Shown: in pieces, positions 1 to 64,000 of the stretch
Numbering within the stretch: the stretch's first letter is position 1
How the letters are laid out: each line of letters opens with the position of its first letter
Source of the DNA: Pseudomonadota bacterium
GTDB lineage: Bacteria; Pseudomonadota; Alphaproteobacteria; Sphingomonadales; Sphingomonadaceae
Length of the DNA: 64,000 bases
Direction: 5' to 3'
NCBI GenBank assembly: GCA_021847605.1
Contig: JAJZQN010000009.1
Span: 1 to 64,000, forward strand
Translations under genes and position numbers: made by a program
The notes under the pieces: model-generated
What the model was told of the DNA's origin: nothing
Databases searched by the model: none
The model's input: only the letters and a program-made list of their open reading frames with translations

Positions 1-38
1 ACTGCCATCATCAGGGAAAGGATGGGGAAGCCGTCCAT
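1..38 (-). CDS. nuoM: NADH-quinone oxidoreductase subunit M, N-terminal fragment
   Basis: Only the first 12 codons and part of the 13th lie in the window ([12 protein letters not shown]...). The ATG at 38 shares one base with the TAA of the upstream nuoL (TAATG), as is usual for translationally coupled complex I genes. The family is an antiporter-like membrane subunit of the proton-pumping arm. The call rests mainly on position directly after nuoL in a canonical nuo operon and on the start of a hydrophobic segment; the rest of the gene lies outside the window. Confidence 0.8.
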   Translation of the reverse strand, partial: MDGFPILSLMMA

Positions 39-2128
39 TATCGTGTCATCGCCCAGGTTGCAGCCGCGGCGAGGCCAATCAGCATCACCAGCGCATAGGT
101 GTAGAGGTAGCCGGACTGAAGCCGACGGGTGATCTTGTTGCCCTGCACGACCAGAGCGGCCAGCCCGTTGGGGCCAAAGCGGTCGATCAGGCCAATGTCA
201 CCGAAGTTCCAGAAGAACCGGCCGATGGCAAAGGCAGGCTTGACGAACAGGAAGTTGTACAGCTCGTCAAAATACCACTTGTTCAGCAGGAACTGGTACA
301 GCGCGCCGAAGGTAGCGACGAAGCGCTGCGGCCAGTCGGTGTTCTTGATATAGGCCAGCCAGGCAATGACCAGGCCGGTCAGCATCACGGTGAACGGACC
401 GAACTTGACCCAGGTCGGCACTTCATGCGCCGCGTGCATCAGATGGCTGTTGAACGCCAGAGCGCCCTTCCAGAATTCGACGCCGCCTTCCGGACCAATG
501 AACTGATCGTGGAAGATGAAGCCTGCGAACACTGCGCCAAGGCTGAGCACCAGCAGCGGGATCAGCATGACCAGCCCGCTTTCATGCGGGTGGTAGCCAC
601 CAGTGCCGTCGCCTGCATCATGGGCATGATGATCGTCATGGCCATAGCCATGATCCTGCGCGGCGTGCGCGTGATCGTCATGCCCATGATCGCTATGACC
701 GTGGCCATGGGCGTCATGCCCATGGGAGTCATGGAGGGCATGCTGGATATGTTCGGACTGGGTCCAGCGCGGCTTGCCGAAGAAGGTCAGGAACACCAGA
801 CGCCAGCTGTAGAAGCTGGTCAGCAGCGCGGCGAACACGCCGACATAATAGGCGCCGACGCCTGCACCGCCCGAAGCGAAGGCCGCTTCCAGGATGCCGT
901 CCTTCGAATAGAAGCCGGCAAAGCCCACGCCGACGAGCGGCAGGCCGACGCCGGTGATGGCCAGCGTGCCCAGCGTCATCGTCCAGAAGGTGATCGGAAT
1001 GCTCTTACGCAGGCCGCCATAGTAACGCATGTCCTGTTCGTGATGCATCGCATGGATGACCGAACCGGCGCCCAGGAACAGCAGCGCCTTGAAGAAAGCG
1101 TGCGTGAACAGGTGGAACATCGCCGCGCCATAAGCGCCGCAACCGGCCGCAAAGAACATATAGCCCAGCTGCGAACAGGTCGAATAGGCGATGACGCGCT
1201 TGATGTCGGTCTGCACCGTGCCGACGGTGGCCGCGAACAGACAGGTTGCCGCGCCGACATAGGTGACGACGGTCAGCGCCGTCGGGCTGACTTCGAACAT
1301 GGGCGACAGGCGGCAAACCATGAAGACGCCGGCCGTAACCATGGTGGCCGCGTGGATCAGCGCCGACACCGGGGTCGGGCCTTCCATCGCGTCCGGCAGC
1401 CAGGTGTGAAGGCCCAGCTGCGCCGACTTGCCCATGGCGCCGATGAACAGCAGCAGGCAAAGCACGGTCATCGTGTCGAAACGATAGCCCAGGAACCCGA
1501 TGGTCGAACCGGCCATAGACGGCGCGGCTGCCAGGATTTCCGGGATCGAGATGGTGTTGAACACCAGATAGGTGCCGAAAATGCCCATCATGAAGCCAAG
1601 GTCGCCCACGCGGTTGACGACGAACGCCTTGATCGCGGCCGCGTTTGCACTCGCTTTACGGAACCAGAAACCGATGAGCAGGTATGAAGCCAGACCCACG
1701 CCTTCCCAGCCGAAGAACATCTGCAACAGATTGTTCGCGGTCACGAGCATCAGCATCGCGAAGGTGAAGAGCGAGAGATAGGCGAAGAAGCGCGGCTGAT
1801 CCGGCTCTTCGTCCATATAGCCCCAGCTATACAGGTGGACCAGGCTGGACACGCTGGTGATGACCACCAGCATGACCGCCGTCATCGTGTCGACGCGCAG
1901 CGCCCACTGGGCATCGAAGCTGCCGCTTTCGATCCAGGTGAACAGCGGCGTGACCGACGCTTCGGCATGTCCGGTGACAAAGGGAATGAAGATCGCCCAG
2001 CTCATGGCGCAGGCTGCGAACAGCGCGCCGGTGGTGACGATCTTTGCGGGTAGCTTGCCAAGGGCCTTGTTGCCAAGGCCGGCGATGGCAGCCGCCAGCA
2101 GCGGAAGAAGAACTATGAACTGGATCAT
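38..2128 (-). CDS. nuoL: NADH-quinone oxidoreductase subunit L
   Basis: Antiporter-like subunit of complex I (696 aa), in the inner membrane at the distal end of the proton-pumping arm. Family hallmarks are visible: [18 protein letters not shown] near residue 140, GDLGFMMG near 175, [20 protein letters not shown] near 245, and [17 protein letters not shown] near 310. Many hydrophobic segments span the protein. A cytosolic or periplasmic loop at about residues 458-518 is extremely His/Asp/Gly-rich, with roughly 19 histidines, and is absent from enterobacterial NuoL. The ATG at 2128 follows nuoK by 10 bases with only a weak GAG as ribosome binding site, so it is probably coupled to nuoK. Confidence 0.97.
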
Positions 2129-2138
2129 TGGGTCAGTC

Positions 2139-2444
2139 TCAGCCCTTCATCCGGTTGACATCGTCGACGGCAATGGTGCCGCGACCACGGAAGTAAATGA
2201 CGAGGATGGCAAGGCCGATGGCCGCTTCACCCGCCGCGACGGTCAGCACGAACATCGAGAAGACCTGCCCCACCAGATCGCCCAGAAAGGCGCTGAACGC
2301 GACGAGGTTGATGTTCACGCTGAGGAGGATCAGTTCGATCGCCATCAGGATGATGATGACATTCTTGCGGTTGATGAAGATGCCGAGCACCCCCATCACG
2401 AAGAGGATGGCGCTGACCACCATATAATGTTGAAGGCCGATCAT
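2139..2444 (-). CDS. nuoK: NADH-quinone oxidoreductase subunit K
   Basis: Small three-helix membrane subunit (101 aa) of the complex I proton channel region. The buried glutamates expected of NuoK are present: one in helix 2 ([17 protein letters not shown]) and one in helix 3 ([11 protein letters not shown]). A good ribosome binding site (AAGGA, 7 bases before the ATG) lies immediately downstream of a palindromic repeat that separates this gene from nuoJ, so nuoK can initiate independently of nuoJ. Length and order match the alphaproteobacterial operon. Confidence 0.97.
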
Positions 2445-2467
2445 GACGGCATCCTTTTTAAGGAGGC

Positions 2468-2567
2468 CGTCACCCCAGCGAAGGCTGGGGCCTCAGGCCG
2501 TTGCGCACGAAGGCATGAGATGTCGTTGAGAGTCACGCGCCTCTCAGCGACCTGCGCTGGCATGACG
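2468..2567. repeat. Palindromic intergenic element inside the nuo operon
   Basis: About 100 bp with imperfect inverted ends (CGTCACCCCAGCG and CGCTGGCATGACG, 11 of 13 matching). A strong hairpin sits at 2473-2490 (CCCCAGC, loop GAAG, GCTGGGG). It fills the nuoJ-nuoK gap of 136 bp, while every other gap in the operon is below 30 bp. It resembles the small dispersed palindromes common between genes of sphingomonads. That identity is inferred from its form, because no second copy lies in this window. Confidence 0.6.
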
Positions 2568-2580
2568 AAAAGGGTCGCGA

Positions 2581-3192
2581 TCACAATTCAACCCCCTGCC
2601 CCACGGGCTGATTGATGTTCCGCGTCGCATCCTGCGGACGGCGACGGTTCTGTTTGGCGATATTCTGGCCACGCACGCCGCCACGGGCACGATGGGTCAG
2701 CACGATGGCGCCGATCATCGCGACCAGCAGGACGATGCCCGCCGCCTCGAAGAGGAAGATGTAGCGGGTATAGAGCAGCCCGCCGATCGCCTGAATATTG
2801 CTCAGTTCCGGGTTCACCGGGCCGGCGCGCTGCGCCAGCTCGATCGGGCCGACGCTCCACAGGCCGATGCCCAGGATGATTTCCGCCAGCAGCACCGCCG
2901 CAATCAGCAGGCCGAAGGGGAGATAGCTGACGAAACCGGCGCGCAGTTCGGCGAAGTCGATGTCGAGCATCATGACGACGAACAGGAACAGCACCGCAAC
3001 CGCGCCGACATAGACGATGACAAGCAGCATCGCGATGAATTCGGCGCCGAGCAGGATCATCAGACCGGCGGCGTTGAAGAAGGCCAGGATCAGCCAGAGG
3101 ACCGAGTGGACCGGGTTGCGCGACAATATCGTGAGCGCGCCGCTGCTCACCACCAAAATGGCGAACAGGTAAAAGGCGAGGACGTGGATCAC
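2581..3192 (-). CDS. nuoJ: NADH-quinone oxidoreductase subunit J
   Basis: Membrane subunit (203 aa) of complex I with five hydrophobic segments; the central helix (FIAMLLVIVYVGAVAVLFLFVV) is the conserved pi-bulge helix of the NuoJ/ND6 family. I place the start at the GTG at 3192, reading VIHVLAFYLF, which has an AAAGGGA ribosome binding site about 10 bases upstream. Longer readings toward 3273 run into the end of nuoI and look non-coding. The C-terminus is polar and rich in Arg and Gln. Confidence 0.93.
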   Translation of the reverse strand: MIHVLAFYLFAILVVSSGALTILSRNPVHSVLWLILAFFNAAGLMILLGAEFIAMLLVIVYVGAVAVLFLFVVMMLDIDFAELRAGFVSYLPFGLLIAAVLLAEIILGIGLWSVGPIELAQRAGPVNPELSNIQAIGGLLYTRYIFLFEAAGIVLLVAMIGAIVLTHRARGGVRGQNIAKQNRRRPQDATRNINQPVGQGVEL

Positions 3193-3221
3193 AGGTTCAT
3201 ATTCCCTTTGACGCCGGCGGC

Positions 3222-3707
3222 TTAACGATAGGGGGCATCGGCGGCAAGATTGGCAGCGATGGCACGCTCCCACTTGTCACCGTTTTCCAGGAGCTTGGCC
3301 TTGTCGTAGATCAGCTCCTCGCGGGTTTCGGTCGCGAACTCGAAGTTCGGGCCTTCGACAATGGCATCCACCGGGCAGGCTTCCTGACAGAAGCCGCAAT
3401 AGATGCACTTGGTCATGTCGATGTCGTAGCGCGTGGTGCGGCGGCTGCCATCCTCGCGCGGCTGCGCCTCGATGGTGATCGCCTGCGCCGGACAAATGGC
3501 CTCGCACAGCTTGCACGCGATGCAGCGTTCTTCCCCGTTGGGATAGCGGCGCAGCGCATGTTCACCACGGAAACGCGGCGAAATCGGGTTCTTCTCATAG
3601 GGATAGTTGATCGTCGCCTTGGGCTTGAAGAAATACTTCAAGGTCAGCCAGTGCGCCTTTACAAATTCCCAGAGGGTGAAGCTCTTGACGTAATAACCGA
3701 GGCTCAT
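3222..3707 (-). CDS. nuoI: NADH-quinone oxidoreductase subunit I (ferredoxin-like)
   Basis: Peripheral-arm subunit (161 aa) carrying two [4Fe-4S] clusters (N6a and N6b) that pass electrons toward NuoB. Both binding motifs are intact: C62-x2-C65-x2-C68-x3-C72 followed by Pro, and C101-x2-C104-x2-C107-x3-C111 followed by Pro. The start codon overlaps the nuoH stop by 4 bases. The length is standard for the short alphaproteobacterial form. Confidence 0.98.
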
Positions 3708-4753
3708 TGTGCGCCTCCATAGCGCGTCAGCATGAGGAAGCCCGAAACCAGGAAGACGAAGAAGAGCGAGGTCGGCAGGAAGATTTTCCAGCCCAGTCGC
3801 ATCAACTGGTCATAACGGTAGCGGGGGACCGTCGCCTTCACCCAGGAGAAGACGAAGAAGAAGAAGGCGATCTTGGCCAGGAACCAGATGATGCCCGGCA
3901 CCATGTACAGCGGCGCCCAGTCGAACGGCGGCAGATAGCCACCCCAGAACAGGATCGCGTTAAGGCCACTCATCAGGATGACGTTGGCATATTCACCCAG
4001 CCAGAAGAGCGCGAAGGCCATGGACGAATATTCGGTCTGATACCCCGCAACCAGTTCCGATTCCGCTTCGGTCAGGTCGAAAGGCGCACGCGCCGTTTCC
4101 GCCATCGACGAAATCAGGAACATAATCGCCATCGGGAACAGCAGCGGGTTGAAACCGTTGCCGTTTATGAAACCATAATAGCCCTTCTGGCTTTCCACGA
4201 TGGTCGACATGTTGAAACTGCCGGCCCACAGCACCACGGTGATGATGATGAAGCCGATCGAGACTTCATAGCTGATCATCTGCGCACTGGCGCGGATCGC
4301 GGAATAAAAGGGATATTTGGAGTTGGACGCCCAGCCCGCCAGCACCACGCCATAGACCCCCAGCGATGAGATCGCGAGAATGTAGAGCAGGCCGACATTG
4401 ATGTTGGACACCAGCACGCCGACGCCGAAGGGGATGACGGCCCACGCCATCAGCGCCACCGTGAAGGTGATGATCGGCGCGATCAGGAACAGCGCCTTGT
4501 TCGAGGCCGACGGGACGATGGTTTCCTGAAGGAAGACCTTCAGACCGTCCGCAAAGGATTGAAGCAGGCCGAACGGGCCAACGACGTTGGGACCACGGCG
4601 CAGCGCCATCGCCGCCCAGATCTTGCGGTCGGCATAGATGATCATGGCGACGGCCAGCATCAGCGGCAGCGCGATGACTAAAATGCCTATGATCGTGGAA
4701 AGCAGCCAGGCGCCTTCGAAAGGAAGGCCCAGGCCTTGAAAGAAAGCGGTCAC
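3704..4753 (-). CDS. nuoH: NADH-quinone oxidoreductase subunit H
   Basis: Membrane subunit (349 aa) that contacts the quinone-binding cavity. Typical sequences include the amphipathic [19 protein letters not shown] segment near residue 55 and the charged loop [19 protein letters not shown] near 225, which lines the quinone tunnel. About eight hydrophobic helices are visible. The ATG overlaps the nuoG stop by 4 bases and the stop overlaps nuoI by 4 bases. Confidence 0.98.
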
Positions 4754-6756
4754 TCTGCGGCCTCCACGAAGCTCTCACCATGGATCAGCTCGACAGAGCA
4801 GGTCTGCATCGTCGGGCTGGCCCGGCAGATGGCATTGGTGATGTAGAAATCCTTGATCGGCGAACCGATTTCGCCGGTGGCACCGGTGGGCAGCGAAGGG
4901 ATGGACCAGCCATAGTCGGCCAGACCTTCGACGCCCAGAGCCGGAACCGCCTTCGCCATTTCGGCGCGCAGCGCGTCGAAGCTGTCGAACGGCAGGGTCG
5001 CACCCAGCGCTTCGGACAGGGCGCGCAGGATCGACCAGTCCTCACGGGCATCGCCCGGCGCGAACACGGCCTTTTCACCGAACTGCACGCGACCTTCCAG
5101 GTTGACGTAGGTGCCAGCCTTTTCGGTGTAAGCGGCGCCCGGCAGGATCACGTCCGCCGCATGGGCGCCCTTGTCACCATGATGCCCGATATAGAGTTTG
5201 AAGCTGTTTTCGAAGGCCGCGTAGTCGACTTCATCAGCGCCCAGCGAAATCAACAGCTTGGGAGCGGCTTCCGCCACAGCCTTGATGCCGCCCTTGGTCG
5301 CGTAGCCCAGCATCAGGCCACCCATGCGAGCCGCCGCGAAGTGCAGGACGTTATAGCCGTTCCAGCCATCCTTGATGAGGCCCAGCGTTTCGACCAGCGC
5401 CAGCGTATCGCCATGCGCGCCGTCCTTGGCCAGCGTGCCGCCGCCGACGATCATCGCCGGGCGGGCAGCGCCCTTGAACGCTTCAATCACGGCTTCGGGC
5501 AGCTTGGCGAGCAGCGATGCATCGTTACCCAGCCATTCGACCTTGTAAGTCAGATCGACTTCCGGGCCGAGGCCGAAGACCTTTGCGCCCTTCTTGATCG
5601 CCTTGCGGATGCGGGTGTTCACCAGCGGCGCTTCCCAGCGCAGGTTGGTGCCTACCAGCAGGATGACGTCCGCCGTTTCAAGGTCGGCCAGCGGCGTGTT
5701 GAACACCACCGACGACAGGCTGGACACGTCGTAGGACAGACCGGTCTGGCGCCCTTCGAGCAGCGAACCGCCCAGCTTTTCGACCAGCGCCTTGCCCGCG
5801 AACATGGTTTCGCAATCGAGCAGATCGCCGGCGATCGCCGCGACGCTGCCGCCATGCTGAACCGCTGCGACGGCGGCAAAGGCTTCGGCCCAGGTTGCGG
5901 GGACCAGCTTGCCGTCCTTGCGGATATAAGGCTTGTCGAGGCGCTTGCGGACCAGACCGTCAACCACATGGCGGGTCTTGTCCGACGCCCATTCCTCGTT
6001 CACGTCGTCATTGATGCGCGGCACGGCGCGCAACACCTGACGACCACGGCTGTCGAGGCGAATGTTGGTGCCGACCGCATCCATCACGTCGATCGCATGG
6101 GTCTTCTTGAGTTCCCACGGACGCGCTTCGAACGCATAGGGCTTCGACGTCAGCGCGCCGACCGGGCAGAGGTCGACCACATTGCCCGACAGCTCGCTCT
6201 TGGCGGCATGTTCGAGATAGGTGGTGATCTGCATATTTTCGCCGCGATAGATGGCGCCGATTTCCGGCACGCCCGCGACTTCCTCTGCAAAGCGTACGCA
6301 CCGCGTACACTGGATGCAGCGGGTCATGACCGTCTTGACGATCGGACCCATATATTTCTCGGTCACGGCGCGCTTGTTTTCGTCATAGCGCGACGAACCG
6401 CGACCATAGGCGACCGACTGATCCTGAAGATCGCATTCGCCACCCTGATCGCAAATCGGGCAATCGAGCGGGTGGTTGATGAGGAGAAACTCCATCACCC
6501 CTTCCCGCGCCTTCTTGACCATTTCGCTGTCGGTGCGGATTTCCTGACCTTCGGCGGCCGGCAGAGCGCACGAAGCCTGCGGCTTGGGCGGTCCGGGCTT
6601 CACCTCGACCAGGCAACTGCGGAAATTGCCCGCGATGGAAAGGCGCTCATGATAGCAGAAACGCGGAATTTCCTTCCCCGCCTGCTCGCAAGCCTGAAGA
6701 ACGGTCGCCCCGGCCGGGACTTCCAGTTCTACGCCGTCTACTTTGACCTTCGGCAT
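4750..6756 (-). CDS. nuoG: NADH-quinone oxidoreductase subunit G, with an altered [2Fe-2S] ligand
   Basis: Large Fe-S subunit (668 aa) of the NADH-oxidising arm. It has an N-terminal ferredoxin-like domain, an NADH_dh_G 4Fe-4S-binding part (H95..C99-x2-C102-x4-C108, then C147-x2-C150-x2-C153) and a molybdopterin-like domain that has lost its cofactor role. In the first domain the normal ligand pattern is C-x10-C-x2-C. Here C34 and C48 are present, but position 45 is Phe (codon TTC) in the context AGNFRSC, where homologues such as Paracoccus and E. coli read CRxC. The rest of the protein looks intact. The gene overlaps nuoH and follows nuoF after 2 bases. Confidence 0.96.
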
Positions 6757-6758
6757 GG

Positions 6759-8093
6759 TTACTCCGCTGCCTCCATGACGGGGGCACTACCCTTGTTCTC
6801 ATTGATCCGGCGCTCGATTTCCGGACGGAAGTGCCGGATCAGCCCCTGAATCGGCCATGCCGCTGCGTCGCCAAGCGCGCAGATGGTGTGGCCTTCGACC
6901 TGCTTGGTCACATTGAACAGCATGTCGATTTCGCTCTGGTCAGCATCGCCGGTGCGCAGACGCTCCATGACGCGCCACATCCAGCCGGTGCCTTCGCGGC
7001 ACGGCGTACACTGGCCACAGCTCTCATGCTTGTAGAAGTAGGAGAGACGCGAAATGGCGCGGACGATGTCGGTCGACTTGTCCATGACGATGACAGCGGC
7101 AGTACCAAGGCCTGAGCCGAGTGCGCGCAAACCGTCGAAATCCATCGGCGCGTCCATGATTTCCTTGGCAGGAACCAGAGGCACCGACGAACCGCCGGGG
7201 ATGACCGCGAGCAGATTGTCCCAGCCCCCACGGATGCCGCCGCAATGGCGATCGATCAGTTCGCGGAACGGGATCGACATGCTTTCTTCGACCACGCACG
7301 GCTTGTTCACATGACCGCTGATCTGGAACAGCTTAGTGCCGCGATTATTCTCACGGCCAAAGCCGTTGAACCAGGCCGCGCCACGACGCAGGATCGTCGG
7401 CGAAACCGCGATGGATTCCACGTTATTGACGGTGGTCGGGCAGCCATAGAGGCCCGCGCCTGCCGGGAAAGGCGGCTTCAGGCGGGGCTGGCCCTTCTTG
7501 CCTTCGATGCTTTCGATCTGGGCCGTTTCCTCGCCACAGATATAGGCGCCCGCACCGCGATGGACGAACACGTCGAAATCATAGCCCGACCCGCAGGCAT
7601 TCTTACCGATGAAGCCCTTTTCATAGGCCTGCTCGACGGCAGCGAAGAGAACCTTCGCTTCATAGATGAATTCGCCGCGGATATAGATGTAGGCGGCGCG
7701 CGCCCGCATCGCGAAACCGGCGATCAGCGCACCTTCGATCAGCTTGTGCGGATCGTGGCGGATGATTTCGCGGTCCTTGCACGAACCCGGTTCGGATTCG
7801 TCGGCGTTGATGACGAGGAAGCTGGGACGGCCATCCTTGCTTTCCTTGGGCATGAAGCTCCACTTCATGCCGGTCGGGAAGCCGGCGCCGCCACGGCCGC
7901 GCAGGTTCGACGCCTTGATGGCGTCGATGATCGCGTCCTGGCCAATTTCCATCAGCTTCTTGGTATTGTCCCAATCGCCGCGCTTCATGGCGGCATCGAT
8001 GCCCCAATCCTGAAAGCCGTGGACGTTGGTGAAGATACGGTCCTTGTCGGACAGCGGCCCGACGAACGGGGCCGGTGCAGGTGCATCGGTCAT
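6759..8093 (-). CDS. nuoF: NADH-quinone oxidoreductase subunit F
   Basis: NADH-binding flavoprotein (444 aa) holding FMN and the N3 [4Fe-4S] cluster. The Gly-rich NADH/FMN region [14 protein letters not shown] lies near residue 65, the FMN region [14 protein letters not shown] near 113, and [12 protein letters not shown] near 195. The C-terminal cluster motif [11 protein letters not shown] with a later Cys (HTICALGD) is complete. One uncommon residue is Gln in EETAQIES, a position usually occupied by Leu or Met. Its start overlaps the nuoE stop by 4 bases. Confidence 0.98.
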
Positions 8094-8773
8094 GCCGTCG
8101 CTCCTTCATTCCATTGACCACGATAATCGTGATTTTCGCTAACCATCTCTTTCAGAGTGGTCGGGCCACCTTCGGGCGCGCTGGTCTGACGGTCGATCTG
8201 CGGGCCGATCTTGGGCTGACCACCAGAGGCCAGCGTTTCCAATATGGCGACCGTGCTGTCATAGGTCAGATCTTCGAAATTATCGTCGTTGATCTGGACC
8301 ATCGGGGCATTGGCGCAGGCGCCGAGGCATTCGACTTCGGTCAGGGTGAACAGGCCGTCGGGGGTCGTCCCGCCCTTGACCAGCCCCTTATTCTTGCACG
8401 CGGCAAAGACGTCATCCGACCCGCGCAGCATGCACGGCGTCGTGCCGCAGACCTGCACATGATAACGGCCGACGGGCGCGAGATTGTACATGGTGTAGAA
8501 GGTCGCGACTTCGTACACGCGCATATAGGGCATATCGAGCTGACGCCCGATATATTCCATCACCGGCACCGGCAGCCAGCCATTGGTCTGCGTCTCTGCG
8601 CCAACCTGACGCTGGGCCAGATCGAGCAGCGGCATGACGGCGGACTGCTGACGACCGGCGGGGTAGCGGGCAATCACCTTCTTGGCCTGTTCGGCATTTT
8701 CGGCGGTCCACTCGAACGCGCCCCAGCGCGCGCGGGTTTCGGCCTCGTCCGGGATATGAACTGCGTCAGCCAT
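8090..8773 (-). CDS. nuoE: NADH-quinone oxidoreductase subunit E
   Basis: Thioredoxin-like [2Fe-2S] subunit (227 aa; cluster N1a). The four ligands are visible as CGTTPCML and, further on, CLGACANAP. The N-terminal helical part (about residues 20-85) and the thioredoxin-fold part (about 85-190) are of usual length. A short polar C-terminal tail of about 35 residues follows. It is encoded between nuoD (1-base overlap) and nuoF (4-base overlap). Confidence 0.97.
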
Positions 8774-10008
8774 TAGCGGTCACACTCTCCAAACACGATG
8801 TCCATGGCGCCCAGGACAGCGGTGGTATCGGCCAGCATGTGGCCCTTCATCAGGAAGTCCATCGCCTGCAAATGCGAGAAGGCGGTCGGACGGATCTTGC
8901 AACGATAGGGCTTGTTGCTGCCGTCGCTGACCAGATAGACGCCGAATTCGCCCTTGGGGCTTTCGGTCGCGACATAGACTTCGCCTGCGGGCACGTGGAA
9001 GCCCTCGGTATAGAGCTTGAAATGATGGATCAGCGATTCCATCGAACGCTTCATCTCACCACGCTTGGGCGGCGAAACCTTGCGGTCGAAGCTGGCGATC
9101 GGCCCTTCCGGCATTTCGTTGAGGCACTGTTTCATGATGCGCGCGGACTGACGCACTTCCTCGACGCGGACCATGAAGCGGTCATAGCAGTCGAACTGCG
9201 TGCCGACCGGAACGTCGAATTCCATCCGATCATAGACGTCGTAGGGCTGTGCTTTACGAATGTCCCACGCGATGCCCGAACCACGGATCATCGGACCGGA
9301 GAAGCCCCATTTCAGCGCATCTTCCTTGCTGACAACGGCGATGTCGACGTTGCGCTGCTTGAAGATGCGGTTGTCGACCACCAGGCTCATGGCGTCTTCG
9401 AACAGACGCGGCAGGCGCGTGTCGAGCCAGTCGGCGATGTCGGTCAGCAGCTTGAGCGGCACATCCTGATGCACGCCGCCCGGCCGGAAATAGGCCGAAT
9501 GCATGCGGGCGCCCGATGCGCGCTCGAAGAAGTTGAGGCAATCCTCACGGATTTCGAACAACCACAGGTTCGGCGTCATCGCCCCGACGTCCATGATGTG
9601 CGAGCCGAGATTGAGCATATGATTGCAGATGCGGGTCAGTTCCGCGAAGAACACGCGCAGATATTGCGCGCGCAGCGGCACTTCCAGGTTCAGCAGCTTT
9701 TCGACCGCCAGAACATAGCTATGCTCCATGCCGAGCGGCGAACAATAGTCCAGCCGGTCGAAATAGGGCAGCGCCTGCATATAGGTCTTATATTCGATCA
9801 GCTTTTCGGTACCGCGATGCAGCAGGCCGACATGCGGGTCGCAACGTTCGACGATTTCGCCGTCCAGTTCCATGACCAGACGAAGCACGCCGTGCGCCGC
9901 AGGATGCTGCGGGCCGAAGTTGATCGTGTAATTCTGGATCTGCGTATCACCATAGGACGGGTCGTCCGCGTTGATCACATGATCCATCTTTTCCAGATAA
10001 TCGGACAT
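8773..10008 (-). CDS. nuoD: NADH-quinone oxidoreductase subunit D
   Basis: 49-kDa-type subunit (411 aa) forming the quinone site with NuoB. Seen are [17 protein letters not shown] near residue 28, with the quinone-site His in the HPAAHG loop, [26 protein letters not shown] near 63, and the C-terminal motif [18 protein letters not shown] ending in DIVFGECDR. The protein is related to hydrogenase large subunits but lacks the Ni ligands. NuoC and NuoD are separate genes here, unlike the fused enterobacterial NuoCD. Confidence 0.98.
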
Positions 10009-10799
10009 CAGGCCTTACCTTCGGGCTTGGCAGCCCCCTTGCCTTCATCGGTGGCGGCGGCGGGCTTGGCCGGCGCATCCTCCGATTTTTCCTTCGCCTT
10101 GCTGTCGGTCGGTTCGCCAGCGCCGCTTTCGCCCTTCTTTTCCGTCGCCTTGGGCGTGGTGGGAGCAGCGGCGGGTGCGGGAGCCGGGGCAGCGGCCTTC
10201 TCATCGCCGGGCAGCACATATTGCGCACCTTCCCATGGCGACATGAAGTCGAAGCTGCGGAAATCCTGAGCCAGCTTCACCGGCTCATAGACGACGCGCT
10301 TGTCTTCTTCGGAATAGCGCAGCTCGACATAGCCGGTCAGCGGGAAGTCCTTGCGCTGCGGATGCCCCTTGAACCCATAGTCGGTCAGGATGCGGCGCAA
10401 GTCGGTATTGCCGTCGAACAGGACGCCATACATGTCGAACACCTCACGCTCCAGCCAGCCGGCGACCGGCCAGAGGTGCGTGACGGTGGGAACCGGCGTA
10501 TCCTCATCCGTCGTCACCTTGACGCGGATGCGATGGTTCCGCGTCACGCTGAGCAGATGATAGGCGACCTCGAACCGTTCCGGACGTTCGGGATAATCGA
10601 CGCCGGCGACTTCCATCAACTGCTGATAATGGCCCATATCGCGCAGCGCGACCATGGCATTGGCCAGATCCTCGCGAACGACGGTGAAGGACAGTTCATC
10701 GGCATGATCGACGGTTTCGATCAGCATGCTACCCAGCAGGGCGCCGATTTCCTCGGCAATCCCTTCGGGGTTCGCAATCTTCGGTGCGGAATGGCCCAT
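10008..10799 (-). CDS. nuoC: NADH-quinone oxidoreductase subunit C with low-complexity tail
   Basis: 30-kDa-type subunit of the peripheral arm. I choose the ATG at 10799 ([13 protein letters not shown]), one base after the nuoB stop; upstream in-frame residues overlap nuoB and look spurious. This gives 263 aa. The conserved core ends with the typical [15 protein letters not shown]... and [18 protein letters not shown] regions. After about residue 200 the protein continues for some 60 residues of Ala, Pro, Lys and Glu ([15 protein letters not shown] and similar). This tail is absent from most NuoC proteins and is probably disordered. Confidence 0.95.
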
Positions 10800-10800
10800 A

Positions 10801-11355
10801 TTAACGCTCGATCGTCCCGACGCGGCGGATCTTCCGCTGCAACTGCATGATGCCGTAAAGCAGGGCTTCGGCGGTCGGCGGGCAACCCGGGACATAGATG
10901 TCGACCGGAACGATGCGATCGCAACCGCGCACCACCGAATAGCTATAGTGATAATAGCCGCCGCCATTGGCGCAGCTGCCCATCGAAATCACATATTTCG
11001 GATTGGACATCTGGTCATAGACCTTGCGCAGCGCAGGGGCCATCTTGTTGCAGAGCGTTCCGGCAACGATCATCACGTCCGACTGACGCGGGGACGCGCG
11101 CGGCGCAGCGCCGAAGCGCTCCATGTCATAACGGGGCATGTTGACGTGGATCATCTCCACCGCGCAGCAGGCCAGACCAAAGGTCATCCACCACAGCGAT
11201 CCGGTACGCGCCCACTGAAAAAGTTCCTCGGTCGAGGTGATCAGGAAGCCCTTGTCATTCACTTCGCTGTTGAGCGAATCAAAGAACGCCTGGTCGGGCT
11301 GCGTCCCCACCGGCGGCATCGTGCCGGGGATGGGGCTGGTCAGTTCTACTCCCAT
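10801..11355 (-). CDS. nuoB: NADH-quinone oxidoreductase subunit B
   Basis: Subunit carrying the N2 [4Fe-4S] cluster (184 aa) that reduces quinone. The adjacent-Cys ligand pair is seen in [10 protein letters not shown], with the other ligands in [10 protein letters not shown] and [13 protein letters not shown] prefer the ATG at 11355 ([11 protein letters not shown]), preceded by AGGGAG at 8 bases, over the ATG at 11376, which lies deeper in nuoA. The chosen start overlaps the end of nuoA by 10 bases. Confidence 0.96.
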
Positions 11356-11720
11356 TCCAGGGCTCCCTTTTTCCATGCATAGACGAGGCCGAGAACCAGC
11401 TCCGCTATGAAAATCATCATCGTCGCCCAGCCGGCCCAGCCGATCTGGTCAAGGCTGACGGCCCAAGGAAACAGGAACGCCGCTTCAAGATCGAAGATGA
11501 TGAAAAGGATGGCGACCAGATAAAAGCGCACGTCGAACTGACTGCGCGGTTCCTCGAACGATGGAAAGCCGCACTCATATTCGGAAAGCTTGGCTGCGTC
11601 AGGCTTGTGGGCACCAGTAAGGCGGCCAACCAGCATCGGCAGGAAAACGAAAGCCGTGGAGAGCAGCAGGGCGATCCCGAGAAAAATCAGGATCGGCAGA
11701 TATTGGGCGAGATCGACCAA
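11346..11720 (-). CDS. nuoA: NADH-quinone oxidoreductase subunit A
   Basis: First gene of the operon. It encodes a three-helix membrane subunit (124 aa) with the conserved loop [20 protein letters not shown] and the acidic helix residues of the family ([16 protein letters not shown]). The apparent start is TTG at 11720, preceded by AGGGG at 6 bases; there is no suitable in-frame ATG nearby. The operon promoter should lie in 11721-11812, downstream of the suhB terminator, but I see no convincing -35/-10 pair there. Confidence 0.95.
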
Positions 11721-11812
11721 TGGAATCCCCTAGGACAAATTGTCACTGTTGGGGGCGCTTTAGGCCCGCTGCATATGCGAAGCAAGGGGCCAAGGGCATG
11801 AGAATGAATCGC

Positions 11813-11842
11813 AAAAAGGCCAAGCGCCTGAAGCGCTTGGCC
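11813..11842 (-). terminator. Rho-independent terminator of suhB
   Basis: Perfect 10-bp stem GGCCAAGCGC/GCGCTTGGCC with a 5-base loop, followed on the minus strand by TTTTT. It lies 11 bases after the suhB stop and insulates the nuo operon from upstream transcription. Confidence 0.9.
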
Positions 11843-11852
11843 CAATGATTGC

Positions 11853-12665
11853 TCAACGTAGCGCGCCAGCTACTAACTTGTGCAATTTGCTGTGAATTGC
11901 ATCATTGCCGGCGATGATTTCCTTGCGCTCGATCGCCTGATCGCCGCCACGGTAATCGCTGACGAAGCCGCCCGCTTCTCGCACAAGCAGCATTCCCGCA
12001 GCCACATCCCATGGCTGAAGTCCGCTTTCCCAGAAACCGTCATAACGACCCGATGCGACATGGGCGAGATCGAGCGACGCTGCGCCGAAGCGGCGGATGC
12101 CGGCAACCGACGGAGCGACCGCCCCGAAGATGCGGGTCCATTCGGCCATGTTGCCATGCCCCATGAACGGAATGCCGGTAGCGATCAGGCAATCCCCCAG
12201 ATCGCGGCGAGCAGAAACTCGCAGACGCTGGTCATGGCGCCATGCGCCGCGGCTCTTTTCCGCCCAATAGCTTTCGTCGGTGACGGGCTGATAGATAAGG
12301 CCGGTGGTGACTTCACGCTTGCCGCCATAAAGCGGCTCTTCGACCGCGATCGAAATGGCGAAATGCGGGATGCCGTGCAGGAAGTTGGTGGTGCCGTCGA
12401 GCGGATCGATGATCCAGCGCGGCTTGGAGGGATCACCTTCGATCACTCCCCCCTCTTCCAGCAGGAAGCCCCAGTCGGGACGCGCCTTCTGCAATTCCTC
12501 CACCAGCGTGCGTTCGGCCTGATGATCGGCCTTGGACACGAAATCCGCCGGCCCCTTACGGGACACCTGAAGATGTTCGACTTCGCCGAAGTCGCGGCGC
12601 AGTTTGGAGCCTGCCTTGCGCGCGGCGCGCTCCATGACGGTGAGAAGGCCGGAATGCGATGCCAT
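11853..12665 (-). CDS. suhB: Inositol-1-monophosphatase family protein
   Basis: Mg2+-dependent sugar/inositol phosphatase (270 aa). The family's metal and phosphate motifs are present: LLEEGG near residue 65 (catalytic Glu), IIDPLDGTTNFLHG near 84, and GLQPWDVAAGMLLVREAGG near 215. In bacteria SuhB-type proteins also act with Nus factors in rRNA antitermination, but sequence alone cannot show that here. The ribosome binding site is GGAG at 7 bases. It is the last gene of the efp-orf-suhB group and is followed by a terminator. Confidence 0.93.
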   Translation of the reverse strand: MASHSGLLTVMERAARKAGSKLRRDFGEVEHLQVSRKGPADFVSKADHQAERTLVEELQKARPDWGFLLEEGGVIEGDPSKPRWIIDPLDGTTNFLHGIPHFAISIAVEEPLYGGKREVTTGLIYQPVTDESYWAEKSRGAWRHDQRLRVSARRDLGDCLIATGIPFMGHGNMAEWTRIFGAVAPSVAGIRRFGAASLDLAHVASGRYDGFWESGLQPWDVAAGMLLVREAGGFVSDYRGGDQAIERKEIIAGNDAIHSKLHKLVAGALR

Positions 12666-12710
12666 TTTTTGTCTCCGCCGCCAGTTTCGAGGAACAGCGG
12701 CCTGATGGGT

Positions 12711-13094
12711 TTATCTGGACGGGGCGGGCTTTTTCTTCGTAGCCGGCGCACCGGATGCCGGACGATAGCCGCATGTGCCGGCGATCACCGCCAGCATCTG
12801 CGACGCATCCTTGCGGTCCACCTTGCCAGCATTGGCGGCGATAACCTTGTCCGTCGCCTCGCTGATCTTGCTGACCGAATTGGAATAGAGGCAGTCGAAC
12901 AAGGCGGTCTTGATCGGCTGTTCGACCTCGTTCGACTGAAGCGCCGTCATCACGATACGCAGCACATGCGCAGCGTTGTCGAGTTGCGCTTTGCTGGGCA
13001 CAGTCGTCTGCGCCGCTGCCGAAACGGGAAGCGCAACCGGCATGGCGCCGATCGCAAAGATGGCGGCCAGTACCGTGTTGCGCCCGAACCGCAT
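12711..13094 (-). CDS. Small exported protein of unknown function
   Basis: 127 aa with a clear signal peptide (hydrophobic stretch about residues 8-27, cleavage likely after VSAAA). The mature part is helical and hydrophilic, with two Cys (in FDCLYS and AGTCGY) that could form a disulfide, and ends in a Lys/Pro-rich tail. The start codon overlaps the efp stop (TGATG), so it is probably translated with efp. I recognise no domain. Confidence 0.8.
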   Translation of the reverse strand: MRFGRNTVLAAIFAIGAMPVALPVSAAAQTTVPSKAQLDNAAHVLRIVMTALQSNEVEQPIKTALFDCLYSNSVSKISEATDKVIAANAGKVDRKDASQMLAVIAGTCGYRPASGAPATKKKPAPSR

Positions 13095-13657
13095 CAGTCG
13101 GCCCGCTTCACATATTCGCGTTCATACACATCGACAATGATGCGCGTGCCGGTAACGATGTGCGGCGGCACCATGACGCGCACGCCATTGTCGAGAATGG
13201 CAGGCTTGTAGCTGGCAGAAGCGGTCTGCCCCTTCACCACGGCGTCAGCCTCCACAACCGTCGCTTCGATGGTTTCGGGCAACTGCACGCTGATCGGACG
13301 CTCTTCATACATTTCGAGGACGACCATCATGCCGTCCTGAAGGAAAGCAGAGGCATCGCCGATCAGATCCTGCGCCAGATTGATCTGCTCATAGGTTTCG
13401 GTGTCCATGAACACCAGCATGTCGCCTTCGGCGTAGAGATACTGGAAATCCTTGGTGTCGAGACGGATGCGCTCAACGGTTTCGGCCGAGCGGAAGCGCA
13501 CGTTATTCTTGCGCCCGTCGATCAGGTTTTTCAGTTCCACCTGCATATAGGCGCCGCCCTTGCCGGGCTGCGTGTGCTGGATCTTCACGGCGCGCCACAG
13601 GCTGCCGTCATACTCGATGTTGTTGCCGGGACGAATCTCGACGCCGCTGATCTTCAT
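13094..13657 (-). CDS. efp: Elongation factor P
   Basis: Translation factor (187 aa) that relieves ribosome stalling at consecutive prolines. Three OB-like domains are of normal length. The modifiable residue is Lys33 in PGKGGAY, the position beta-lysylated by EpmA/EpmB in many proteobacteria. The C-terminal signature ([18 protein letters not shown]) is typical. Polyproline proteins that may depend on it include the nearby lipoprotein at 19851-20105, with a run of nine prolines. Confidence 0.96.
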
Positions 13658-13790
13658 GGGAAGAGCCTGCCTATATGTCTATATGTGGAAAAGAGCCGGC
13701 CTCTGAGAGGCTGGGCGCGCCTTTACAGCGGGACGGCGCGAAGGGCAAGAGGCGCCTTGTCGAGGCCGGTCGACTGCGCCTCGTCACGCT

Positions 13791-14912
13791 TCATTCCTGG
13801 AACAATGCCTTTACGCCGCGCTTTACCATCTGCGCCAGCCGCGCCGCGTCCCAATTGGTCAGGCGGATGCAGCCATGGCTTTCGGTGCGGCCTATCAACT
13901 GAGGCTCGGGCGTGCCGTGAATGCCGTAATGATCCTTGGACAGGTCGATCCATACGACACCGACCGGACCGTTAGGACCGGGACGTAATACGGCCTTTTG
14001 ATCCTTTGCCGAGGCATCCCAGAACAGGTTCGGGCTATAATGGAAAACCGGATTGCGGCTGACCCCCAGGATCGACCATTCGCCCAGCGGCAAAGGATCA
14101 TGCTGTGACCCGGTGGTAACGGGGAATTGCGCGATCAGGCGGTTCTGCGCATCATAAGCGCGCAGCAATCCGTCCGACTTGTCGACCACCAGATGGTCAG
14201 CCTGCGGCTGATCCTTTGCCACGCCCAGCATCGCCAGCGTCTCACCCCAGCCGCGTTGATCGCCCGTAATCTGCGCCACTGGCTGATTGGCGATGGCCGG
14301 CACCCGGATAACGCTATTGGCCGCCGCTTTCGTGCCGGCGGGGTTGAGGGCCACCAGCGTTTCAGGCGTGGTATGAAATCGCTCGGCCAGCTTTTCGAGC
14401 AGATTGCGATAGGTAAGCGCAGGCAGGCTTGCTTGTTCGTTCAGCCCGCACGGAATATCGAAAAAGGGTCCGCGTGCAAAACCTTCAGGAATTTTGACCA
14501 GCCATGTGGCGGGAATATCCTGCCCGTTCAGCAGGGCGGCCGCAGTCTTGCGGTCATATTCGCCAGTAATCGGCAAGCCGCCTGCTTCCTGAAAACCGCG
14601 CAGCGCCGCCTTGAAACTCATGCCAGCCTTGCCATCCAGCACGCCGGGGGAAAAGCCGCGCCGGTCGAGCAGAACCTGCGCCTGCAAGATCGGATTGGGC
14701 GGGATCGGCCTGTTATCCGGCACGATCGAAAATCCATAGGGATCGGGCGCAGGGATAGCGGGCTGAGCGGGAGGCATGGCCTGCCCGCCATTAGCCTGTG
14801 GCGCGACGGCGGCGCTGTTGTTCGCGCCGCTGGTCGTCGACACACTGCAGGCCGCGCATATCAGCGTGACGCCCAGCAGGCGGCTGTTCAGGATCATAGT
14901 CTTCCATTCCAT
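13791..14912 (-). CDS. L,D-transpeptidase with peptidoglycan-binding and LysM-like domains
   Basis: Periplasmic peptidoglycan cross-linking or anchoring enzyme (up to 373 aa). An N-terminal hydrophobic segment ends in ICAACS, a possible but non-canonical lipobox. A peptidoglycan-binding domain follows (VLLDRRGFSPGVLDGKAG, about residues 78-130), then a LysM-like segment (LAERFHTTPETLVALNPAG, about 172-210), and a YkuD catalytic domain ending in HGTPEPQLIGRTESHGCIRL with the active-site Cys. The start is uncertain: ATG 14912 or ATG 14897 (MILNSRLLG), the latter giving the more usual signal peptide. Confidence 0.88.
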   Translation of the reverse strand: MEWKTMILNSRLLGVTLICAACSVSTTSGANNSAAVAPQANGGQAMPPAQPAIPAPDPYGFSIVPDNRPIPPNPILQAQVLLDRRGFSPGVLDGKAGMSFKAALRGFQEAGGLPITGEYDRKTAAALLNGQDIPATWLVKIPEGFARGPFFDIPCGLNEQASLPALTYRNLLEKLAERFHTTPETLVALNPAGTKAAANSVIRVPAIANQPVAQITGDQRGWGETLAMLGVAKDQPQADHLVVDKSDGLLRAYDAQNRLIAQFPVTTGSQHDPLPLGEWSILGVSRNPVFHYSPNLFWDASAKDQKAVLRPGPNGPVGVVWIDLSKDHYGIHGTPEPQLIGRTESHGCIRLTNWDAARLAQMVKRGVKALFQE

Positions 14913-14961
14913 GAAGGGAACAACGCACCATCAGGTGAAGGGATGCGGCAATTGTCGCAGA

Positions 14962-15654
14962 TCAGGCCTTGCCCAAAACCGGTGCAAAGGCGGCGACCCC
15001 CGCCCCCGGACCATCCGCATGATTCCACACAGCCCCGCTGACCGCCAGGAAATCGGCACCGGCCGCCACCAGCGGCGCAGCATTATCCGCCGTGATACCA
15101 CCGATCGCGACGCAGGGCAGTTCGAACAACGTCGTCCACCAGCCCAGGATTGAGGGATCGGCCTGATGCGAGGTTTCCTTGGTCGTGGTGGGATAAAATG
15201 CGCCGAACGCGACATAGTCGGCGCCAGCCTCACCCGCTTCCATCGCCAGATGACGGCTGTCGTGACAGGTAATGCCGATCTGGACCTTTGGTCCCAGCAG
15301 CGTGCGGGCAGCCTTGGGGTCGCCGTCCCCCTGCCCCAGATGCACGCCATCCGCACCCAACCGCTTGGCCAGTTCCGCGCTATCGTTGATGATGAAGGCG
15401 ACTTCCCGCTCCGCGCATAATTTTTGCAGCGGATCGGCAAGGCGCGCGATCATGTCGTCATCAATATCCTTCAACCGCAACTGAAACGCCGCAACGTCGC
15501 CGCCGTCAAAGGCCGCAGCCAGCCGATCGACAAATTGCAGGTCGATCGCCGGAGGCGAAATCAGATAAAGCTGGCAGGCCGGGCGAAAGCCCTGCTCAAA
15601 CTGGTCGGCGAAATGCGGATCGAGCGCCAGTTCTTCGTCAGTAAAGTCGGTCAT
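14962..15654 (-). CDS. thiE: Thiamine phosphate synthase
   Basis: TIM-barrel enzyme (230 aa) joining the hydroxymethylpyrimidine and thiazole phosphates to make thiamine phosphate. Recognisable elements are [24 protein letters not shown] near 95-118, GITCHD near 135, [14 protein letters not shown] near 155, with the phosphate-binding [27 protein letters not shown] near 190. The ATG at 15654 has AAGG 6 bases upstream. It is an isolated thi gene, with no other thiamine genes nearby. The N-terminal 20 residues are an acidic extension. Confidence 0.9.
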
Positions 15655-15730
15655 GCGCGCCTTATACCCACTCGCGCCGCCGCGCCAAGTGCGGCTATGG
15701 CAGTTCAGGCCTATCGATAAAGGGAATTTC

Positions 15731-16879
15731 ATGCGTCACGCCATCGCCACCCTTCTGCTCCTGTCCACAGCGCCCGCGCTGGTCCATCCGGCGCTGGGGA
15801 AAGAGGCAGCGCGTCCACGGGCGCGGGAAGCGGGCGTGACGGTCGGTATATTGAAGCCGGGACCGCTCAACGCGATCACCGATGTGGCGGGCGTGGAAGT
15901 GGGGCAAATCACCCTGCCCCGCAGCCATGACGTCAACACCGGCGTCACCGCCATCCTGCCCCATGGTGGCAACCTGTTTCAGGACAAGGTGCCTGCGGGC
16001 TTCGTCGCCTATAATGCCTTTGGCAAATTCATGGGATCGACACAGGTTGCCGAGCTGGGCGAATTGGAAACGCCCATCCTGCTCACCAATACGCTCAACG
16101 TGGCGGAGGCCGCCGCCGCATCGGTGGAATGGACGCTGGCGCAGCCGGGCAATCAGGAGGTGAAGTCCGTCAACGCGGTCGTGGGCGAAACCAATGACGG
16201 CATGTTGAACGATATTCGCGCCCGCCGCGTGACCATCGCCGATGCACGCCGCGCCATCGAAACCGCGAAGGGCGGCCCGGTGGCGGAAGGCGCAGTCGGC
16301 GCGGGAACCGGCACGGTGGCGTTTGGATATAAGGCCGGCATCGGCACATCGTCGCGCCTGTTGCCTGCCTCTCTCGGCGGATGGACCGTGGGCGTATTGG
16401 TGCAGGCCAATTATGGCGGCGTACTGACCATATCCGGCGTGCCGGTTGGCGTTAAACTCGGCCAATATAATTATCGCCAGCAGGTGGAAGAGAAAAAGGC
16501 CGATGGATCGGTCGTCATCGTGATCGCAACCGATGCCCCCCTGTCCGACCGCAATCTGCGCCGCGTGGCCGAGCGAGCCTTTGCCGGGATTGCGCGGACC
16601 GGCTCCAGTTTCTCCAATGGGTCGGGCGACTATGCCATCGCCTTTTCCACCAATCCTGCCGTCCGGCGCACGGCCGATCGGCGGGACAAGATGGCGAATT
16701 ACGAAGACCTGTCCAATGACCGCGTCTCGCCGCTGTTTCAGGCAACGATCGAGGCGACCGAGGAAGCCGTCCTCAACGCCCTGTTCCGTGCCGAAACGGT
16801 GGTCGGCCATAGCGGCACGGCGCAGGCGCTGCCGCTGGAAAAAGTCCTGCCGATGCTGAAAAAGGCAGCCGCCGAATAA
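15731..16879 (+). CDS. S58 (DmpA-type) aminopeptidase, secreted
   Basis: Self-processing N-terminal nucleophile hydrolase of the DmpA/P1 family (382 aa), which removes N-terminal residues from peptides or amides, sometimes D- or beta-amino acids. A signal peptide covers about residues 1-23. The alpha part begins with [16 protein letters not shown]. The autocleavage site is in [12 protein letters not shown], where Ser298 would become the N-terminal nucleophile of the beta chain. The ATG at 15731 is preceded by AAAGGGA at 6 bases. It diverges from thiE and converges on the MerR-type gene with 16 bases between. Confidence 0.92.
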
Positions 16880-16895
16880 AGGCGCGCACCGATCA

Positions 16896-17273
16896 TCACC
16901 GCTCGAATGCGGCGATGATCGGGCATGGCCCTTCTTCCGATGCATGGCATTGCCGCGCCAGCTTATGCAGCGCATCCCGCGCCGACTGCAACTGCGCGAT
17001 CTTCACGTCCAGCGCCGCGATCCGCTCCGCCGCCAATTCACGCGCCCGCTCGCGATCCTGCCCGGCGTCGAGATGCAGTAGTTCGCCGATCTGCTCCAGC
17101 GTGAATCCAGCACCTTGCGCGGATCGAATGAAACTCAGCTGCTGCACGGCCGCATCGTCATAGCGCCGCATGCCCGCGCCGCGTTCCGGCGTATCGAGAA
17201 GGCCGCGCCGCTGATAATAGCGCACCGTCTCTACATTCACGCCGGCACTGTGCGCCAGCGCAGAAATCGTCAT
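16896..17273 (-). CDS. MerR family regulator lacking the Cys82 equivalent
   Basis: 125-aa DNA-binding activator/repressor with an N-terminal winged helix (MTISALAHSAGVNVETVRYYQRRGLL) close to that of mercury MerR, a dimerisation helix (about residues 75-108) and a short C-terminal metal loop. C109 and C117 (CHASEEGPCPII) match the two C-terminal ligands of MerR, with one residue less between them. The ligand from the dimerisation helix (MerR Cys82, ZntR Cys79) is replaced by Arg74. The start at 17273 has AAGG at 7 bases. It faces the glutaredoxin gene across a mer-like operator. Confidence 0.88.
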   Translation of the reverse strand: MTISALAHSAGVNVETVRYYQRRGLLDTPERGAGMRRYDDAAVQQLSFIRSAQGAGFTLEQIGELLHLDAGQDRERARELAAERIAALDVKIAQLQSARDALHKLARQCHASEEGPCPIIAAFER

Positions 17274-17282
17274 GCCCATGCC

Positions 17283-17313
17283 TTGACTCCGTACCATGGT
17301 ACGGACCCTATAT
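17283..17313 (+). promoter_or_regulatory. MerR-type promoter/operator of the glutaredoxin-MauE gene
   Basis: The -35 TTGACT (17283-17288) and -10 CTATAT (17308-17313) are separated by 19 bp, the overlong spacing characteristic of MerR-controlled promoters. The spacer holds a perfect 16-bp palindrome, CCGTACCATGGTACGG (17289-17304). TTGACTCCGTAC...GTACGG is almost the same as the operator of classical mer operons. The regulator's start codon lies 10 bases away, so it probably also autoregulates. Confidence 0.85.
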
Positions 17314-17347
17314 GGGTGGCATCCACTCGATCGCCAAGGATGCTGTG

Positions 17348-18097
17348 ATGACCGACCCCACCCGCAAGAGCGCTGCAATCTATCGCATGGTGATGCCGGG
17401 CCATATCTGTCCCTATGGCGTCAAGGCACGCTGGCTGCTGAAGCGCCATGGCTATCAGGTGGACGATCATTGGCTGAAGACGCGGGCGGAAACCGACGCC
17501 TTCAAGGCCGAATATGATGTAAAGACAACGCCGCAAATCTTCGTCGATGGACAAAGGATCGGCGGCCATGACGATCTGCGCCGCTTTCTGGGCCTGAAAG
17601 TGCGCGATCCCAAGGCGACCAGCTATGTGCCGGTGCTGGCGGTCTTTGCCGTGGCCGCTTTGCTGGCGCTGACAATCGACTGGCTGACCGCCATGCCGTT
17701 GCTGTCGATGATGACGCTGGAACGGTTCGTCGCCATCGCCATGGCTTTGCTCGCTATGCTGAAATTGCAGGACGTGGATCGGTTTGCGACCATGTTCCTG
17801 AACTATGACCTACTCGCCCGGCGCCTGCCGCCTTATGGACTGGCCTACCCATTTCTGGAACTGGGCGCGGGCCTGTTGATGCTGGCGCGGACGCTCGACT
17901 GGCTGTCGATCCCGGTGGCGCTGTTCATTGGCGGGATCGGCGCGGTATCGGTGTTCAAGGCGGTCTATATCGAAAAGCGCGAACTCAAATGCGCCTGTGT
18001 CGGCGGTGGCAGCAATGTGCCGCTGGGCTTCGTATCGCTGACCGAGAATGTGATGATGGTGGCCATGGCCCTATGGATGCTGCAAAGCATCCATTGA
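17348..18097 (+). CDS. Glutaredoxin domain fused to MauE/DoxX-like membrane protein
   Basis: 249 aa. Residues about 8-83 form a glutaredoxin with the monothiol active site C21-P-Y-G, the cis-Pro segment KTTPQIFVDG and IGGHDDL. Residues about 92-245 contain four hydrophobic helices of the MauE/DoxX redox-associated membrane family, with a C215-A-C217-VGGG motif near the end. An attractive reading is that electrons or glutathione move from the cytosolic domain to thiols at the membrane. The start at 17348 has AAGGA at 7 bases; the earlier ATG at 17312 lies within the -10 element and cannot be used from this promoter. Confidence 0.85.
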   Translation: MTDPTRKSAAIYRMVMPGHICPYGVKARWLLKRHGYQVDDHWLKTRAETDAFKAEYDVKTTPQIFVDGQRIGGHDDLRRFLGLKVRDPKATSYVPVLAVFAVAALLALTIDWLTAMPLLSMMTLERFVAIAMALLAMLKLQDVDRFATMFLNYDLLARRLPPYGLAYPFLELGAGLLMLARTLDWLSIPVALFIGGIGAVSVFKAVYIEKRELKCACVGGGSNVPLGFVSLTENVMMVAMALWMLQSIH

Positions 18098-18130
18098 ACA
18101 AGCAGCGCGGATGCTGGTGAGCATCCGTTA

Positions 18131-18256
18131 GAGCAGGATGAAATCAGTTTGAATCACAAATCTCCGTTCGTTTCGAGCGAAGTGGAGAAACGGCGCGCTA
18201 ATCGTTTCTCGACTTCGCTCGAAACGAACGGATCAATGCAAAATCATTAAACTCTA
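18131..18256. repeat. Palindromic dispersed element, full-length copy
   Basis: The core is a 29-base inverted repeat (18164-18192 and 18203-18231, one mismatch) of the family beginning CCGTTCGTTTCGAGCGAAG. The flanks GAGCAGGATGAAATCAGTTTG and GATCAATGCAAAATCATTAAAC end in TTAGAG and CTCTAA, giving outer inverted ends. A shorter relative with the same flanks lies at 37285-37376. Confidence 0.8.
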
Positions 18257-18257
18257 A

Positions 18258-18286
18258 AAAATAGGCGCGGATGCTGTTCAGCATCC
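18258..18286 (-). terminator. Probable terminator of the minus-strand L,D-transpeptidase
   Basis: On the minus strand, 9 bases after the transpeptidase stop, a GGATGCT/AGCATCC hairpin is followed by GCGCC and TATTTTTT. The T-run is 6-7 bases from the stem, further than ideal. Confidence 0.5.
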
Positions 18287-18294
18287 GTTGACGC

Positions 18295-19902
18295 TTAATG
18301 CTGACCGTCCCGCTCATAGATATCGGGCAGGAATTGCACCCCGTCGGCCGTCGGCACGGCGGTCAGATAGGTGAGATAGACCGGCACCGGCTGCGGTAGG
18401 GGACGATGCTGTTCGGGCGTGCTGCCCTCGGCCGCTATGGCCTTGCCAAAAAACCATCGCCCCAGTCGCTGCGCATCCTCCAGCCGGACGCAGCCATTGC
18501 TGAAATGCCGGTCAGCCTTGCCGAACAGGTCGCGCTGCGGCGTGTCGTGCAGATAAATGCCGAGGTCGTTGGGGAACATGAACTTCACTTTCCCCATCGC
18601 ATTGCTGCCGCCCGGCAATTGCCGCACGCGCACCTCCTGCTGCCCTGCGGCCACCGCGTTCCAGTCGATCGCGCTCTGGGCCAGGGGTTGAGGATTGGCG
18701 CTCCAGTCGGACAGCGCCTCATATTTCAGCCCCTTCAGCGTCGCGCCCTTCAAAATCCTGGGTGCGACCTTGCTTTCCACCAGATCGGGCGGGATGTTCC
18801 AATAGGGGTTGAGGGTCGCGTAACGGATCATGCCTGCCATGAAGGGCGTCTGCGTCTGATTGGTGCCGGCGACGACCTTCATCGTGCCATCGACCGAACC
18901 GTCGCTATAATACCAAAGCCGGGCGGACGCCGCATCGACCATGACATGCCGCACCCATGGTCCGGGCAGCAACCGCGCCCGTTCGAGGTTCAGCGCCAGC
19001 AGTCTTTCGTCGTCACCCGGCCCATGATTGAGCGCGGCAATGGTCATCGGCCCGGCAACGCCATCCGCATCCAGCCCATGGTCCGCCTGAAAGGCACGGA
19101 CCCGCGCCGCCAGCGCCTTGTCATACGCAACGCCATCCGGCAGGCCGAGGCGATGGCGCAATATGGCTATTTCACCCCCTTCGCCGCCGGGGCGCATCTT
19201 GACGCCGACAGGAACGGAAACCGCAGGCAGACTGCCCCATCGGTCGAGATAGCGCACACGCGCATCGCGCAGACGCATGTAGAGCGGGCTCATCCATCCC
19301 GCCGTCTCGACATAGTCGGCGAGCGATGGCGCCAGCGCCGCCATACGCAATATCTCGGCCGGGTCGGGCGAGCGCGGCTCTACCTCGGGATCGAGATAGC
19401 GCATCTTCACGCTGCGGGATGGACGGCGCATTGCGATGACCAGATCGGCCAGCGATTTCGACAAGGCCAGGTCAACACGGGCCAGCGCCTTGGGCGTGCC
19501 GCTGCCATTTGCATCCTCGATCAGGCGGCGCAGATCACGCGCGCCGAAATCGCGCGGATTGAGGCCATCGGCGCCACTATCCTCGATCAGGGTCAGCAAG
19601 GCATTGGCCTGTGGCCCCACGCGCCCTTTCTCGATCCAGAGCGGCCAATAGCCGCGCGGGCCATAAAAATCCTTATATTTGCCGCTGACGGCCGACCGGA
19701 TTTCCGCAGCCACGCCAGATCGAACCGCGTCGGATCCGACCTCTGACCGGGCGGACGCGGCCTGAGGCAGGGCGACAAGGCCAGCAAGCAACAGCGGCAA
19801 AAAGGTGAAGCGGACGCGGCGGCTGCGCCGCGCCCGGTCAAAAATATGGATCAGCCGCGTTCTCCACGACGGGGCGGCGGGGGCGGCGGAGGCGGCGGGC
19901 AA
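18295..19902 (-). CDS. L,D-transpeptidase, YcbB-like
   Basis: Large periplasmic L,D-transpeptidase (535 aa) expected to form 3-3 cross-links in peptidoglycan. An Ala-rich N-terminus precedes a membrane/signal segment (FLPLLLAGLVALPQAASA). A scaffold region follows, then a peptidoglycan-binding domain (RVRAFQADHGLDADGVAGPMTIAALN, about 260-290) and the YkuD domain (about 310-500) with HFSNGCVRLEDA containing the catalytic Cys. The best start is TTG at 19902 with AGGGA 5 bases upstream; no in-frame ATG or GTG precedes the signal segment. That start lies inside the upstream lipoprotein gene (52-base overlap). Confidence 0.88.
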   Translation of the reverse strand: MPAASAAPAAPSWRTRLIHIFDRARRSRRVRFTFLPLLLAGLVALPQAASARSEVGSDAVRSGVAAEIRSAVSGKYKDFYGPRGYWPLWIEKGRVGPQANALLTLIEDSGADGLNPRDFGARDLRRLIEDANGSGTPKALARVDLALSKSLADLVIAMRRPSRSVKMRYLDPEVEPRSPDPAEILRMAALAPSLADYVETAGWMSPLYMRLRDARVRYLDRWGSLPAVSVPVGVKMRPGGEGGEIAILRHRLGLPDGVAYDKALAARVRAFQADHGLDADGVAGPMTIAALNHGPGDDERLLALNLERARLLPGPWVRHVMVDAASARLWYYSDGSVDGTMKVVAGTNQTQTPFMAGMIRYATLNPYWNIPPDLVESKVAPRILKGATLKGLKYEALSDWSANPQPLAQSAIDWNAVAAGQQEVRVRQLPGGSNAMGKVKFMFPNDLGIYLHDTPQRDLFGKADRHFSNGCVRLEDAQRLGRWFFGKAIAAEGSTPEQHRPLPQPVPVYLTYLTAVPTADGVQFLPDIYERDGQH

Positions 19903-20105
19903 GGCGGTCCCTGGATGGCGTGATAGATGCCGTCGGCGGTGTAATAGCCATCGACGATACCGTCGCCATCGCGGTCGGCAGCGACGGTGCCGGCAATCGC
20001 ACCGGGGCCGACAGGTGGCGCACTCGTGACCGGGGCCTCATTTTTGGAGCAGGCGCTCAACGCCAGCAAGCCGGTGGCGGCCAGCGCCATAAATCTGATC
20101 TTCAT
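19851..20105 (-). CDS. Small lipoprotein with polyproline tail
   Basis: 84 aa. A signal peptide ends in the lipobox LSAC (about residue 19). A segment reading DRDGDGIVDGYYTADGIYHAI resembles a calcium-binding loop (DxDxDG). The C-terminus is PPCPPPPPPPPPRRGERG. The ribosome binding site is GGAG at 5 bases. The Pro-rich codons are, in another frame, the Ala/Pro-rich start of the downstream transpeptidase, so the two genes are probably coupled. Function unknown. Confidence 0.75.
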   Translation of the reverse strand: MKIRFMALAATGLLALSACSKNEAPVTSAPPVGPGAIAGTVAADRDGDGIVDGYYTADGIYHAIQGPPCPPPPPPPPPRRGERG

Positions 20106-20266
20106 ACCATCTCCCTGTGCATCAAGGACAAGCCTCGACGCCAATAGATATATTGCCGCGCTGGGCGCCGCCCACGCCTAACGCCGCAGGGGTCCAGAAG
20201 AATCCATTACCATAACGCAATGACGGCGAATGGTGCGTTAACCGCGACAGCCCGTTCCAGACTCGA

Positions 20267-21145
20267 TCAGTCTGCAATCCAGTGCGCCGACGCGATCCCC
20301 TGCGCATAGAGCAGCACGGACAGATCGCCATGCATGATCTCGGCCGCAGCAGCTTCGCGGGTTTTGGGTTTGGCATGATAGGCGACGCCCAGCCCCGCAC
20401 CTTCGATCATCGGAATGTCATTGGCGCCGTCGCCCACCGCCATGGTCAGCGTGCGGTCGACACCGCCGGCAATCGCCTTTTCCAGTTCCTCACGCTTGCG
20501 GGCCGCATCGACGATCGGGCGTGAAACCGTGCCGAGCAACGCGCCATCGGCAATGTCCAGCACATTGGCGACGGCTGCGTCGAACCCGATTTCCTGTGCC
20601 ACCGGCCCGGTGAAACGGGTAAAGCCGCCGGACACCAGCAAAGCGCGGGCGCCTCGTGCCTTCATCGTGCGGACCAGCGCCTTTGCGCCGGGCATGATGA
20701 CGACACGCTCGGCCCGGCAACGGTCGATCGCTTCGTCCGGCAATCCTTTGAGCAAGGCGACGCGCTCATCCAGCGCACCGGCAAAGTCCAGTTCACCCCG
20801 CATGGCGCGTTCGGTGATTTCCGCAATCTGCGGCTTGATGCCGGCATAGTCGGCCAGTTCGTCGATACATTCGACGGTGATCATGGTGGAATCCATGTCG
20901 GCGATCAGCAGCGTCTTTTGACGGACGGCGACGGCCTGAACGATGACGTCGATACCCTGCCCCACGCCGATCAACGCGGCGCGGGCCTTGATCGGATCGG
21001 CGTCGAAGAAGAGATCGGCCGCCTTGCCGCTGTCCAGCCATGCGGTTTCGCCCGGTTCGCAGCCTGCATCGCGCAACCGATCGGCCGCCTGCGCAATATC
21101 CCCCTGCCCCATCGAGCCACTTGCCACTAAGGTCGCGACGAACAT
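20267..21145 (-). CDS. serB: Phosphoserine phosphatase
   Basis: Final enzyme of serine biosynthesis (292 aa), a HAD-superfamily phosphatase. The nucleophile motif [17 protein letters not shown] is near residue 87, the second motif is SGGFT near 168, and the Mg-binding [10 protein letters not shown] is near 247. An N-terminal ACT-like regulatory part precedes it. The start at 21145 is supported by GGAG at 5 bases. Its ATG overlaps, on the opposite strand, the ATG of miaA. Confidence 0.94.
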
Positions 21146-22088
21146 GCTTACTCCAGAACCAGACACAGGCGAATCCCGCCCACGGGTCGCGCTTATTGCC
21201 GGGCCGACCGCCAGCGGCAAGAGCGCGCTTGCCGTTCGCCTTGCACAGGCGACCAATGGCGTCGTCATCAACGCCGACGCGAGCCAGGTCTATGCCGACC
21301 TGACCATCCTGTCCGCCCGCCCGACGCCACAGGAGATGGGCGGCATGCCGCATCGCCTGTTCGGCCATATCGACGGGGCGGAGGCTTGTTCCGCCGCGCG
21401 TTGGGCGGCGGAGGCGAAGGCAGAGATTGCGGCGGCGCATGACGCCGGGCGGCTGCCAATATTGGTCGGCGGCACCGGCCTTTATCTGCGCACCCTGCTA
21501 GACGGGATTGCGCCGGTGCCGGAAATCGATGCCGACATACGGGCAGAGGTTCGCGCGATGCCGGTGGCCCTGACGCATGAAGCATTGAGCAAGGAAGACC
21601 CGGCAGCGGCGGCGCGACTTGCGCCAGCCGATACGACGCGGGTGGCACGCGCGCTGGAAGTCGTACGCTCGACCGGGCGGACTCTGGCAGAATGGCAGAA
21701 GGTGAAGGTCGGAGGAATCGGTACGGACATCCGCCTTTCGCCGATGATCCTGCTGCCGCCGCGCGACTGGCTGATCGAACGATGCGACCGGCGGTTCGAC
21801 ATCATGATGGAACGCGGCGCCGTTGCTGAGGTCGAGACGCTGCTGACCCGCCATCTCAACCCCGATCTGCCGGTGATGCGGGCGATCGGGGTGCCGGAAA
21901 TCGCCGCCTATCTAAAAGGCGACAGCGAAATGGACGTTGTAGTGGCGAAGGGGCAATTGGCGACCCGGCAATATGCCAAGCGGCAATATACGTGGTTTTC
22001 CAATCAGCCTCCGCCAGACTGGCCGCGTGAACGGCGACAGATTGATGACGAAATTATCAAGGATTTGGTAATTAAATTACAACAATAA
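21144..22088 (+). CDS. miaA: tRNA dimethylallyltransferase
   Basis: Adds an isopentenyl group to A37 of tRNAs reading UNN codons (314 aa). The P-loop [16 protein letters not shown] is at about residues 16-31, [20 protein letters not shown] near 40, and [15 protein letters not shown] near 108. The C-terminal tRNA-binding part has [14 protein letters not shown]. The ATG at 21144 shares bases with the divergent serB start, and the nearest AAGG is 11 bases upstream, so initiation may be weak. No alternative in-frame start exists before the P-loop. Confidence 0.93.
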
Positions 22089-22190
22089 GCGCTTGACCGA
22101 TCATTTTATGTCCACTAGACGCCCATGCCTTGCCATCGCAGGCGCATTGGCGCAAAGGCGCGGCTTGCAGTCAAAAGGAAGGAATCCATC

Positions 22191-23942
22191 GTGGCCGAAA
22201 AGAGCGGCGCGGACATATTGGTTCAATGCCTGGTCGATCTGGGCGTGGAAGTCGTGTTCGGTTATCCGGGCGGCGCTGTGCTGCCCATTTATGATGCGCT
22301 CTATAATCACCCCACGATCAAGCATGTGCTAGTCCGCCACGAACAGGGCGCGACCCATATGGCGGAGGGCTATGCCCGTTCGACCGGCAAGCCGGGCGTC
22401 GTTCTGGTCACGTCCGGTCCGGGCGCGACCAATGCCGTCACCGGCATCACCGACGCGCTGCTGGATTCCATTCCTATGATTGTCATCACCGGACAGGTTC
22501 CCACGCAATTGATCGGCACGGACGCTTTTCAGGAAGCGGACACGGTCGGCATCACACGCCACTGTTCCAAGCATAATTATCTGGTCAAGGATCCGGCCAA
22601 ACTGGCGGGCATCGTCCATGAGGCGTTCCATATCGCCACCACCGGCCGTCCCGGCCCGGTCGTCGTCGACATTCCCAAGAACGTCCAGATCGCCACCGCG
22701 CCCTTCATCAAGCCCGGCCCAGTCCAGCATGCCAGCTATCGCCCGCAGGTGAAGGCGGATGCGGCAGGTATCGACGCAGCCGTCGAAATGCTGGCTGCGG
22801 CGGAACGACCCATCCTCTACACCGGCGGCGGCGTGATCAACAGCGGCCCGCGCGCGACCGAACTGCTGCGCGAACTGGCCGCCATGACCGGATCGCCGGT
22901 TACGTCCACGCTGATGGGCCTGGGCGCTTTCCCGGCGACGTCGGACCAGTGGGTCGGCATGCTGGGCATGCATGGCACCTATGAAGCCAATTGGGCGATG
23001 AATCAGGCCGACCTGATCATCGCGATCGGTGCGCGGTTCGACGATCGCGTCACCGGCCGTCTCGACGCCTTCGCGCCCAACAGCCGCAAGGTCCATATCG
23101 ATATCGACCGCAGCAGCATCAACAAGATCATCGACGTCGATGTCGCGGTCGTCGCCGATGTCGCCAGCGCGCTGGAAGACATGATCGCCCTGTGGAAGCA
23201 GCGCGGCCATGAAAAGAGCGACCTGTCCGCATGGTGGGATCGCATCGATGGCTGGCGCACGAAAAAGTCGCTCTCCTATCCCGAAGACGGTAAGGAAATC
23301 ATGCCGCAGCGCGCGATCGCCGACCTGTATCAGGCGACCCGCGCGACCGGCAAGGACGTGATCATCACCACCGAAGTCGGCCAGCATCAGATGTGGGCCG
23401 CCCAGCATTTCGGTTTTGACGAGCCGAACAAATGGCTGACCTCCGGCGGGCTTGGAACCATGGGCTATGGCTTCCCCGCCGCGATCGGCGCGCAGATGGG
23501 CAATCCCGACAGCCTGACCATCTGCATTGCGGGCGACGCCTCCATTCAGATGAATATTCAGGAAATGGGGACGGCGACCCAATATCGCCTGCCCGTCAAA
23601 ATCTTCATCCTGAACAATGAATATATGGGCATGGTCCGTCAGTGGCAGGAACTGACCTATGAAAGCCGCTATTCCAACAGCTATTCCGACAGCCTGCCCG
23701 ATTTCGTGAAGCTGGGTGAAGCCTATGGCTGGACCGGCATCCGTATCGAAGGACCGGATGATCTGGAGGCGGGCATCCGCCGGATGATCGAGACACCCGG
23801 CCCGGTGATCGTCGATTGCCGTGTGGCGAAACTGTCCAACTGTTTCCCGATGATCCCGTCGGGCGCCGCGCACACCGACATGCTGCTCGACCCCCGACAG
23901 ATTGAAGGCGTGATGTCGGACGAGGCGAAGGCACTGGTGTAA
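22191..23942 (+). CDS. ilvB: Acetolactate synthase large subunit
   Basis: Thiamine diphosphate enzyme (583 aa) making acetolactate/acetohydroxybutyrate for valine, leucine and isoleucine. The catalytic Glu region GYPGGAVLPIYDAL is near residue 25, GPGATNAVTGITDALLDSIP near 80, and the ThDP motif GDASIQMNIQEM...NNEYMGMVRQWQE near 450-485. The start is GTG at 22191 with an extended GGAAGGA 7 bases upstream. The 102 bases before it contain no branched-chain-rich leader peptide that I can find, in contrast to leuA. Confidence 0.95.
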   Translation: MAEKSGADILVQCLVDLGVEVVFGYPGGAVLPIYDALYNHPTIKHVLVRHEQGATHMAEGYARSTGKPGVVLVTSGPGATNAVTGITDALLDSIPMIVITGQVPTQLIGTDAFQEADTVGITRHCSKHNYLVKDPAKLAGIVHEAFHIATTGRPGPVVVDIPKNVQIATAPFIKPGPVQHASYRPQVKADAAGIDAAVEMLAAAERPILYTGGGVINSGPRATELLRELAAMTGSPVTSTLMGLGAFPATSDQWVGMLGMHGTYEANWAMNQADLIIAIGARFDDRVTGRLDAFAPNSRKVHIDIDRSSINKIIDVDVAVVADVASALEDMIALWKQRGHEKSDLSAWWDRIDGWRTKKSLSYPEDGKEIMPQRAIADLYQATRATGKDVIITTEVGQHQMWAAQHFGFDEPNKWLTSGGLGTMGYGFPAAIGAQMGNPDSLTICIAGDASIQMNIQEMGTATQYRLPVKIFILNNEYMGMVRQWQELTYESRYSNSYSDSLPDFVKLGEAYGWTGIRIEGPDDLEAGIRRMIETPGPVIVDCRVAKLSNCFPMIPSGAAHTDMLLDPRQIEGVMSDEAKALV

Positions 23943-23955
23943 GAGGAGCGGTCCG

Positions 23956-24303
23956 TTGGCACAGCATCTCAAACTTCGGCTGCATATCACGGAACCGTGG
24001 GATTTTGAACGGAGTGCCGGCACATCGGACCTGACCGGATGGACCATCGACCATATCGACCCGGACAATGGCGATTGGGAAGTGCATCTGGATGAAGGGT
24101 TCGATTTCAACCGGCGCCATATCGGTACGCTGCTGGCCAGCCCCCGTTATGTCGGCGAAAGCCTGAGCCGGATGTTCGATGCCGTGGCGGGTTTCCCGGT
24201 ACGGCTCGCCCACCGGCTGGACGGGGAATGGCAATTCGCCTTTGCGGCAATGATTTCCGAGCGCCACGAGCGCCAGGATATGGATAACGGAACGAGCATC
24301 TGA
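23956..24303 (+). CDS. Unknown protein encoded between ilvB and ilvN
   Basis: 115 aa starting at TTG 23956, with an excellent GAGGAG ribosome binding site at 7 bases; its TGA overlaps the ilvN ATG (TGATG). The protein is soluble, acidic and aromatic-rich (WDFERSAGTSDLTGWTIDHI; GDWEVHLDEGFDFNRRHIGTLL), with no signal peptide or membrane segment. I recognise no domain. Placement and coupling suggest a role linked to acetolactate synthase, but that is inference. Confidence 0.82.
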   Translation: MAQHLKLRLHITEPWDFERSAGTSDLTGWTIDHIDPDNGDWEVHLDEGFDFNRRHIGTLLASPRYVGESLSRMFDAVAGFPVRLAHRLDGEWQFAFAAMISERHERQDMDNGTSI

Positions 24304-24818
24304 TGCATATTCAGGAAGAATTGAGCCAGCGACACGTCCTGTCGCTGACCGTTTCCAACGAAGCGGGCATGCTGGCGCGGATCGCCGGCCTGTTCACCGC
24401 GCGCGGCTATAATATCGACAGCCTGACCGTGGCCGACATTACGCCTGATCATGGCGTCAGCCGCATCACCATCGTCACCAACGGCCCGCCCAAGGTGATC
24501 GACCAGATCATCGCACAGCTCGACCGGCTGGTGTCGGTTCATAAGGTGACTGACCTGACCGAGGCCGGACCGTTCGTGGAACGCGAGCTGGCGCTGGTGA
24601 AGGTTGCTGGCACGGGCGAGGACCGGATCGAAGCGCTGCGCCTGGCTGACGTGTTCCGTGCCAAGGTGGTCGACACCACGATCGAGAGCTTCATCTTCGA
24701 AATTACTGGCACCACCGAAAAGGTCGATAATTTCGTGGCTCTGATGCGCCAGATCGGTCTGGTCGAAGTCGGCCGGACCGGCGTGGTCGGCCTTATCCGG
24801 GGCAAGGAACCGGTCTGA
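24303..24818 (+). CDS. ilvN: Acetolactate synthase small (regulatory) subunit
   Basis: Regulatory subunit (171 aa) that confers valine feedback on IlvB. An ACT domain (HVLSLTVSNEAGMLARIAGLFTARGYNIDSLTV, residues about 11-45) is followed by the C-terminal ALS_ss_C domain. Gene order ilvB-orf-ilvN-ilvC and the overlap with the upstream small gene indicate one operon up to here. Confidence 0.95.
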   Translation: MHIQEELSQRHVLSLTVSNEAGMLARIAGLFTARGYNIDSLTVADITPDHGVSRITIVTNGPPKVIDQIIAQLDRLVSVHKVTDLTEAGPFVERELALVKVAGTGEDRIEALRLADVFRAKVVDTTIESFIFEITGTTEKVDNFVALMRQIGLVEVGRTGVVGLIRGKEPV

Positions 24819-24886
24819 CCCCATCCATTACCCGCCTCGCAAGGGCGGCCCATCCACCCGTCATTTCATTCATCATCAACATCTAA

Positions 24887-25942
<1,056 letters not shown>

Positions 25943-25955
25943 CAGCGTTCGAAAC

Positions 25956-25981
25956 CCGGAAACGGAACGATCCGTTTCCGG
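25956..25981. other. Perfect 11-bp hairpin after ilvC
   Basis: CCGGAAACGGA, loop ACGA, TCCGTTTCCGG, 13 bases after the ilvC stop. No T-run follows on either strand, so it is more likely an mRNA 3' stabilising or pausing hairpin than a terminator. Confidence 0.6.
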
Positions 25982-25998
25982 TTACGGCTCTGGAACAA

Positions 25999-26042
25999 TC
26001 AAGGGATGCTGCTTATTCTGGCGGCATCCCTTGAGTGCTTTT
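25999..26042 (+). terminator. Probable terminator of ilvC
   Basis: An 11-bp stem TCAAGGGATGC/GCATCCCTTGA with a 14-base loop, followed by GTGCTTTT. Confidence 0.65.
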
Positions 26043-26057
26043 CGGAGTGTTTGTCCC

Positions 26058-26675
26058 ATGCGTAAGTTTCTGATCCCCGCCGCCGCCCTGATCGCCATTG
26101 CCGGCGGTTCCGTTGTCGTTGCCCAGGGTGCCGGCACGCCGGGTAGCAAGGATGTCGCCAAGGTTACGGGTGGCACCTATCAGGTCGAACCGACCCATAC
26201 CCAGATCGTCTTTGCCTATGACCATATGGGCTTCACCAACAATATGGGCGTCATCGCGATGCCGACCGGCACGCTGACGCTGGACAAGGCCAATCCCGCC
26301 GCGTCGAAGGTTTCGATCGAAGTGCCGATTGCAAACCTGACCACCGGCATTCCGGCGCTGAACGAACATCTGGCCAAGCCTGACTTCTTCGACGCCGCCA
26401 AATTCCCGACCGCCACCTTCGTATCGACGGGCGTAAAAGCCGAAGGCGCGACCGGCGCGACCATCAGCGGCAACCTGACCATCAAGGGCGTGACCAAGCC
26501 GGTAACGCTGGATGCCGAATTTTACGGCGCTGGCGCCAATCCGATGAACAAGAAGGAAAATATCGGCTTCATCGCGACCGGCACGATCAAGCGCAGCGAT
26601 TTCGGAATGGGCGGTTTCGTGCCTGTCGTGGGCGACAATATCGAACTGAAGATCATCGCCGCCTTCCAGAAATAA
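26058..26675 (+). CDS. YceI family periplasmic protein
   Basis: 205 aa with a signal peptide (about residues 1-22). The YceI beta-barrel begins at GGTYQVEPTHTQIVFAYDHMGF and includes LNEHLAKPDFFDAAKFPTATF and the closing GDNIELKI. Family members bind long polyisoprenoid chains or related lipids. Here it is a single gene between ilvC and leuA with its own terminator, with no obvious partner such as a cytochrome b561. Confidence 0.92.
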   Translation: MRKFLIPAAALIAIAGGSVVVAQGAGTPGSKDVAKVTGGTYQVEPTHTQIVFAYDHMGFTNNMGVIAMPTGTLTLDKANPAASKVSIEVPIANLTTGIPALNEHLAKPDFFDAAKFPTATFVSTGVKAEGATGATISGNLTIKGVTKPVTLDAEFYGAGANPMNKKENIGFIATGTIKRSDFGMGGFVPVVGDNIELKIIAAFQK

Positions 26676-26705
26676 GGCGTTCTGCGACATAATCTGTCAA
26701 AAATA

Positions 26706-26735
26706 CGGGGCCGGCTTGCAAGTCGGCCCCGTTTC
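26706..26735 (+). terminator. Rho-independent terminator after the YceI gene
   Basis: Stem CGGGGCCG/CGGCCCCG with a 10-base loop, followed by TTTCG. It lies 30 bases after the stop codon and immediately before the leuA leader. Confidence 0.8.
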
Positions 26736-26740
26736 GCGTT

Positions 26741-26803
26741 ATGGGCGCTTCCATCATGCAGAGCGTCGCGCTTCTTACCCTGCTACGACTTACACGCCCT
26801 TAG
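26741..26803 (+). CDS. leuL: leuA leader peptide
   Basis: A short reading frame starting at ATG 26756 (or in-frame ATG 26741) reads MQSVALLTLLRLTRP then TAG at 26801-26803. Five of its 15 residues are Leu, in the clustered codons CTT CTT, CTG CTA and CTT. It precedes leuA by 135 bases and runs into complementary stem-forming segments, as in leucine attenuators. No clear ribosome binding site is seen, and the choice between the two start codons is open. Confidence 0.72.
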   Translation: MGASIMQSVALLTLLRLTRP

Positions 26804-26857
26804 GCGTGGCTTTTATGCTGCCTTCCGGCTAAGGGCAGCGTCGATCCGCCTAAGGGC
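26793..26857 (+). promoter_or_regulatory. leuA attenuator region (mutually exclusive hairpins)
   Basis: Segment 26796-26806 (GCCCTTAGGCG) overlaps the leader stop codon. It can form a local hairpin (26793-26808, CACGCC/GGCGTG, then GCTTTT). It can also pair perfectly over 11 bp with 26847-26857 (CGCCTAAGGGC), or nearly as well with 26827-26836. GCTGCCTT/AAGGGCAGC near 26818-26839 is a further hairpin. Competing pairings controlled by ribosome position on Leu codons are the form expected of attenuation. Which structure terminates is not certain. Confidence 0.65.
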
Positions 26858-26938
26858 ATTCATCACAGTCAAGTCGTACCCCGGACGCCCCCCTTTTCGG
26901 AATTTCAGGCGCGCCGTGTCAGGAAGTAGTTTGATCCC

Positions 26939-28612
26939 ATGATGCTGACCGATCCCGCACAAAAATATCGCGCTTTCCCGCAGGTTGACCTGCCCGACCG
27001 CCAATGGCCGTCGAAGGTCATTACGAAGGCGCCCCGCTGGCTGTCCACCGACATGCGCGATGGCAACCAGTCGCTGATCGACCCGATGAACGCGGAAAAG
27101 AAGCGCCGCTTCTTCGACCTGTTGCTCAAGGTCGGCGTGAAGGAAATCGAGGTCGGCTTCCCCAGCGCGGGCGCAACCGAGTTCGATTTCATTTCCGGGC
27201 TGGTGCAGACCGGCGCCATCCCCGACGATGTGATGCCACAGGTGTTGACGCAGGCCCGCGCTGACCTGATCGCGACGACCTTTGAATCGCTGCGCGGCGC
27301 AAAGCAGGCCATCGTCCATGTCTATAATGCGGTATCGCCCGCATGGCGCGACATCGTGTTCCAGATGGAACGCAGCGAAGTACGACAGATCGCGGTCAAC
27401 GCCGCAAAGTTGCTGCGCGATCATGCTGCGGCGCAGCCCGACACCGACTGGCATTTCGAATATTCGCCCGAAACCTTCTCGACCGCGGAGCTGGATTTCA
27501 GCCTGGAATGCTGTGAGGCGGTGATGGAAATTTTGCAGCCGACGCCGGAGCGTCCGCTGATCCTGAACCTGCCCGCCACCGTCGAGTGCGCGACGCCCAA
27601 CATCTATGCCGATCAGATCGAATGGATTTGCCGCAATATCAGCAAGCGCGACAGTGTGGTGATCTCGCTGCACACCCATAATGACCGTGGCACCGGCGTC
27701 GCGGCGGCGGAACTGGGCATCATGGCGGGTGCGGATCGCGTAGAAGGCTGTCTGTTCGGCAATGGCGAGCGCACCGGCAATTGCGACATCGTGACCGTAG
27801 CGCTCAATATGTACACGCAGGGGATCAACCCCGAACTGGACTTCAGCGACATTGATGAGGTCATCCAGACCGTCGAATATTGCAACCAGTTGCCCGTCCA
27901 TCCCCGCCATCCCTATGCTGGCGAACTGGTGTTCACGGCCTTCTCCGGCAGCCATCAGGACGCAATCAAGAAGGGCTTTGCTGCGCAGGATGCGCGCAAC
28001 GACCTGATCTGGAACGTCCCTTATCTGCCGATCGACCCCAAGGATCTGGGCCGCGATTATGAAGCGGTGATCCGCGTCAATTCGCAGTCGGGCAAGGGCG
28101 GCGTCGCATGGGTGTTGCAACAGGATAAGGGCTTCAAGCTGCCCAAGCGGATGCAGGCCGACTTCTCGAAGGTGGTTCAGGCACTGGCCGACAGTTCCAG
28201 CCGTGAACTCAACGCAGCCGACATCTCGGCCGCGTTCGAGGATTATTACCGCATGTCCGGCGATCAGCCCTATGCGCTGATCGACTATCATGAAAGCGGC
28301 GCGGCGGGCGACCGCATCTTCACGGGCAAGATCGCCCATGAAGGCGGCGAGCGGAGCATTTCCGGGCGCGGCAACGGCCTGCTCTCGTCGGTGCTGGCCG
28401 CGCTGCGCGACGAATTGGGCGTGGAACTGGAAATCGCCGATTACAGCGAACATGCGATCGGCGCCGGCAGCAATGTGAACGCCGCCGCCTATGTCGAATG
28501 CCGCACCGCCGACGGGCGCACCGTGTTCGGCATCGGCACTGACAGCGACGTCGCAACCGCATCGGTCAAGGCCGTATTGTCGGCCGCCAACGGGATTGCC
28601 GCGCGGGGCTAA
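26939..28612 (+). CDS. leuA: 2-isopropylmalate synthase
   Basis: First enzyme of leucine biosynthesis (557 aa), the longer LeuA class. The catalytic start [13 protein letters not shown] is near residue 39, [16 protein letters not shown] near 72, and [16 protein letters not shown], with metal-binding His residues, near 245. The C-terminal regulatory domain, which binds leucine for feedback, runs from about residue 430. The start may be ATG 26939 or ATG 26942; AGGAAG lies 12-15 bases upstream. It is preceded by a leucine-rich leader. Confidence 0.96.
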
Positions 28613-28619
28613 AAAACAG

Positions 28620-28688
28620 CCGTTCATCTTCGAGCGAAGTCGAGAAGCGGTTAGCTCTGCGTTTCTCGACTACGCTCGAAACGAACGG
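28620..28688. repeat. Palindromic dispersed element after leuA
   Basis: Imperfect inverted repeat of the CCGTTCG...CGAGCGAAGTCGAG family (arms 28620-28649 and 28660-28688). It lies 8 bases after the leuA stop and 9 bases before the end of the convergent peptidase gene. It may serve as a bidirectional transcript end, although no T-run is present. Confidence 0.8.
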
Positions 28689-28696
28689 AAATTTCC

Positions 28697-30073
28697 TTAC
28701 TTCGCCAACGCCCGGACCACCCGGTCCCATTGCTCCAGCGACTCCGGGATGCCGGCCACCGGCACCCGTTCGTTCAGCCCATGGGCGAAACCATCCTCCG
28801 CCTTCATGAACAGGCTGGACACGCCATAGCTTGGCACGCCCAGCGCCCGGAAATAGAGGCTGTCGGTCGCACCGGCGGACATGCCGGGCATGATGGCGAT
28901 GCCCGGCGTGCGGGCGGATATGGCAGCGGTCACGGCCTTCACCACATCGGCGCGTAAAGGCGACGCATCGCTGGCGGTCGGATCGTCCAGCGTGGTGACG
29001 GTGGCGGTGGGATCGTTCACCACCTTCACCAGTTGCGCCTTTACATCCGTGATCGCGATACCGGGAAAAATGCGGCAATTGACGCTGACCTTCGCGCTTT
29101 GCGGCAAGGCGTTGAGGGCGTGCCCCGCCTGCGCCATGGTCGCGACGCAGGTCGTGCGGACCTGTCCGATAAATTCGGGGCGCGACGACAGCAATTCCGC
29201 CGCCTCTGCATCGCCCGTTTCCGCATAGCGACGCATCGCCTGTCCCAACTCGCCGCCGATCCGGTCGGCCGACAATGCCAGTGACGCCTTGGTCAACTCA
29301 TTGCGCATCGGCGGGAATTGATAGGCGGCGATGGCGTCTATCGCCTTTGCCATGCGATAGATGGGATTGCCCGGCGTCGGCGCGCTGGAGTGACCACCCG
29401 GATCGGTGAAGGCGAACTGGAAATCGGCATAGGTCTTCTCGCCCGCCTGCAATTGATAAAGAACGGGCTGTCCCTCTTCATTCAGCAACCCGCCACCGCC
29501 ATCGCCGTTCAGTACCAGCTCTGCATCCTTATATTGCGCCGCCAGCACCCGCGCCGTCTTCATCGCGGTTTCCTCGTCTCCTGAAAGGAGCAGAATGATG
29601 GTGCGGCGCGGCTTCCACCCTTCCTTGCGGAACTGCGCCATGGTCGCGACCATCATGGCAACATCATATTTATTATCCTCCGCCCCACGCCCGAAAATAT
29701 AGCCATTTTCCTCCACCGGAACGAAGGGATCGCGGGTCCAATCAGCAGGATCGGTGGCGACCACATCCATATGACCAAGCAGCAGGATGGGCTTGAGCGC
29801 CGGATTACTGCCCTTGAGCGTGGCAGCGAATGTCGCCGTGCCCTCCATGGGCGTAATCACGATGTCGGTGTCGGCATAGCCCGCCGCCTTCAGTACCGAC
29901 GCATAATAAGCCGCCAGCTTCGGCGTTTCCCCCGATCCCTCGACCGACCGGATAGCGACGGACCGCTTCAATATCTCCTTGGCGGTCCCGGCGTCGGCGG
30001 CCGCCAGCGCGCCATGTGGCATCGCCAGCACCAATCCGGCCACCACCATTGCAAAGCCGCCCCGCATCATCAT
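28697..30073 (-). CDS. Secreted M20 family metallopeptidase
   Basis: Zinc carboxypeptidase/dipeptidase (458 aa) with a signal peptide (about residues 1-25), so periplasmic. Metal and catalytic residues are visible: H101 and D103 in GHMDVV, D133 in GRGAEDNK, the Glu pair in SGDEET (166-169), D191 in NGDGGGG, and a C-terminal His in GFAHGLNER. The inserted dimerisation domain lies at about 215-330. It starts with three consecutive ATGs; GGAG lies 9 bases before the first. It diverges from the transporter gene. Confidence 0.92.
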   Translation of the reverse strand: MMMRGGFAMVVAGLVLAMPHGALAAADAGTAKEILKRSVAIRSVEGSGETPKLAAYYASVLKAAGYADTDIVITPMEGTATFAATLKGSNPALKPILLLGHMDVVATDPADWTRDPFVPVEENGYIFGRGAEDNKYDVAMMVATMAQFRKEGWKPRRTIILLLSGDEETAMKTARVLAAQYKDAELVLNGDGGGGLLNEEGQPVLYQLQAGEKTYADFQFAFTDPGGHSSAPTPGNPIYRMAKAIDAIAAYQFPPMRNELTKASLALSADRIGGELGQAMRRYAETGDAEAAELLSSRPEFIGQVRTTCVATMAQAGHALNALPQSAKVSVNCRIFPGIAITDVKAQLVKVVNDPTATVTTLDDPTASDASPLRADVVKAVTAAISARTPGIAIMPGMSAGATDSLYFRALGVPSYGVSSLFMKAEDGFAHGLNERVPVAGIPESLEQWDRVVRALAK

Positions 30074-30263
30074 AAATTCGCACTCCCCGCTGGATCAGTG
30101 CGTCCTGTGTGGCATAGAGGTTTGGACCCGCCAATGCGTTTGGAGGGTTATTGCGGAAAGAGGGCCACCTTATCCGCATTGCACCCCTTGAAAGAATTGC
30201 TTGCGCGCAATCGGATGAAACGCATCCGATATAGCCTGCGGTCGCCCAGAGGAAGAAGCAGTC

Positions 30264-31574
30264 ATGGCCCCCTATTATCGCAGTTTCGGATTTCAGGTAC
30301 TCGTCGGCATGGTCGCCGGCCTGCTGCTGGGCCTTGTCGCCCGTCAAATGGGCACGGCGCCGGGCGGCGACCTCAACTGGCTGGCCACCACGCTGAAGAC
30401 GGTCGGATCAATCTTCGTATCCCTGCTGAAAGCCATCGTGCCGCCGCTCGTCTTTGCCGCGATCGTCGCGTCCATCGCCAATCTGCGCGCACTCGACAAT
30501 GCCGCCCGCCTTGCCGGACAGACGCTGCTGTGGTTCGCCATCACCGCCCTGATCGCCGTGGTGATCGGCATGGCCATCGGTGTGGTGGTACAGCCGGGCG
30601 CAGGCCTGGGCGCTGCGCCTTTGGTATTCAAGCCGGTCGATAGCATGGGTGGCTGGCTCGACTTCCTCAAGGGGCTGGTGCCGGCCAACAGCCTGGCCCT
30701 GTCGGGCAGCACCAAGGTTACGGAATCTGGCGCATCGACCAGTATCGGGTTCAACATCCTGCAACTGCTGGTCATTTCCATTGCGGTCGGCCTCGCCACG
30801 CTGAAGGTCGGGGACAAGGCCGAACCTTTCCTCGCCTTCGTCCGCTCGCTGCTGGCGGTGGTGCGCGCCATATTGGGCTGGGTCATTCGCCTGACGCCCA
30901 TCGGTTCGGCCGCGCTGATCGGCACGGCGGTCGCCACTTATGGCTGGGAAGCGCTGGCGCGGCTCGGCGCCTTTACCGGCGCGGTCTATCTGGGCCTCGC
31001 CATCGTGCTGCTGGTCGTTTACCCGCTGCTGCTGATCGCCAACGGCCTCAAACCCCTGCCCTTCTTTGCCAAAGCATGGCCGGCGATTCAGCTGGGCTTC
31101 GTCTCGCGTTCATCGGTCGGCACCCTGCCCGTCACCGAAACCGTGACCGAACGGCTGGGCGTGGACAAGGGCTATGCCGCCTTCGCCATTCCTCTCGCTT
31201 CAACGACCAAGATGGATGGTTGCGCGTCGATCTATCCCGCGCTGGCGGCGATCTTTGTCGCGGGCTTCTATGGCATCCCGCTCCACGCCATCGATTATGC
31301 GCTGATCGCCGTCGTATCGGTGATCGGATCGGCCGCAACGGCAGGGTTGACCGGCGCCATCGTGATGCTGACGCTGACCCTGTCGACGCTGGGCCTGCCG
31401 CTGGAGGGCGCCGGATTGCTGCTCGCGATCGACCCGATCCTCGACATGGGCCGCACCGCCGTCAATGTCGCGGGACAGGTGCTGGTCGGCACCATCGTCG
31501 CCAAGCGCGAAGGCATATTGGACGAAAGCGCCTATTATGGCGAAGGCAGCGTAGCGCAAGAAGCGTTGACCTGA
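30264..31574 (+). CDS. Dicarboxylate/amino acid:cation symporter
   Basis: DAACS family transporter (436 aa) with about eight hydrophobic helices and two re-entrant loops. The substrate loop [14 protein letters not shown] is near residue 280. The second signature, usually TxNMDG, reads TTKMDGCAS here, with Lys in place of the Asn near the sodium/substrate site, so substrate and coupling ion cannot be transferred from GltP or DctA. The ribosome binding site is GAGGAAG at 8 bases. The 190-bp divergent gap with the peptidase holds an ATCGGATG/CATCCGAT palindrome (about 30211-30231). Confidence 0.9.
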
Positions 31575-31579
31575 CGCTT

Positions 31580-31604
31580 ATGGGGGGCCATGGACGCCCC
31601 CCAT
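31580..31604 (+). promoter_or_regulatory. Hairpin sequestering the trmFO start codon
   Basis: A perfect 9-bp stem ATGGGGGGC (31580-31588) / GCCCCCCAT (31596-31604) with a 7-base loop. The last two bases of the right arm are the A and T of the trmFO ATG (31603). The same G-run is the only Shine-Dalgarno-like sequence nearby. It could end the symporter transcript or limit trmFO translation. Confidence 0.55.
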
Positions 31605-32946
31605 GACAGATCATCAGGTTCATATCATCGGCGGCGGCATGGCCGGAACGGAAGCCGCGTGGCAACTGGCGCAGGCCGGCATCCAGGTACGCCTGTCGGA
31701 AATGCGCGGATCAGGCGACATGACCCCGGCGCATCAGACCGATGGGCTAGCCGAACTCGTCTGCTCCAACAGTTTCCGCTCCGACGATGCGGACAAGAGC
31801 GCCGTGGGCCTGTTGCATCAGGAAATGCGGCGCCTTGGATCGCTGCTGATGGCGCAGGCGGAACCGGCCAAGGTACCGGCTGGATCGGCGCTGGCGGTGG
31901 ACCGTAATGTCTTTTCCGAAGGCGTGACCCGCGCGCTCACCGAGCATCCCAATGTCGAGATCGTGCGAGAGCGGATCGATACATTGCCTGCGCAGGGCAT
32001 GACCATCGTCGCCACCGGCCCGCTGACGGCGCCTGCTCTGGCCAGCGCCATCGGTGAGGCGGCAGGTATGGAACATCTGGCTTTCTTCGATGCGATCGCG
32101 CCAGTCATCCACCGCGACAGCATCGACATGGACAAATGCTGGATGGCCAATCGCTGGGACAAGATCGGCCCCGGCGGTGGCGAGGGTAAGGATTATATCA
32201 ACTGCCCCATGAACCGGGAGCAATATGAAGCCTTCATCCGCGGCCTGAACGAGGGCGAAAAAACCGAGTTCAAGGAGTGGGAAACCAACACCCCCTATTT
32301 CGAAGGCTGCATGCCGATCGAGGTGATGGCATCGCGCGGCCCCGAAACGTTGCGCCATGGACCGATGAAGCCGATGGGGCTGGACGATCCGCGCACCGGC
32401 CGCTGGCCCTATGCCGTCGTTCAGTTGCGGCAGGACAATGCGTCGGGGACTTTGTGGAACATGGTCGGTTTCCAGACCAAGCTGAAACATGGCGCGCAGG
32501 TCGAGCTGTTCCGCACCATACCGGGCCTTGAGAAGGCCGAATTTGCCCGGCTGGGCGGCCTGCATCGCAATACCTTCATCCAAAGCCCCAAACTGCTGGA
32601 CCAGACGCTGCGCCTGAAAAGCGCGCCGCATATCCGCTTTGCCGGGCAGATGACCGGATGCGAAGGCTATGTCGAAAGCGCCGCCATCGGCATGCTCGCG
32701 GGCCGCTTTGCCGCGGCCGAGATATTGGGCCGCACATTGACACCGCCGCCCGCCGACACGGCGCTGGGCGCGCTGCTGGGCCATGTGACCGGCAATGTCG
32801 AAACCGCCGATTATCAGCCGATGAACGTCAATTTTGGCCTGTTCCCGACACTCGACGATGTGAAGAAGAAGCAGCGTAAGGAAGCCTATACGTCCCGCGC
32901 TCGCGCATCGCTGGGCGTGTGGATGGGCGACATGGAAATCGCCTGA
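31603..32946 (+). CDS. trmFO: Methylenetetrahydrofolate-tRNA (uracil-5-)-methyltransferase
   Basis: FAD-dependent enzyme (447 aa) that makes ribothymidine at tRNA position 54 using methylene-THF. The N-terminal FAD motif is [20 protein letters not shown]. The family signatures [11 protein letters not shown] (near 47) and [11 protein letters not shown] (near 198) are present. The C-terminal [16 protein letters not shown] closes the FAD fold. The start codon is predicted to be paired in a hairpin (31580-31604). Confidence 0.96.
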
Positions 32947-32953
32947 TCATATT

Positions 32954-33418
32954 CTAGCATTTGCATTTCTGCCTGGGCGTCCGTTTCGGCGCGGTGGTGG
33001 CGAATTCGGCCGGGGTCAGCTTGCCGTCCTTGTCGCCATCGGCTGCACCGAAACGGTCGGACGTGGCGACGGCCCATTCCTCGAACGAGAGGAGGTTGTC
33101 GCCATCCTTGTCCAGCGCCTTGAACGCTTTGGTACGGCTGCCCATCATTTCGACGCGGGTGATGACGCCATCGCGATTCCGGTCATAGCGGGCAAAGCGT
33201 TTCTGCTCGCGATTTTGCGGGCTGGCTTCGGCGGGCATGGGTGGGGCTTCTCCCATCGCATCGGGATCGCCCTCCGGCAAATCCTCGATCGGTGCGGGCG
33301 GAGGCGGTGCCATCGCCAGTTGCGGCAAGGGATCGCGGCTCGCCCTGCCCTGCCACCAGAATAGCCCGGCCGCCACCAGCAGCAGCGCGCCCAATCCTCC
33401 AGCCAGCAATCGCCCCAT
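32954..33418 (-). CDS. Membrane-anchored EF-hand protein
   Basis: 154 aa. One N-terminal membrane anchor (about residues 4-22) is followed by a Pro-rich linker (about 30-70) and three EF-hand-like loops: DRNRDGVITRVE, DKDGDNLLSFEE and DGDKDGKLTPAE. These should bind Ca2+ in the periplasm. The C-terminus ends CKC. Convergent with trmFO, with 7 bases between. Function unknown; the class is frequent in sphingomonads. Confidence 0.88.
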   Translation of the reverse strand: MGRLLAGGLGALLLVAAGLFWWQGRASRDPLPQLAMAPPPPAPIEDLPEGDPDAMGEAPPMPAEASPQNREQKRFARYDRNRDGVITRVEMMGSRTKAFKALDKDGDNLLSFEEWAVATSDRFGAADGDKDGKLTPAEFATTAPKRTPRQKCKC

Positions 33419-33463
33419 CGGCCCGATCCCCCAATCGTCAGGAGGACAGACTATCCCGACTGG

Positions 33464-34138
33464 TCAGCGGCCGACAAGCGCGATCCGCAACAGGCGCCAT
33501 GCCAGCGCGCGTGGCATGCCCACAGGTGCGCGATGCCCGGCCGACACATCCTGTCGCACCAAAGTCGTCAGGATACGCAGCGGCTTCCACCCGCGCGGCC
33601 ATGGCCCGACGGCATCGGGCAATATTTCACGCGCCAGCTCCATCGCCGCCTGCGCCAGTGCATCATCACCGACATGACCCGCCAGATCCCACAGCGCCCA
33701 TGCCTGCCCGGATCGCATGAGCCAGTCCGGCGCATCCTCGACATTGGCAAGTGCCCTGAACAATCCACCACCTCGGCCAAGCGCATAATCACGAAGGCCC
33801 GTCGTATCGATTTCCGGCTCGGCGACCAATATCTCCCACCCGTCGATCATCGCAACCAGTCCGGGTGACGCCATGGTCCCACTGGCCCGCATGGCGTCGA
33901 CGACGGGTTCCCCCTGCCCCTTCAGGCCCGAAGCATCGTCGATGACGTCATTCCACCAGGCCAGACGCATGCGACCGATCATGGCTTCGCTGGTGGTACG
34001 GGCCAGATGGGCGAGCCGCGCATCAAAGGCCCACACCGTTCGCTGACGCGCTGCGTCGGCACCGGCATGGGCGCTCAAAAGCTGTGACAGCGGCGGCAGG
34101 CCGTCCATTCCCGGCGCGATTATCGGAGCCTTAACCAT
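33464..34138 (-). CDS. Squalene/phytoene synthase-like protein
   Basis: About 224 aa in the trans-isoprenyl diphosphate synthase (SQS/PSY) superfamily, recognised from RMRLAWWNDVIDD near residue 70, the GRGGGLFRALANV segment near 120 and WDLAGHVGDDALAQ near 150. It has a single Asp-rich region, not the two DxxxD motifs of active squalene or phytoene synthases. It therefore resembles the NDUFAF6-type proteins that in mitochondria assist complex I assembly. The start is uncertain: ATG 34138 has GAGGG only a few bases away, and alternatives lie at 34147 and 34153. Confidence 0.72.
   Translation of the reverse strand: MVKAPIIAPGMDGLPPLSQLLSAHAGADAARQRTVWAFDARLAHLARTTSEAMIGRMRLAWWNDVIDDASGLKGQGEPVVDAMRASGTMASPGLVAMIDGWEILVAEPEIDTTGLRDYALGRGGGLFRALANVEDAPDWLMRSGQAWALWDLAGHVGDDALAQAAMELAREILPDAVGPWPRGWKPLRILTTLVRQDVSAGHRAPVGMPRALAWRLLRIALVGR
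34131..34138 (+). promoter_or_regulatory. Candidate CtrA half-site upstream of the tad genes
   Basis: TTAACCAT matches the alphaproteobacterial CtrA half-site. It sits 101 bases upstream of the TadG-like start, but also spans the first codons of the opposite gene. One of three exact copies noted in the window. Confidence 0.3.
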
Positions 34139-34238
34139 TTCCCTCATACACATTCTAACAACTGCGCCGGTATGTGGCGCGTAATCGGCCCGACCCGTGG
34201 TGGGGGGTGATGGGCACGACATGGGTGAATGCAGGCAA

Positions 34239-35879
34239 ATGGGCAAGCGAAACGCATATCTCACTGGCTTTCTGACACGTCTGGCGCGCAATCAGGCCGG
34301 CAATACTATTGCTATTGTCGCGGCGGCGCTCATTCCCCTTGCCGGAATGATCGGTGGAGGACTGGACATCAGCCGGGGCTATCTGGCCAGGACGCGCCTG
34401 CAACAGGCCTGCGACGCCGGCGTGCTGGCGGGACGCAAGGTGATGGGATCGTCCGGCGTGATGTCCGATGCCGTGACCGCCGAAGTCCGCAAATATGTGA
34501 ACTTCAATTTCCCCAGCGGCTATCTGGGCATCACCAATACGCTGACCGTCAATCCCTCGCTCGGCACGAACGATCAGTTGCAACTCACGCTGACCACTCC
34601 GGTGCCGACCGTCATCATGCGCCTGTTTCGTCAGGATACGATGAACGTTACCGCGACGTGCAGCTCGCGGAACGATTACAGCAATATCGATATCGTACTG
34701 GTGCTGGACACGACCGGTTCCATGGCCTGCAAGCCCGAACGTGACGGCGACAGCTGTAGCGACTGGATCAATGAACGGCGCAACTCGAAAGCCGGGAAAA
34801 CGATGACGGTCAACAACAAGACCGTCACTTACGTCTGCGAGGAAAATAGCAACGAAACATGCAGCGGCGGCACCAACGTTTCCCGCATGCAGGGCTTGCG
34901 CGATGCGTTGCGTAACCTTCAATCGCAGATGGCGACCATCGAAAGCCAGTTCAACATGACCGAACAGGGCAAGCGCAAGCGTGTGCGCTGGGCGATCATT
35001 CCCTTTTCCCAGATGGTCAATGCGGGCCTGAGCCAAGGTGATGGCAGCACATCATTATACTCACGGTATCCGGGCTGGTTTAACACCACCGGTAGCTATC
35101 GTTACGTCTCGGGCAACTATTATTACAATCGGAACAATGTCGACCATGACGCCACTTGGTTAAGTAAAACATGGGATGGCTGCGTCGAAGAACAAAGTAC
35201 TTCCAACAGCATCACATCGACGTCAAGTACCATCCCGGCCACGGCCTATGACATGAAATTTGACACCGTGCCGTCGTCCACCGCCACGAAATGGACCGTT
35301 GCGGACCCATCGCAGACAGGCGATTCCCAATATGCCTGCCCAAAGGCGATGCGCGAATTGCAACCCATGACCGCCACGGACTTCAACAATTACTTCGCCT
35401 TCAATACGGGCTTTGCCGCCAATGGTGGCACCTATCTGGATCTGGGCATGTTGTGGGCCGCGCGCCTATTGTCTCGCACAGGCAACTGGTCTGCCAATAA
35501 TCCCCTGCTGTTCAACACCTATCCGGTCAACCGCTACGTCATCATGATGACCGACGGCACCATGGACACCGGCAATTCGGGCTATGGCGCCTATGCGCAG
35601 GAATATATCTGGAAGCGTGTCACATCGGACGGGACAGCCACGTCCAGCAACCGCAATCATACCGCACGCCTCCTCCTCGCCTGCACGGCGATCAAGAATA
35701 TGGACGCGAAAATCTATACGATCTCCTTCGGCTTGGGGTCTGACCTCAGTCAGGACCTGATCGACTGCTCGTCAGGTGCAGAGAATGAATATGCGTTCGA
35801 AGCCGGCAGCAGCGACGGCCTGAACACCGTATTCCGCAATATCGGCGAAAATATCGGATCGTTGAGGCTGTCGCAGTAA
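34239..35879 (+). CDS. TadG-like pilus-associated protein with von Willebrand A domain
   Basis: About 546 aa. The N-terminus has a TadE/TadG-like hydrophobic segment (RNQAGNTIAIVAAALIPLAG) that anchors the protein and resembles pseudopilin leaders. A vWA domain begins at DIVLVLDTTGSM with the MIDAS DxTGS motif and includes YVIMMTDGTMDTG. The central part is rich in Ser, Thr, Tyr and Asn, as expected of a surface protein. Start chosen at ATG 34239 (MGKRNAYLTGF); 34221 and 34197 are in-frame alternatives and none has a strong ribosome binding site. Its stop overlaps the next start (TAATG). Confidence 0.85.
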   Translation: MGKRNAYLTGFLTRLARNQAGNTIAIVAAALIPLAGMIGGGLDISRGYLARTRLQQACDAGVLAGRKVMGSSGVMSDAVTAEVRKYVNFNFPSGYLGITNTLTVNPSLGTNDQLQLTLTTPVPTVIMRLFRQDTMNVTATCSSRNDYSNIDIVLVLDTTGSMACKPERDGDSCSDWINERRNSKAGKTMTVNNKTVTYVCEENSNETCSGGTNVSRMQGLRDALRNLQSQMATIESQFNMTEQGKRKRVRWAIIPFSQMVNAGLSQGDGSTSLYSRYPGWFNTTGSYRYVSGNYYYNRNNVDHDATWLSKTWDGCVEEQSTSNSITSTSSTIPATAYDMKFDTVPSSTATKWTVADPSQTGDSQYACPKAMRELQPMTATDFNNYFAFNTGFAANGGTYLDLGMLWAARLLSRTGNWSANNPLLFNTYPVNRYVIMMTDGTMDTGNSGYGAYAQEYIWKRVTSDGTATSSNRNHTARLLLACTAIKNMDAKIYTISFGLGSDLSQDLIDCSSGAENEYAFEAGSSDGLNTVFRNIGENIGSLRLSQ

Positions 35880-36475
35880 TGCTGGCCGCCATCCCCCGCA
35901 TCCGGCTTGCATCCGATCAACGCGGCGCGTCCGTGCCGGAATTTGCATTGATCCTCATTCCATTGTGCCTGATTCTTTTCGGCGGACTGGAAATAGGGTT
36001 CCAGATTTATGTCCGCGCCGTGACGCTGGGCGCTCTGGAACGCGCGACACGCCTGACCACCCTCCAGACCGTAGACAGCAGCGCTGCCGAAACCGAGATC
36101 GAGGACCAGATCAAGCGCCTGATCCCCAGCGCCAAGGTGGAAACAACCAAGGGCAGCTTCTATCAATATAGCAATATCAACGCGATGGAGCGCCTGACGC
36201 GGGACGCCAATAGCAATGGTACATTGGATAGCGGCGATTGCTGGGAAGATGTCGACGATAACGGCACGCGCAACATCGTGACCACCGGCAAGGCTGACAG
36301 CATCGGTGGCGCCGACGACATCGTCCGATACAATACCGTTGTCACCTATAACCGCATCCTGCCGCTTTATCGCTTCATCGGCATCGGCGACACGGCAACC
36401 GTCACCGCGACGACGATGGTCCGCCGACAACCCTATGAACTTCAAAGCACGCCGACCGTGAGATGCAAGGCATGA
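35879..36475 (+). CDS. TadE-like pseudopilin-type protein
   Basis: 198 aa. A hydrophobic helix follows RGASVPEFALILIPLCLILFGGLEIGFQ (about residues 15-40), containing the invariant Glu of TadE proteins. The remainder is a predicted extracytoplasmic domain with an acidic DANSNGTLDSGDCWEDVDDNG segment that could bind Ca2+. Coupled by overlap to the TadG-like gene upstream and overlapping the next gene by 13 bases. Confidence 0.83.
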   Translation: MLAAIPRIRLASDQRGASVPEFALILIPLCLILFGGLEIGFQIYVRAVTLGALERATRLTTLQTVDSSAAETEIEDQIKRLIPSAKVETTKGSFYQYSNINAMERLTRDANSNGTLDSGDCWEDVDDNGTRNIVTTGKADSIGGADDIVRYNTVVTYNRILPLYRFIGIGDTATVTATTMVRRQPYELQSTPTVRCKA

Positions 36476-37125
36476 CCCACCCTCTCCTGCCCCGCTGCGC
36501 CGCACGCTTGCGGCGTTTAGCCCATGACAAAAGCGGCGTTGCAATTGTCGAGTTTGCGCTGTCACTTCCGGTACTGGTCGGATTGACCATGGTCGGGGCG
36601 GAGGCGGCCAACATGGCCTACACCTCGCAGAAGCTAGGCGATATCGCCACTTTGACGGCGGACAGCATCTCCCGCATTCGCCTGGGCCTCAGCAATAACG
36701 ACGTTACCGATGCACTGGGTGGCATCAAGATATTGGGCGACAATATCGACCTGCGCAATCGGGGGCGCATCATCGTATCCAGCATCCAGCCCACCCTCGA
36801 CAATTCGGGCAATGTGATCAATCAGAAGATACGCTGGCAGCGCTGTTCCGGCGCGCTGGTTCAAGGGTCCAAATATGGCACCGAAGGGACCACGCTGGGC
36901 ATAGACGGCATCGGCCCGACTGGTCGTAAGATCGCCGCGTCGAAAGACAGCGAAATGATCTTCATCGAGGTATATTTTACCTACAAGCCATTAATATCTT
37001 CGGCTTTTTTTGGAACGCCGCAAATGTCGGCCATATCGGCGATGAGCGTCAGAGAACGTACTGGCGATGCCAATAATATCAGGGCAGAGGGCACAAACTC
37101 ACCCTGTACCACCTATGCCGCCTGA
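36463..37125 (+). CDS. TadE/TadF-like pseudopilin-type protein
   Basis: 220 aa (211 if ATG 36472 is used). An N-terminal hydrophobic helix with the TadE-type start SGVAIVEFALSLPVLVGLTMVGAE (about residues 24-47) is followed by a soluble domain with two Cys (QRCSGA, SPCTTY). Together with the two upstream genes it forms a three-gene TadG-TadE-TadE unit. No tadA, tadB, tadC, secretin or flp gene lies nearby. Confidence 0.8.
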   Translation: MQGMTHPLLPRCAARLRRLAHDKSGVAIVEFALSLPVLVGLTMVGAEAANMAYTSQKLGDIATLTADSISRIRLGLSNNDVTDALGGIKILGDNIDLRNRGRIIVSSIQPTLDNSGNVINQKIRWQRCSGALVQGSKYGTEGTTLGIDGIGPTGRKIAASKDSEMIFIEVYFTYKPLISSAFFGTPQMSAISAMSVRERTGDANNIRAEGTNSPCTTYAA

Positions 37126-37284
37126 TCGCCGGTCAGGCGAACCGGCCACGCCCATGAAATAGGGCATCCTGCCGTCAGGCGGGATCGTAGTCAGGGACCG
37201 CTTACTATCTGACGGTGTAAAAATGCGGAAAACAAAGGATGATCAAAGCCGTGTCCGGTTCAACCTGATCGCGCGCGCCGCCTG

Positions 37285-37376
37285 GAGCGGGATGAAATCC
37301 GGTTGAATCATAAATCTCCGTTCGTTTCGAGCGAAGTCGAGAAACGGGCGGATCAATGCAAAATCATCAAGCTCTA
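37285..37376. repeat. Palindromic dispersed element, one-armed copy
   Basis: Shares both flanks with the copy at 18131-18256 (GAGCGGGATGAAATCCGGTTG at the left; GATCAATGCAAAATCATC...CTCTA at the right). It keeps only one 29-base arm (37318-37346) of the central inverted repeat. It looks like a deletion between the arms, probably by replication slippage across the palindrome. Confidence 0.75.
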
Positions 37377-37430
37377 CACCGGTGTCGATCCGATGCAGTC
37401 GGATCATCGACCGCTCAAACGCGACGCACA

Positions 37431-37471
37431 AAAAGGGCGTGCTTCCCTATATCAGGAAAGCACGCCCTTTT
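37431..37471. terminator. Bidirectional terminator hairpin
   Basis: Stem AAAAGGGCGTGCTTCC / GGAAAGCACGCCCTTTT (one bulge) with an 8-base loop. A T-run follows the G+C stem on both strands, so it can end transcripts from either side. Confidence 0.85.
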
Positions 37472-37479
37472 CGTCATGC

Positions 37480-37507
37480 GACGCCGCCCTCTCATAAGGG
37501 CGGCGTC
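37480..37507 (-). terminator. Hairpin directly after pdhB
   Basis: A perfect 11-bp stem GACGCCGCCCT/AGGGCGGCGTC with a 6-base loop, 6 bases after the pdhB stop. No T-run follows; it precedes the full terminator at 37431-37471 and may protect the mRNA 3' end. Confidence 0.55.
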
Positions 37508-37513
37508 AACTTA

Positions 37514-38896
37514 TCACTTGTTGTACGTAACCTTCTTGGCGGCTTCGACGACGCGCGCGGCGTCGATCAGGGCAGCCTTTTCAAGGTTCGCGGCATAGGG
37601 CAGCGGCACATCTTCGTTCGTGACGCGCAGGACCGGGGCGTCGAGATCGTCGAAGCCCTGTTCCATGACGACCGCAGCAATTTCCGACGCGATCGAACAG
37701 GTCGGCCAGCCTTCTTCCACCACGACGAGGCGGTTGGTCTTCTTCAGGCTTTCCAGCACGGTCGCGGTGTCCAGAGGACGCAGAGTGCGCAGATCGATGA
37801 CTTCCGCATCGATGCCTTCCTCGGCCAGCGTCGCCGCTGCGTCAAGGGCAAGGCCCACGCCGATCGAGTAGCTGACCAGGGTCACGTCCTTGCCGGGACG
37901 CATGATGCGCGCCTTGCCGATCGGCAGGACATAATCATCGACCTTGGGCACGTCGAAGCTGCGACCGTAGAGAAGTTCATTCTCCAGGAACACGACCGGG
38001 TCGGTCGAGCGAATCGCAGCCTTCAGCAGCCCCTTGGCGTCAGCCGCATCATAGGGCGCAATGACGATCAGGCCGGGGACGGCAGCATACCAGGGACCGT
38101 AATTCTGGCTGTGCTGCGCGCCGACGCGACTGGCCGCGCCGTTGGGACCACGGAACACGATCGGGCAACGCATCTGGCCACCGGACATATAGTTGGTCTT
38201 GGCGGCCGAGTTGATGATGTGGTCAATCGCCTGCATGGCGAAGTTGAACGTCATGAACTCGATGACCGGGCGCAGGCCGCCCATGGCCGCGCCCGTACCG
38301 ATGCCGGCAAAGCCATATTCAGTGATCGGCGTGTCGATGACGCGCTTGGCCCCGAATTCCTCCAGCAGACCCTGCGTCACCTTGTACGCGCCCTGATATT
38401 CGGCGACTTCTTCGCCCATCACGAAGACGCGCTCATCCTTGCGCATTTCTTCCGCCATGGCGTCGCGGAGAGCTTCGCGCACGGTCGTCTTGACGAACTC
38501 GGTCCCTTCGGGAAGGTCGGGATCCTGCACGGTCGCCTTGGCTTCCGACGCCAGCTTGGACGTGCCGCTTTCCGCCTTCTTGGGGGCGTCAGGCGCGGCT
38601 TCAGCCTTGGGCGCTTCTTCCTTGGGCGCGGGCGCCGGAGCAGCAGCTTCGCCACCCTCGCCCGCCATTTCGGCGATGACGGTGCCGACCTTCACGCCTT
38701 CGCTGCCTTCGGCGATGAGGATCTTGCCGATCTTGCCTTCATCGACGGCTTCGAATTCCATCGTCGCCTTGTCGGTTTCGATTTCGGCGAGAATGTCGCC
38801 GGAACGGACGTCATCCCCTTCTTTCACCAGCCACTTGGCCAGCGTGCCCTCTTCCATGGTCGGCGAGAGGGCCGGCATCTTGATTGCGATACCCAT
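37514..38896 (-). CDS. pdhB: Pyruvate dehydrogenase E1 beta subunit with lipoyl domain
   Basis: 460 aa. An N-terminal lipoyl domain (residues 1-80, modifiable Lys43 in ETDKATME) is joined by an Ala/Pro/Lys-rich linker (about 82-125) to a transketolase-like E1 beta domain (about 130-460; [34 protein letters not shown]-type region). The lipoyl-E1 beta fusion is typical of alphaproteobacterial PDH. Overlaps the pdhA stop by one base. The E2 (pdhC) and E3 (lpd) genes are not in the window. Confidence 0.96.
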
Positions 38897-39969
38897 TAAT
38901 ATTGCTCCACCAGTACGTCGGTATAGAGTTCATGCGCTTCCGGTTCGGGCGAGGTTTCGGCAAAGTCGGCCGCTTCCGCGACGATCTTGCGAATATCCTG
39001 ATCGATGACCTTGATCTCATCTTCGCTGATGCCGGCTTCGATCAGATATTTCTTCACGCCTTCGATCGGGTCGGACTTGTCGCGCATCGCCTGCACTTCT
39101 TCGCGCGAGCGATACTTGGCCGGATCGGACATGGAGTGACCGCGATAGCGATAGGTCTTCATTTCGAGCAGGATCGGGCCATTGCCCTCCTGCACCCACT
39201 TCAGCGCTTCTTCCGTCGCGCCGCGCACGGCAAGGACGTCCATGCCGTCGACCTGAAGGCCGGGGATGCGGAAGCTCTCACCACGGCGATACAGCTGGTC
39301 TTCCGACGAAGCGCGGTTGACGCTGGTGCCCATGGCGTACTGGTTGTTTTCGATCACGAAGATGATCGGCAACTTCCACAGTTCGGCCATGTTGAACGAT
39401 TCATAGACCTGGCCCTGATTGGCCGCGCCGTCGCCGAAATAGGCGACGCACACACCGCCATCGCCATTATATTTGTGCGCAAAGCCAAGGCCCGCGCCCA
39501 GCGATACCTGCGCGCCGACGATGCCGTGGCCGCCGTAGAATTTATGTTCGACGCTGAACATGTGCATCGAACCGCCCTTGCCGCGCGAGATACCCGCTTC
39601 ACGGCCGGTCAGTTCGGCCATGATGACCTTGGGATCGATGCCATAGGCCAGCATGTGACCATGGTCGCGATAGCCGGTGATGACGCTATCCTTGCCGGGC
39701 TTGAGCGCCGACTGGATACCGACCGCGACGGCTTCCTGACCGATATAGAGGTGACAGAATCCGCCGATGAAGCCGAGGCCGTAAAGCTGGCCTGCCTTTT
39801 CCTCAAACCGGCGGATGAGAACCATCTGGCGGTAGAATTCCAGCAACTCATCCTTGCTGGCCTTATAATCGGTGGGGGTTTCGGGGCGGGGGCGATTATG
39901 GTCCGCACCGGCAGGGACCGGCGCTTTTACCTTTGCACTTGAAGCACGCGGCGTCGTTGGTTTCGCCAA
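38896..39969 (-). CDS. pdhA: Pyruvate dehydrogenase E1 alpha subunit
   Basis: Thiamine diphosphate subunit (357 aa) of the pyruvate dehydrogenase complex. The ThDP/Mg motif [13 protein letters not shown]...NNQ is near residues 180-210, with [19 protein letters not shown] near 280. I place the start at TTG 39969 (reading [10 protein letters not shown]), with AAAGGA 8 bases upstream. The ATG at 40008 has no ribosome binding site and lies nearer the putative operator. The N-terminus is Ala/Pro/Lys-rich. Confidence 0.94.
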
Positions 39970-40021
39970 GGCTGTTGTCCTTTTGCGTGGGTAGGATGGA
40001 AGGACCATCGATATGCGTCAT

Positions 40022-40040
40022 AGTTGCATAAATTGCAACT
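40022..40040. promoter_or_regulatory. Palindromic operator candidate upstream of pdhA
   Basis: AGTTGCA-N5-TGCAACT, perfect 7-base arms, 53 bases before the pdhA start. A possible -35/-10 pair (TTGCGT, 17 bp, TTTATG on the minus strand) overlaps it. The TTGCA half-sites suggest a dimeric regulator; its identity is unknown. Confidence 0.5.
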
Positions 40041-40081
40041 GTAGACCCTACGCAATACTGGCTTGATCGATGCCATCCGCC

Positions 40082-40402
40082 TCAATTCAGCGGAACGACA
40101 ACCTCATCATGATGGATCACGCCAAGCTGACGGCGAATAAGTTCGTCCGACAGGTCGGGATCGACGCGACGCGGATTGAGCAGATCGACGCGATTGCGCA
40201 ATTCGGCCCGCGCTTCCTGCACCCGCTTCAAATCCGCCTTGGCGCTGTGCAACTGGCGCGAATAATCGCCCCACGCCAGCACCCCGTTCGAACCCAGCAC
40301 GACATAGCCGGCGAAGAACAGCAACAGGAGCAGCGCAATCGCAGGACCAAGGGCCGAGAAAAGGAGAAGACGGAGCTTAGCGATGTGCGCCATAAACCGC
40401 AT
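40082..40402 (-). CDS. ftsB: Septum formation initiator / FtsB-like protein
   Basis: 106 aa bitopic membrane protein. A single N-terminal transmembrane helix (about residues 12-35) is followed by a coiled coil (SRQLHSAKADLKRVQEARAELRNRVDLLNP) with the short basic tail of the FtsB/DivIC family, which links FtsQ and FtsL in the divisome. Its position downstream of eno is the same as in many proteobacteria. The start could also be ATG 40393 (MAHIAKL); neither has a strong ribosome binding site. Confidence 0.85.
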   Translation of the reverse strand: MRFMAHIAKLRLLLFSALGPAIALLLLLFFAGYVVLGSNGVLAWGDYSRQLHSAKADLKRVQEARAELRNRVDLLNPRRVDPDLSDELIRRQLGVIHHDEVVVPLN

Positions 40403-40412
40403 GAATCACAGG

Positions 40413-40456
40413 AAAAGGCTGGCCGCAAGCGAAAATTCGCCAATTTGCGGCCAGCC
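40413..40456 (-). terminator. Rho-independent terminator of eno
   Basis: A perfect 12-bp stem GGCTGGCCGCAA/TTGCGGCCAGCC, with a 16-base loop that itself contains a GCGAA/TTCGC mini-stem, followed on the minus strand by TTTT. It separates eno from the ftsB-like gene. Confidence 0.88.
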
Positions 40457-40518
40457 GAATCTTTGATGCCTTTTAGGCGGGTTGCGGACCCGATTTCAGG
40501 GCGGATCCGCCCTGCTTC

Positions 40519-42021
<1,503 letters not shown>

Positions 42022-42026
42022 TCACG

Positions 42027-42650
42027 ATGGCCGACACCCCCGAAACCCCGCCCGTCAAGCGCGGACGCAAGGCCGCTGCCCCCAAGACGACCAAGGCAAA
42101 GCCGGCCAAGGCGGCAACCACCACCACAACCACGGCCGTGAAATCGGCACCGGTGAAGAAAGCCGCGACGCGCAAAGCCCCCGCGAAGAAGCCCGGCAAC
42201 GGCGCGGCATCGCATGGTTGGAGCGCACAGATCGCCCCGATCAAGGCTCAGGCAGAAAAGGCTGCGAAGGCGGCCGCCGACAAGATCAATGCCGTCGACT
42301 GGAAAGGGCATATCGACCCTATCAAGGAACAGGCTGGCAAGACCGCAATGTCCGCCGCCGGCGTAGCCAAGGACAAGACCGGGACGGTCATGCAGAGCTT
42401 GGCCAAGCTGATTTCCGATACCGCCGGTACGGTTGATGCAAAGCTCGGCCCGCAATATGGCGACTATGCCCGACAGGCCGCGCAGCAGGTGGCCGGTGCC
42501 GCCAATTCGCTCGATTCCAAAGATGTCGACCAGTTGCTGGTGGAAGCAAAAGATTTCGTGCGCAAAAGCCCCGCTGTTGCGATCGGCGCAGCGGCGGTCG
42601 TCGGCTTCGTATTGATGCGCCTTGCCAAGGGATCGGACGAAGACGCCTGA
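42027..42650 (+). CDS. Lys/Ala-rich membrane-anchored protein, YqjD/ElaB-like
   Basis: 207 aa. A basic Ala/Lys/Pro/Thr-rich N-terminus (about residues 1-60, histone H1-like composition) precedes repeated amphipathic segments (IAPIKAQAEKAAKAAADKI; IDPIKEQAGKTAMSAAG) and a C-terminal hydrophobic helix (SPAVAIGAAAVVGFVLMRLAKG). The last part matches the YqjD/ElaB (DUF883) pattern of ribosome-associated inner-membrane proteins. AGGGAG lies 10 bases before the ATG. First of four adjacent small genes. Confidence 0.75.
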   Translation: MADTPETPPVKRGRKAAAPKTTKAKPAKAATTTTTTAVKSAPVKKAATRKAPAKKPGNGAASHGWSAQIAPIKAQAEKAAKAAADKINAVDWKGHIDPIKEQAGKTAMSAAGVAKDKTGTVMQSLAKLISDTAGTVDAKLGPQYGDYARQAAQQVAGAANSLDSKDVDQLLVEAKDFVRKSPAVAIGAAAVVGFVLMRLAKGSDEDA

Positions 42651-42744
42651 TCGGGCGCATAAGTGACGGGGGCATCGCCCCCTGACCCCAAACGGAACAT
42701 CCCATCATGGGACATCAGCGTCCGAATGCGGGCCGGAGGTGAGA

Positions 42745-43182
42745 TTGACGCAACAACCAGCGGAAACGGCGGAAACGCCGCAGGCCGACGGGGTGCATGT
42801 TGCGCCTCCCCCAACCGGCGCGCCGGAGACGCCCGCAGCCGACAATGAAGAAGAGCAGGCTGAAAGCGTGAAAGAGGTGTTCACCCGCCTCTTCACCGAT
42901 GGTCGTGCCTATGCTTCGGCAGAGATGGATCGGCAAAAGCTTCGGGTCGGCATCATCGGTTCGGCCGTTCGGAACGCTGCAATCTTCGTCATCGTCGCGC
43001 TGATGCTCGTCTTTGCGACGATCGTTGCTTTCCTCATCGGCCTGATCATCGCACTGTCGCCGCAAATGGGGCCGCTGCTGGCAACCTTCGCCGTGCTGGG
43101 GGGCAGCCTTCTGGTAGCGATCATCCTGTTGCTGCTCGCGAAAAACACTATCACCGGCATGCTGAAAGCATTGAAGCCATGA
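42745..43182 (+). CDS. Phage holin superfamily III-type membrane protein, YqjE-like
   Basis: 145 aa with an acidic N-terminus and two long hydrophobic helices (about residues 72-100 and 106-132), as in YqjE/DUF1469 proteins. Start chosen at TTG 42745, because GGAGG lies 5 bases upstream; GTG 42739 is inside that ribosome binding site. The stop overlaps the next ATG by 4 bases. Despite the 'holin' family name nothing else here suggests a phage. Confidence 0.78.
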   Translation: MTQQPAETAETPQADGVHVAPPPTGAPETPAADNEEEQAESVKEVFTRLFTDGRAYASAEMDRQKLRVGIIGSAVRNAAIFVIVALMLVFATIVAFLIGLIIALSPQMGPLLATFAVLGGSLLVAIILLLLAKNTITGMLKALKP

Positions 43183-43502
43183 AAAAAGCTATCGCTTATG
43201 CCGAGGCCTGCGTTCGCGCGGAGACCGCCCGCGCAAGGATGCTGGCAAGCGCCGAAGACGCTAAAGCACGCATAGCCCCTGCCCGCCTGAAACAGGATGC
43301 GACCTCAGCCGTCACTGGCGCGGTTCTGAGCGGCGTTGCCAAGGGCGCTGCGCAGGCACAGCAACGGCCGATCGCGATTGGCGCGGCGGCTACCGCATTC
43401 ATCCTTTACCTGGCCCGACGCCCTCTGGCGGCACTTTTCGGGCGCCTGTACGTTCGGGTCAAAGACGCCCAACAGCAAATTTCGGAGACTGATGATGGCT
43501 GA
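43179..43502 (+). CDS. Small Ala-rich membrane protein, YqjK-like position
   Basis: 107 aa. A charged helical N-terminus (AYAEACVRAETARARMLASAEDAKARI) precedes one hydrophobic segment (RPIAIGAAATAFILYLARRPLAALF, about residues 63-88). Overlaps both neighbours (4 and 8 bases). I do not recognise a specific domain; its place after the YqjE-like gene recalls yqjK. Confidence 0.72.
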   Translation: MKKAIAYAEACVRAETARARMLASAEDAKARIAPARLKQDATSAVTGAVLSGVAKGAAQAQQRPIAIGAAATAFILYLARRPLAALFGRLYVRVKDAQQQISETDDG

Positions 43503-44103
43503 TATTCGCGCCCAACTGAGCCGCGTTCGCGACGCGGCAAGCGACGCTGCGATCAGCGCGACTGACCGGATCAAGGACGGCACCGGAAAAGCACGCGAAA
43601 GTGCGGGCGACCTGATCCAGAGCAGCAAGGAAAAGGCGAGCGAGGCCTATGGTGACGCCCGCGACCGCACGCAGCGTGTGGCCGCACGCGCCAATGAAAT
43701 CGTGCAGGAACATCCCGTCGCCGCCGTCGCCGGCGCCGTCGCCGCCGGGGCGATCATCGCATGGATGTTCCCCAAGAGCCGCCGCGCCATGAAGGCGCTG
43801 CCGGGCCTAGCCATGACTGCCGGCACCCGCGTCGCCGAAGCAGCCATCGCGGCCCGCGCTGCGGCGGCACAGGCTGCCGCCCAGGGGGTCGACACCGTAA
43901 AGCATGGCGCTGAAACCGTGAAAGAAAGCGCCGCCAGCGCCATCAACAGCGCAAGCGAAGCCGCCGCCGAAGCACGCGAAACGGTTGCCTCTGCCGAAAT
44001 CCCGGCCAGGGCATCGAAACTGGCCGACGACGTCAGCGCGCTGGTCGCCAACAAGCTGGACGCGCTGAGCGATGCGATCCGGGCGCGATTGCCCAAAAGC
44101 TAA
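43495..44103 (+). CDS. Ala-rich coiled-coil protein with DUF883-like anchor
   Basis: 202 aa. Amphipathic repeats (DAASDAAISATDRIKDGTGKARES; SSKEKASEAYGDARDRTQRVA) recall LEA/YqjD-type stress proteins. A central hydrophobic helix (HPVAAVAGAVAAGAIIAWMF, about residues 75-95) is followed by a second long Ala/Glu-rich helix. Start ATG 43495 has GGAG at 7 bases. It ends the four-gene unit. Confidence 0.72.
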   Translation: MADIRAQLSRVRDAASDAAISATDRIKDGTGKARESAGDLIQSSKEKASEAYGDARDRTQRVAARANEIVQEHPVAAVAGAVAAGAIIAWMFPKSRRAMKALPGLAMTAGTRVAEAAIAARAAAAQAAAQGVDTVKHGAETVKESAASAINSASEAAAEARETVASAEIPARASKLADDVSALVANKLDALSDAIRARLPKS

Positions 44104-44206
44104 TCGCACCTGCACCAAACGCAATCGTTCCACCAATGGTCCCCCTTGGATGGGCCGTGTCCCGCTGCTAGGGTCACGGCTCTTATAAGGGAGAATATTG
44201 TACGCC

Positions 44207-44428
44207 ATGAGCAAAATGCATCTGGTGCTTGGCGGTCGCGTGACCGACCCGCAGACGCTGGAATTCCAGGATCTGAACGCCGTCGACATCGTCGGCATCT
44301 TTCCGGATTATGCCAGCGCCGAAAAGGCGTGGCGCGGCGCTGCACAGCGGACCGTCGATGACGCCGAGATGCGCTATGTGATCGTGCATCTCCATCGCCT
44401 GCTGGAGCCCGAACTGCCCAAGGCATAA
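44207..44428 (+). CDS. DUF4170-type small protein
   Basis: 73 aa (76 if TTG 44198 is used; AAGGGAG lies 4 bases before that TTG and 13 before the ATG). Soluble alpha/beta protein with MHLVLGGRVTDPQTLEFQDL, DIVGIFPDYASAEKAWRGAAQ and a VIVHLHRLLEPE ending, as in the DUF4170 family of alphaproteobacteria. Function unknown. A CCATTCGC/GCGAATGG hairpin (44441-44474) follows it. Confidence 0.8.
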   Translation: MSKMHLVLGGRVTDPQTLEFQDLNAVDIVGIFPDYASAEKAWRGAAQRTVDDAEMRYVIVHLHRLLEPELPKA

Positions 44429-44492
44429 TCGCCTATGCAACCATTCGCTCTGCGCGATGGCGCGGGGCGAATGGGGCTTCCCCCTGACATAA

Positions 44493-45152
44493 TCACTGAA
44501 TGGCGTGCGGCTTCTTCCTGAAGCGCCAGCGCAACAAGGGACGGGTCAGCACCAGTCCCGCTACGAAACCGCCAATATGGGCGGCAATGGCAATACGGCC
44601 CAGATCGGAAAATCCGCCCGCCGTCGCCACCCCGATCATCAACTGAATCGCGATCCAGCCCGCCGCCAGCCATAGCAATCGCACCAGATTGGCCGAAAAT
44701 GGCCCGATCCGGCGTACCTTTTGCTGACTATACAGCAGGGCATAGGTGGCGATGACGGCTGAAATCGCTCCGCTCGCCCCGACCATCGGATCGGTCGAGG
44801 ACGGGTCGATCGCCCATTGCGCAAAGCAGGCCGCATAGGCACCCACGACATAAAGTAGCAATATGCCACCGCGCGCCAGCACATGCTCCACCTGCCGCCC
44901 GCAAAAGACGAGCATCAACAGGTTGAAGCCGACATGCAACCACCCGGCATGCAGCAAGGTACAGCTTAGCGGCGTCAACCACCATGGCAGCGCCGACATG
45001 CCGTCCAGCAAGGCTGGATCGCCGATCCGCGCCGGAATGAAGCCACCGATAATGGCGGCATCATTCACATGGCCCGTCAGATACAGAATCAGAAATGCGA
45101 TCAGCGTGACCGCCGCAATTCCATTCGTCATCTGTCCCGCAGGCAGGCGCAT
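44493..45152 (-). CDS. Rhomboid family intramembrane serine protease
   Basis: 219 aa with six hydrophobic helices. The catalytic Ser is in GASGAISAV (about residue 130) and the catalytic His in AAHIGGFVAGL (about 190). The conserved HAGWLHVGFNLLMLVFCG segment holds the His and Asn of the rhomboid oxyanion region. Acts within the inner membrane; the substrate is unknown. It follows greA by 20 bases and has no strong ribosome binding site. Confidence 0.92.
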   Translation of the reverse strand: MRLPAGQMTNGIAAVTLIAFLILYLTGHVNDAAIIGGFIPARIGDPALLDGMSALPWWLTPLSCTLLHAGWLHVGFNLLMLVFCGRQVEHVLARGGILLLYVVGAYAACFAQWAIDPSSTDPMVGASGAISAVIATYALLYSQQKVRRIGPFSANLVRLLWLAAGWIAIQLMIGVATAGGFSDLGRIAIAAHIGGFVAGLVLTRPLLRWRFRKKPHAIQ

Positions 45153-45172
45153 GATGATCAGCTTCTGATGCG

Positions 45173-45649
45173 TCAGATGAACTGGATTTTGTCGACCAGG
45201 TAGAATTTGTCCCCGGCCGGCACGGACACTTCGACTTCCTCGCCGACCTGACGGCCGATCAGCGCGCGGCCCAGCGGGCTGCTATAGCTGATCATACCAG
45301 CCTTTGCGTCCGCCTCGGCCTGACCCACGATCTGATATTTGACCGGCTTGTCATCCTCGTCGAGCAAGGTGACGGTCGCACCGAAAATGATCTTGTCACC
45401 CGACAGGGTTGTCGGATCGATCACCTGCGCGCGCGACAGTTTGTCTTCCAGATCGTTGATGGTCGCTTCGACCTGACCCTGACGTTCCTTAGCGGCATGA
45501 TATTCGGCATTTTCCGACAGATCGCCGTGCGCCCGAGCTTCCTCGATGGCGTCCACGATCAGAGGGCGTTCGGCCTTGAGTTCGCGAAGCTGCGCATTGA
45601 GCTTGTCATAGCCCACCTGCAGCATCGGCATCTTCTCAACGGTCGCCAT
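45173..45649 (-). CDS. greA: Transcription elongation factor GreA
   Basis: 158 aa. An N-terminal coiled coil (about residues 10-75; [29 protein letters not shown], with the acidic tip DLSENAEY) enters the RNA polymerase secondary channel to stimulate cleavage of backtracked RNA. A C-terminal FKBP-like domain follows. GAAGGA lies 9 bases before the ATG. It follows carB across an 80-bp gap with a small hairpin. Confidence 0.97.
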
Positions 45650-45683
45650 TCTTGCAAATCCTTCGTCAAAACTTCCCTTTGGC

Positions 45684-45700
45684 GGCCCGAACGTCGGGCC
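45684..45700. other. Hairpin between carB and greA
   Basis: GGCCCGA, loop ACG, TCGGGCC. No T-run follows on the minus strand, so termination is uncertain; it may attenuate transcription into greA. Confidence 0.45.
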
Positions 45701-45729
45701 ACCCGCAGCATGGTTCCTGGTGCAGGGTA

Positions 45730-48700
45730 TCAGGCTTGCGATTGCGGATAATAGGACTGGAGCGAGCGCACTTCAAGAGCATGGCCCCGAAGCGCCTCGA
45801 TCGCGTCCGCCGCAGCGACGCTGGCGGCGGCCGTGGTGAAGCTGGCGATCTTGGCCCGCAATGCGGACGTACGGATCGCCTTGCTGTCCTTCAGCGACTG
45901 CCACCCTTCCGTCGTGTTAAAGATCAACTGGACCTCGCCATCGGTGATCTTGTCCACGATATGCGGACGCCCTTCGGCGACCTTGTTCACGACGTCCACC
46001 GCGATGCCTTCATCGGCCAGATAACGGGCGGTGCCGCTGGTGGCGATGATGGTAAAGCCCATCGCGCTCAGCTTGCGCGCAGCCGGCAGGATGACCGGCT
46101 TGTCGCTTTCCTTGACCGAAATGAAGACCGTGCCCGACGTCGGCAGCACCGTGCCGGCGCCCAACTGAGCTTTGGCAAAGGCGGTCGCGAAATCCTTATC
46201 GATTCCCATAACTTCGCCGGTGCTTTTCATTTCCGGCGAGAGGACGGGATCGACGCCGGGGAAGCGCGCAAACGGGAAGACTGCTTCCTTGACGGCGATA
46301 TGGTCGATCGCGTTGCGGTCGATCGTCGGCAGGTCTTTCAGCTTCTCGCCCGCCATGACGCGGCTGGCGATCTTGGCAATGGGCGTGCCGATCGCCTTGG
46401 CGACGAAGGGCACCGTGCGGCTGGCGCGCGGGTTGACCTCGATCAGATAGACGACGCCATCCTTGACCGCGAACTGGATGTTCATGAGGCCACGGACCGA
46501 CAGGGCGCGGGCCAGCACTTCGGTCTGCCGCTCGATCTCCGCGATGATATCATCCGACAGGCTGTAGGGCGGCAGCGAACAGGCGCTGTCACCCGAATGG
46601 ACGCCCGCTTCTTCGATATGCTGCAACACGCCCGCGACCACGACATCGTCGCCATCGCACAGCGCGTCGACATCCACTTCGATGGCGTCGCGCAGATATT
46701 GGTCGATCAGCACCGGCGATTCGCCCGACACCTGAACGGCGGTGGCGATATATTCTTCCAGCTGTGCCTGACCGTCGACAATTTCCATGGCGCGACCGCC
46801 AAGGACGTAGGACGGACGCATCAGCACCGGATAGCCGATGCGGTTGGCCACCGCGATCGCCTCTTCCCGGCTGCGGGCAATGCCGTTGGCCGGCTGCTTC
46901 AGCTTCAGCTTGTCGATCAGCGCCGCGAAACGCTCGCGATCTTCGGCCAGGTCGATGGCGTCGGGCGACGTGCCCAGGATCGGAATGCCCGCATCCTCCA
47001 GCGCCTGCGCCAGCTTCAGCGGCGTCTGGCCGCCAAATTGCACCAGCACGCCCGCCAGCGTCCCCTTCGACATTTCGACATGCAATATTTCCAGCACGTC
47101 TTCGGCCGTCAGCGGTTCGAAATAGAGGCGGTCGGACGTATCATAGTCGGTCGACACGGTTTCCGGGTTGCAGTTGACCATGATGGTTTCATAGCCGACC
47201 TCGCTCAGCGCGAAGCAGGCATGGACGCAGCAATAATCGAACTCGATGCCCTGCCCGATGCGGTTGGGACCACCACCAAGGATAACGACCTTCTTGCGGT
47301 CGCTGGGCTGCGCCTCATTCTCCGCCTCGCCGAACAGCGGCGCTTCATAGGTGGAGTACATATAAGGCGTCTTCGCCTCGAACTCGGCGGCGCAGGTGTC
47401 GATGCGCTTGAACACCGGACGCACGCCCAGCTTGTGGCGCAGCGCACGCACTTCATCCTCGGTCACGCCGCCGGTCATCGCCTTGACCGCTTCGTGGATC
47501 AGGCCCGACCCACGCGCAATGCCACGCTCCATGCCGCGCAGGTTCGCGGACTTGAGCGCCAGCCAGGCGAGACGCTTGTCGGAAAAGCCCATGGATTTCA
47601 GGCGCCGCATGCCGTCCGCATCCTGCGGCAGGCCATTTTCCAGCACTTCATTTTCCGCGTCGACGATTTCCTTGAGGCGCTCGAGGAACCATGGATCGAA
47701 CTTGGCGATGCTGTGGATTTCCGCGACGGACAGGCCTTCGCGCAGAGCCTGCGCAGCGACCAGCAGGCGGTCGGGCGTCGGCGCAGCCAGCGCAGCGACG
47801 ATGTCGTCCTTGGGCGCGCCGACCAGATGATCGACCTGATTGAAGCCGGACAGGCCGGTTTCCAGACCGCGCAGCGCCTTCTGCATCGATTCATGGATGT
47901 TGCGGCCGATCGCCATGACTTCGCCGACCGACTTCATCGCGGTGCCGAGCAGCGGTTCGGCCCCCTTGAACTTCTCAAAGGCGAAGCGCGGAATCTTGGT
48001 CACGACATAATCGATGGTCGGCTCGAACGACGCAGGCGTCGCGCCGGTAATGTCATTCTCGATCTCGTCGAGCGTATAGCCCACGGCCAGCTTCGCCGCG
48101 ACCTTGGCAATCGGGAAGCCGGTCGCCTTCGACGCCAGCGCCGAAGAACGCGACACGCGGGGGTTCATTTCAATGACGATCAGGCGGCCATCCTTGGGAT
48201 TGACCGCGAACTGTACGTTCGAACCGCCTGTTTCCACGCCGATTTCACGCAGCACCGCGATGCTCGCGTTGCGCATGATCTGATATTCCTTGTCGGTCAG
48301 CGTCAGCGCCGGCGCGACGGTGATGCTATCGCCCGTATGGACGCCCATCGGATCGACATTCTCGATGGAACAGATGATGATGCAATTGTCGTTGCGATCT
48401 CGCACGACTTCCATCTCATATTCTTTCCAGCCGAGCAGCGATTCCTCGATCAGCACCTCGGTCGTCGGCGAAGCATCCAGACCGCCGCGCACGATGTTGA
48501 CGAACTCGTCGCGATTATAGGCGATGCCGCCACCGGTGCCGCCCATGGTAAAGCTGGGACGGATGATCGAAGGAAGGCCGGTGAACTCCAGCGCCTCCAT
48601 TGCTTCTTCCATCGTATGCGCGATACGCGAGCGGGCCGATTCCAGACCGATCTTGTCCATCGCGTCGCGGAACTTGATCCGGTCTTCCGCCTTGTCGATC

Positions 48701-49065
48701 GCCTCGGCATCCGCGCCGATCATCTGCACGCCGAACTTCTCCAGCGTGCCGTCGTTGAACAGCGCCAGCGCCGTGTTCAGCGCCGTCTGCCCGCCCATCG
48801 TCGGCAGCACCGCGTCGGGCCGCTCCTTCTCGATGATCTTCGCCACGATTTCGGGCGTGATCGGCTCGACATAGGTGGCGTCGGCGAATTCCGGGTCGGT
48901 CATGATCGTGGCCGGATTGGAATTGACCAGGATGATGCGATAGCCCTCTTCCTTGAGCGCCTTGACCGCCTGCGTGCCGGAGTAATCAAACTCGCACGCC
49001 TGACCAATGATGATCGGACCAGCGCCGATGATGAGGATGGAGGAGATGTCGGTGCGCTTGGGCAT
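45730..49065 (-). CDS. carB: Carbamoyl-phosphate synthase large subunit
   Basis: 1111 aa, with two homologous ATP-grasp halves (about residues 1-400 and 555-940), an oligomerisation domain between and an allosteric MGS-like domain at the C-terminus. Signatures include [23 protein letters not shown] at the N-terminus, [16 protein letters not shown] near 170, [18 protein letters not shown] near 300 and the second-half counterparts [14 protein letters not shown] and [15 protein letters not shown]. Supplies carbamoyl phosphate for pyrimidine and arginine synthesis. The ATG overlaps the TAA of the small lipoprotein gene (TAATG). Confidence 0.98.
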
Positions 49066-49340
49066 TATTTGGCCTCTTCTGGATAAGTTTCATAGCCAAC
49101 AAAGCCCAGATTCAGGGGCAGTTTAATGGCCTTAAGTTCGGTGAGTGTGCATTCCACCGCTTCATATTTGGCGTCGCGCGGTGGTTGAAGCTGCAACTCA
49201 TCCTTGCCGTGCAATGTCATTGACGATCGCGGCAGACCGCATTTGTCAGCAATGACGTCGAACTGCGATTGGGTCAGTCCCGCGTTGGCGGCACATCCGA
49301 CAAAGAGCATAAGCCCGCAGGTCAATAGAGCATATCTCAA
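49065..49340 (-). CDS. Small lipoprotein encoded between carA and carB
   Basis: 91 aa starting at TTG 49340, which overlaps the TGA of the preceding gene; GGGGG lies 6 bases upstream. A signal peptide ends in a lipobox (LMLFVGC, Cys about residue 16). The mature part has two further Cys (DKCGLP, VECTLTE) and no domain I recognise. It is tied to carB by a one-base overlap, but a role in carbamoyl phosphate synthesis is unlikely for an envelope lipoprotein. Confidence 0.75.
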
Positions 49341-49705
49341 TGCACGCCCCCCGCCTGCGCTTCGCAGCCCCAGCCATCATATTCGACGCCGCAGAGAATT
49401 TCGATCTGAAGGCACTTCTTGGTCAGCGCGCGGATCGACGCTTCGTCGACCGGCTGCACGCATTCCAGAAACAGGAACAGGTCGCCGTCTTCATCTTCTT
49501 CCCGGTCCAGCTCGACAAAGCCGAACTGGCTGGCAATGGTCAGGACGCGCTCGAAATCCTTTTCGCTACCCTTGAAGCTGACGTCCACGGGCCGCGCGAT
49601 GCGCGCGACGTCGCCATTGCGCTTCAGGTTGGCGAGAACCTCACGGTCCGCCTCCCACTCTGCGGCGAGGCGCGCTTCGTCAACGGGGGGCAGGTTCTGG
49701 CTCAC
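49337..49705 (-). CDS. RraB-like protein encoded between carA and the lipoprotein
   Basis: 122 aa starting at GTG 49705 within the carA stop (GTGA). It resembles the RraB family (inhibitors of RNase E): a DREVLANLKRNGDVARIARPVDVSFKG start, an acidic middle (ELDREEDEDGDLFLFLEC) and the YDGWGC ending close to the family's YDGWE. Soluble. The acidic segment is the part by which RraB contacts RNase E in E. coli. Assignment rests on motif resemblance only. Confidence 0.72.
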   Translation of the reverse strand: MSQNLPPVDEARLAAEWEADREVLANLKRNGDVARIARPVDVSFKGSEKDFERVLTIASQFGFVELDREEDEDGDLFLFLECVQPVDEASIRALTKKCLQIEILCGVEYDGWGCEAQAGGVH

Positions 49706-50880
49706 GCGGCGACCGCGCCTTTCAGGCCATCGACGAACTTCTTGAACAGATAGAAGCTGTCCTGCGGGCCGGGCGAGGCTTCGGGGTGGTACTGAACCGA
49801 AAAAGCCTGCTTGTCGGTCAGCTCGATGCCGCAATTGCTGCCGTCGAACAGCGAAATGTGGGTCGAACGCGCATTGGCGGGCAGCGTGTCGACATCGACC
49901 GCAAAGCCATGGTTCATCGACGTGATTTCGACCAGACCATCCGACAGACGCTTGACCGGATGGTTGGCGCCACGATGGCCCTGATGCATCTTGATCGTCT
50001 TGGCGCCCACGGCCAGCCCCAGCAACTGGTGGCCAAGGCAGATGCCGAACACCGGAATATCGGCCGCCAGCACGCTCTGGATCACCGGCACGGCATAGTC
50101 GCCGGTCGCGGCCGGATCGCCCGGACCGTTGGAGAGGAACACGCCGTCGGGGCTGAGCGCCGACACCTGTTCAAAGGTCGCCGTGGCGGGCAGCACGGTC
50201 ACGCGCGCGCCAGCCTGCACCAGATTGCGGAAGATATTATTCTTCGCGCCATAATCGATCGCGACGACATGGGGCCGTTCTTCGCCCGCTTCATTCAGGC
50301 CATAGCCATGGCCCAGCTTCCACACGCCGTCCTTCCACAGGCGGCTTTCCTTGCCCGTGACTTCGATGGCGAGGTCCATGCCCTCAAGGCCGGGCCATGC
50401 CGCCGCTTTGGCAGCCAGCACCGCAATGTCGAACGCGCCATCGGGATCATGGGCAATCACGACGTTGGGGGCGCCCTTCTCCCGGATCATGCGGGTCAGC
50501 GCGCGGGTATCCACTCCGGCAAGGCCGATGCGCCCCTTTTCACGCATCCACTGGTCGAACGGTTCGACATTGCGGAAATTGCTGGGCGCGGTGACATCCT
50601 GCCGCACGATGCAGCCCAGCGCATAGGGCAGGTCCGCCTCTACATCGTCCAGATTGGTGCCGACATTGCCGATATGGGGAAAGGTGAAGTTGATGATCTG
50701 CCCGGCATAGGACGGATCGGTCATGATTTCCTGATAGCCGGTGATGGAGGTGTTGAAGCAGAGTTCACCCACCGCGTCGCCGACTGCGCCAAAGCCACGG
50801 CCGAACACCGCGCTGCCATCCGCAAATACCACGACCCCTGTCGCTCCTTTGGGCACAATGAGGGTCTTGGCGTCTGCCAT
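49702..50880 (-). CDS. carA: Carbamoyl-phosphate synthase small subunit (glutaminase)
   Basis: 392 aa. An N-terminal CPSase small-chain domain (about residues 1-150; GYQEIMTDPSYAGQIINFTFPHIGN) is followed by a class I glutamine amidotransferase domain with the nucleophile Cys in FGICLGHQLLGLA and the His-Glu pair in YHPEASPGP. Delivers ammonia to CarB. AAAGGA lies 9 bases before the ATG. The 152-bp gap to the divergent yqeY must hold promoters for both, but none is clear. Confidence 0.97.
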   Translation of the reverse strand: MADAKTLIVPKGATGVVVFADGSAVFGRGFGAVGDAVGELCFNTSITGYQEIMTDPSYAGQIINFTFPHIGNVGTNLDDVEADLPYALGCIVRQDVTAPSNFRNVEPFDQWMREKGRIGLAGVDTRALTRMIREKGAPNVVIAHDPDGAFDIAVLAAKAAAWPGLEGMDLAIEVTGKESRLWKDGVWKLGHGYGLNEAGEERPHVVAIDYGAKNNIFRNLVQAGARVTVLPATATFEQVSALSPDGVFLSNGPGDPAATGDYAVPVIQSVLAADIPVFGICLGHQLLGLAVGAKTIKMHQGHRGANHPVKRLSDGLVEITSMNHGFAVDVDTLPANARSTHISLFDGSNCGIELTDKQAFSVQYHPEASPGPQDSFYLFKKFVDGLKGAVAA

Positions 50881-51032
50881 GGTCTGCGGTCCTTTATGCT
50901 TTTGCGGGAACCCGTCTGGTGCGGGTTAAACGGCCGGTCCACTATGCCCGCAATGCGTTGAGGTCAACGTCTGTTAAAAATCTCTTTTGCCACTATATCT
51001 GCTCCTTTCCCGATAAACAGGATTCATTCGCC

Positions 51033-51485
51033 ATGATTCGCGACACCATCAAAAGCGCCCAGATCGAATCGATGAAGGCCGGTGACAAGGATCGCCTGGC
51101 CGCCGTGCGCCTGATCCTTGCCAAGCTGAAGGATCGCGACATCGAACTGCGCACCGCGTCCAATGTGCCGGACGATGACGCCGTGGTCGTGGAAGTGCTT
51201 CAGAAGATGGTGAAGCAGCGCCGCGAATCGATCGACATGTTCAAGAGCGGCGGCCGCGACGAACTCGCCGCCAAGGAAAAGGCCGAACTCGACGTGATCG
51301 AAGGCTTCCTGCCCGCCCAGATGTCGCCGGAAGAAACCACCGCCGCGATCCTGAGCATCAAGGCGGAAGTGGGCGCGGAAAGCGTGAAGGACATGGGCAA
51401 GGTCATGGCCGTCCTCAAAGAAAACCACGGCAGCGTCATCGACATGAGCAAGGCCAGCGGACTGGTGAAGGCGGCGCTGTCGTAA
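51033..51485 (+). CDS. GatB/YqeY domain protein
   Basis: 150 aa soluble helical protein, starting MIRDTIKSAQIESMKAGDKDRL. It has the YqeY pattern (LRLILAKLKDRDIE-type helix; VVVEVLQKMVKQRRESIDMFKSGGRDELAAKEKAEL; FLPAQMSPEE) and resembles the tail domain of amidotransferase subunit GatB, which contacts tRNA. Its stand-alone function is not established. Adjacency to dnaG-rpoD is common in proteobacteria. Confidence 0.93.
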   Translation: MIRDTIKSAQIESMKAGDKDRLAAVRLILAKLKDRDIELRTASNVPDDDAVVVEVLQKMVKQRRESIDMFKSGGRDELAAKEKAELDVIEGFLPAQMSPEETTAAILSIKAEVGAESVKDMGKVMAVLKENHGSVIDMSKASGLVKAALS

Positions 51486-51536
51486 CCCTGAACCGACAAT
51501 TCCCCTCCCTCTTGCGGGAGGGAGCGCTCCCAACCT

Positions 51537-51565
51537 CCGTTCGTTTCGAGCGTAGTCGAGAAACG
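51537..51565. repeat. Single arm of the palindromic element
   Basis: 29-base copy of CCGTTCGTTTCGAGCG(T/A)AGTCGAGAAACG with one change, between yqeY and the GIY-YIG gene. The partner arm is missing. A CCCTCCC/GGGAGGG hairpin (51503-51522) precedes it. Confidence 0.75.
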
Positions 51566-51610
51566 ATTACCCCCGCTCGACATGATCGCAAGTTGGGGCA
51601 TAATCGCCCA

Positions 51611-52033
51611 ATGCCATTTTGGACCTACATGCTCAAATGCTCCGATGGCCGTTACTATACCGGCCACACCGACAATCTGGAGCATCGCATCGGCCAGCAT
51701 CAATGTGGTCAGGGCAGCCAGTTCACGCGTAATCGCCTGCCGGTCACGCTAGTCTGGAGCGAGACGTTCGGCACTCGTATCGAAGCACTGGAAGCCGAGC
51801 GAATTATCGGCGGATGGTCCCGCGCCAAGAAGGAAGCGATGATCGCCGGTAACTGGTCTTTGGTATCGCACCTCGCCCGTCCGCCAAAAGAGCGCGATAA
51901 GGCCCAATTTCCGTTCGTTTCGAGCGAAGTCGAGAAACGGCTAGCGCGCACTTCTCGTTTCTCGACTTCGCTCGAAACGAACGGAGGTGGTGAGGTGAAA
52001 CACAACCTCTCCAATGGAAGGGAGGGGCTCTAA
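51611..52033 (+). CDS. GIY-YIG nuclease superfamily protein with repeat-encoded tail
   Basis: 140 aa. Residues 1-95 are a compact GIY-YIG domain: YMLKCSDGRYYTGHTDNLEHRI, with the Tyr pair and catalytic Arg, then FTRNRLPVTLVWSE and the Glu-containing ALEAERIIGGWSRAKKEAMIAG. Family members of this small type are presumed DNA-repair or RNA-processing nucleases. From about residue 100 the protein reads straight through a perfect 29-bp inverted repeat (FPFVSSEVEKR... FSTSLETNGGG). The ancestral protein probably ended just before it. The final codons also carry the dnaG ribosome binding site. Confidence 0.88.
   Translation: MPFWTYMLKCSDGRYYTGHTDNLEHRIGQHQCGQGSQFTRNRLPVTLVWSETFGTRIEALEAERIIGGWSRAKKEAMIAGNWSLVSHLARPPKERDKAQFPFVSSEVEKRLARTSRFSTSLETNGGGEVKHNLSNGREGL
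51911..51984. repeat. Perfect palindromic element inside a coding sequence
   Basis: Perfect 29-bp inverted repeat (51911-51939 and 51956-51984) with a 16-base centre. Same family as the copies at 18131, 28620, 37285 and 51537. It lies in frame within the 3' end of the GIY-YIG gene. Confidence 0.85.
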
Positions 52034-53950
52034 ATGAGCCTCACCCCGCAATGGCTGGACGAACTGCGCGCACGCACATCCTTGTCGACGCTGATCGGCA
52101 AGACGGTGAAAGTGCAGAAGGCAGGCCGCGAATATAAGGCCTGCTGCCCCTTTCATAATGAGAAGACGCCCAGCTTCACGATCAATGATGAAAAGGGCTT
52201 TTATCATTGCTTCGGCTGTGGCGCGCATGGCGACGCAATCCGGTGGATGACCGATCAGCGCGGCTTGCCCTTCATGGAGGCGGTGAAGGAACTGGCCGCC
52301 ACCGCCGGCATGGACGTCCCCGCCCCCGATCCGCGCGCCGCCAAGCGCGCCGAGCAGGCGAAAGGCCTGCATGATGCAATGGGCGCGGCGCAGGATTTCT
52401 TCGTCGCCCAACTTGGCGGCATCGATGGCGGAGAGGCGCGCGCCTATCTGCAAAAGCGCGGCATCACGCCCGCTACGGCGCAAGCGTTCGGCTTTGGCTA
52501 TTCCCCCGATTCGCGAGGCAAGCTGAAGGGCGCGCTCAAGGATTTCGGCGAACCCATGCTGGTCGAGGCCGGCTTGCTGATTGACCCCGACGCACTGGAG
52601 CAGGATGGCGGCAAGGGCCGCAAGCGCGACAGCTATGACCGTTTCCGCGGCCGCCTGATGCTGCCGATCCGGGACATTCGCGGGAGGACCATCGCGTTCG
52701 GCGGCCGCATATTGGGCGCAGGCGAACCCAAATATCTGAACTCGCCCGACACGCCTCTCTTCGACAAGGGGCGCACCCTTTATAATATCGACAAGGCGTC
52801 GCCCGCCAGCCGCCAGTCGGGCCGCGTCATCGTGGTCGAAGGCTATATGGACGTCATCGCCCTCGCCCAGGCCGGGTTCGGCGAGGCGGTCGCGCCACTC
52901 GGCACCGCGCTGACCGAACATCAGATCGAACGGCTGTGGAAGATGGTGGAGGTTCCCATCCTCTGCTTCGATGGCGATTCGGCCGGACAAAAGGCGGCAA
53001 TCCGCGCTGCGAATCGCGCCCTGCCCCTGCTGCGTCCCGGCCATAGCCTTGCCTTTTCCACCCTCCCGACCGGGCAGGACCCCGACGATCTAATCCGCGC
53101 GAGCGGCGCGCAGGCGATGGAAACTGTGCTGGACAGTGCCGAACCGCTGATCGAACGGCTATGGTCGCATGAACTGACCGTCGCCCCGCTCGACACGCCG
53201 GAACAACGCGCCGCGCTGAAACAGCGCCTGCGCGCCGTCACCGACGCGATCCAGCATCCCGACGTGCGCGCCCATTACGCCCATGAATTTCGCGAGCGAT
53301 ATGACGCTCTGTTCTTCGCCCGCCGCGCCCCTGCCCCGGCGCAGCAGCGTCAACAGGGCGGCGGCAATGGTGGTTTTAGCGCGCAACGCTGGCAACGCGA
53401 CAAGCGCGGCAACTGGAAAGCGCCCATTCCACCAGCCGGAACGGAAGCCCGCGCCATCGGCGCCAGCGGCCTCGAACAGAGACTCCTGCGCGCAACATTG
53501 GCCAGTCTGCTGCGCCACCCCGAGCAGATTGCCCCCCATCGCGAGATGCTGGCGGCGCTGCAAATAGGCGATCCCATGCTCGCCCAGTTGCTCGATGCGA
53601 TGATTCGCCTGTCTTTCCGCAAAGAAACAGTTGAAACGCACGCCCTCCTTACCATATTGGGGCAAGGTGACTTGTATAATATGGCCAAGGGGATGCTCCG
53701 GGCCGATACGTTCTCACTCACCGCAAGCAGGATGACCACTGACCCTGATCGCGTTGCGCGCGATCTGGAAGAGGCCGTGCGGGTGATGGCGTTGGGACCG
53801 GAGCTTGAACGAAATCTGGCCATGGCCACCGAGCGGGTAAAGGCGGAACTGAACGACGAGAATTTGTTGGCGCAAAATCATGCGCTGGCGGCTCATCGCA
53901 ATCATCTGCTCCGTTTGGCGGAACTAGGTCAGTCCGAAGATAGTATTTGA
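52034..53950 (+). CDS. dnaG: DNA primase
   Basis: 638 aa. The N-terminal CHC2 zinc ribbon (CCPFHNEKTPSF...YHCFGCGAHGD, about residues 38-65) binds template. The catalytic TOPRIM-type core includes FRGRLMLPIRDIRGRTIAFGGR and VVEGYMDVIALAQAG, with the metal residues in CFDGDSAGQKAA. The C-terminal helicase-interacting domain is the most divergent part (about 440-638). The ATG follows the upstream stop directly, with AGGGG at 6 bases. It makes RNA primers for lagging-strand synthesis. Confidence 0.97.
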   Translation: MSLTPQWLDELRARTSLSTLIGKTVKVQKAGREYKACCPFHNEKTPSFTINDEKGFYHCFGCGAHGDAIRWMTDQRGLPFMEAVKELAATAGMDVPAPDPRAAKRAEQAKGLHDAMGAAQDFFVAQLGGIDGGEARAYLQKRGITPATAQAFGFGYSPDSRGKLKGALKDFGEPMLVEAGLLIDPDALEQDGGKGRKRDSYDRFRGRLMLPIRDIRGRTIAFGGRILGAGEPKYLNSPDTPLFDKGRTLYNIDKASPASRQSGRVIVVEGYMDVIALAQAGFGEAVAPLGTALTEHQIERLWKMVEVPILCFDGDSAGQKAAIRAANRALPLLRPGHSLAFSTLPTGQDPDDLIRASGAQAMETVLDSAEPLIERLWSHELTVAPLDTPEQRAALKQRLRAVTDAIQHPDVRAHYAHEFRERYDALFFARRAPAPAQQRQQGGGNGGFSAQRWQRDKRGNWKAPIPPAGTEARAIGASGLEQRLLRATLASLLRHPEQIAPHREMLAALQIGDPMLAQLLDAMIRLSFRKETVETHALLTILGQGDLYNMAKGMLRADTFSLTASRMTTDPDRVARDLEEAVRVMALGPELERNLAMATERVKAELNDENLLAQNHALAAHRNHLLRLAELGQSEDSI

Positions 53951-53993
53951 TCCAGGTTAGCCCGTTCATCGGGTGACGAAGTAAGGCGAATAA

Positions 53994-56036
53994 ATGGCGA
54001 CCAAGGCGAACAGCAAGAATGGCGGGATCGGCGATGGCGAGGATGGCGGCGATGCTCCGCTGCTCGACCTCAACGAAGCGTCCGTCAAGAAGCTGATCTC
54101 GCGCGCTAAAAAGCGCGGCTACATCACCGTCGACGAACTGAACGAGGCTTTGCCCCAGGATCAGATGTCCACCGACCAGATCGAGGACATCATGGCCGCG
54201 CTCAACGAAATGGGCGTGAACATCGTCGAGAATGAAGAAGCCGGGGAAGACGGCGAAGATCAGCGCGAAGATAATGACGATGATTCGTCCGACGACAATG
54301 CGGATGATGACGGCCCCAAGCTCGTCACGGAAAAAAAGAAGGAAACGGTCGATCGCACCGACGATCCCGTTCGACAGTAGCTGCGCGAAATGGGCGCGGT
54401 GGAACTGCTCAGCCGTGAGGGCGAAATCGCCATCGCCAAGCGGATCGAGGCCGGTCGCGACACGATGATTCTGGGTCTGTGCGAAAGCCCGACCACCTTC
54501 AACGCGATCATCGAATGGTCGACCGCCCTCAACAACGGCGAAATGCAGCTGCGCGAAATCCTCGATCTCGACGCCATGCTCTCCAAGGATCCTGCTCCGG
54601 AAAATCTGGAGGAAGGTGCCGAGGATGACGATGGTGAGATCAGCGAAAAGACCGCTGGTCCGAGCTTCAAGGAAGAAGAAGAGCCGGAGGAGGAATCCGC
54701 CGACGGCGACGAGGATGAGGACGGTGCGCCCCGCGCCCGCCGCAATGAGGATGAAGAGGAAGAGGACAACACCCTGTCCCTTGCTCAGATGGAAGAGACG
54801 CTCAAGCCCATGGCGCTTGAGAAGTTCGCGACCATCACCGATATTTTCCGGGCTTTTTCGAAGGCGCAGGAAGCGCGCATGGTCGCCATGGCCAATGGCG
54901 ATACTCTGAGCCAGAAGGCTGAGGACAGCTATCATGAACTGCGCGAAAATCTGACCGCTGAGGTCGAAAGCGTCAAGTTCCACCAGCAGAAGATCGAATA
55001 TCTGGTCGATCAGCTCTATGCTTATAACCGGCGTCTGACCGCGCTGGGCGGCCAGATGCTGCGGCTGGCAGAGCGTCACAAGGTCAGCCGCAAGGATTTC
55101 CTTGAACGCTATATGGGCCATGAACTGGACGATGCCTGGATCGAAAAGGTTCAGGGGCTGGACAAGAAATGGACCGCCTTTGCCGCTGCCGAAGGCCGTT
55201 CGGTCGAGCGCATCCGCAATGAAGTGAGCGAAATCGCGCAGGCGACCGGCATGTCGCTGTCCGAATTCCGCCGTATCGTGAACATGGTGCAAAAGGGCGA
55301 GCGCGAAGCGCGCATCGCCAAGAAGGAAATGGTCGAGGCGAACCTGCGCCTCGTTATCTCCATCGCCAAGAAATATACGAACCGTGGCCTGCAATTCCTT
55401 GACCTTATTCAGGAAGGCAATATCGGCCTGATGAAGGCGGTGGATAAGTTCGAATATCGTCGCGGCTATAAATTCAGCACCTATGCGACATGGTGGATTC
55501 GTCAGGCGATCACCCGATCGATCGCGGATCAGGCGCGGACCATCCGTATCCCGGTCCACATGATCGAAACGATCAACAAGCTGGTCCGCACTAGCCGCCA
55601 GTTCCTGCATGAGCAGGGCCGCGAGCCGACGCCGGAGGAAATGGCCGAGCGCCTTTCCATGCCGCTCGAAAAAGTGCGCAAGGTTATGAAGATCGCCAAG
55701 GAGCCGATCTCCCTCGAAACGCCGATCGGCGACGAGGAAGACAGCCATCTGGGCGACTTCATCGAAGACAAGAATGCGATCATTCCGGTGGATGCCGCCA
55801 TTCAGGCGAACCTCAAGGAAACGGTCACGCGCGTTCTCGCCAGCCTTACCCCGCGTGAAGAACGTGTGCTGCGCATGCGTTTCGGCATCGGCATGAACAC
55901 CGATCACACGCTGGAGGAAGTCGGCCAGCAGTTCAGCGTGACCCGCGAACGTATTCGTCAGATCGAGGCAAAGGCGCTGCGCAAGCTCAAGCATCCGAGC
56001 CGCAGCCGCAAGATGCGCAGCTTCCTGGACCAGTAA
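53994..56036 (+). CDS. rpoD: RNA polymerase sigma-70 factor, interrupted by an in-frame amber codon
   Basis: Housekeeping sigma factor, 680 codons plus the terminal stop. Region 1.1 (residues 15-75) is followed by an acidic linker, region 1.2 from about 125, a long non-conserved acidic insert (about 205-265), region 2 ([36 protein letters not shown]), region 3 and region 4 ([28 protein letters not shown]). Codon 129 (54378-54380) is TAG: the frame reads DDPVRQ[14 protein letters not shown], where sigma-70 proteins have DPVR(x)YLREMG. Both sides are in the same frame and otherwise normal. ATG 54390 is 9 bases after the TAG but has no ribosome binding site. The upstream start has AAGG before it. 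Confidence 0.93.
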
Positions 56037-56057
56037 GCCGCCAACAGCAAAGTATCG

Positions 56058-56097
56058 AAAGGCCGGGGTCGGACATATGTCTGGCCCCGGCCTTTTT
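56058..56097 (+). terminator. Rho-independent terminator of rpoD
   Basis: An 11-bp stem AAAGGCCGGGG/CCCCGGCCTTT with a 16-base loop and a run of five T, 21 bases after the rpoD stop. Confidence 0.92.
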
Positions 56098-56154
56098 CAT
56101 GCCCGATCGCCCTGACAGAAGAATCTGCATGCCGATCGCAACAAAAACGGAAAA

Positions 56155-56162
56155 TTAACCAT
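56155..56162 (+). promoter_or_regulatory. Candidate CtrA half-site
   Basis: TTAACCAT lies in the 245-bp gap between rpoD and the gene at 56282, 120 bases before that start. Apart from the rpoD terminator and this motif I see nothing in the gap. A single exact half-site is weak evidence. Confidence 0.3.
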
Positions 56163-56281
56163 TCTCGACGGAAGAGTGCGGCTTTCGGGGCTTCGCGCCT
56201 GGTCTGTGTAAACCGGACGTTTACTCGCCGCGCCTATATTCGGGTCTTACCCCATGCGAGGGGCACATGAGGATCTGAAAC

Positions 56282-56962
56282 ATGAGCGAAGCGGCCCCAC
56301 GCTATCAATTCGGCGATATAGCGCGCGTTCTGGAAGCATTGGTCACGGCGGACGGCACCGCGTCGCATGTTCATGCGAATCGCGCGAGCATGGGCGTGGT
56401 GCGTGACGGCCAGCTTTCCATGCCCGATCTGGCCGATGCCGCTTATTATCTCTGCATGCTCCACGGCCGCCATCCCGGCGTTATCGATCATGCCGCCACC
56501 CGCTCTGCCGACAATGCCGCGCGCCGCTGGCTGATCGACGCGGCCGACGCCTTTGCCGCCGAACGCGCCTATCTGACGCAGGTCACGGTCGCGACCGGTC
56601 CCGCGCCCAGCACGGCAGGACAGGCCGATTGCGAAACAACCGTCGGTCAACAGCGCCATGCGCTCGACATGCTGGCCCAGTCCGACCGGCGCGGTTGCGC
56701 CATGGGTGCGGCCATCGCCCTGGTGCTGGACTGGCGCGCTGTGCGCCATGTGCTGGACATGGCGGCCATCCGCGCCGGCATCGAACCGCATCGCTGCACC
56801 CTGCCCGACCGGGCCGTCACGCTGGATGTAGCCCGCGCCATCGGCGGTGACGACGCCACCGACCGGGCCATTCAGTTCGGCGCCCGCCAATTGCTGAACC
56901 AGCATCGCGGCCTGTGGGATTTGCTGGCCGCCCGCGCCGACGTTCGCGCCGTTCAGGCCTGA
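56282..56962 (+). CDS. Unknown soluble protein
   Basis: 226 aa, helical and His/Ala-rich, without signal peptide or membrane segment. Notable parts are LADAAYYLCMLHGRHPGVIDHAA near 50, a basic-acidic helix (ARRWLIDAADAFAAERAYLTQV) near 80, and AMGAAIALVLDWRAVRHVLDMAA near 140, which is somewhat ferritin- or four-helix-like. I recognise no family. AGGA lies 8 bases before the ATG. It stands alone between rpoD and the MoxR gene. Confidence 0.82.
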   Translation: MSEAAPRYQFGDIARVLEALVTADGTASHVHANRASMGVVRDGQLSMPDLADAAYYLCMLHGRHPGVIDHAATRSADNAARRWLIDAADAFAAERAYLTQVTVATGPAPSTAGQADCETTVGQQRHALDMLAQSDRRGCAMGAAIALVLDWRAVRHVLDMAAIRAGIEPHRCTLPDRAVTLDVARAIGGDDATDRAIQFGARQLLNQHRGLWDLLAARADVRAVQA

Positions 56963-57065
56963 TCGTCCAGACCCATATCTGACCCATCGCACCGCACAAA
57001 GCCGTTGCGCCACGCCATCGCATGACCTAGCCCCTTCGTGCCAAGAGCCGAGAGGATCACAGGAT

Positions 57066-57911
57066 ATGCGCTTTGAAGGCACGCAGGATTATGTCGCCAC
57101 CGACGACCTGAAGGTCGCGGTCAACGCCGCCGTGCTGCTGCGCCGTCCCTTGCTGGTAAAAGGCGAGCCGGGAACCGGAAAGACCGTTCTGGCGCAGGAA
57201 ATCGCCACCGCGCTGGGCGCGGCTCTGATCGAATGGAACGTCAAATCCACGACCAAGGCGCATCAGGGTCTGTATGAATATGATGCCGTCGCCCGCCTGC
57301 GCGATGGACAGCTTGGCGACCCGCGCGTCCACGACATTTCCAACTATATCCGCAAGGGCAAATTGTGGGAGGCTTTCACCAGCCCCACCCTGCCCGTCCT
57401 GCTGATCGATGAAATCGACAAGGCCGACATCGAATTCCCCAACGACCTGTTGCAAGAACTCGATCGCATGGCCTTCCACGTCTATGAAACCGGACAGACG
57501 GTGGCGGCTGCCGACCGCCCGGTCGTCATCATCACGTCGAACAATGAAAAGGAACTGCCCGACGCTTTCCTGCGCCGCTGCTTCTTTCACTATATCAAAT
57601 TCCCCGATCGCGAGACGATGGAGCAGATCGTCGAGGTGCATTTCCCCGGCATCCAGAAAATCCTCGTGTCCCGCGCGATGGAGATTTTCTACCAGATACG
57701 CGATGTCCCCGGCCTCAAGAAAAAACCCAGCACGTCGGAATTGCTCGACTGGCTCAAATTGCTGCTGAATGAGGATATGCCGCTCGACATCCTTCAGAAT
57801 AGCGATCCGACCAAGGCGATCCCGCCGCTGCACGGCGCCCTGCTAAAGAATGAGCAGGACATCATGATGTTCGAACGGCTCGCCTTCATGAGCCGACGCA
57901 AGGGCGCGTGA
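57066..57911 (+). CDS. MoxR family AAA+ ATPase
   Basis: 281 aa. Walker A is GEPGTGKT (about residues 33-40), Walker B is LLIDEIDKAD (about 115), sensor 1 is IITSNN and the arginine finger region is PDAFLRRCFFHYIKFPD. MoxR proteins act as chaperone-like ATPases with a partner containing a von Willebrand A domain, usually encoded next to them. No such partner follows here; the next gene is an M3 peptidase. GAGAGGA lies 9 bases before the ATG. Confidence 0.93.
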   Translation: MRFEGTQDYVATDDLKVAVNAAVLLRRPLLVKGEPGTGKTVLAQEIATALGAALIEWNVKSTTKAHQGLYEYDAVARLRDGQLGDPRVHDISNYIRKGKLWEAFTSPTLPVLLIDEIDKADIEFPNDLLQELDRMAFHVYETGQTVAAADRPVVIITSNNEKELPDAFLRRCFFHYIKFPDRETMEQIVEVHFPGIQKILVSRAMEIFYQIRDVPGLKKKPSTSELLDWLKLLLNEDMPLDILQNSDPTKAIPPLHGALLKNEQDIMMFERLAFMSRRKGA

Positions 57912-57999
57912 CGCCGTAATATTTGTGACAGGCGGCGTCACTTGCGCGGGCCGTTGATCCTTGCCACTCTCCCCCCAATCATAAAGCCTGGGGGGTTTC

Positions 58000-60015
58000 A
58001 TGTCTGTCCTGTCTCGTTTACCGCTCCTGTCCATCCTGCTGAGCGGCACCGCGTTCGCGGCCCCCACGACCGCGCCCACTACGGCCGACATTCACGGCCT
58101 GCTCGATCCCCTGCCGCTGACGCTGGCCGATACTGCCGCCGTGGAAACGCGCTGCTCTGCCATTTTCTCGCTGGCAACCAGGGCCAAGACGGCATTGGAA
58201 ACGCGCACCGGCAAGGCTGCGATTGCCGGCGACTTTACCGCCTATGATCATCTGTCACTGATCCTGTCGGACGGCTCCAGCGAAATGTATCTGATTTCGG
58301 AAACCAACCCTGACGAGAAAATCCGCGCAGCGGCCGAAGCCTGCGTTCAGAAACTCGCCGCACTTGGCACCGAAGTCTCCCTGTCCCGCCCGATCTATGA
58401 TCGTCTGTCAGCCATCCCGACCGCAGGACTCGACAAGAAAACAGCCTACACGCTGAACAAGCAACTGGTCAGTTATCGACTGGCGGGCGTCGACAAGGAT
58501 GAAGCAACTCGCGCCAAGGTAACGCAGCTTCAAAAGGAAATCGTCGAAACCGGCCTGCTCTTCGCCAAGAATATCCGTGACGACAAGGGCGATATTCCGC
58601 TCAAGCCTGAAGAGCTGAAAGGCCTGCCGCAGGATTATATCGACGCGCACAAGCCCGGCGCCGACGGCATGGTCCATATCAGCTACGACTATCCCGACAT
58701 CTTCCCCATTTTCGATTTCGCATCCATCCGCGACACCCGGCGCAAAGTGTCGATCGCGTTCCGCAATCGCGGCTGGCCGACCAACGAAACGGTCCTCAAG
58801 ACGCTGCTGCAAAAGCGCTACGCTCTGGCGCAACTGCTCAGCAAGCCCGATTATGCGACGCTGATCACCGCCGATAAGATGATCGGCAACCCGACCCGTG
58901 CAGCCACCTTCATCGATGACGTCAATGTCGCGGCGAAACCTGGCGCGACCAAGGATTATGACGAGCTGCTCGCCTTCGCCAAGACGGTCGATCCCAGCAT
59001 CGACCGGCTGGAAGGGTGGGACAACAACTATATGCAGAACCTGCTGCGCAAACAGAAATATGCCGTCGACGCCGAAGTCGTCCGCCAATATTTCACCTAT
59101 GACAAGGCGCGTCAGGGCATTTTCAAACTGATCGGCGATCTGTTCGGCGCGGACATTCGCCCATGGAACACGCCCGTCTGGGACAAGAGCGTCACCGCAT
59201 GGGAGCTTTATGATCAGGGCAAGCTGGTCGGTCGCTTCTATCTCGACATGCATCCGCGCAAGGGCAAGTTCAACCATGCCGCGCAATTCCCGATCCGCAC
59301 CGGCGTCACCGGACAACAGGTGCCGGTGGGCGCACTCATCTGCAACTTCCCGGCCAGCGGGCCGATGGACCATGACGATGTGACGACCTTCCTCCACGAA
59401 TTCGGCCATCTGATCCACAGCCTCTATTCGGGCAAACAGACCTACAGCCTGCAATCGATGGGCAATCTGCAATGGGACTTTATCGAGGCGCCCTCGCAAT
59501 TGCTGGAGGAATGGACCTGGGACTATGACACGCTGAAGGGTTTTGCCTCCAACGCGCAGGGGCAGCCCATCCCCGAAGATCTCGTCAAGAAAATGAATGC
59601 CGGTCGCCAGTTCGGCGAAGCGGGACGATGGAAGGGGCAGCTTGCTTACTCGGCCGTGTCGCTCAACTTCTACAACCGTGCGCCTGATTTCGACCTTGCC
59701 ACCATGTATGATGCGCAGATCAGCCGCTATTCGATGTTCCCGGCCGTCCCGAACACCCATGCCTATGCCGGCTTCGGCCATCTGGATGGCTATTCGGCGA
59801 TTTATTACACCTATGTCTGGTCCAAGGCGATCGCGCTCGACCTGTTCACCCGGTTCAAGGCAAACGGCATTCGCGACAAGGCCACCGCCATGCAATATCG
59901 CAAACAGGTGCTGGAACCCGGCGGATCGGAGGACGCCAATGTGCTGATCCAGAATTTCCTCGGTCGCCCGCTCAGTCTGGACGCCTTCAAGGATGAACTG
60001 GCGGGCAAGCCATAA
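58000..60015 (+). CDS. M3 family metallopeptidase, secreted
   Basis: 671 aa oligopeptidase of the thimet/Dcp family. A signal peptide (about residues 1-20) implies the periplasm, as for Dcp-like enzymes. The zinc motif is HEFGHLIHSLYSG (H466-E467-x2-H470), with the third ligand in the following FIEAPSQLLEEW segment. The channel-forming helical domain precedes it. The C-terminal YAGFGHLDGYSAIYYTYVWSKAIALDLF is typical. Probably degrades short peptides. Confidence 0.95.
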   Translation: MSVLSRLPLLSILLSGTAFAAPTTAPTTADIHGLLDPLPLTLADTAAVETRCSAIFSLATRAKTALETRTGKAAIAGDFTAYDHLSLILSDGSSEMYLISETNPDEKIRAAAEACVQKLAALGTEVSLSRPIYDRLSAIPTAGLDKKTAYTLNKQLVSYRLAGVDKDEATRAKVTQLQKEIVETGLLFAKNIRDDKGDIPLKPEELKGLPQDYIDAHKPGADGMVHISYDYPDIFPIFDFASIRDTRRKVSIAFRNRGWPTNETVLKTLLQKRYALAQLLSKPDYATLITADKMIGNPTRAATFIDDVNVAAKPGATKDYDELLAFAKTVDPSIDRLEGWDNNYMQNLLRKQKYAVDAEVVRQYFTYDKARQGIFKLIGDLFGADIRPWNTPVWDKSVTAWELYDQGKLVGRFYLDMHPRKGKFNHAAQFPIRTGVTGQQVPVGALICNFPASGPMDHDDVTTFLHEFGHLIHSLYSGKQTYSLQSMGNLQWDFIEAPSQLLEEWTWDYDTLKGFASNAQGQPIPEDLVKKMNAGRQFGEAGRWKGQLAYSAVSLNFYNRAPDFDLATMYDAQISRYSMFPAVPNTHAYAGFGHLDGYSAIYYTYVWSKAIALDLFTRFKANGIRDKATAMQYRKQVLEPGGSEDANVLIQNFLGRPLSLDAFKDELAGKP

Positions 60016-60043
60016 GGCCCGCCGACAGGACAGGAATATTCTT

Positions 60044-60457
60044 ATGCCTCACTCCGCCGGATGCCTGTGCGGCGCCGTCCGCATCCACATCGATGCAGAA
60101 CCGCTGGCCGCCCGCATGTGCTGGTGCCGTCTGTGCCAATATCTGGGCGGCGGCACGGCAACGGTGAATGTCTGCTTCCCCGCCGACAAGGTGGAGACGA
60201 CCGGCGAAGTCCGCTGGCATGACAGCGTGGCCGACAGCGGCAATGCGATGAAGCGCGGCTTCTGCCCAGCCTGTGGCACGCCGTTGTTCAGCGCAGCCGA
60301 ATCGCGCCCGCACCTGACCTTCATTCGTGCCGGCGCGCTCGATGATCCCTCGCTGATCGGGCCTCAGGCGGTGATCTGGACCGACGCTGCCCCCGACTGG
60401 GCGCATATCGATCCCGATTTGCCCCATTATCCGGCCCAAATCCCGCCCGTGACCTGA
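60044..60457 (+). CDS. GFA family protein (glutathione-dependent formaldehyde-activating-like)
   Basis: 137 aa zinc-binding beta fold. The zinc ligands are visible as GCLCGAVR (Cys8, Cys10), CWCRLCQ and GFCPACGTPLF. Members catalyse or assist glutathione-adduct chemistry, but most, including probably this one, have no proven substrate. It follows the M3 peptidase by 28 bases with AGGA before the ATG. Confidence 0.9.
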   Translation: MPHSAGCLCGAVRIHIDAEPLAARMCWCRLCQYLGGGTATVNVCFPADKVETTGEVRWHDSVADSGNAMKRGFCPACGTPLFSAAESRPHLTFIRAGALDDPSLIGPQAVIWTDAAPDWAHIDPDLPHYPAQIPPVT

Positions 60458-60541
60458 AAAAGCCGCTTGCGCGGGGCTGCATTGTCTGTAGCCTCCTCTC
60501 CATAGTTCAAGACCGCGCAAAGACGGCCTGTTCTGGAGAGG

Positions 60542-61582
60542 ATGATGATGCCGAAACGCGCGTTCTTCCTGTTGTCCTTTGCCCTCTGCCTCACGGCGCC
60601 CTCGCTGGCGCGCGCGGCCGACGAAGCGGAAGCATGGACGACCACCGACACCGCAATCCGGGCCGATGCCGCCGGCATTGCCCTGCCGCAGACTGTGGCC
60701 GGCCTGTCGCTCACCAAGAGCGGCGAAGCCTCCAATGGCGGCCGCGCGATCGACAATTATGCCCAATATCTGTCGGACGACGGCGTCGTTCAGGCGACCC
60801 TCTATATTTATCTGCCCAGCTACGCCGACGCCTCGCTCGCCGCCTATATGACGGACAAGGCCGTGATGGAGCGCTTCGGGCCGAAGACCCGCCGCACCGC
60901 CTATGCCAGCGCGCCCGTCGCCGGCCACGCGAACAGTGCGATCCGCGCCGTCTATGACGATGCAGCCGATGGCGCACTGACGACCGCTGCCGCTTTTGTC
61001 CATGCTGGCCGCTGGATCGTGAAGATGCGCGTAACCGGCCCGACCGAGCGCCGCGCCGACGTGCTGGCTGGCCTCGACGGCATGCTCTCGGCCCTTAGCT
61101 TCGACAATCCCTCAACGCTTCACGCCACTACCCCCGCCCGCTTCGCCGCCTGCCCTTCGGCGGCGGAACAGGGCGATGCACGCCTGACGCGCACCGATGC
61201 CGCCGACACGGCATCGGTGCCGCAGGATGTGCGCCTGCCGCGTGAAGGTCGTGACGCCCTGTGCGTGCGTGGCACCGTGCAGACCGCGCAAGGCAATTAT
61301 GATATGCTGCAACAGGTTGGCCATGCCGATGGCGCGATCATCGTCCCGGTCGATGACAGCGGCACCGTGATGGCGTTCGACCCTGCCCAACAGGGAAGCG
61401 GATATAAGCTATCGATCCACATGGTCGGCCAGACAGACCTCTATGGCACCTATGATCGCGTCCCGACTGCGCGTCAGGTCGCTGCTATTCTGGATGGGAA
61501 AGATCCCCATACCGCTCGCGCCGAAGCCACCGCCGCCTATGATGCCAGCGGCGCGGTAAAGATGGTGCAGGCCGGACGCTAA
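60542..61582 (+). CDS. Exported protein of unknown function
   Basis: 346 aa with a signal peptide (about residues 3-25, ALARA cleavage region). The mature part looks like alternating strands and helices, with repeats of aromatic/Gly-rich segments (NYAQYLSDDGVVQATLYIYLP; TAAAFVHAGRWIVKMRVTGP). It contains two Cys (AACPSA, DALCVR). GGAGAGG abuts the first of three consecutive ATGs, so the second or third (60545 or 60548) is likelier to be used. I recognise no domain. Confidence 0.82.
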   Translation: MMMPKRAFFLLSFALCLTAPSLARAADEAEAWTTTDTAIRADAAGIALPQTVAGLSLTKSGEASNGGRAIDNYAQYLSDDGVVQATLYIYLPSYADASLAAYMTDKAVMERFGPKTRRTAYASAPVAGHANSAIRAVYDDAADGALTTAAAFVHAGRWIVKMRVTGPTERRADVLAGLDGMLSALSFDNPSTLHATTPARFAACPSAAEQGDARLTRTDAADTASVPQDVRLPREGRDALCVRGTVQTAQGNYDMLQQVGHADGAIIVPVDDSGTVMAFDPAQQGSGYKLSIHMVGQTDLYGTYDRVPTARQVAAILDGKDPHTARAEATAAYDASGAVKMVQAGR

Positions 61583-61628
61583 CATACGGGCCGGTAACAT
61601 GCAGGACAGGCGGCGAAGCCGATGATAG

Positions 61629-61659
61629 ACAGGCTCCCCCGTCACATAGGGGAGCCTGT
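61629..61659 (+). terminator. Strong hairpin after the exported protein gene
   Basis: An 11-bp stem ACAGGCTCCCC/GGGGAGCCTGT with a 9-base loop, 46 bases after the stop. No T-run follows, so it may act as an mRNA end structure or a weak terminator. Confidence 0.5.
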
Positions 61660-61701
61660 GTCCTACCTCTTCATCCTGACTACAAAATCCGCTCTTCGCG
61701 C

Positions 61702-62559
61702 ATGACGATCCGTCATGCCGGTGCGACCCGTTTCGCCGCCATCCGCACCCGGCTGGAATCGCGCCATGTCACGTCCGGTCCCCGCGCATGGATTTACGAA
61801 TTTCTGCTGTTCGGCTTCAAACAGGGATGGGCCTGCCTGTTCGGCGGACTGATGCTGGGATTGCTGCTCGCCACCCACCTCTTCTATCCCGTCCATGCGC
61901 CGCTGCATCGCTATGATTTCCTGACGCTCGCCGCTTTTGCCATTCAGGTGGCGATGCTGACCCTGCGTCTCGAAAGCTGGCGCGAAGCCAAGGTCATCGG
62001 CGCCTTTCATATCGTCGGCACCATCATGGAATTGTTCAAGACCCACGCGGGATCATGGGTCTATCCCGAAGCCAGCCTGCTTCATATCGGCCCGGTGCCG
62101 CTCTTCTCCGGCTTCATGTATGCCGCCGTGGGCAGTTATATCGCGCGCATCTGGCGCATCTTCGATTTCTCGTTCAGCCATTATCCGCCGCTCTGGACGA
62201 CATGGCTGCTGGCCATCGCCATCTATGTGAATTTCTTCGCCCATCACTGGCTGCCCGACATTCGCATCGCCCTGTTCACGGCGGCGGTCCTGCTGTTCGG
62301 GCGAAGCTGGATTTTCTACACGCCCTGGCGCGAACGACGGAGGATGCCATTGCTGGTCGGCTTCTTCCTCGTCGCCCTGTTCATCTGGCTGGCGGAAAAT
62401 ATCGGCACCTTCGCCAATGCCTGGAATTATCCCAGCCAGCGGGACGGATGGCATATGGTCAGCGTCAACAAACTGGGCGCCTGGTATCTGCTGATGCTGA
62501 TTTCCTTCGTCCTCGTCTCGCTCGTCCACGGCATCCGGCGGGACGATCAGATCAGATAG
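61702..62559 (+). CDS. DUF817 family membrane protein
   Basis: 285 aa with about eight hydrophobic helices. The family pattern is visible in WIYEFLLFGFKQGWACLFGGLM near residue 30, LTLRLESWREAKVIGAFHIVGTIMELFKTHAGSW near 92, PLFSGFMYAAVGSYIAR near 133 and WLAENIGTFANAWNYPSQRDGWHMV near 230. Function unknown (YoaT-type). No ribosome binding site is evident. The 3' end overlaps the convergent chemotaxis-type gene by 13 bases. Confidence 0.9.
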   Translation: MTIRHAGATRFAAIRTRLESRHVTSGPRAWIYEFLLFGFKQGWACLFGGLMLGLLLATHLFYPVHAPLHRYDFLTLAAFAIQVAMLTLRLESWREAKVIGAFHIVGTIMELFKTHAGSWVYPEASLLHIGPVPLFSGFMYAAVGSYIARIWRIFDFSFSHYPPLWTTWLLAIAIYVNFFAHHWLPDIRIALFTAAVLLFGRSWIFYTPWRERRRMPLLVGFFLVALFIWLAENIGTFANAWNYPSQRDGWHMVSVNKLGAWYLLMLISFVLVSLVHGIRRDDQIR

Positions 62560-63926
62560 CCGACCTCATACAGACCCCATCGCCGCCCACCGAAGACCAG
62601 CGGCACGAACACGCTGCGCAACGCACGATACCGCCCCTCGCCCAAATCCTGCCGATAGGTGTAGAGGAAGAAATCCCCCTCGCCATCCAGCGCCCGGCGC
62701 GTCTGTCCGTCCATGAAAATCTGGCGATTGCGGGCATGTTCCATATTCCATTGCGCCTCGCCCGCCCGCTGCGGCTGGCTGCGCGAATGAATATGGGTGG
62801 GCAGATAGCCGTTCATGTCGATCAGGCAGCAACCAATGACCGACGGATCGCGGCCCGTCTCCCGATCCAGTACCGGCCGGATCATCGCGTCGGCAAAGCC
62901 GGTAAAGCCGGTCAGATACTGGGTCGGACCCGACCCGGCAATCGGCTGATAATGCCGGTCGAACAGGGCATCGATCGTCAGCGCGCCGCTATCCAGCGCC
63001 CGTTCGATCAGGCGCGACACCTCTTCCGCACCCTCCTCCGCCATGGCGATATAGCGGCTGTTGCGGGTCCGGCGCGGTCCATGGGCGGCACGGTTGAGCA
63101 TGTCATTGGCCATGCCCTCCAGCGCTTCCAACTGATCGCGGGCCGTCCCCACGCGCATGGCGCTTTCGCTGGCCGACTGGCTGAATATCGACAATCCATG
63201 GCGCAGCGCGCCGACATCATGATTGGCGGCGTCGGTGCAATGAACAATCGTGTCGGATCGCTCGCCAAATTGCGTTACCAGCGACGCGATTTCGGTCATG
63301 GTCAATCGCAGCCGGTCGATATGCGCGCTGACATCGCGCCCTCGCACGATATTCCCCTCGACACCGCCGATCAGCGTCCGGGCATCCCGGTCCAACTGGC
63401 CCAGCTTCTCGCCGACAGAAGCCGATGATTCCCCGGCCTGTGCGGCCAGCCGCCGTATCTCGTCGGCGACAACGGCAAATCCGCGCGTTTCCTCGCCGCC
63501 CCGCGCGGCCTCGATCGCGGCATTGACGCCCAGCAATCGGGTCTGATGCGCTATTGCCCCCAACTGGCTGGAAATATCGCCGACCGTTTCAATCACGTCC
63601 AGAAAGCCGCGCAGATGGGTTTCCAATCCCGTGACATGCGTGACCAGTTGCGACACTTCGCCCAGCGAATGGGTCACGACATCATGGCCATCGGCGATGA
63701 TCTGCCCCGCCCGGCGCGCCGTCACGCTCAATTCCTGCGCCGCCGCCACGCTTTCCCCCTGACTGGCGGCCAGGGTCGTCATATTCGCCTGTAGATCGGA
63801 CAGATGCGCCGCATCGGACTGGATGCGGCGGTTCACCTCACCCAGAAAGCCTGCGGTTTCGCTGCATTGCAATGCTATGTCGCCTGACCATTCCCCCAGG
63901 TCAGCCAACAAGTCCCCGTTTTCCAA
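62547..63926 (-). CDS. Soluble methyl-accepting chemotaxis-type protein with C-terminal sensor
   Basis: 459 aa without any transmembrane segment. The signalling coiled coil comes first (about residues 20-290), with the conserved hairpin tip GAIAHQTRLLGVNAAIEAARGGEETRGFAVVADEIRRLA near 130-165 that contacts CheW and CheA. A globular domain of about 150 residues follows (HYQPIAGSGPTQYLTGFTGFADAMIRPVLD...), resembling PAS/Cache-type sensor ends. This order is inverted relative to classical receptors. The start appears to be TTG 63926 with GGGG 5 bases upstream; the nearby ATG 63937 is out of frame. Confidence 0.87.
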   Translation of the reverse strand: MENGDLLADLGEWSGDIALQCSETAGFLGEVNRRIQSDAAHLSDLQANMTTLAASQGESVAAAQELSVTARRAGQIIADGHDVVTHSLGEVSQLVTHVTGLETHLRGFLDVIETVGDISSQLGAIAHQTRLLGVNAAIEAARGGEETRGFAVVADEIRRLAAQAGESSASVGEKLGQLDRDARTLIGGVEGNIVRGRDVSAHIDRLRLTMTEIASLVTQFGERSDTIVHCTDAANHDVGALRHGLSIFSQSASESAMRVGTARDQLEALEGMANDMLNRAAHGPRRTRNSRYIAMAEEGAEEVSRLIERALDSGALTIDALFDRHYQPIAGSGPTQYLTGFTGFADAMIRPVLDRETGRDPSVIGCCLIDMNGYLPTHIHSRSQPQRAGEAQWNMEHARNRQIFMDGQTRRALDGEGDFFLYTYRQDLGEGRYRALRSVFVPLVFGGRRWGLYEVGYLI

Positions 63927-63965
63927 GCGCGCCCCATCTATGCTGTCACACAGGATAGTGACGGA

Positions 63966-63973
63966 TTAACCAT
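63966..63973 (+). promoter_or_regulatory. Candidate CtrA half-site upstream of the chemotaxis-type gene
   Basis: TTAACCAT lies 40 bases upstream of the TTG start at 63926. Motility and chemotaxis genes are common CtrA targets in alphaproteobacteria. Confidence 0.35.
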
Positions 63974-64000
63974 GCACCGCAACACTTAATATTCTGCCAA

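Follow-up and report, generated by a model that had tools for sequence, protein, structure and literature searches.

The divergent gene pair described here, a MerR-family regulator gene and a gene encoding a glutaredoxin-MauE fusion protein (Grx-MauE), lies in the window, a 64,000-nucleotide stretch of DNA from a 4.26-Mb genome (112 contigs) whose nearest named relatives belong to Sphingobium. We consider it rather likely that the pair is a copper-stress module in which a regulator of the Hg(II)-MerR lineage has changed its specificity, probably toward Cu(I)/Ag(I). The pair itself is real and conserved and is probably copper-linked, and its ligand and activity are proposed here on the basis of sequence comparison. 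Since copper genes are frequent neighbours of its relatives and mer genes hardly occur there, a copper-stress module is more likely than a mercury module. The novelty lies in the regulator, a variant of the MerR/CueR kind; the Grx-MauE target family was already known and had been left unexplained. The features of the locus are as follows.

16896-17273, minus strand: 125-aa MerR-family regulator in the Arg-type clade; matches Pfam MerR_1, MerR-DNA-bind, and MerR, and does not reach the MerR and CueR cut-offs of NCBIfam
17052-17054, minus strand: codon of Arg74, at the position of Cys82 of Tn501 MerR and Ser77 of CueR
16923-16949, minus strand: metal-binding loop Cys109-x7-Cys117
17283-17288, plus strand: -35 element TTGACT, immediately ahead of the dyad at 94 of the 113 sites from relatives
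17289-17304, no strand: operator dyad CCGTACCATGGTACGG with mer-type half-sites
17309-17314, plus strand: -10 element TATATG, at a 20-bp spacer
17348-18097, plus strand: 249-aa fusion of glutaredoxin and MauE, of the SmGrx3 type
17408-17410, plus strand: codon of Cys21, the only active-site Cys (CPYG), which all 48 aligned sequences have
17720-18082, plus strand: MauE domain (PF07291), residues 125-245
17990-17998, plus strand: CAC motif, Cys215 and Cys217, invariant in 48 of 48 aligned sequences
18053-18079, plus strand: Met236, 237, 240, and 244 of the predicted last membrane helix, kept in 45, 48, 48, and 46 of 48 sequences, respectively

The two genes diverge around a perfect 16-bp dyad that occurs once in the window and lies within an over-long promoter spacer. 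A 22-base operator site searched at up to 3 mismatches was found at a single place in the host genome (0 mismatches on the plus strand and, for the same palindrome, 3 on the minus strand), and the reversed-pattern control gave 0 matches. Therefore, the regulon in this genome may consist of the Grx-MauE gene alone. The initial annotation had placed a CTATAT element 19 bp from TTGACT. The -35 element stands, and the remainder is corrected to TATATG at 20 bp: by hand count, CTATAT at 19 bp agrees with TATAAT at two of six positions and TATATG at 20 bp at four of six, and automatic spacer calling on the relatives' sites (n = 113) gave 20 bp in 82, 19 bp in 3, and another length in 28. Because the ATG at 17312 overlaps the -10 element, the start codon is most likely that at 17348.

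Just 3' of the Grx-MauE gene, a 30-nt, 97% inverted repeat (18163-18232) belongs to a repeat family and is probably a REP-like or MITE-like element. Its 21-base core had 93 matches in the host genome at no more than 1 mismatch (41 forward and 52 reverse; 0 for the reversed control), often as facing pairs. Two hairpin-forming 25-nt copies, 92% alike and spaced by 160 bp (18105-18129 and 18265-18289), lie on either side of the inverted repeat. The regulator/Grx-MauE pair is flanked by two minus-strand ORFs (13791-14912 and 18295-19902) with SHGCIRL / SNGCVRL motifs, which we take to be L,D-transpeptidase-like.

The regulator matched PF13411, PF09278, and PF00376, in agreement with its first description as a MerR-type protein, and C109, C117, and R74 were all found where that description had them. 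It scored 112.1 bits with the Hg-responsive MerR model (TIGR02051; cut-off, 150.85) and 93 bits with the Cu(I)-responsive CueR model (TIGR02044; cut-off, 147.4), and it was below the cut-off of every NCBIfam family matched. As a positive control, the regulator of L177, a real mer operon with merT- and merP-like ORFs after the operator, passed the MerR model at 182 bits. The best solved-structure match was the Tn501-type MerR (PDB 5crl, 1.6e-24). The key selectivity position was taken as the first loop Cys minus 35, as in MerR (C82, C117) and CueR (S77, C112); by this fixed-distance rule, 7 of 139 sequences stayed unclassified and one CueR-like protein (L081, two adjacent Cys) was mis-registered. 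Arg74 occupies this position in the window regulator, so that neither the three-Cys Hg ligand set (82, 117, 126) nor the Ser77 of CueR is present. The two-Cys x7 spacing of CueR is seen in C109/C117 and in 112 of the 115 clade members. According to passages of PMC11591864 and PMC9909328, Ser (monovalent) or Cys (divalent) at the key position is the main selectivity determinant of metal-sensing MerR proteins. Arg fits neither type, and the known monovalent-metal sensors of the family carry Ser, not Arg, there (passages of PMC11591864), which counts against a copper reading.

The clade comprises 115 distinct sequences, many of them from related species. Conservation of Arg74 had been proposed as a check, and the Cys82 position holds Arg or His in all 115: Arg in 112 (all C-x7-C) and His in three (C-x6-C). 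Residue 73 is acidic (D or E) in 113 of 115, and residue 78, at the place of the CueR Lys, is R in 99 of 115. In a FastTree phylogeny whose references from outside the R/H group numbered only 17 and whose root was placed on E. coli CueR by choice, the 115 sequences grouped together to the exclusion of every other type (support, 0.842). This clade joined the MerR proteins of Tn501 and L177 (support, 0.995), apart from Ser-type CueR. The regulator is thus closer to Hg-MerR than to CueR, which again counts against the copper reading. With this natural Arg/His clade, sister to Hg-MerR, the Ser-versus-Cys selectivity rule can be tested directly, and a possible path from the sensing of mercury to that of copper becomes visible.

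The dyad CCGTAC-N4-GTACGG, with at most 2 of 12 mismatches, was present within about 150 bases upstream of 113 of the 114 R/H regulators with upstream DNA, compared with 2 of 473 control stretches at the same threshold; therefore, the association of operator and regulator is not due to chance. In L173, the sole exception, the dyad is present but further away. The mer operon of L177 has nearly the same dyad, bearing out the earlier statement that the operator is mer-like.

We re-scanned 23 loci, 21 without a detected clade regulator, L039 with one at a distance, and L116 with CueR. A CueR-type operator (presumably of the motif TTGACCTTCC...GGAA) stood directly before Grx-MauE in three of them (L047, L070, and L116) and a mer-type operator was found in two, whereas neither type was found in 18, which counts against the copper reading. 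The gene divergent from Grx-MauE in L116 is a true CueR that passes the CueR model at 169.5 bits (cut-off, 147.4). In some genomes, the Arg-type regulator and CueR thus appear to substitute for each other in controlling one target. In the window's own genome, a separate CueR-like regulator (L175, 7333-10351 of contig C77) lies beside an ORF with a GMTCASC motif, which we take to be a copper ATPase, behind CueR-type operators, one of which precedes this ORF. Two MerR-type sensors would therefore coexist in this genome.

Conservation of the pair was evaluated in the best 80 loci of 574 relatives and in 296 Sphingomonadales genomes. Of the 80 loci, 66 contained a relative of the regulator, which in L059 is part of a second copy and in L039 lies at a distance. 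The fusion was matched at E 0.001 in 206 of the 296 genomes, many weakly; among the matches listed, there were 150 strong Grx-MauE genes in 122 genomes and 85 clade regulators in 76. Adjacency, the other check proposed initially, held when seen from the regulator, 67 of the 85 listed clade regulators lying within 2 kb of a listed Grx-MauE gene (about 0.1 expected). It did not hold from the gene side: 83 of the 150 listed Grx-MauE genes had no listed clade regulator adjacent, and this is to be set against the copper reading.

Twelve of the 18 non-adjacent regulators were read, and two of them do adjoin Grx-MauE (L171 and L172, the latter apparently frame-broken). The existence of such orphans, ten of the twelve having no Grx-MauE next door, is what would be expected if a MerR-family regulator merely happened to stand beside an unrelated gene. 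That explanation is scarcely credible against the observed adjacency, which is conserved across several orders, and against the dyad found at 113 of 114 regulators. In three orphans (L161, L163, and L166), the operator precedes the gene of a Met/His-rich protein, and orphan L167 lies ahead of copA-copB-copC, on their strand; the only dyad detected there had 2 mismatches. Six others (L162, L164, L165, L168, L169, and L170) have the operator, twice in L168, and no clear target gene, a point against the copper reading. The Met/His-rich proteins have about 450-530 residues (5421-6788 of L161, 6757-8226 of L026, and 5472-7061 of L166), gave no accepted match (three tested in Pfam, two in NCBIfam), and appear from their N-termini to be secreted; they may serve the Arg-type regulator as an alternative target. 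On the Agrobacterium plasmid pAt3 (L206, 7617-7952, minus strand), the Arg-type regulator looks truncated, and the operator and Grx-MauE remain inside a copper gene cluster.

The neighbourhoods of the relatives carry the link to copper. CopB was encoded within 8 kb of at least 28 of the 150 listed Grx-MauE genes, compared with about 0.7 at random placement, related genomes among the 150 not being independent; these were at least 9 of the 67 genes with an adjacent clade regulator and at least 19 of the 83 without. Among the 80 loci, copA/B/C/D-like genes occurred within 6 kb in 17, 14 of which have the clade regulator, and a Met/His-rich protein and a DUF305 protein were encoded within the same distance in 4 and 8 loci, respectively. 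One cluster of neighbouring ORFs guessed to be CopA was rejected, as it proved to be PhoX. No copA/B/C/D-like, Met/His-rich, or DUF305 gene was found within 6 kb on each side in the 24 loci nearest the window (L001-L024), and single-sequence searches of the window gave no merT, merP, or copA/B/C/D-like ORF. The lack of a copper gene in the window and in these 24 loci counts against the copper-module reading.

Plasmid records with a member of the Grx-MauE family numbered 285, of which 156 were conjugative. In 17 plasmid regions chosen from the best and spread lists of these records (two on one plasmid and two in one species), copper-type genes surrounded Grx-MauE in 13. The regions H1, H4, and H128 carried copABCD, and H7 carried copC and CusA/CzcA together with a copper multicopper oxidase. 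Genes of copper oxidases or for copper resistance were present in H22, H52, and H68, and H35, H53, H58, H61, and H64 combined cueR with ATPases for copper or heavy metals. H43, with CusA/CzcA and DUF411, was a weaker case. H15, H30, H46, and H73 were without copper-type genes. Copper islands often hold several metal systems, and nearness to copper genes is accordingly not proof of a copper function. No methylamine dehydrogenase operon was seen among the annotated plasmid neighbours read.

In contrast to the frequent copper genes, MerT was encoded within 8 kb of one of the 150 listed Grx-MauE genes (0.26 expected), with a score of 29.5 bits that did not reach the family cut-off; a distance of 12 kb brought the number to two, and none of the 80 loci had a merT/merP-like ORF. 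In the host genome, MerT was not matched at E 1e-5, and no MerA candidate exceeded the cut-off. The linkage to merT, merP, or merA that marks a Hg-type MerR was thus not seen, and the initial remark that no mer genes are nearby is confirmed, for merT and merP in the window and for merA by the search of the whole host genome. These distances and absences disfavour a mercury role. They also weigh against a variant mercury module, in which the regulator would sense two-coordinate Hg(II) and Grx-MauE would replace MerT/MerP. Such a module would suit the mer-type half-sites, the nearly identical dyad of the L177 operon, and a clade whose closest relative is Hg-MerR, but the third Hg ligand is missing in all 115 clade members, and we regard it as quite improbable. 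The earlier proposal of a thiol or metal stress module built on the mer switch and sensing something other than Hg(II) is supported by comparison with the relatives, whose copper neighbours narrow it to copper as the most likely metal, one that the proposal had not singled out.

The fusion protein passed the cut-offs of both of its domains (PF00462, 31.6 bits against 22.9; PF07291, 44.3 bits against 27), and its architecture, an N-terminal CPYG glutaredoxin with a C-terminal MauE domain, is that of SmGrx3. The CPYG active site and the C-terminal CACVGGG motif agree with the domains and motifs first described. The AlphaFold2 model (mean pLDDT, 85.7) consists of a glutaredoxin-like part followed by long helices, which we read as five predicted membrane helices, the last four corresponding to the MauE match; the stretch 215-225 around CAC was poorly predicted, with pLDDT under 50. 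Among the best 50 Foldseek matches in the PDB, the good ones covered the glutaredoxin part, none for the membrane part was convincing, and none reached E 0.001. Cys21, Cys215, Cys217, and Met14, 132, 149, 178, 237, and 240 never varied in 48 sequences (that of the window and 47 of the 80 loci).

Membrane modules of the CAC type also occur with other partners. In L225 (1489-2304, minus strand), an HMA domain (26.4 bits; cut-off, 24.8), whose best NCBIfam matches are CopZ families below their cut-offs, is fused to a CAC-type MauE. In L236 (1483-2046 and 2061-2354, minus strand), a CAC-MauE protein with a His-rich N-terminus adjoins the gene of a metal-sensitive repressor (PF02583), and in L249, on a Bernardetia plasmid, a CAC-type MauE gene follows the genes of an HMA protein and a multicopper oxidase. 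Three last-helix Met residues are kept in L225 and L249, and two in L236. This exchange of input modules, though known from single cases, points to a membrane part that handles metal or thiol-metal species.

These data are also relevant to an account that keeps the copper sensor as above and takes Grx-MauE for a Cu(I) carrier, not a redox enzyme. The glutaredoxin domain would dock Cu(I)-glutathione and pass the metal to the CAC pair and then across the membrane along Met residues of the helices, with M236, M240, and M244 arranged as MxxxMxxxM in the last helix. Invariance of CAC, M132, M149, M178, M237, and M240, the HMA and His-rich fusions with their last-helix Met residues, and four classical MauE proteins that have CGC and no such Met residues (L219, L220, L222, and L224, the last from the host genome) would all fit a carrier. 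However, the NCBI name of the family is redox-associated, DsbA, DsbD, and CcdA are among the neighbours on some Roseobacteraceae plasmids, and neither the structural matches of the membrane part nor the poorly predicted CAC loop lends the route support. On balance, a pure carrier appears somewhat unlikely.

A thiol-stress switch is less probable still. Here C109 and C117 would form a disulfide or become glutathionylated, Arg74 would lower their pKa, and the glutaredoxin would restore the thiols. The target is indeed a glutaredoxin, an Arg beside two Cys could activate thiolates, and a passage of PMC6315971 lists 'HS', which we read as heat shock, as an inducing condition of SmGrx3, an entry that also counts against the copper reading. 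We nevertheless judge this switch unlikely, because it leaves unexplained the copper clusters, the CueR-type operators on Grx-MauE, and the Met/His-rich alternative target.

In the copper-stress module that we favour, the regulator would descend from the Hg(II)-MerR lineage and keep its operator geometry. Arg/His replaces the third ligand, Cys82, the loop Cys residues have the CueR spacing (x7), and in most members Arg stands at the place of the CueR Lys. C109 and C117 may hold a monovalent soft metal, Cu(I) and perhaps Ag(I)/Au(I), between them. As with other MerR regulators, the bound metal would cause the over-long 20-bp spacer to be untwisted, switching on the Grx-MauE gene. Its product would be a membrane thiol protein whose monothiol glutaredoxin domain is probably cytosolic and works with glutathione, and the membrane domain in series with it may use its CAC pair and its Met residues for thiol-disulfide exchange and/or Cu(I) handling. 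As a result, thiols would be protected or restored under copper stress. A wider proposal, which we advance tentatively as possible rather than probable, is that the Arg/His MerR proteins constitute a third metal-sensor class, neither Cys- nor Ser-type, that moved from Hg(II) to Cu(I)/Ag(I) on mer-type DNA, and that their target heads a new copper-handling membrane family with a CAC-MauE, a Met ladder, and an exchangeable input (glutaredoxin, HMA, or His-rich tail).

Compared with known systems, the regulator resembles Tn501-type MerR as its sister group and in the same 6-4-6 dyad with CCGTAC/GTACGG half-sites, seen in L177. It differs in the Arg/His for Cys82, in the spacing of the loop Cys residues (x7, or x6 for the three His types, where MerR has x8), and in the lack of mer genes found near the window pair. 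The window spacer is 20 bp, whereas that of MerR is 19 bp, as given in the title of a reference in PMC9909328. With CueR (PDB 1q05), the regulator shares the C-x7-C loop, a basic residue at the place of the CueR Lys in most clade members, the copper-gene neighbourhood, and, in three loci, a target preceded by a CueR-type operator; unlike CueR, it has Arg for Ser77, another operator, and a different branch of the tree. On the effector side, classical MauE of methylamine utilisation likewise has the PF07291 membrane domain with a CxC motif, which is CGC in the four members seen, without the last-helix Met residues, and CAC in Grx-MauE. The MerT/MerP mercury uptake system and the ScsB/DsbD thiol relays combine membrane thiol proteins with a metal-binding or thioredoxin-like domain; they resemble Grx-MauE in layout, and we claim no relation in sequence.

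Among the titles and abstract openings listed by searches of open-licence literature, none linked Grx-MauE to copper or described an Arg-type MerR, and glutaredoxin is not mentioned in PMC10141476. In Synechocystis, copper induces a different, CGFS-type glutaredoxin (passages of PMC4182526). The closest described protein is SmGrx3 (SMa0280) of Sinorhizobium meliloti, a CPYG glutaredoxin joined to MauE. According to passages of PMC6315971, the recombinant protein had low deglutathionylation activity, its function was not elucidated, and its mutant showed no defective phenotype, the last of which counts against the copper reading. Unlike the window pair, SmGrx3 was studied as a glutaredoxin in symbiosis, these passages giving no regulator or copper link. 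On pSymA of S. meliloti strain ml59 (L210), a Grx-MauE gene that would be the SMa0280 ortholog and the gene of a regulator with Arg at the key position diverge around a dyad with 2 mismatches. The copper-stress module thus offers a concrete hypothesis for the role of SmGrx3 and of the plasmid-borne Grx-MauE family.
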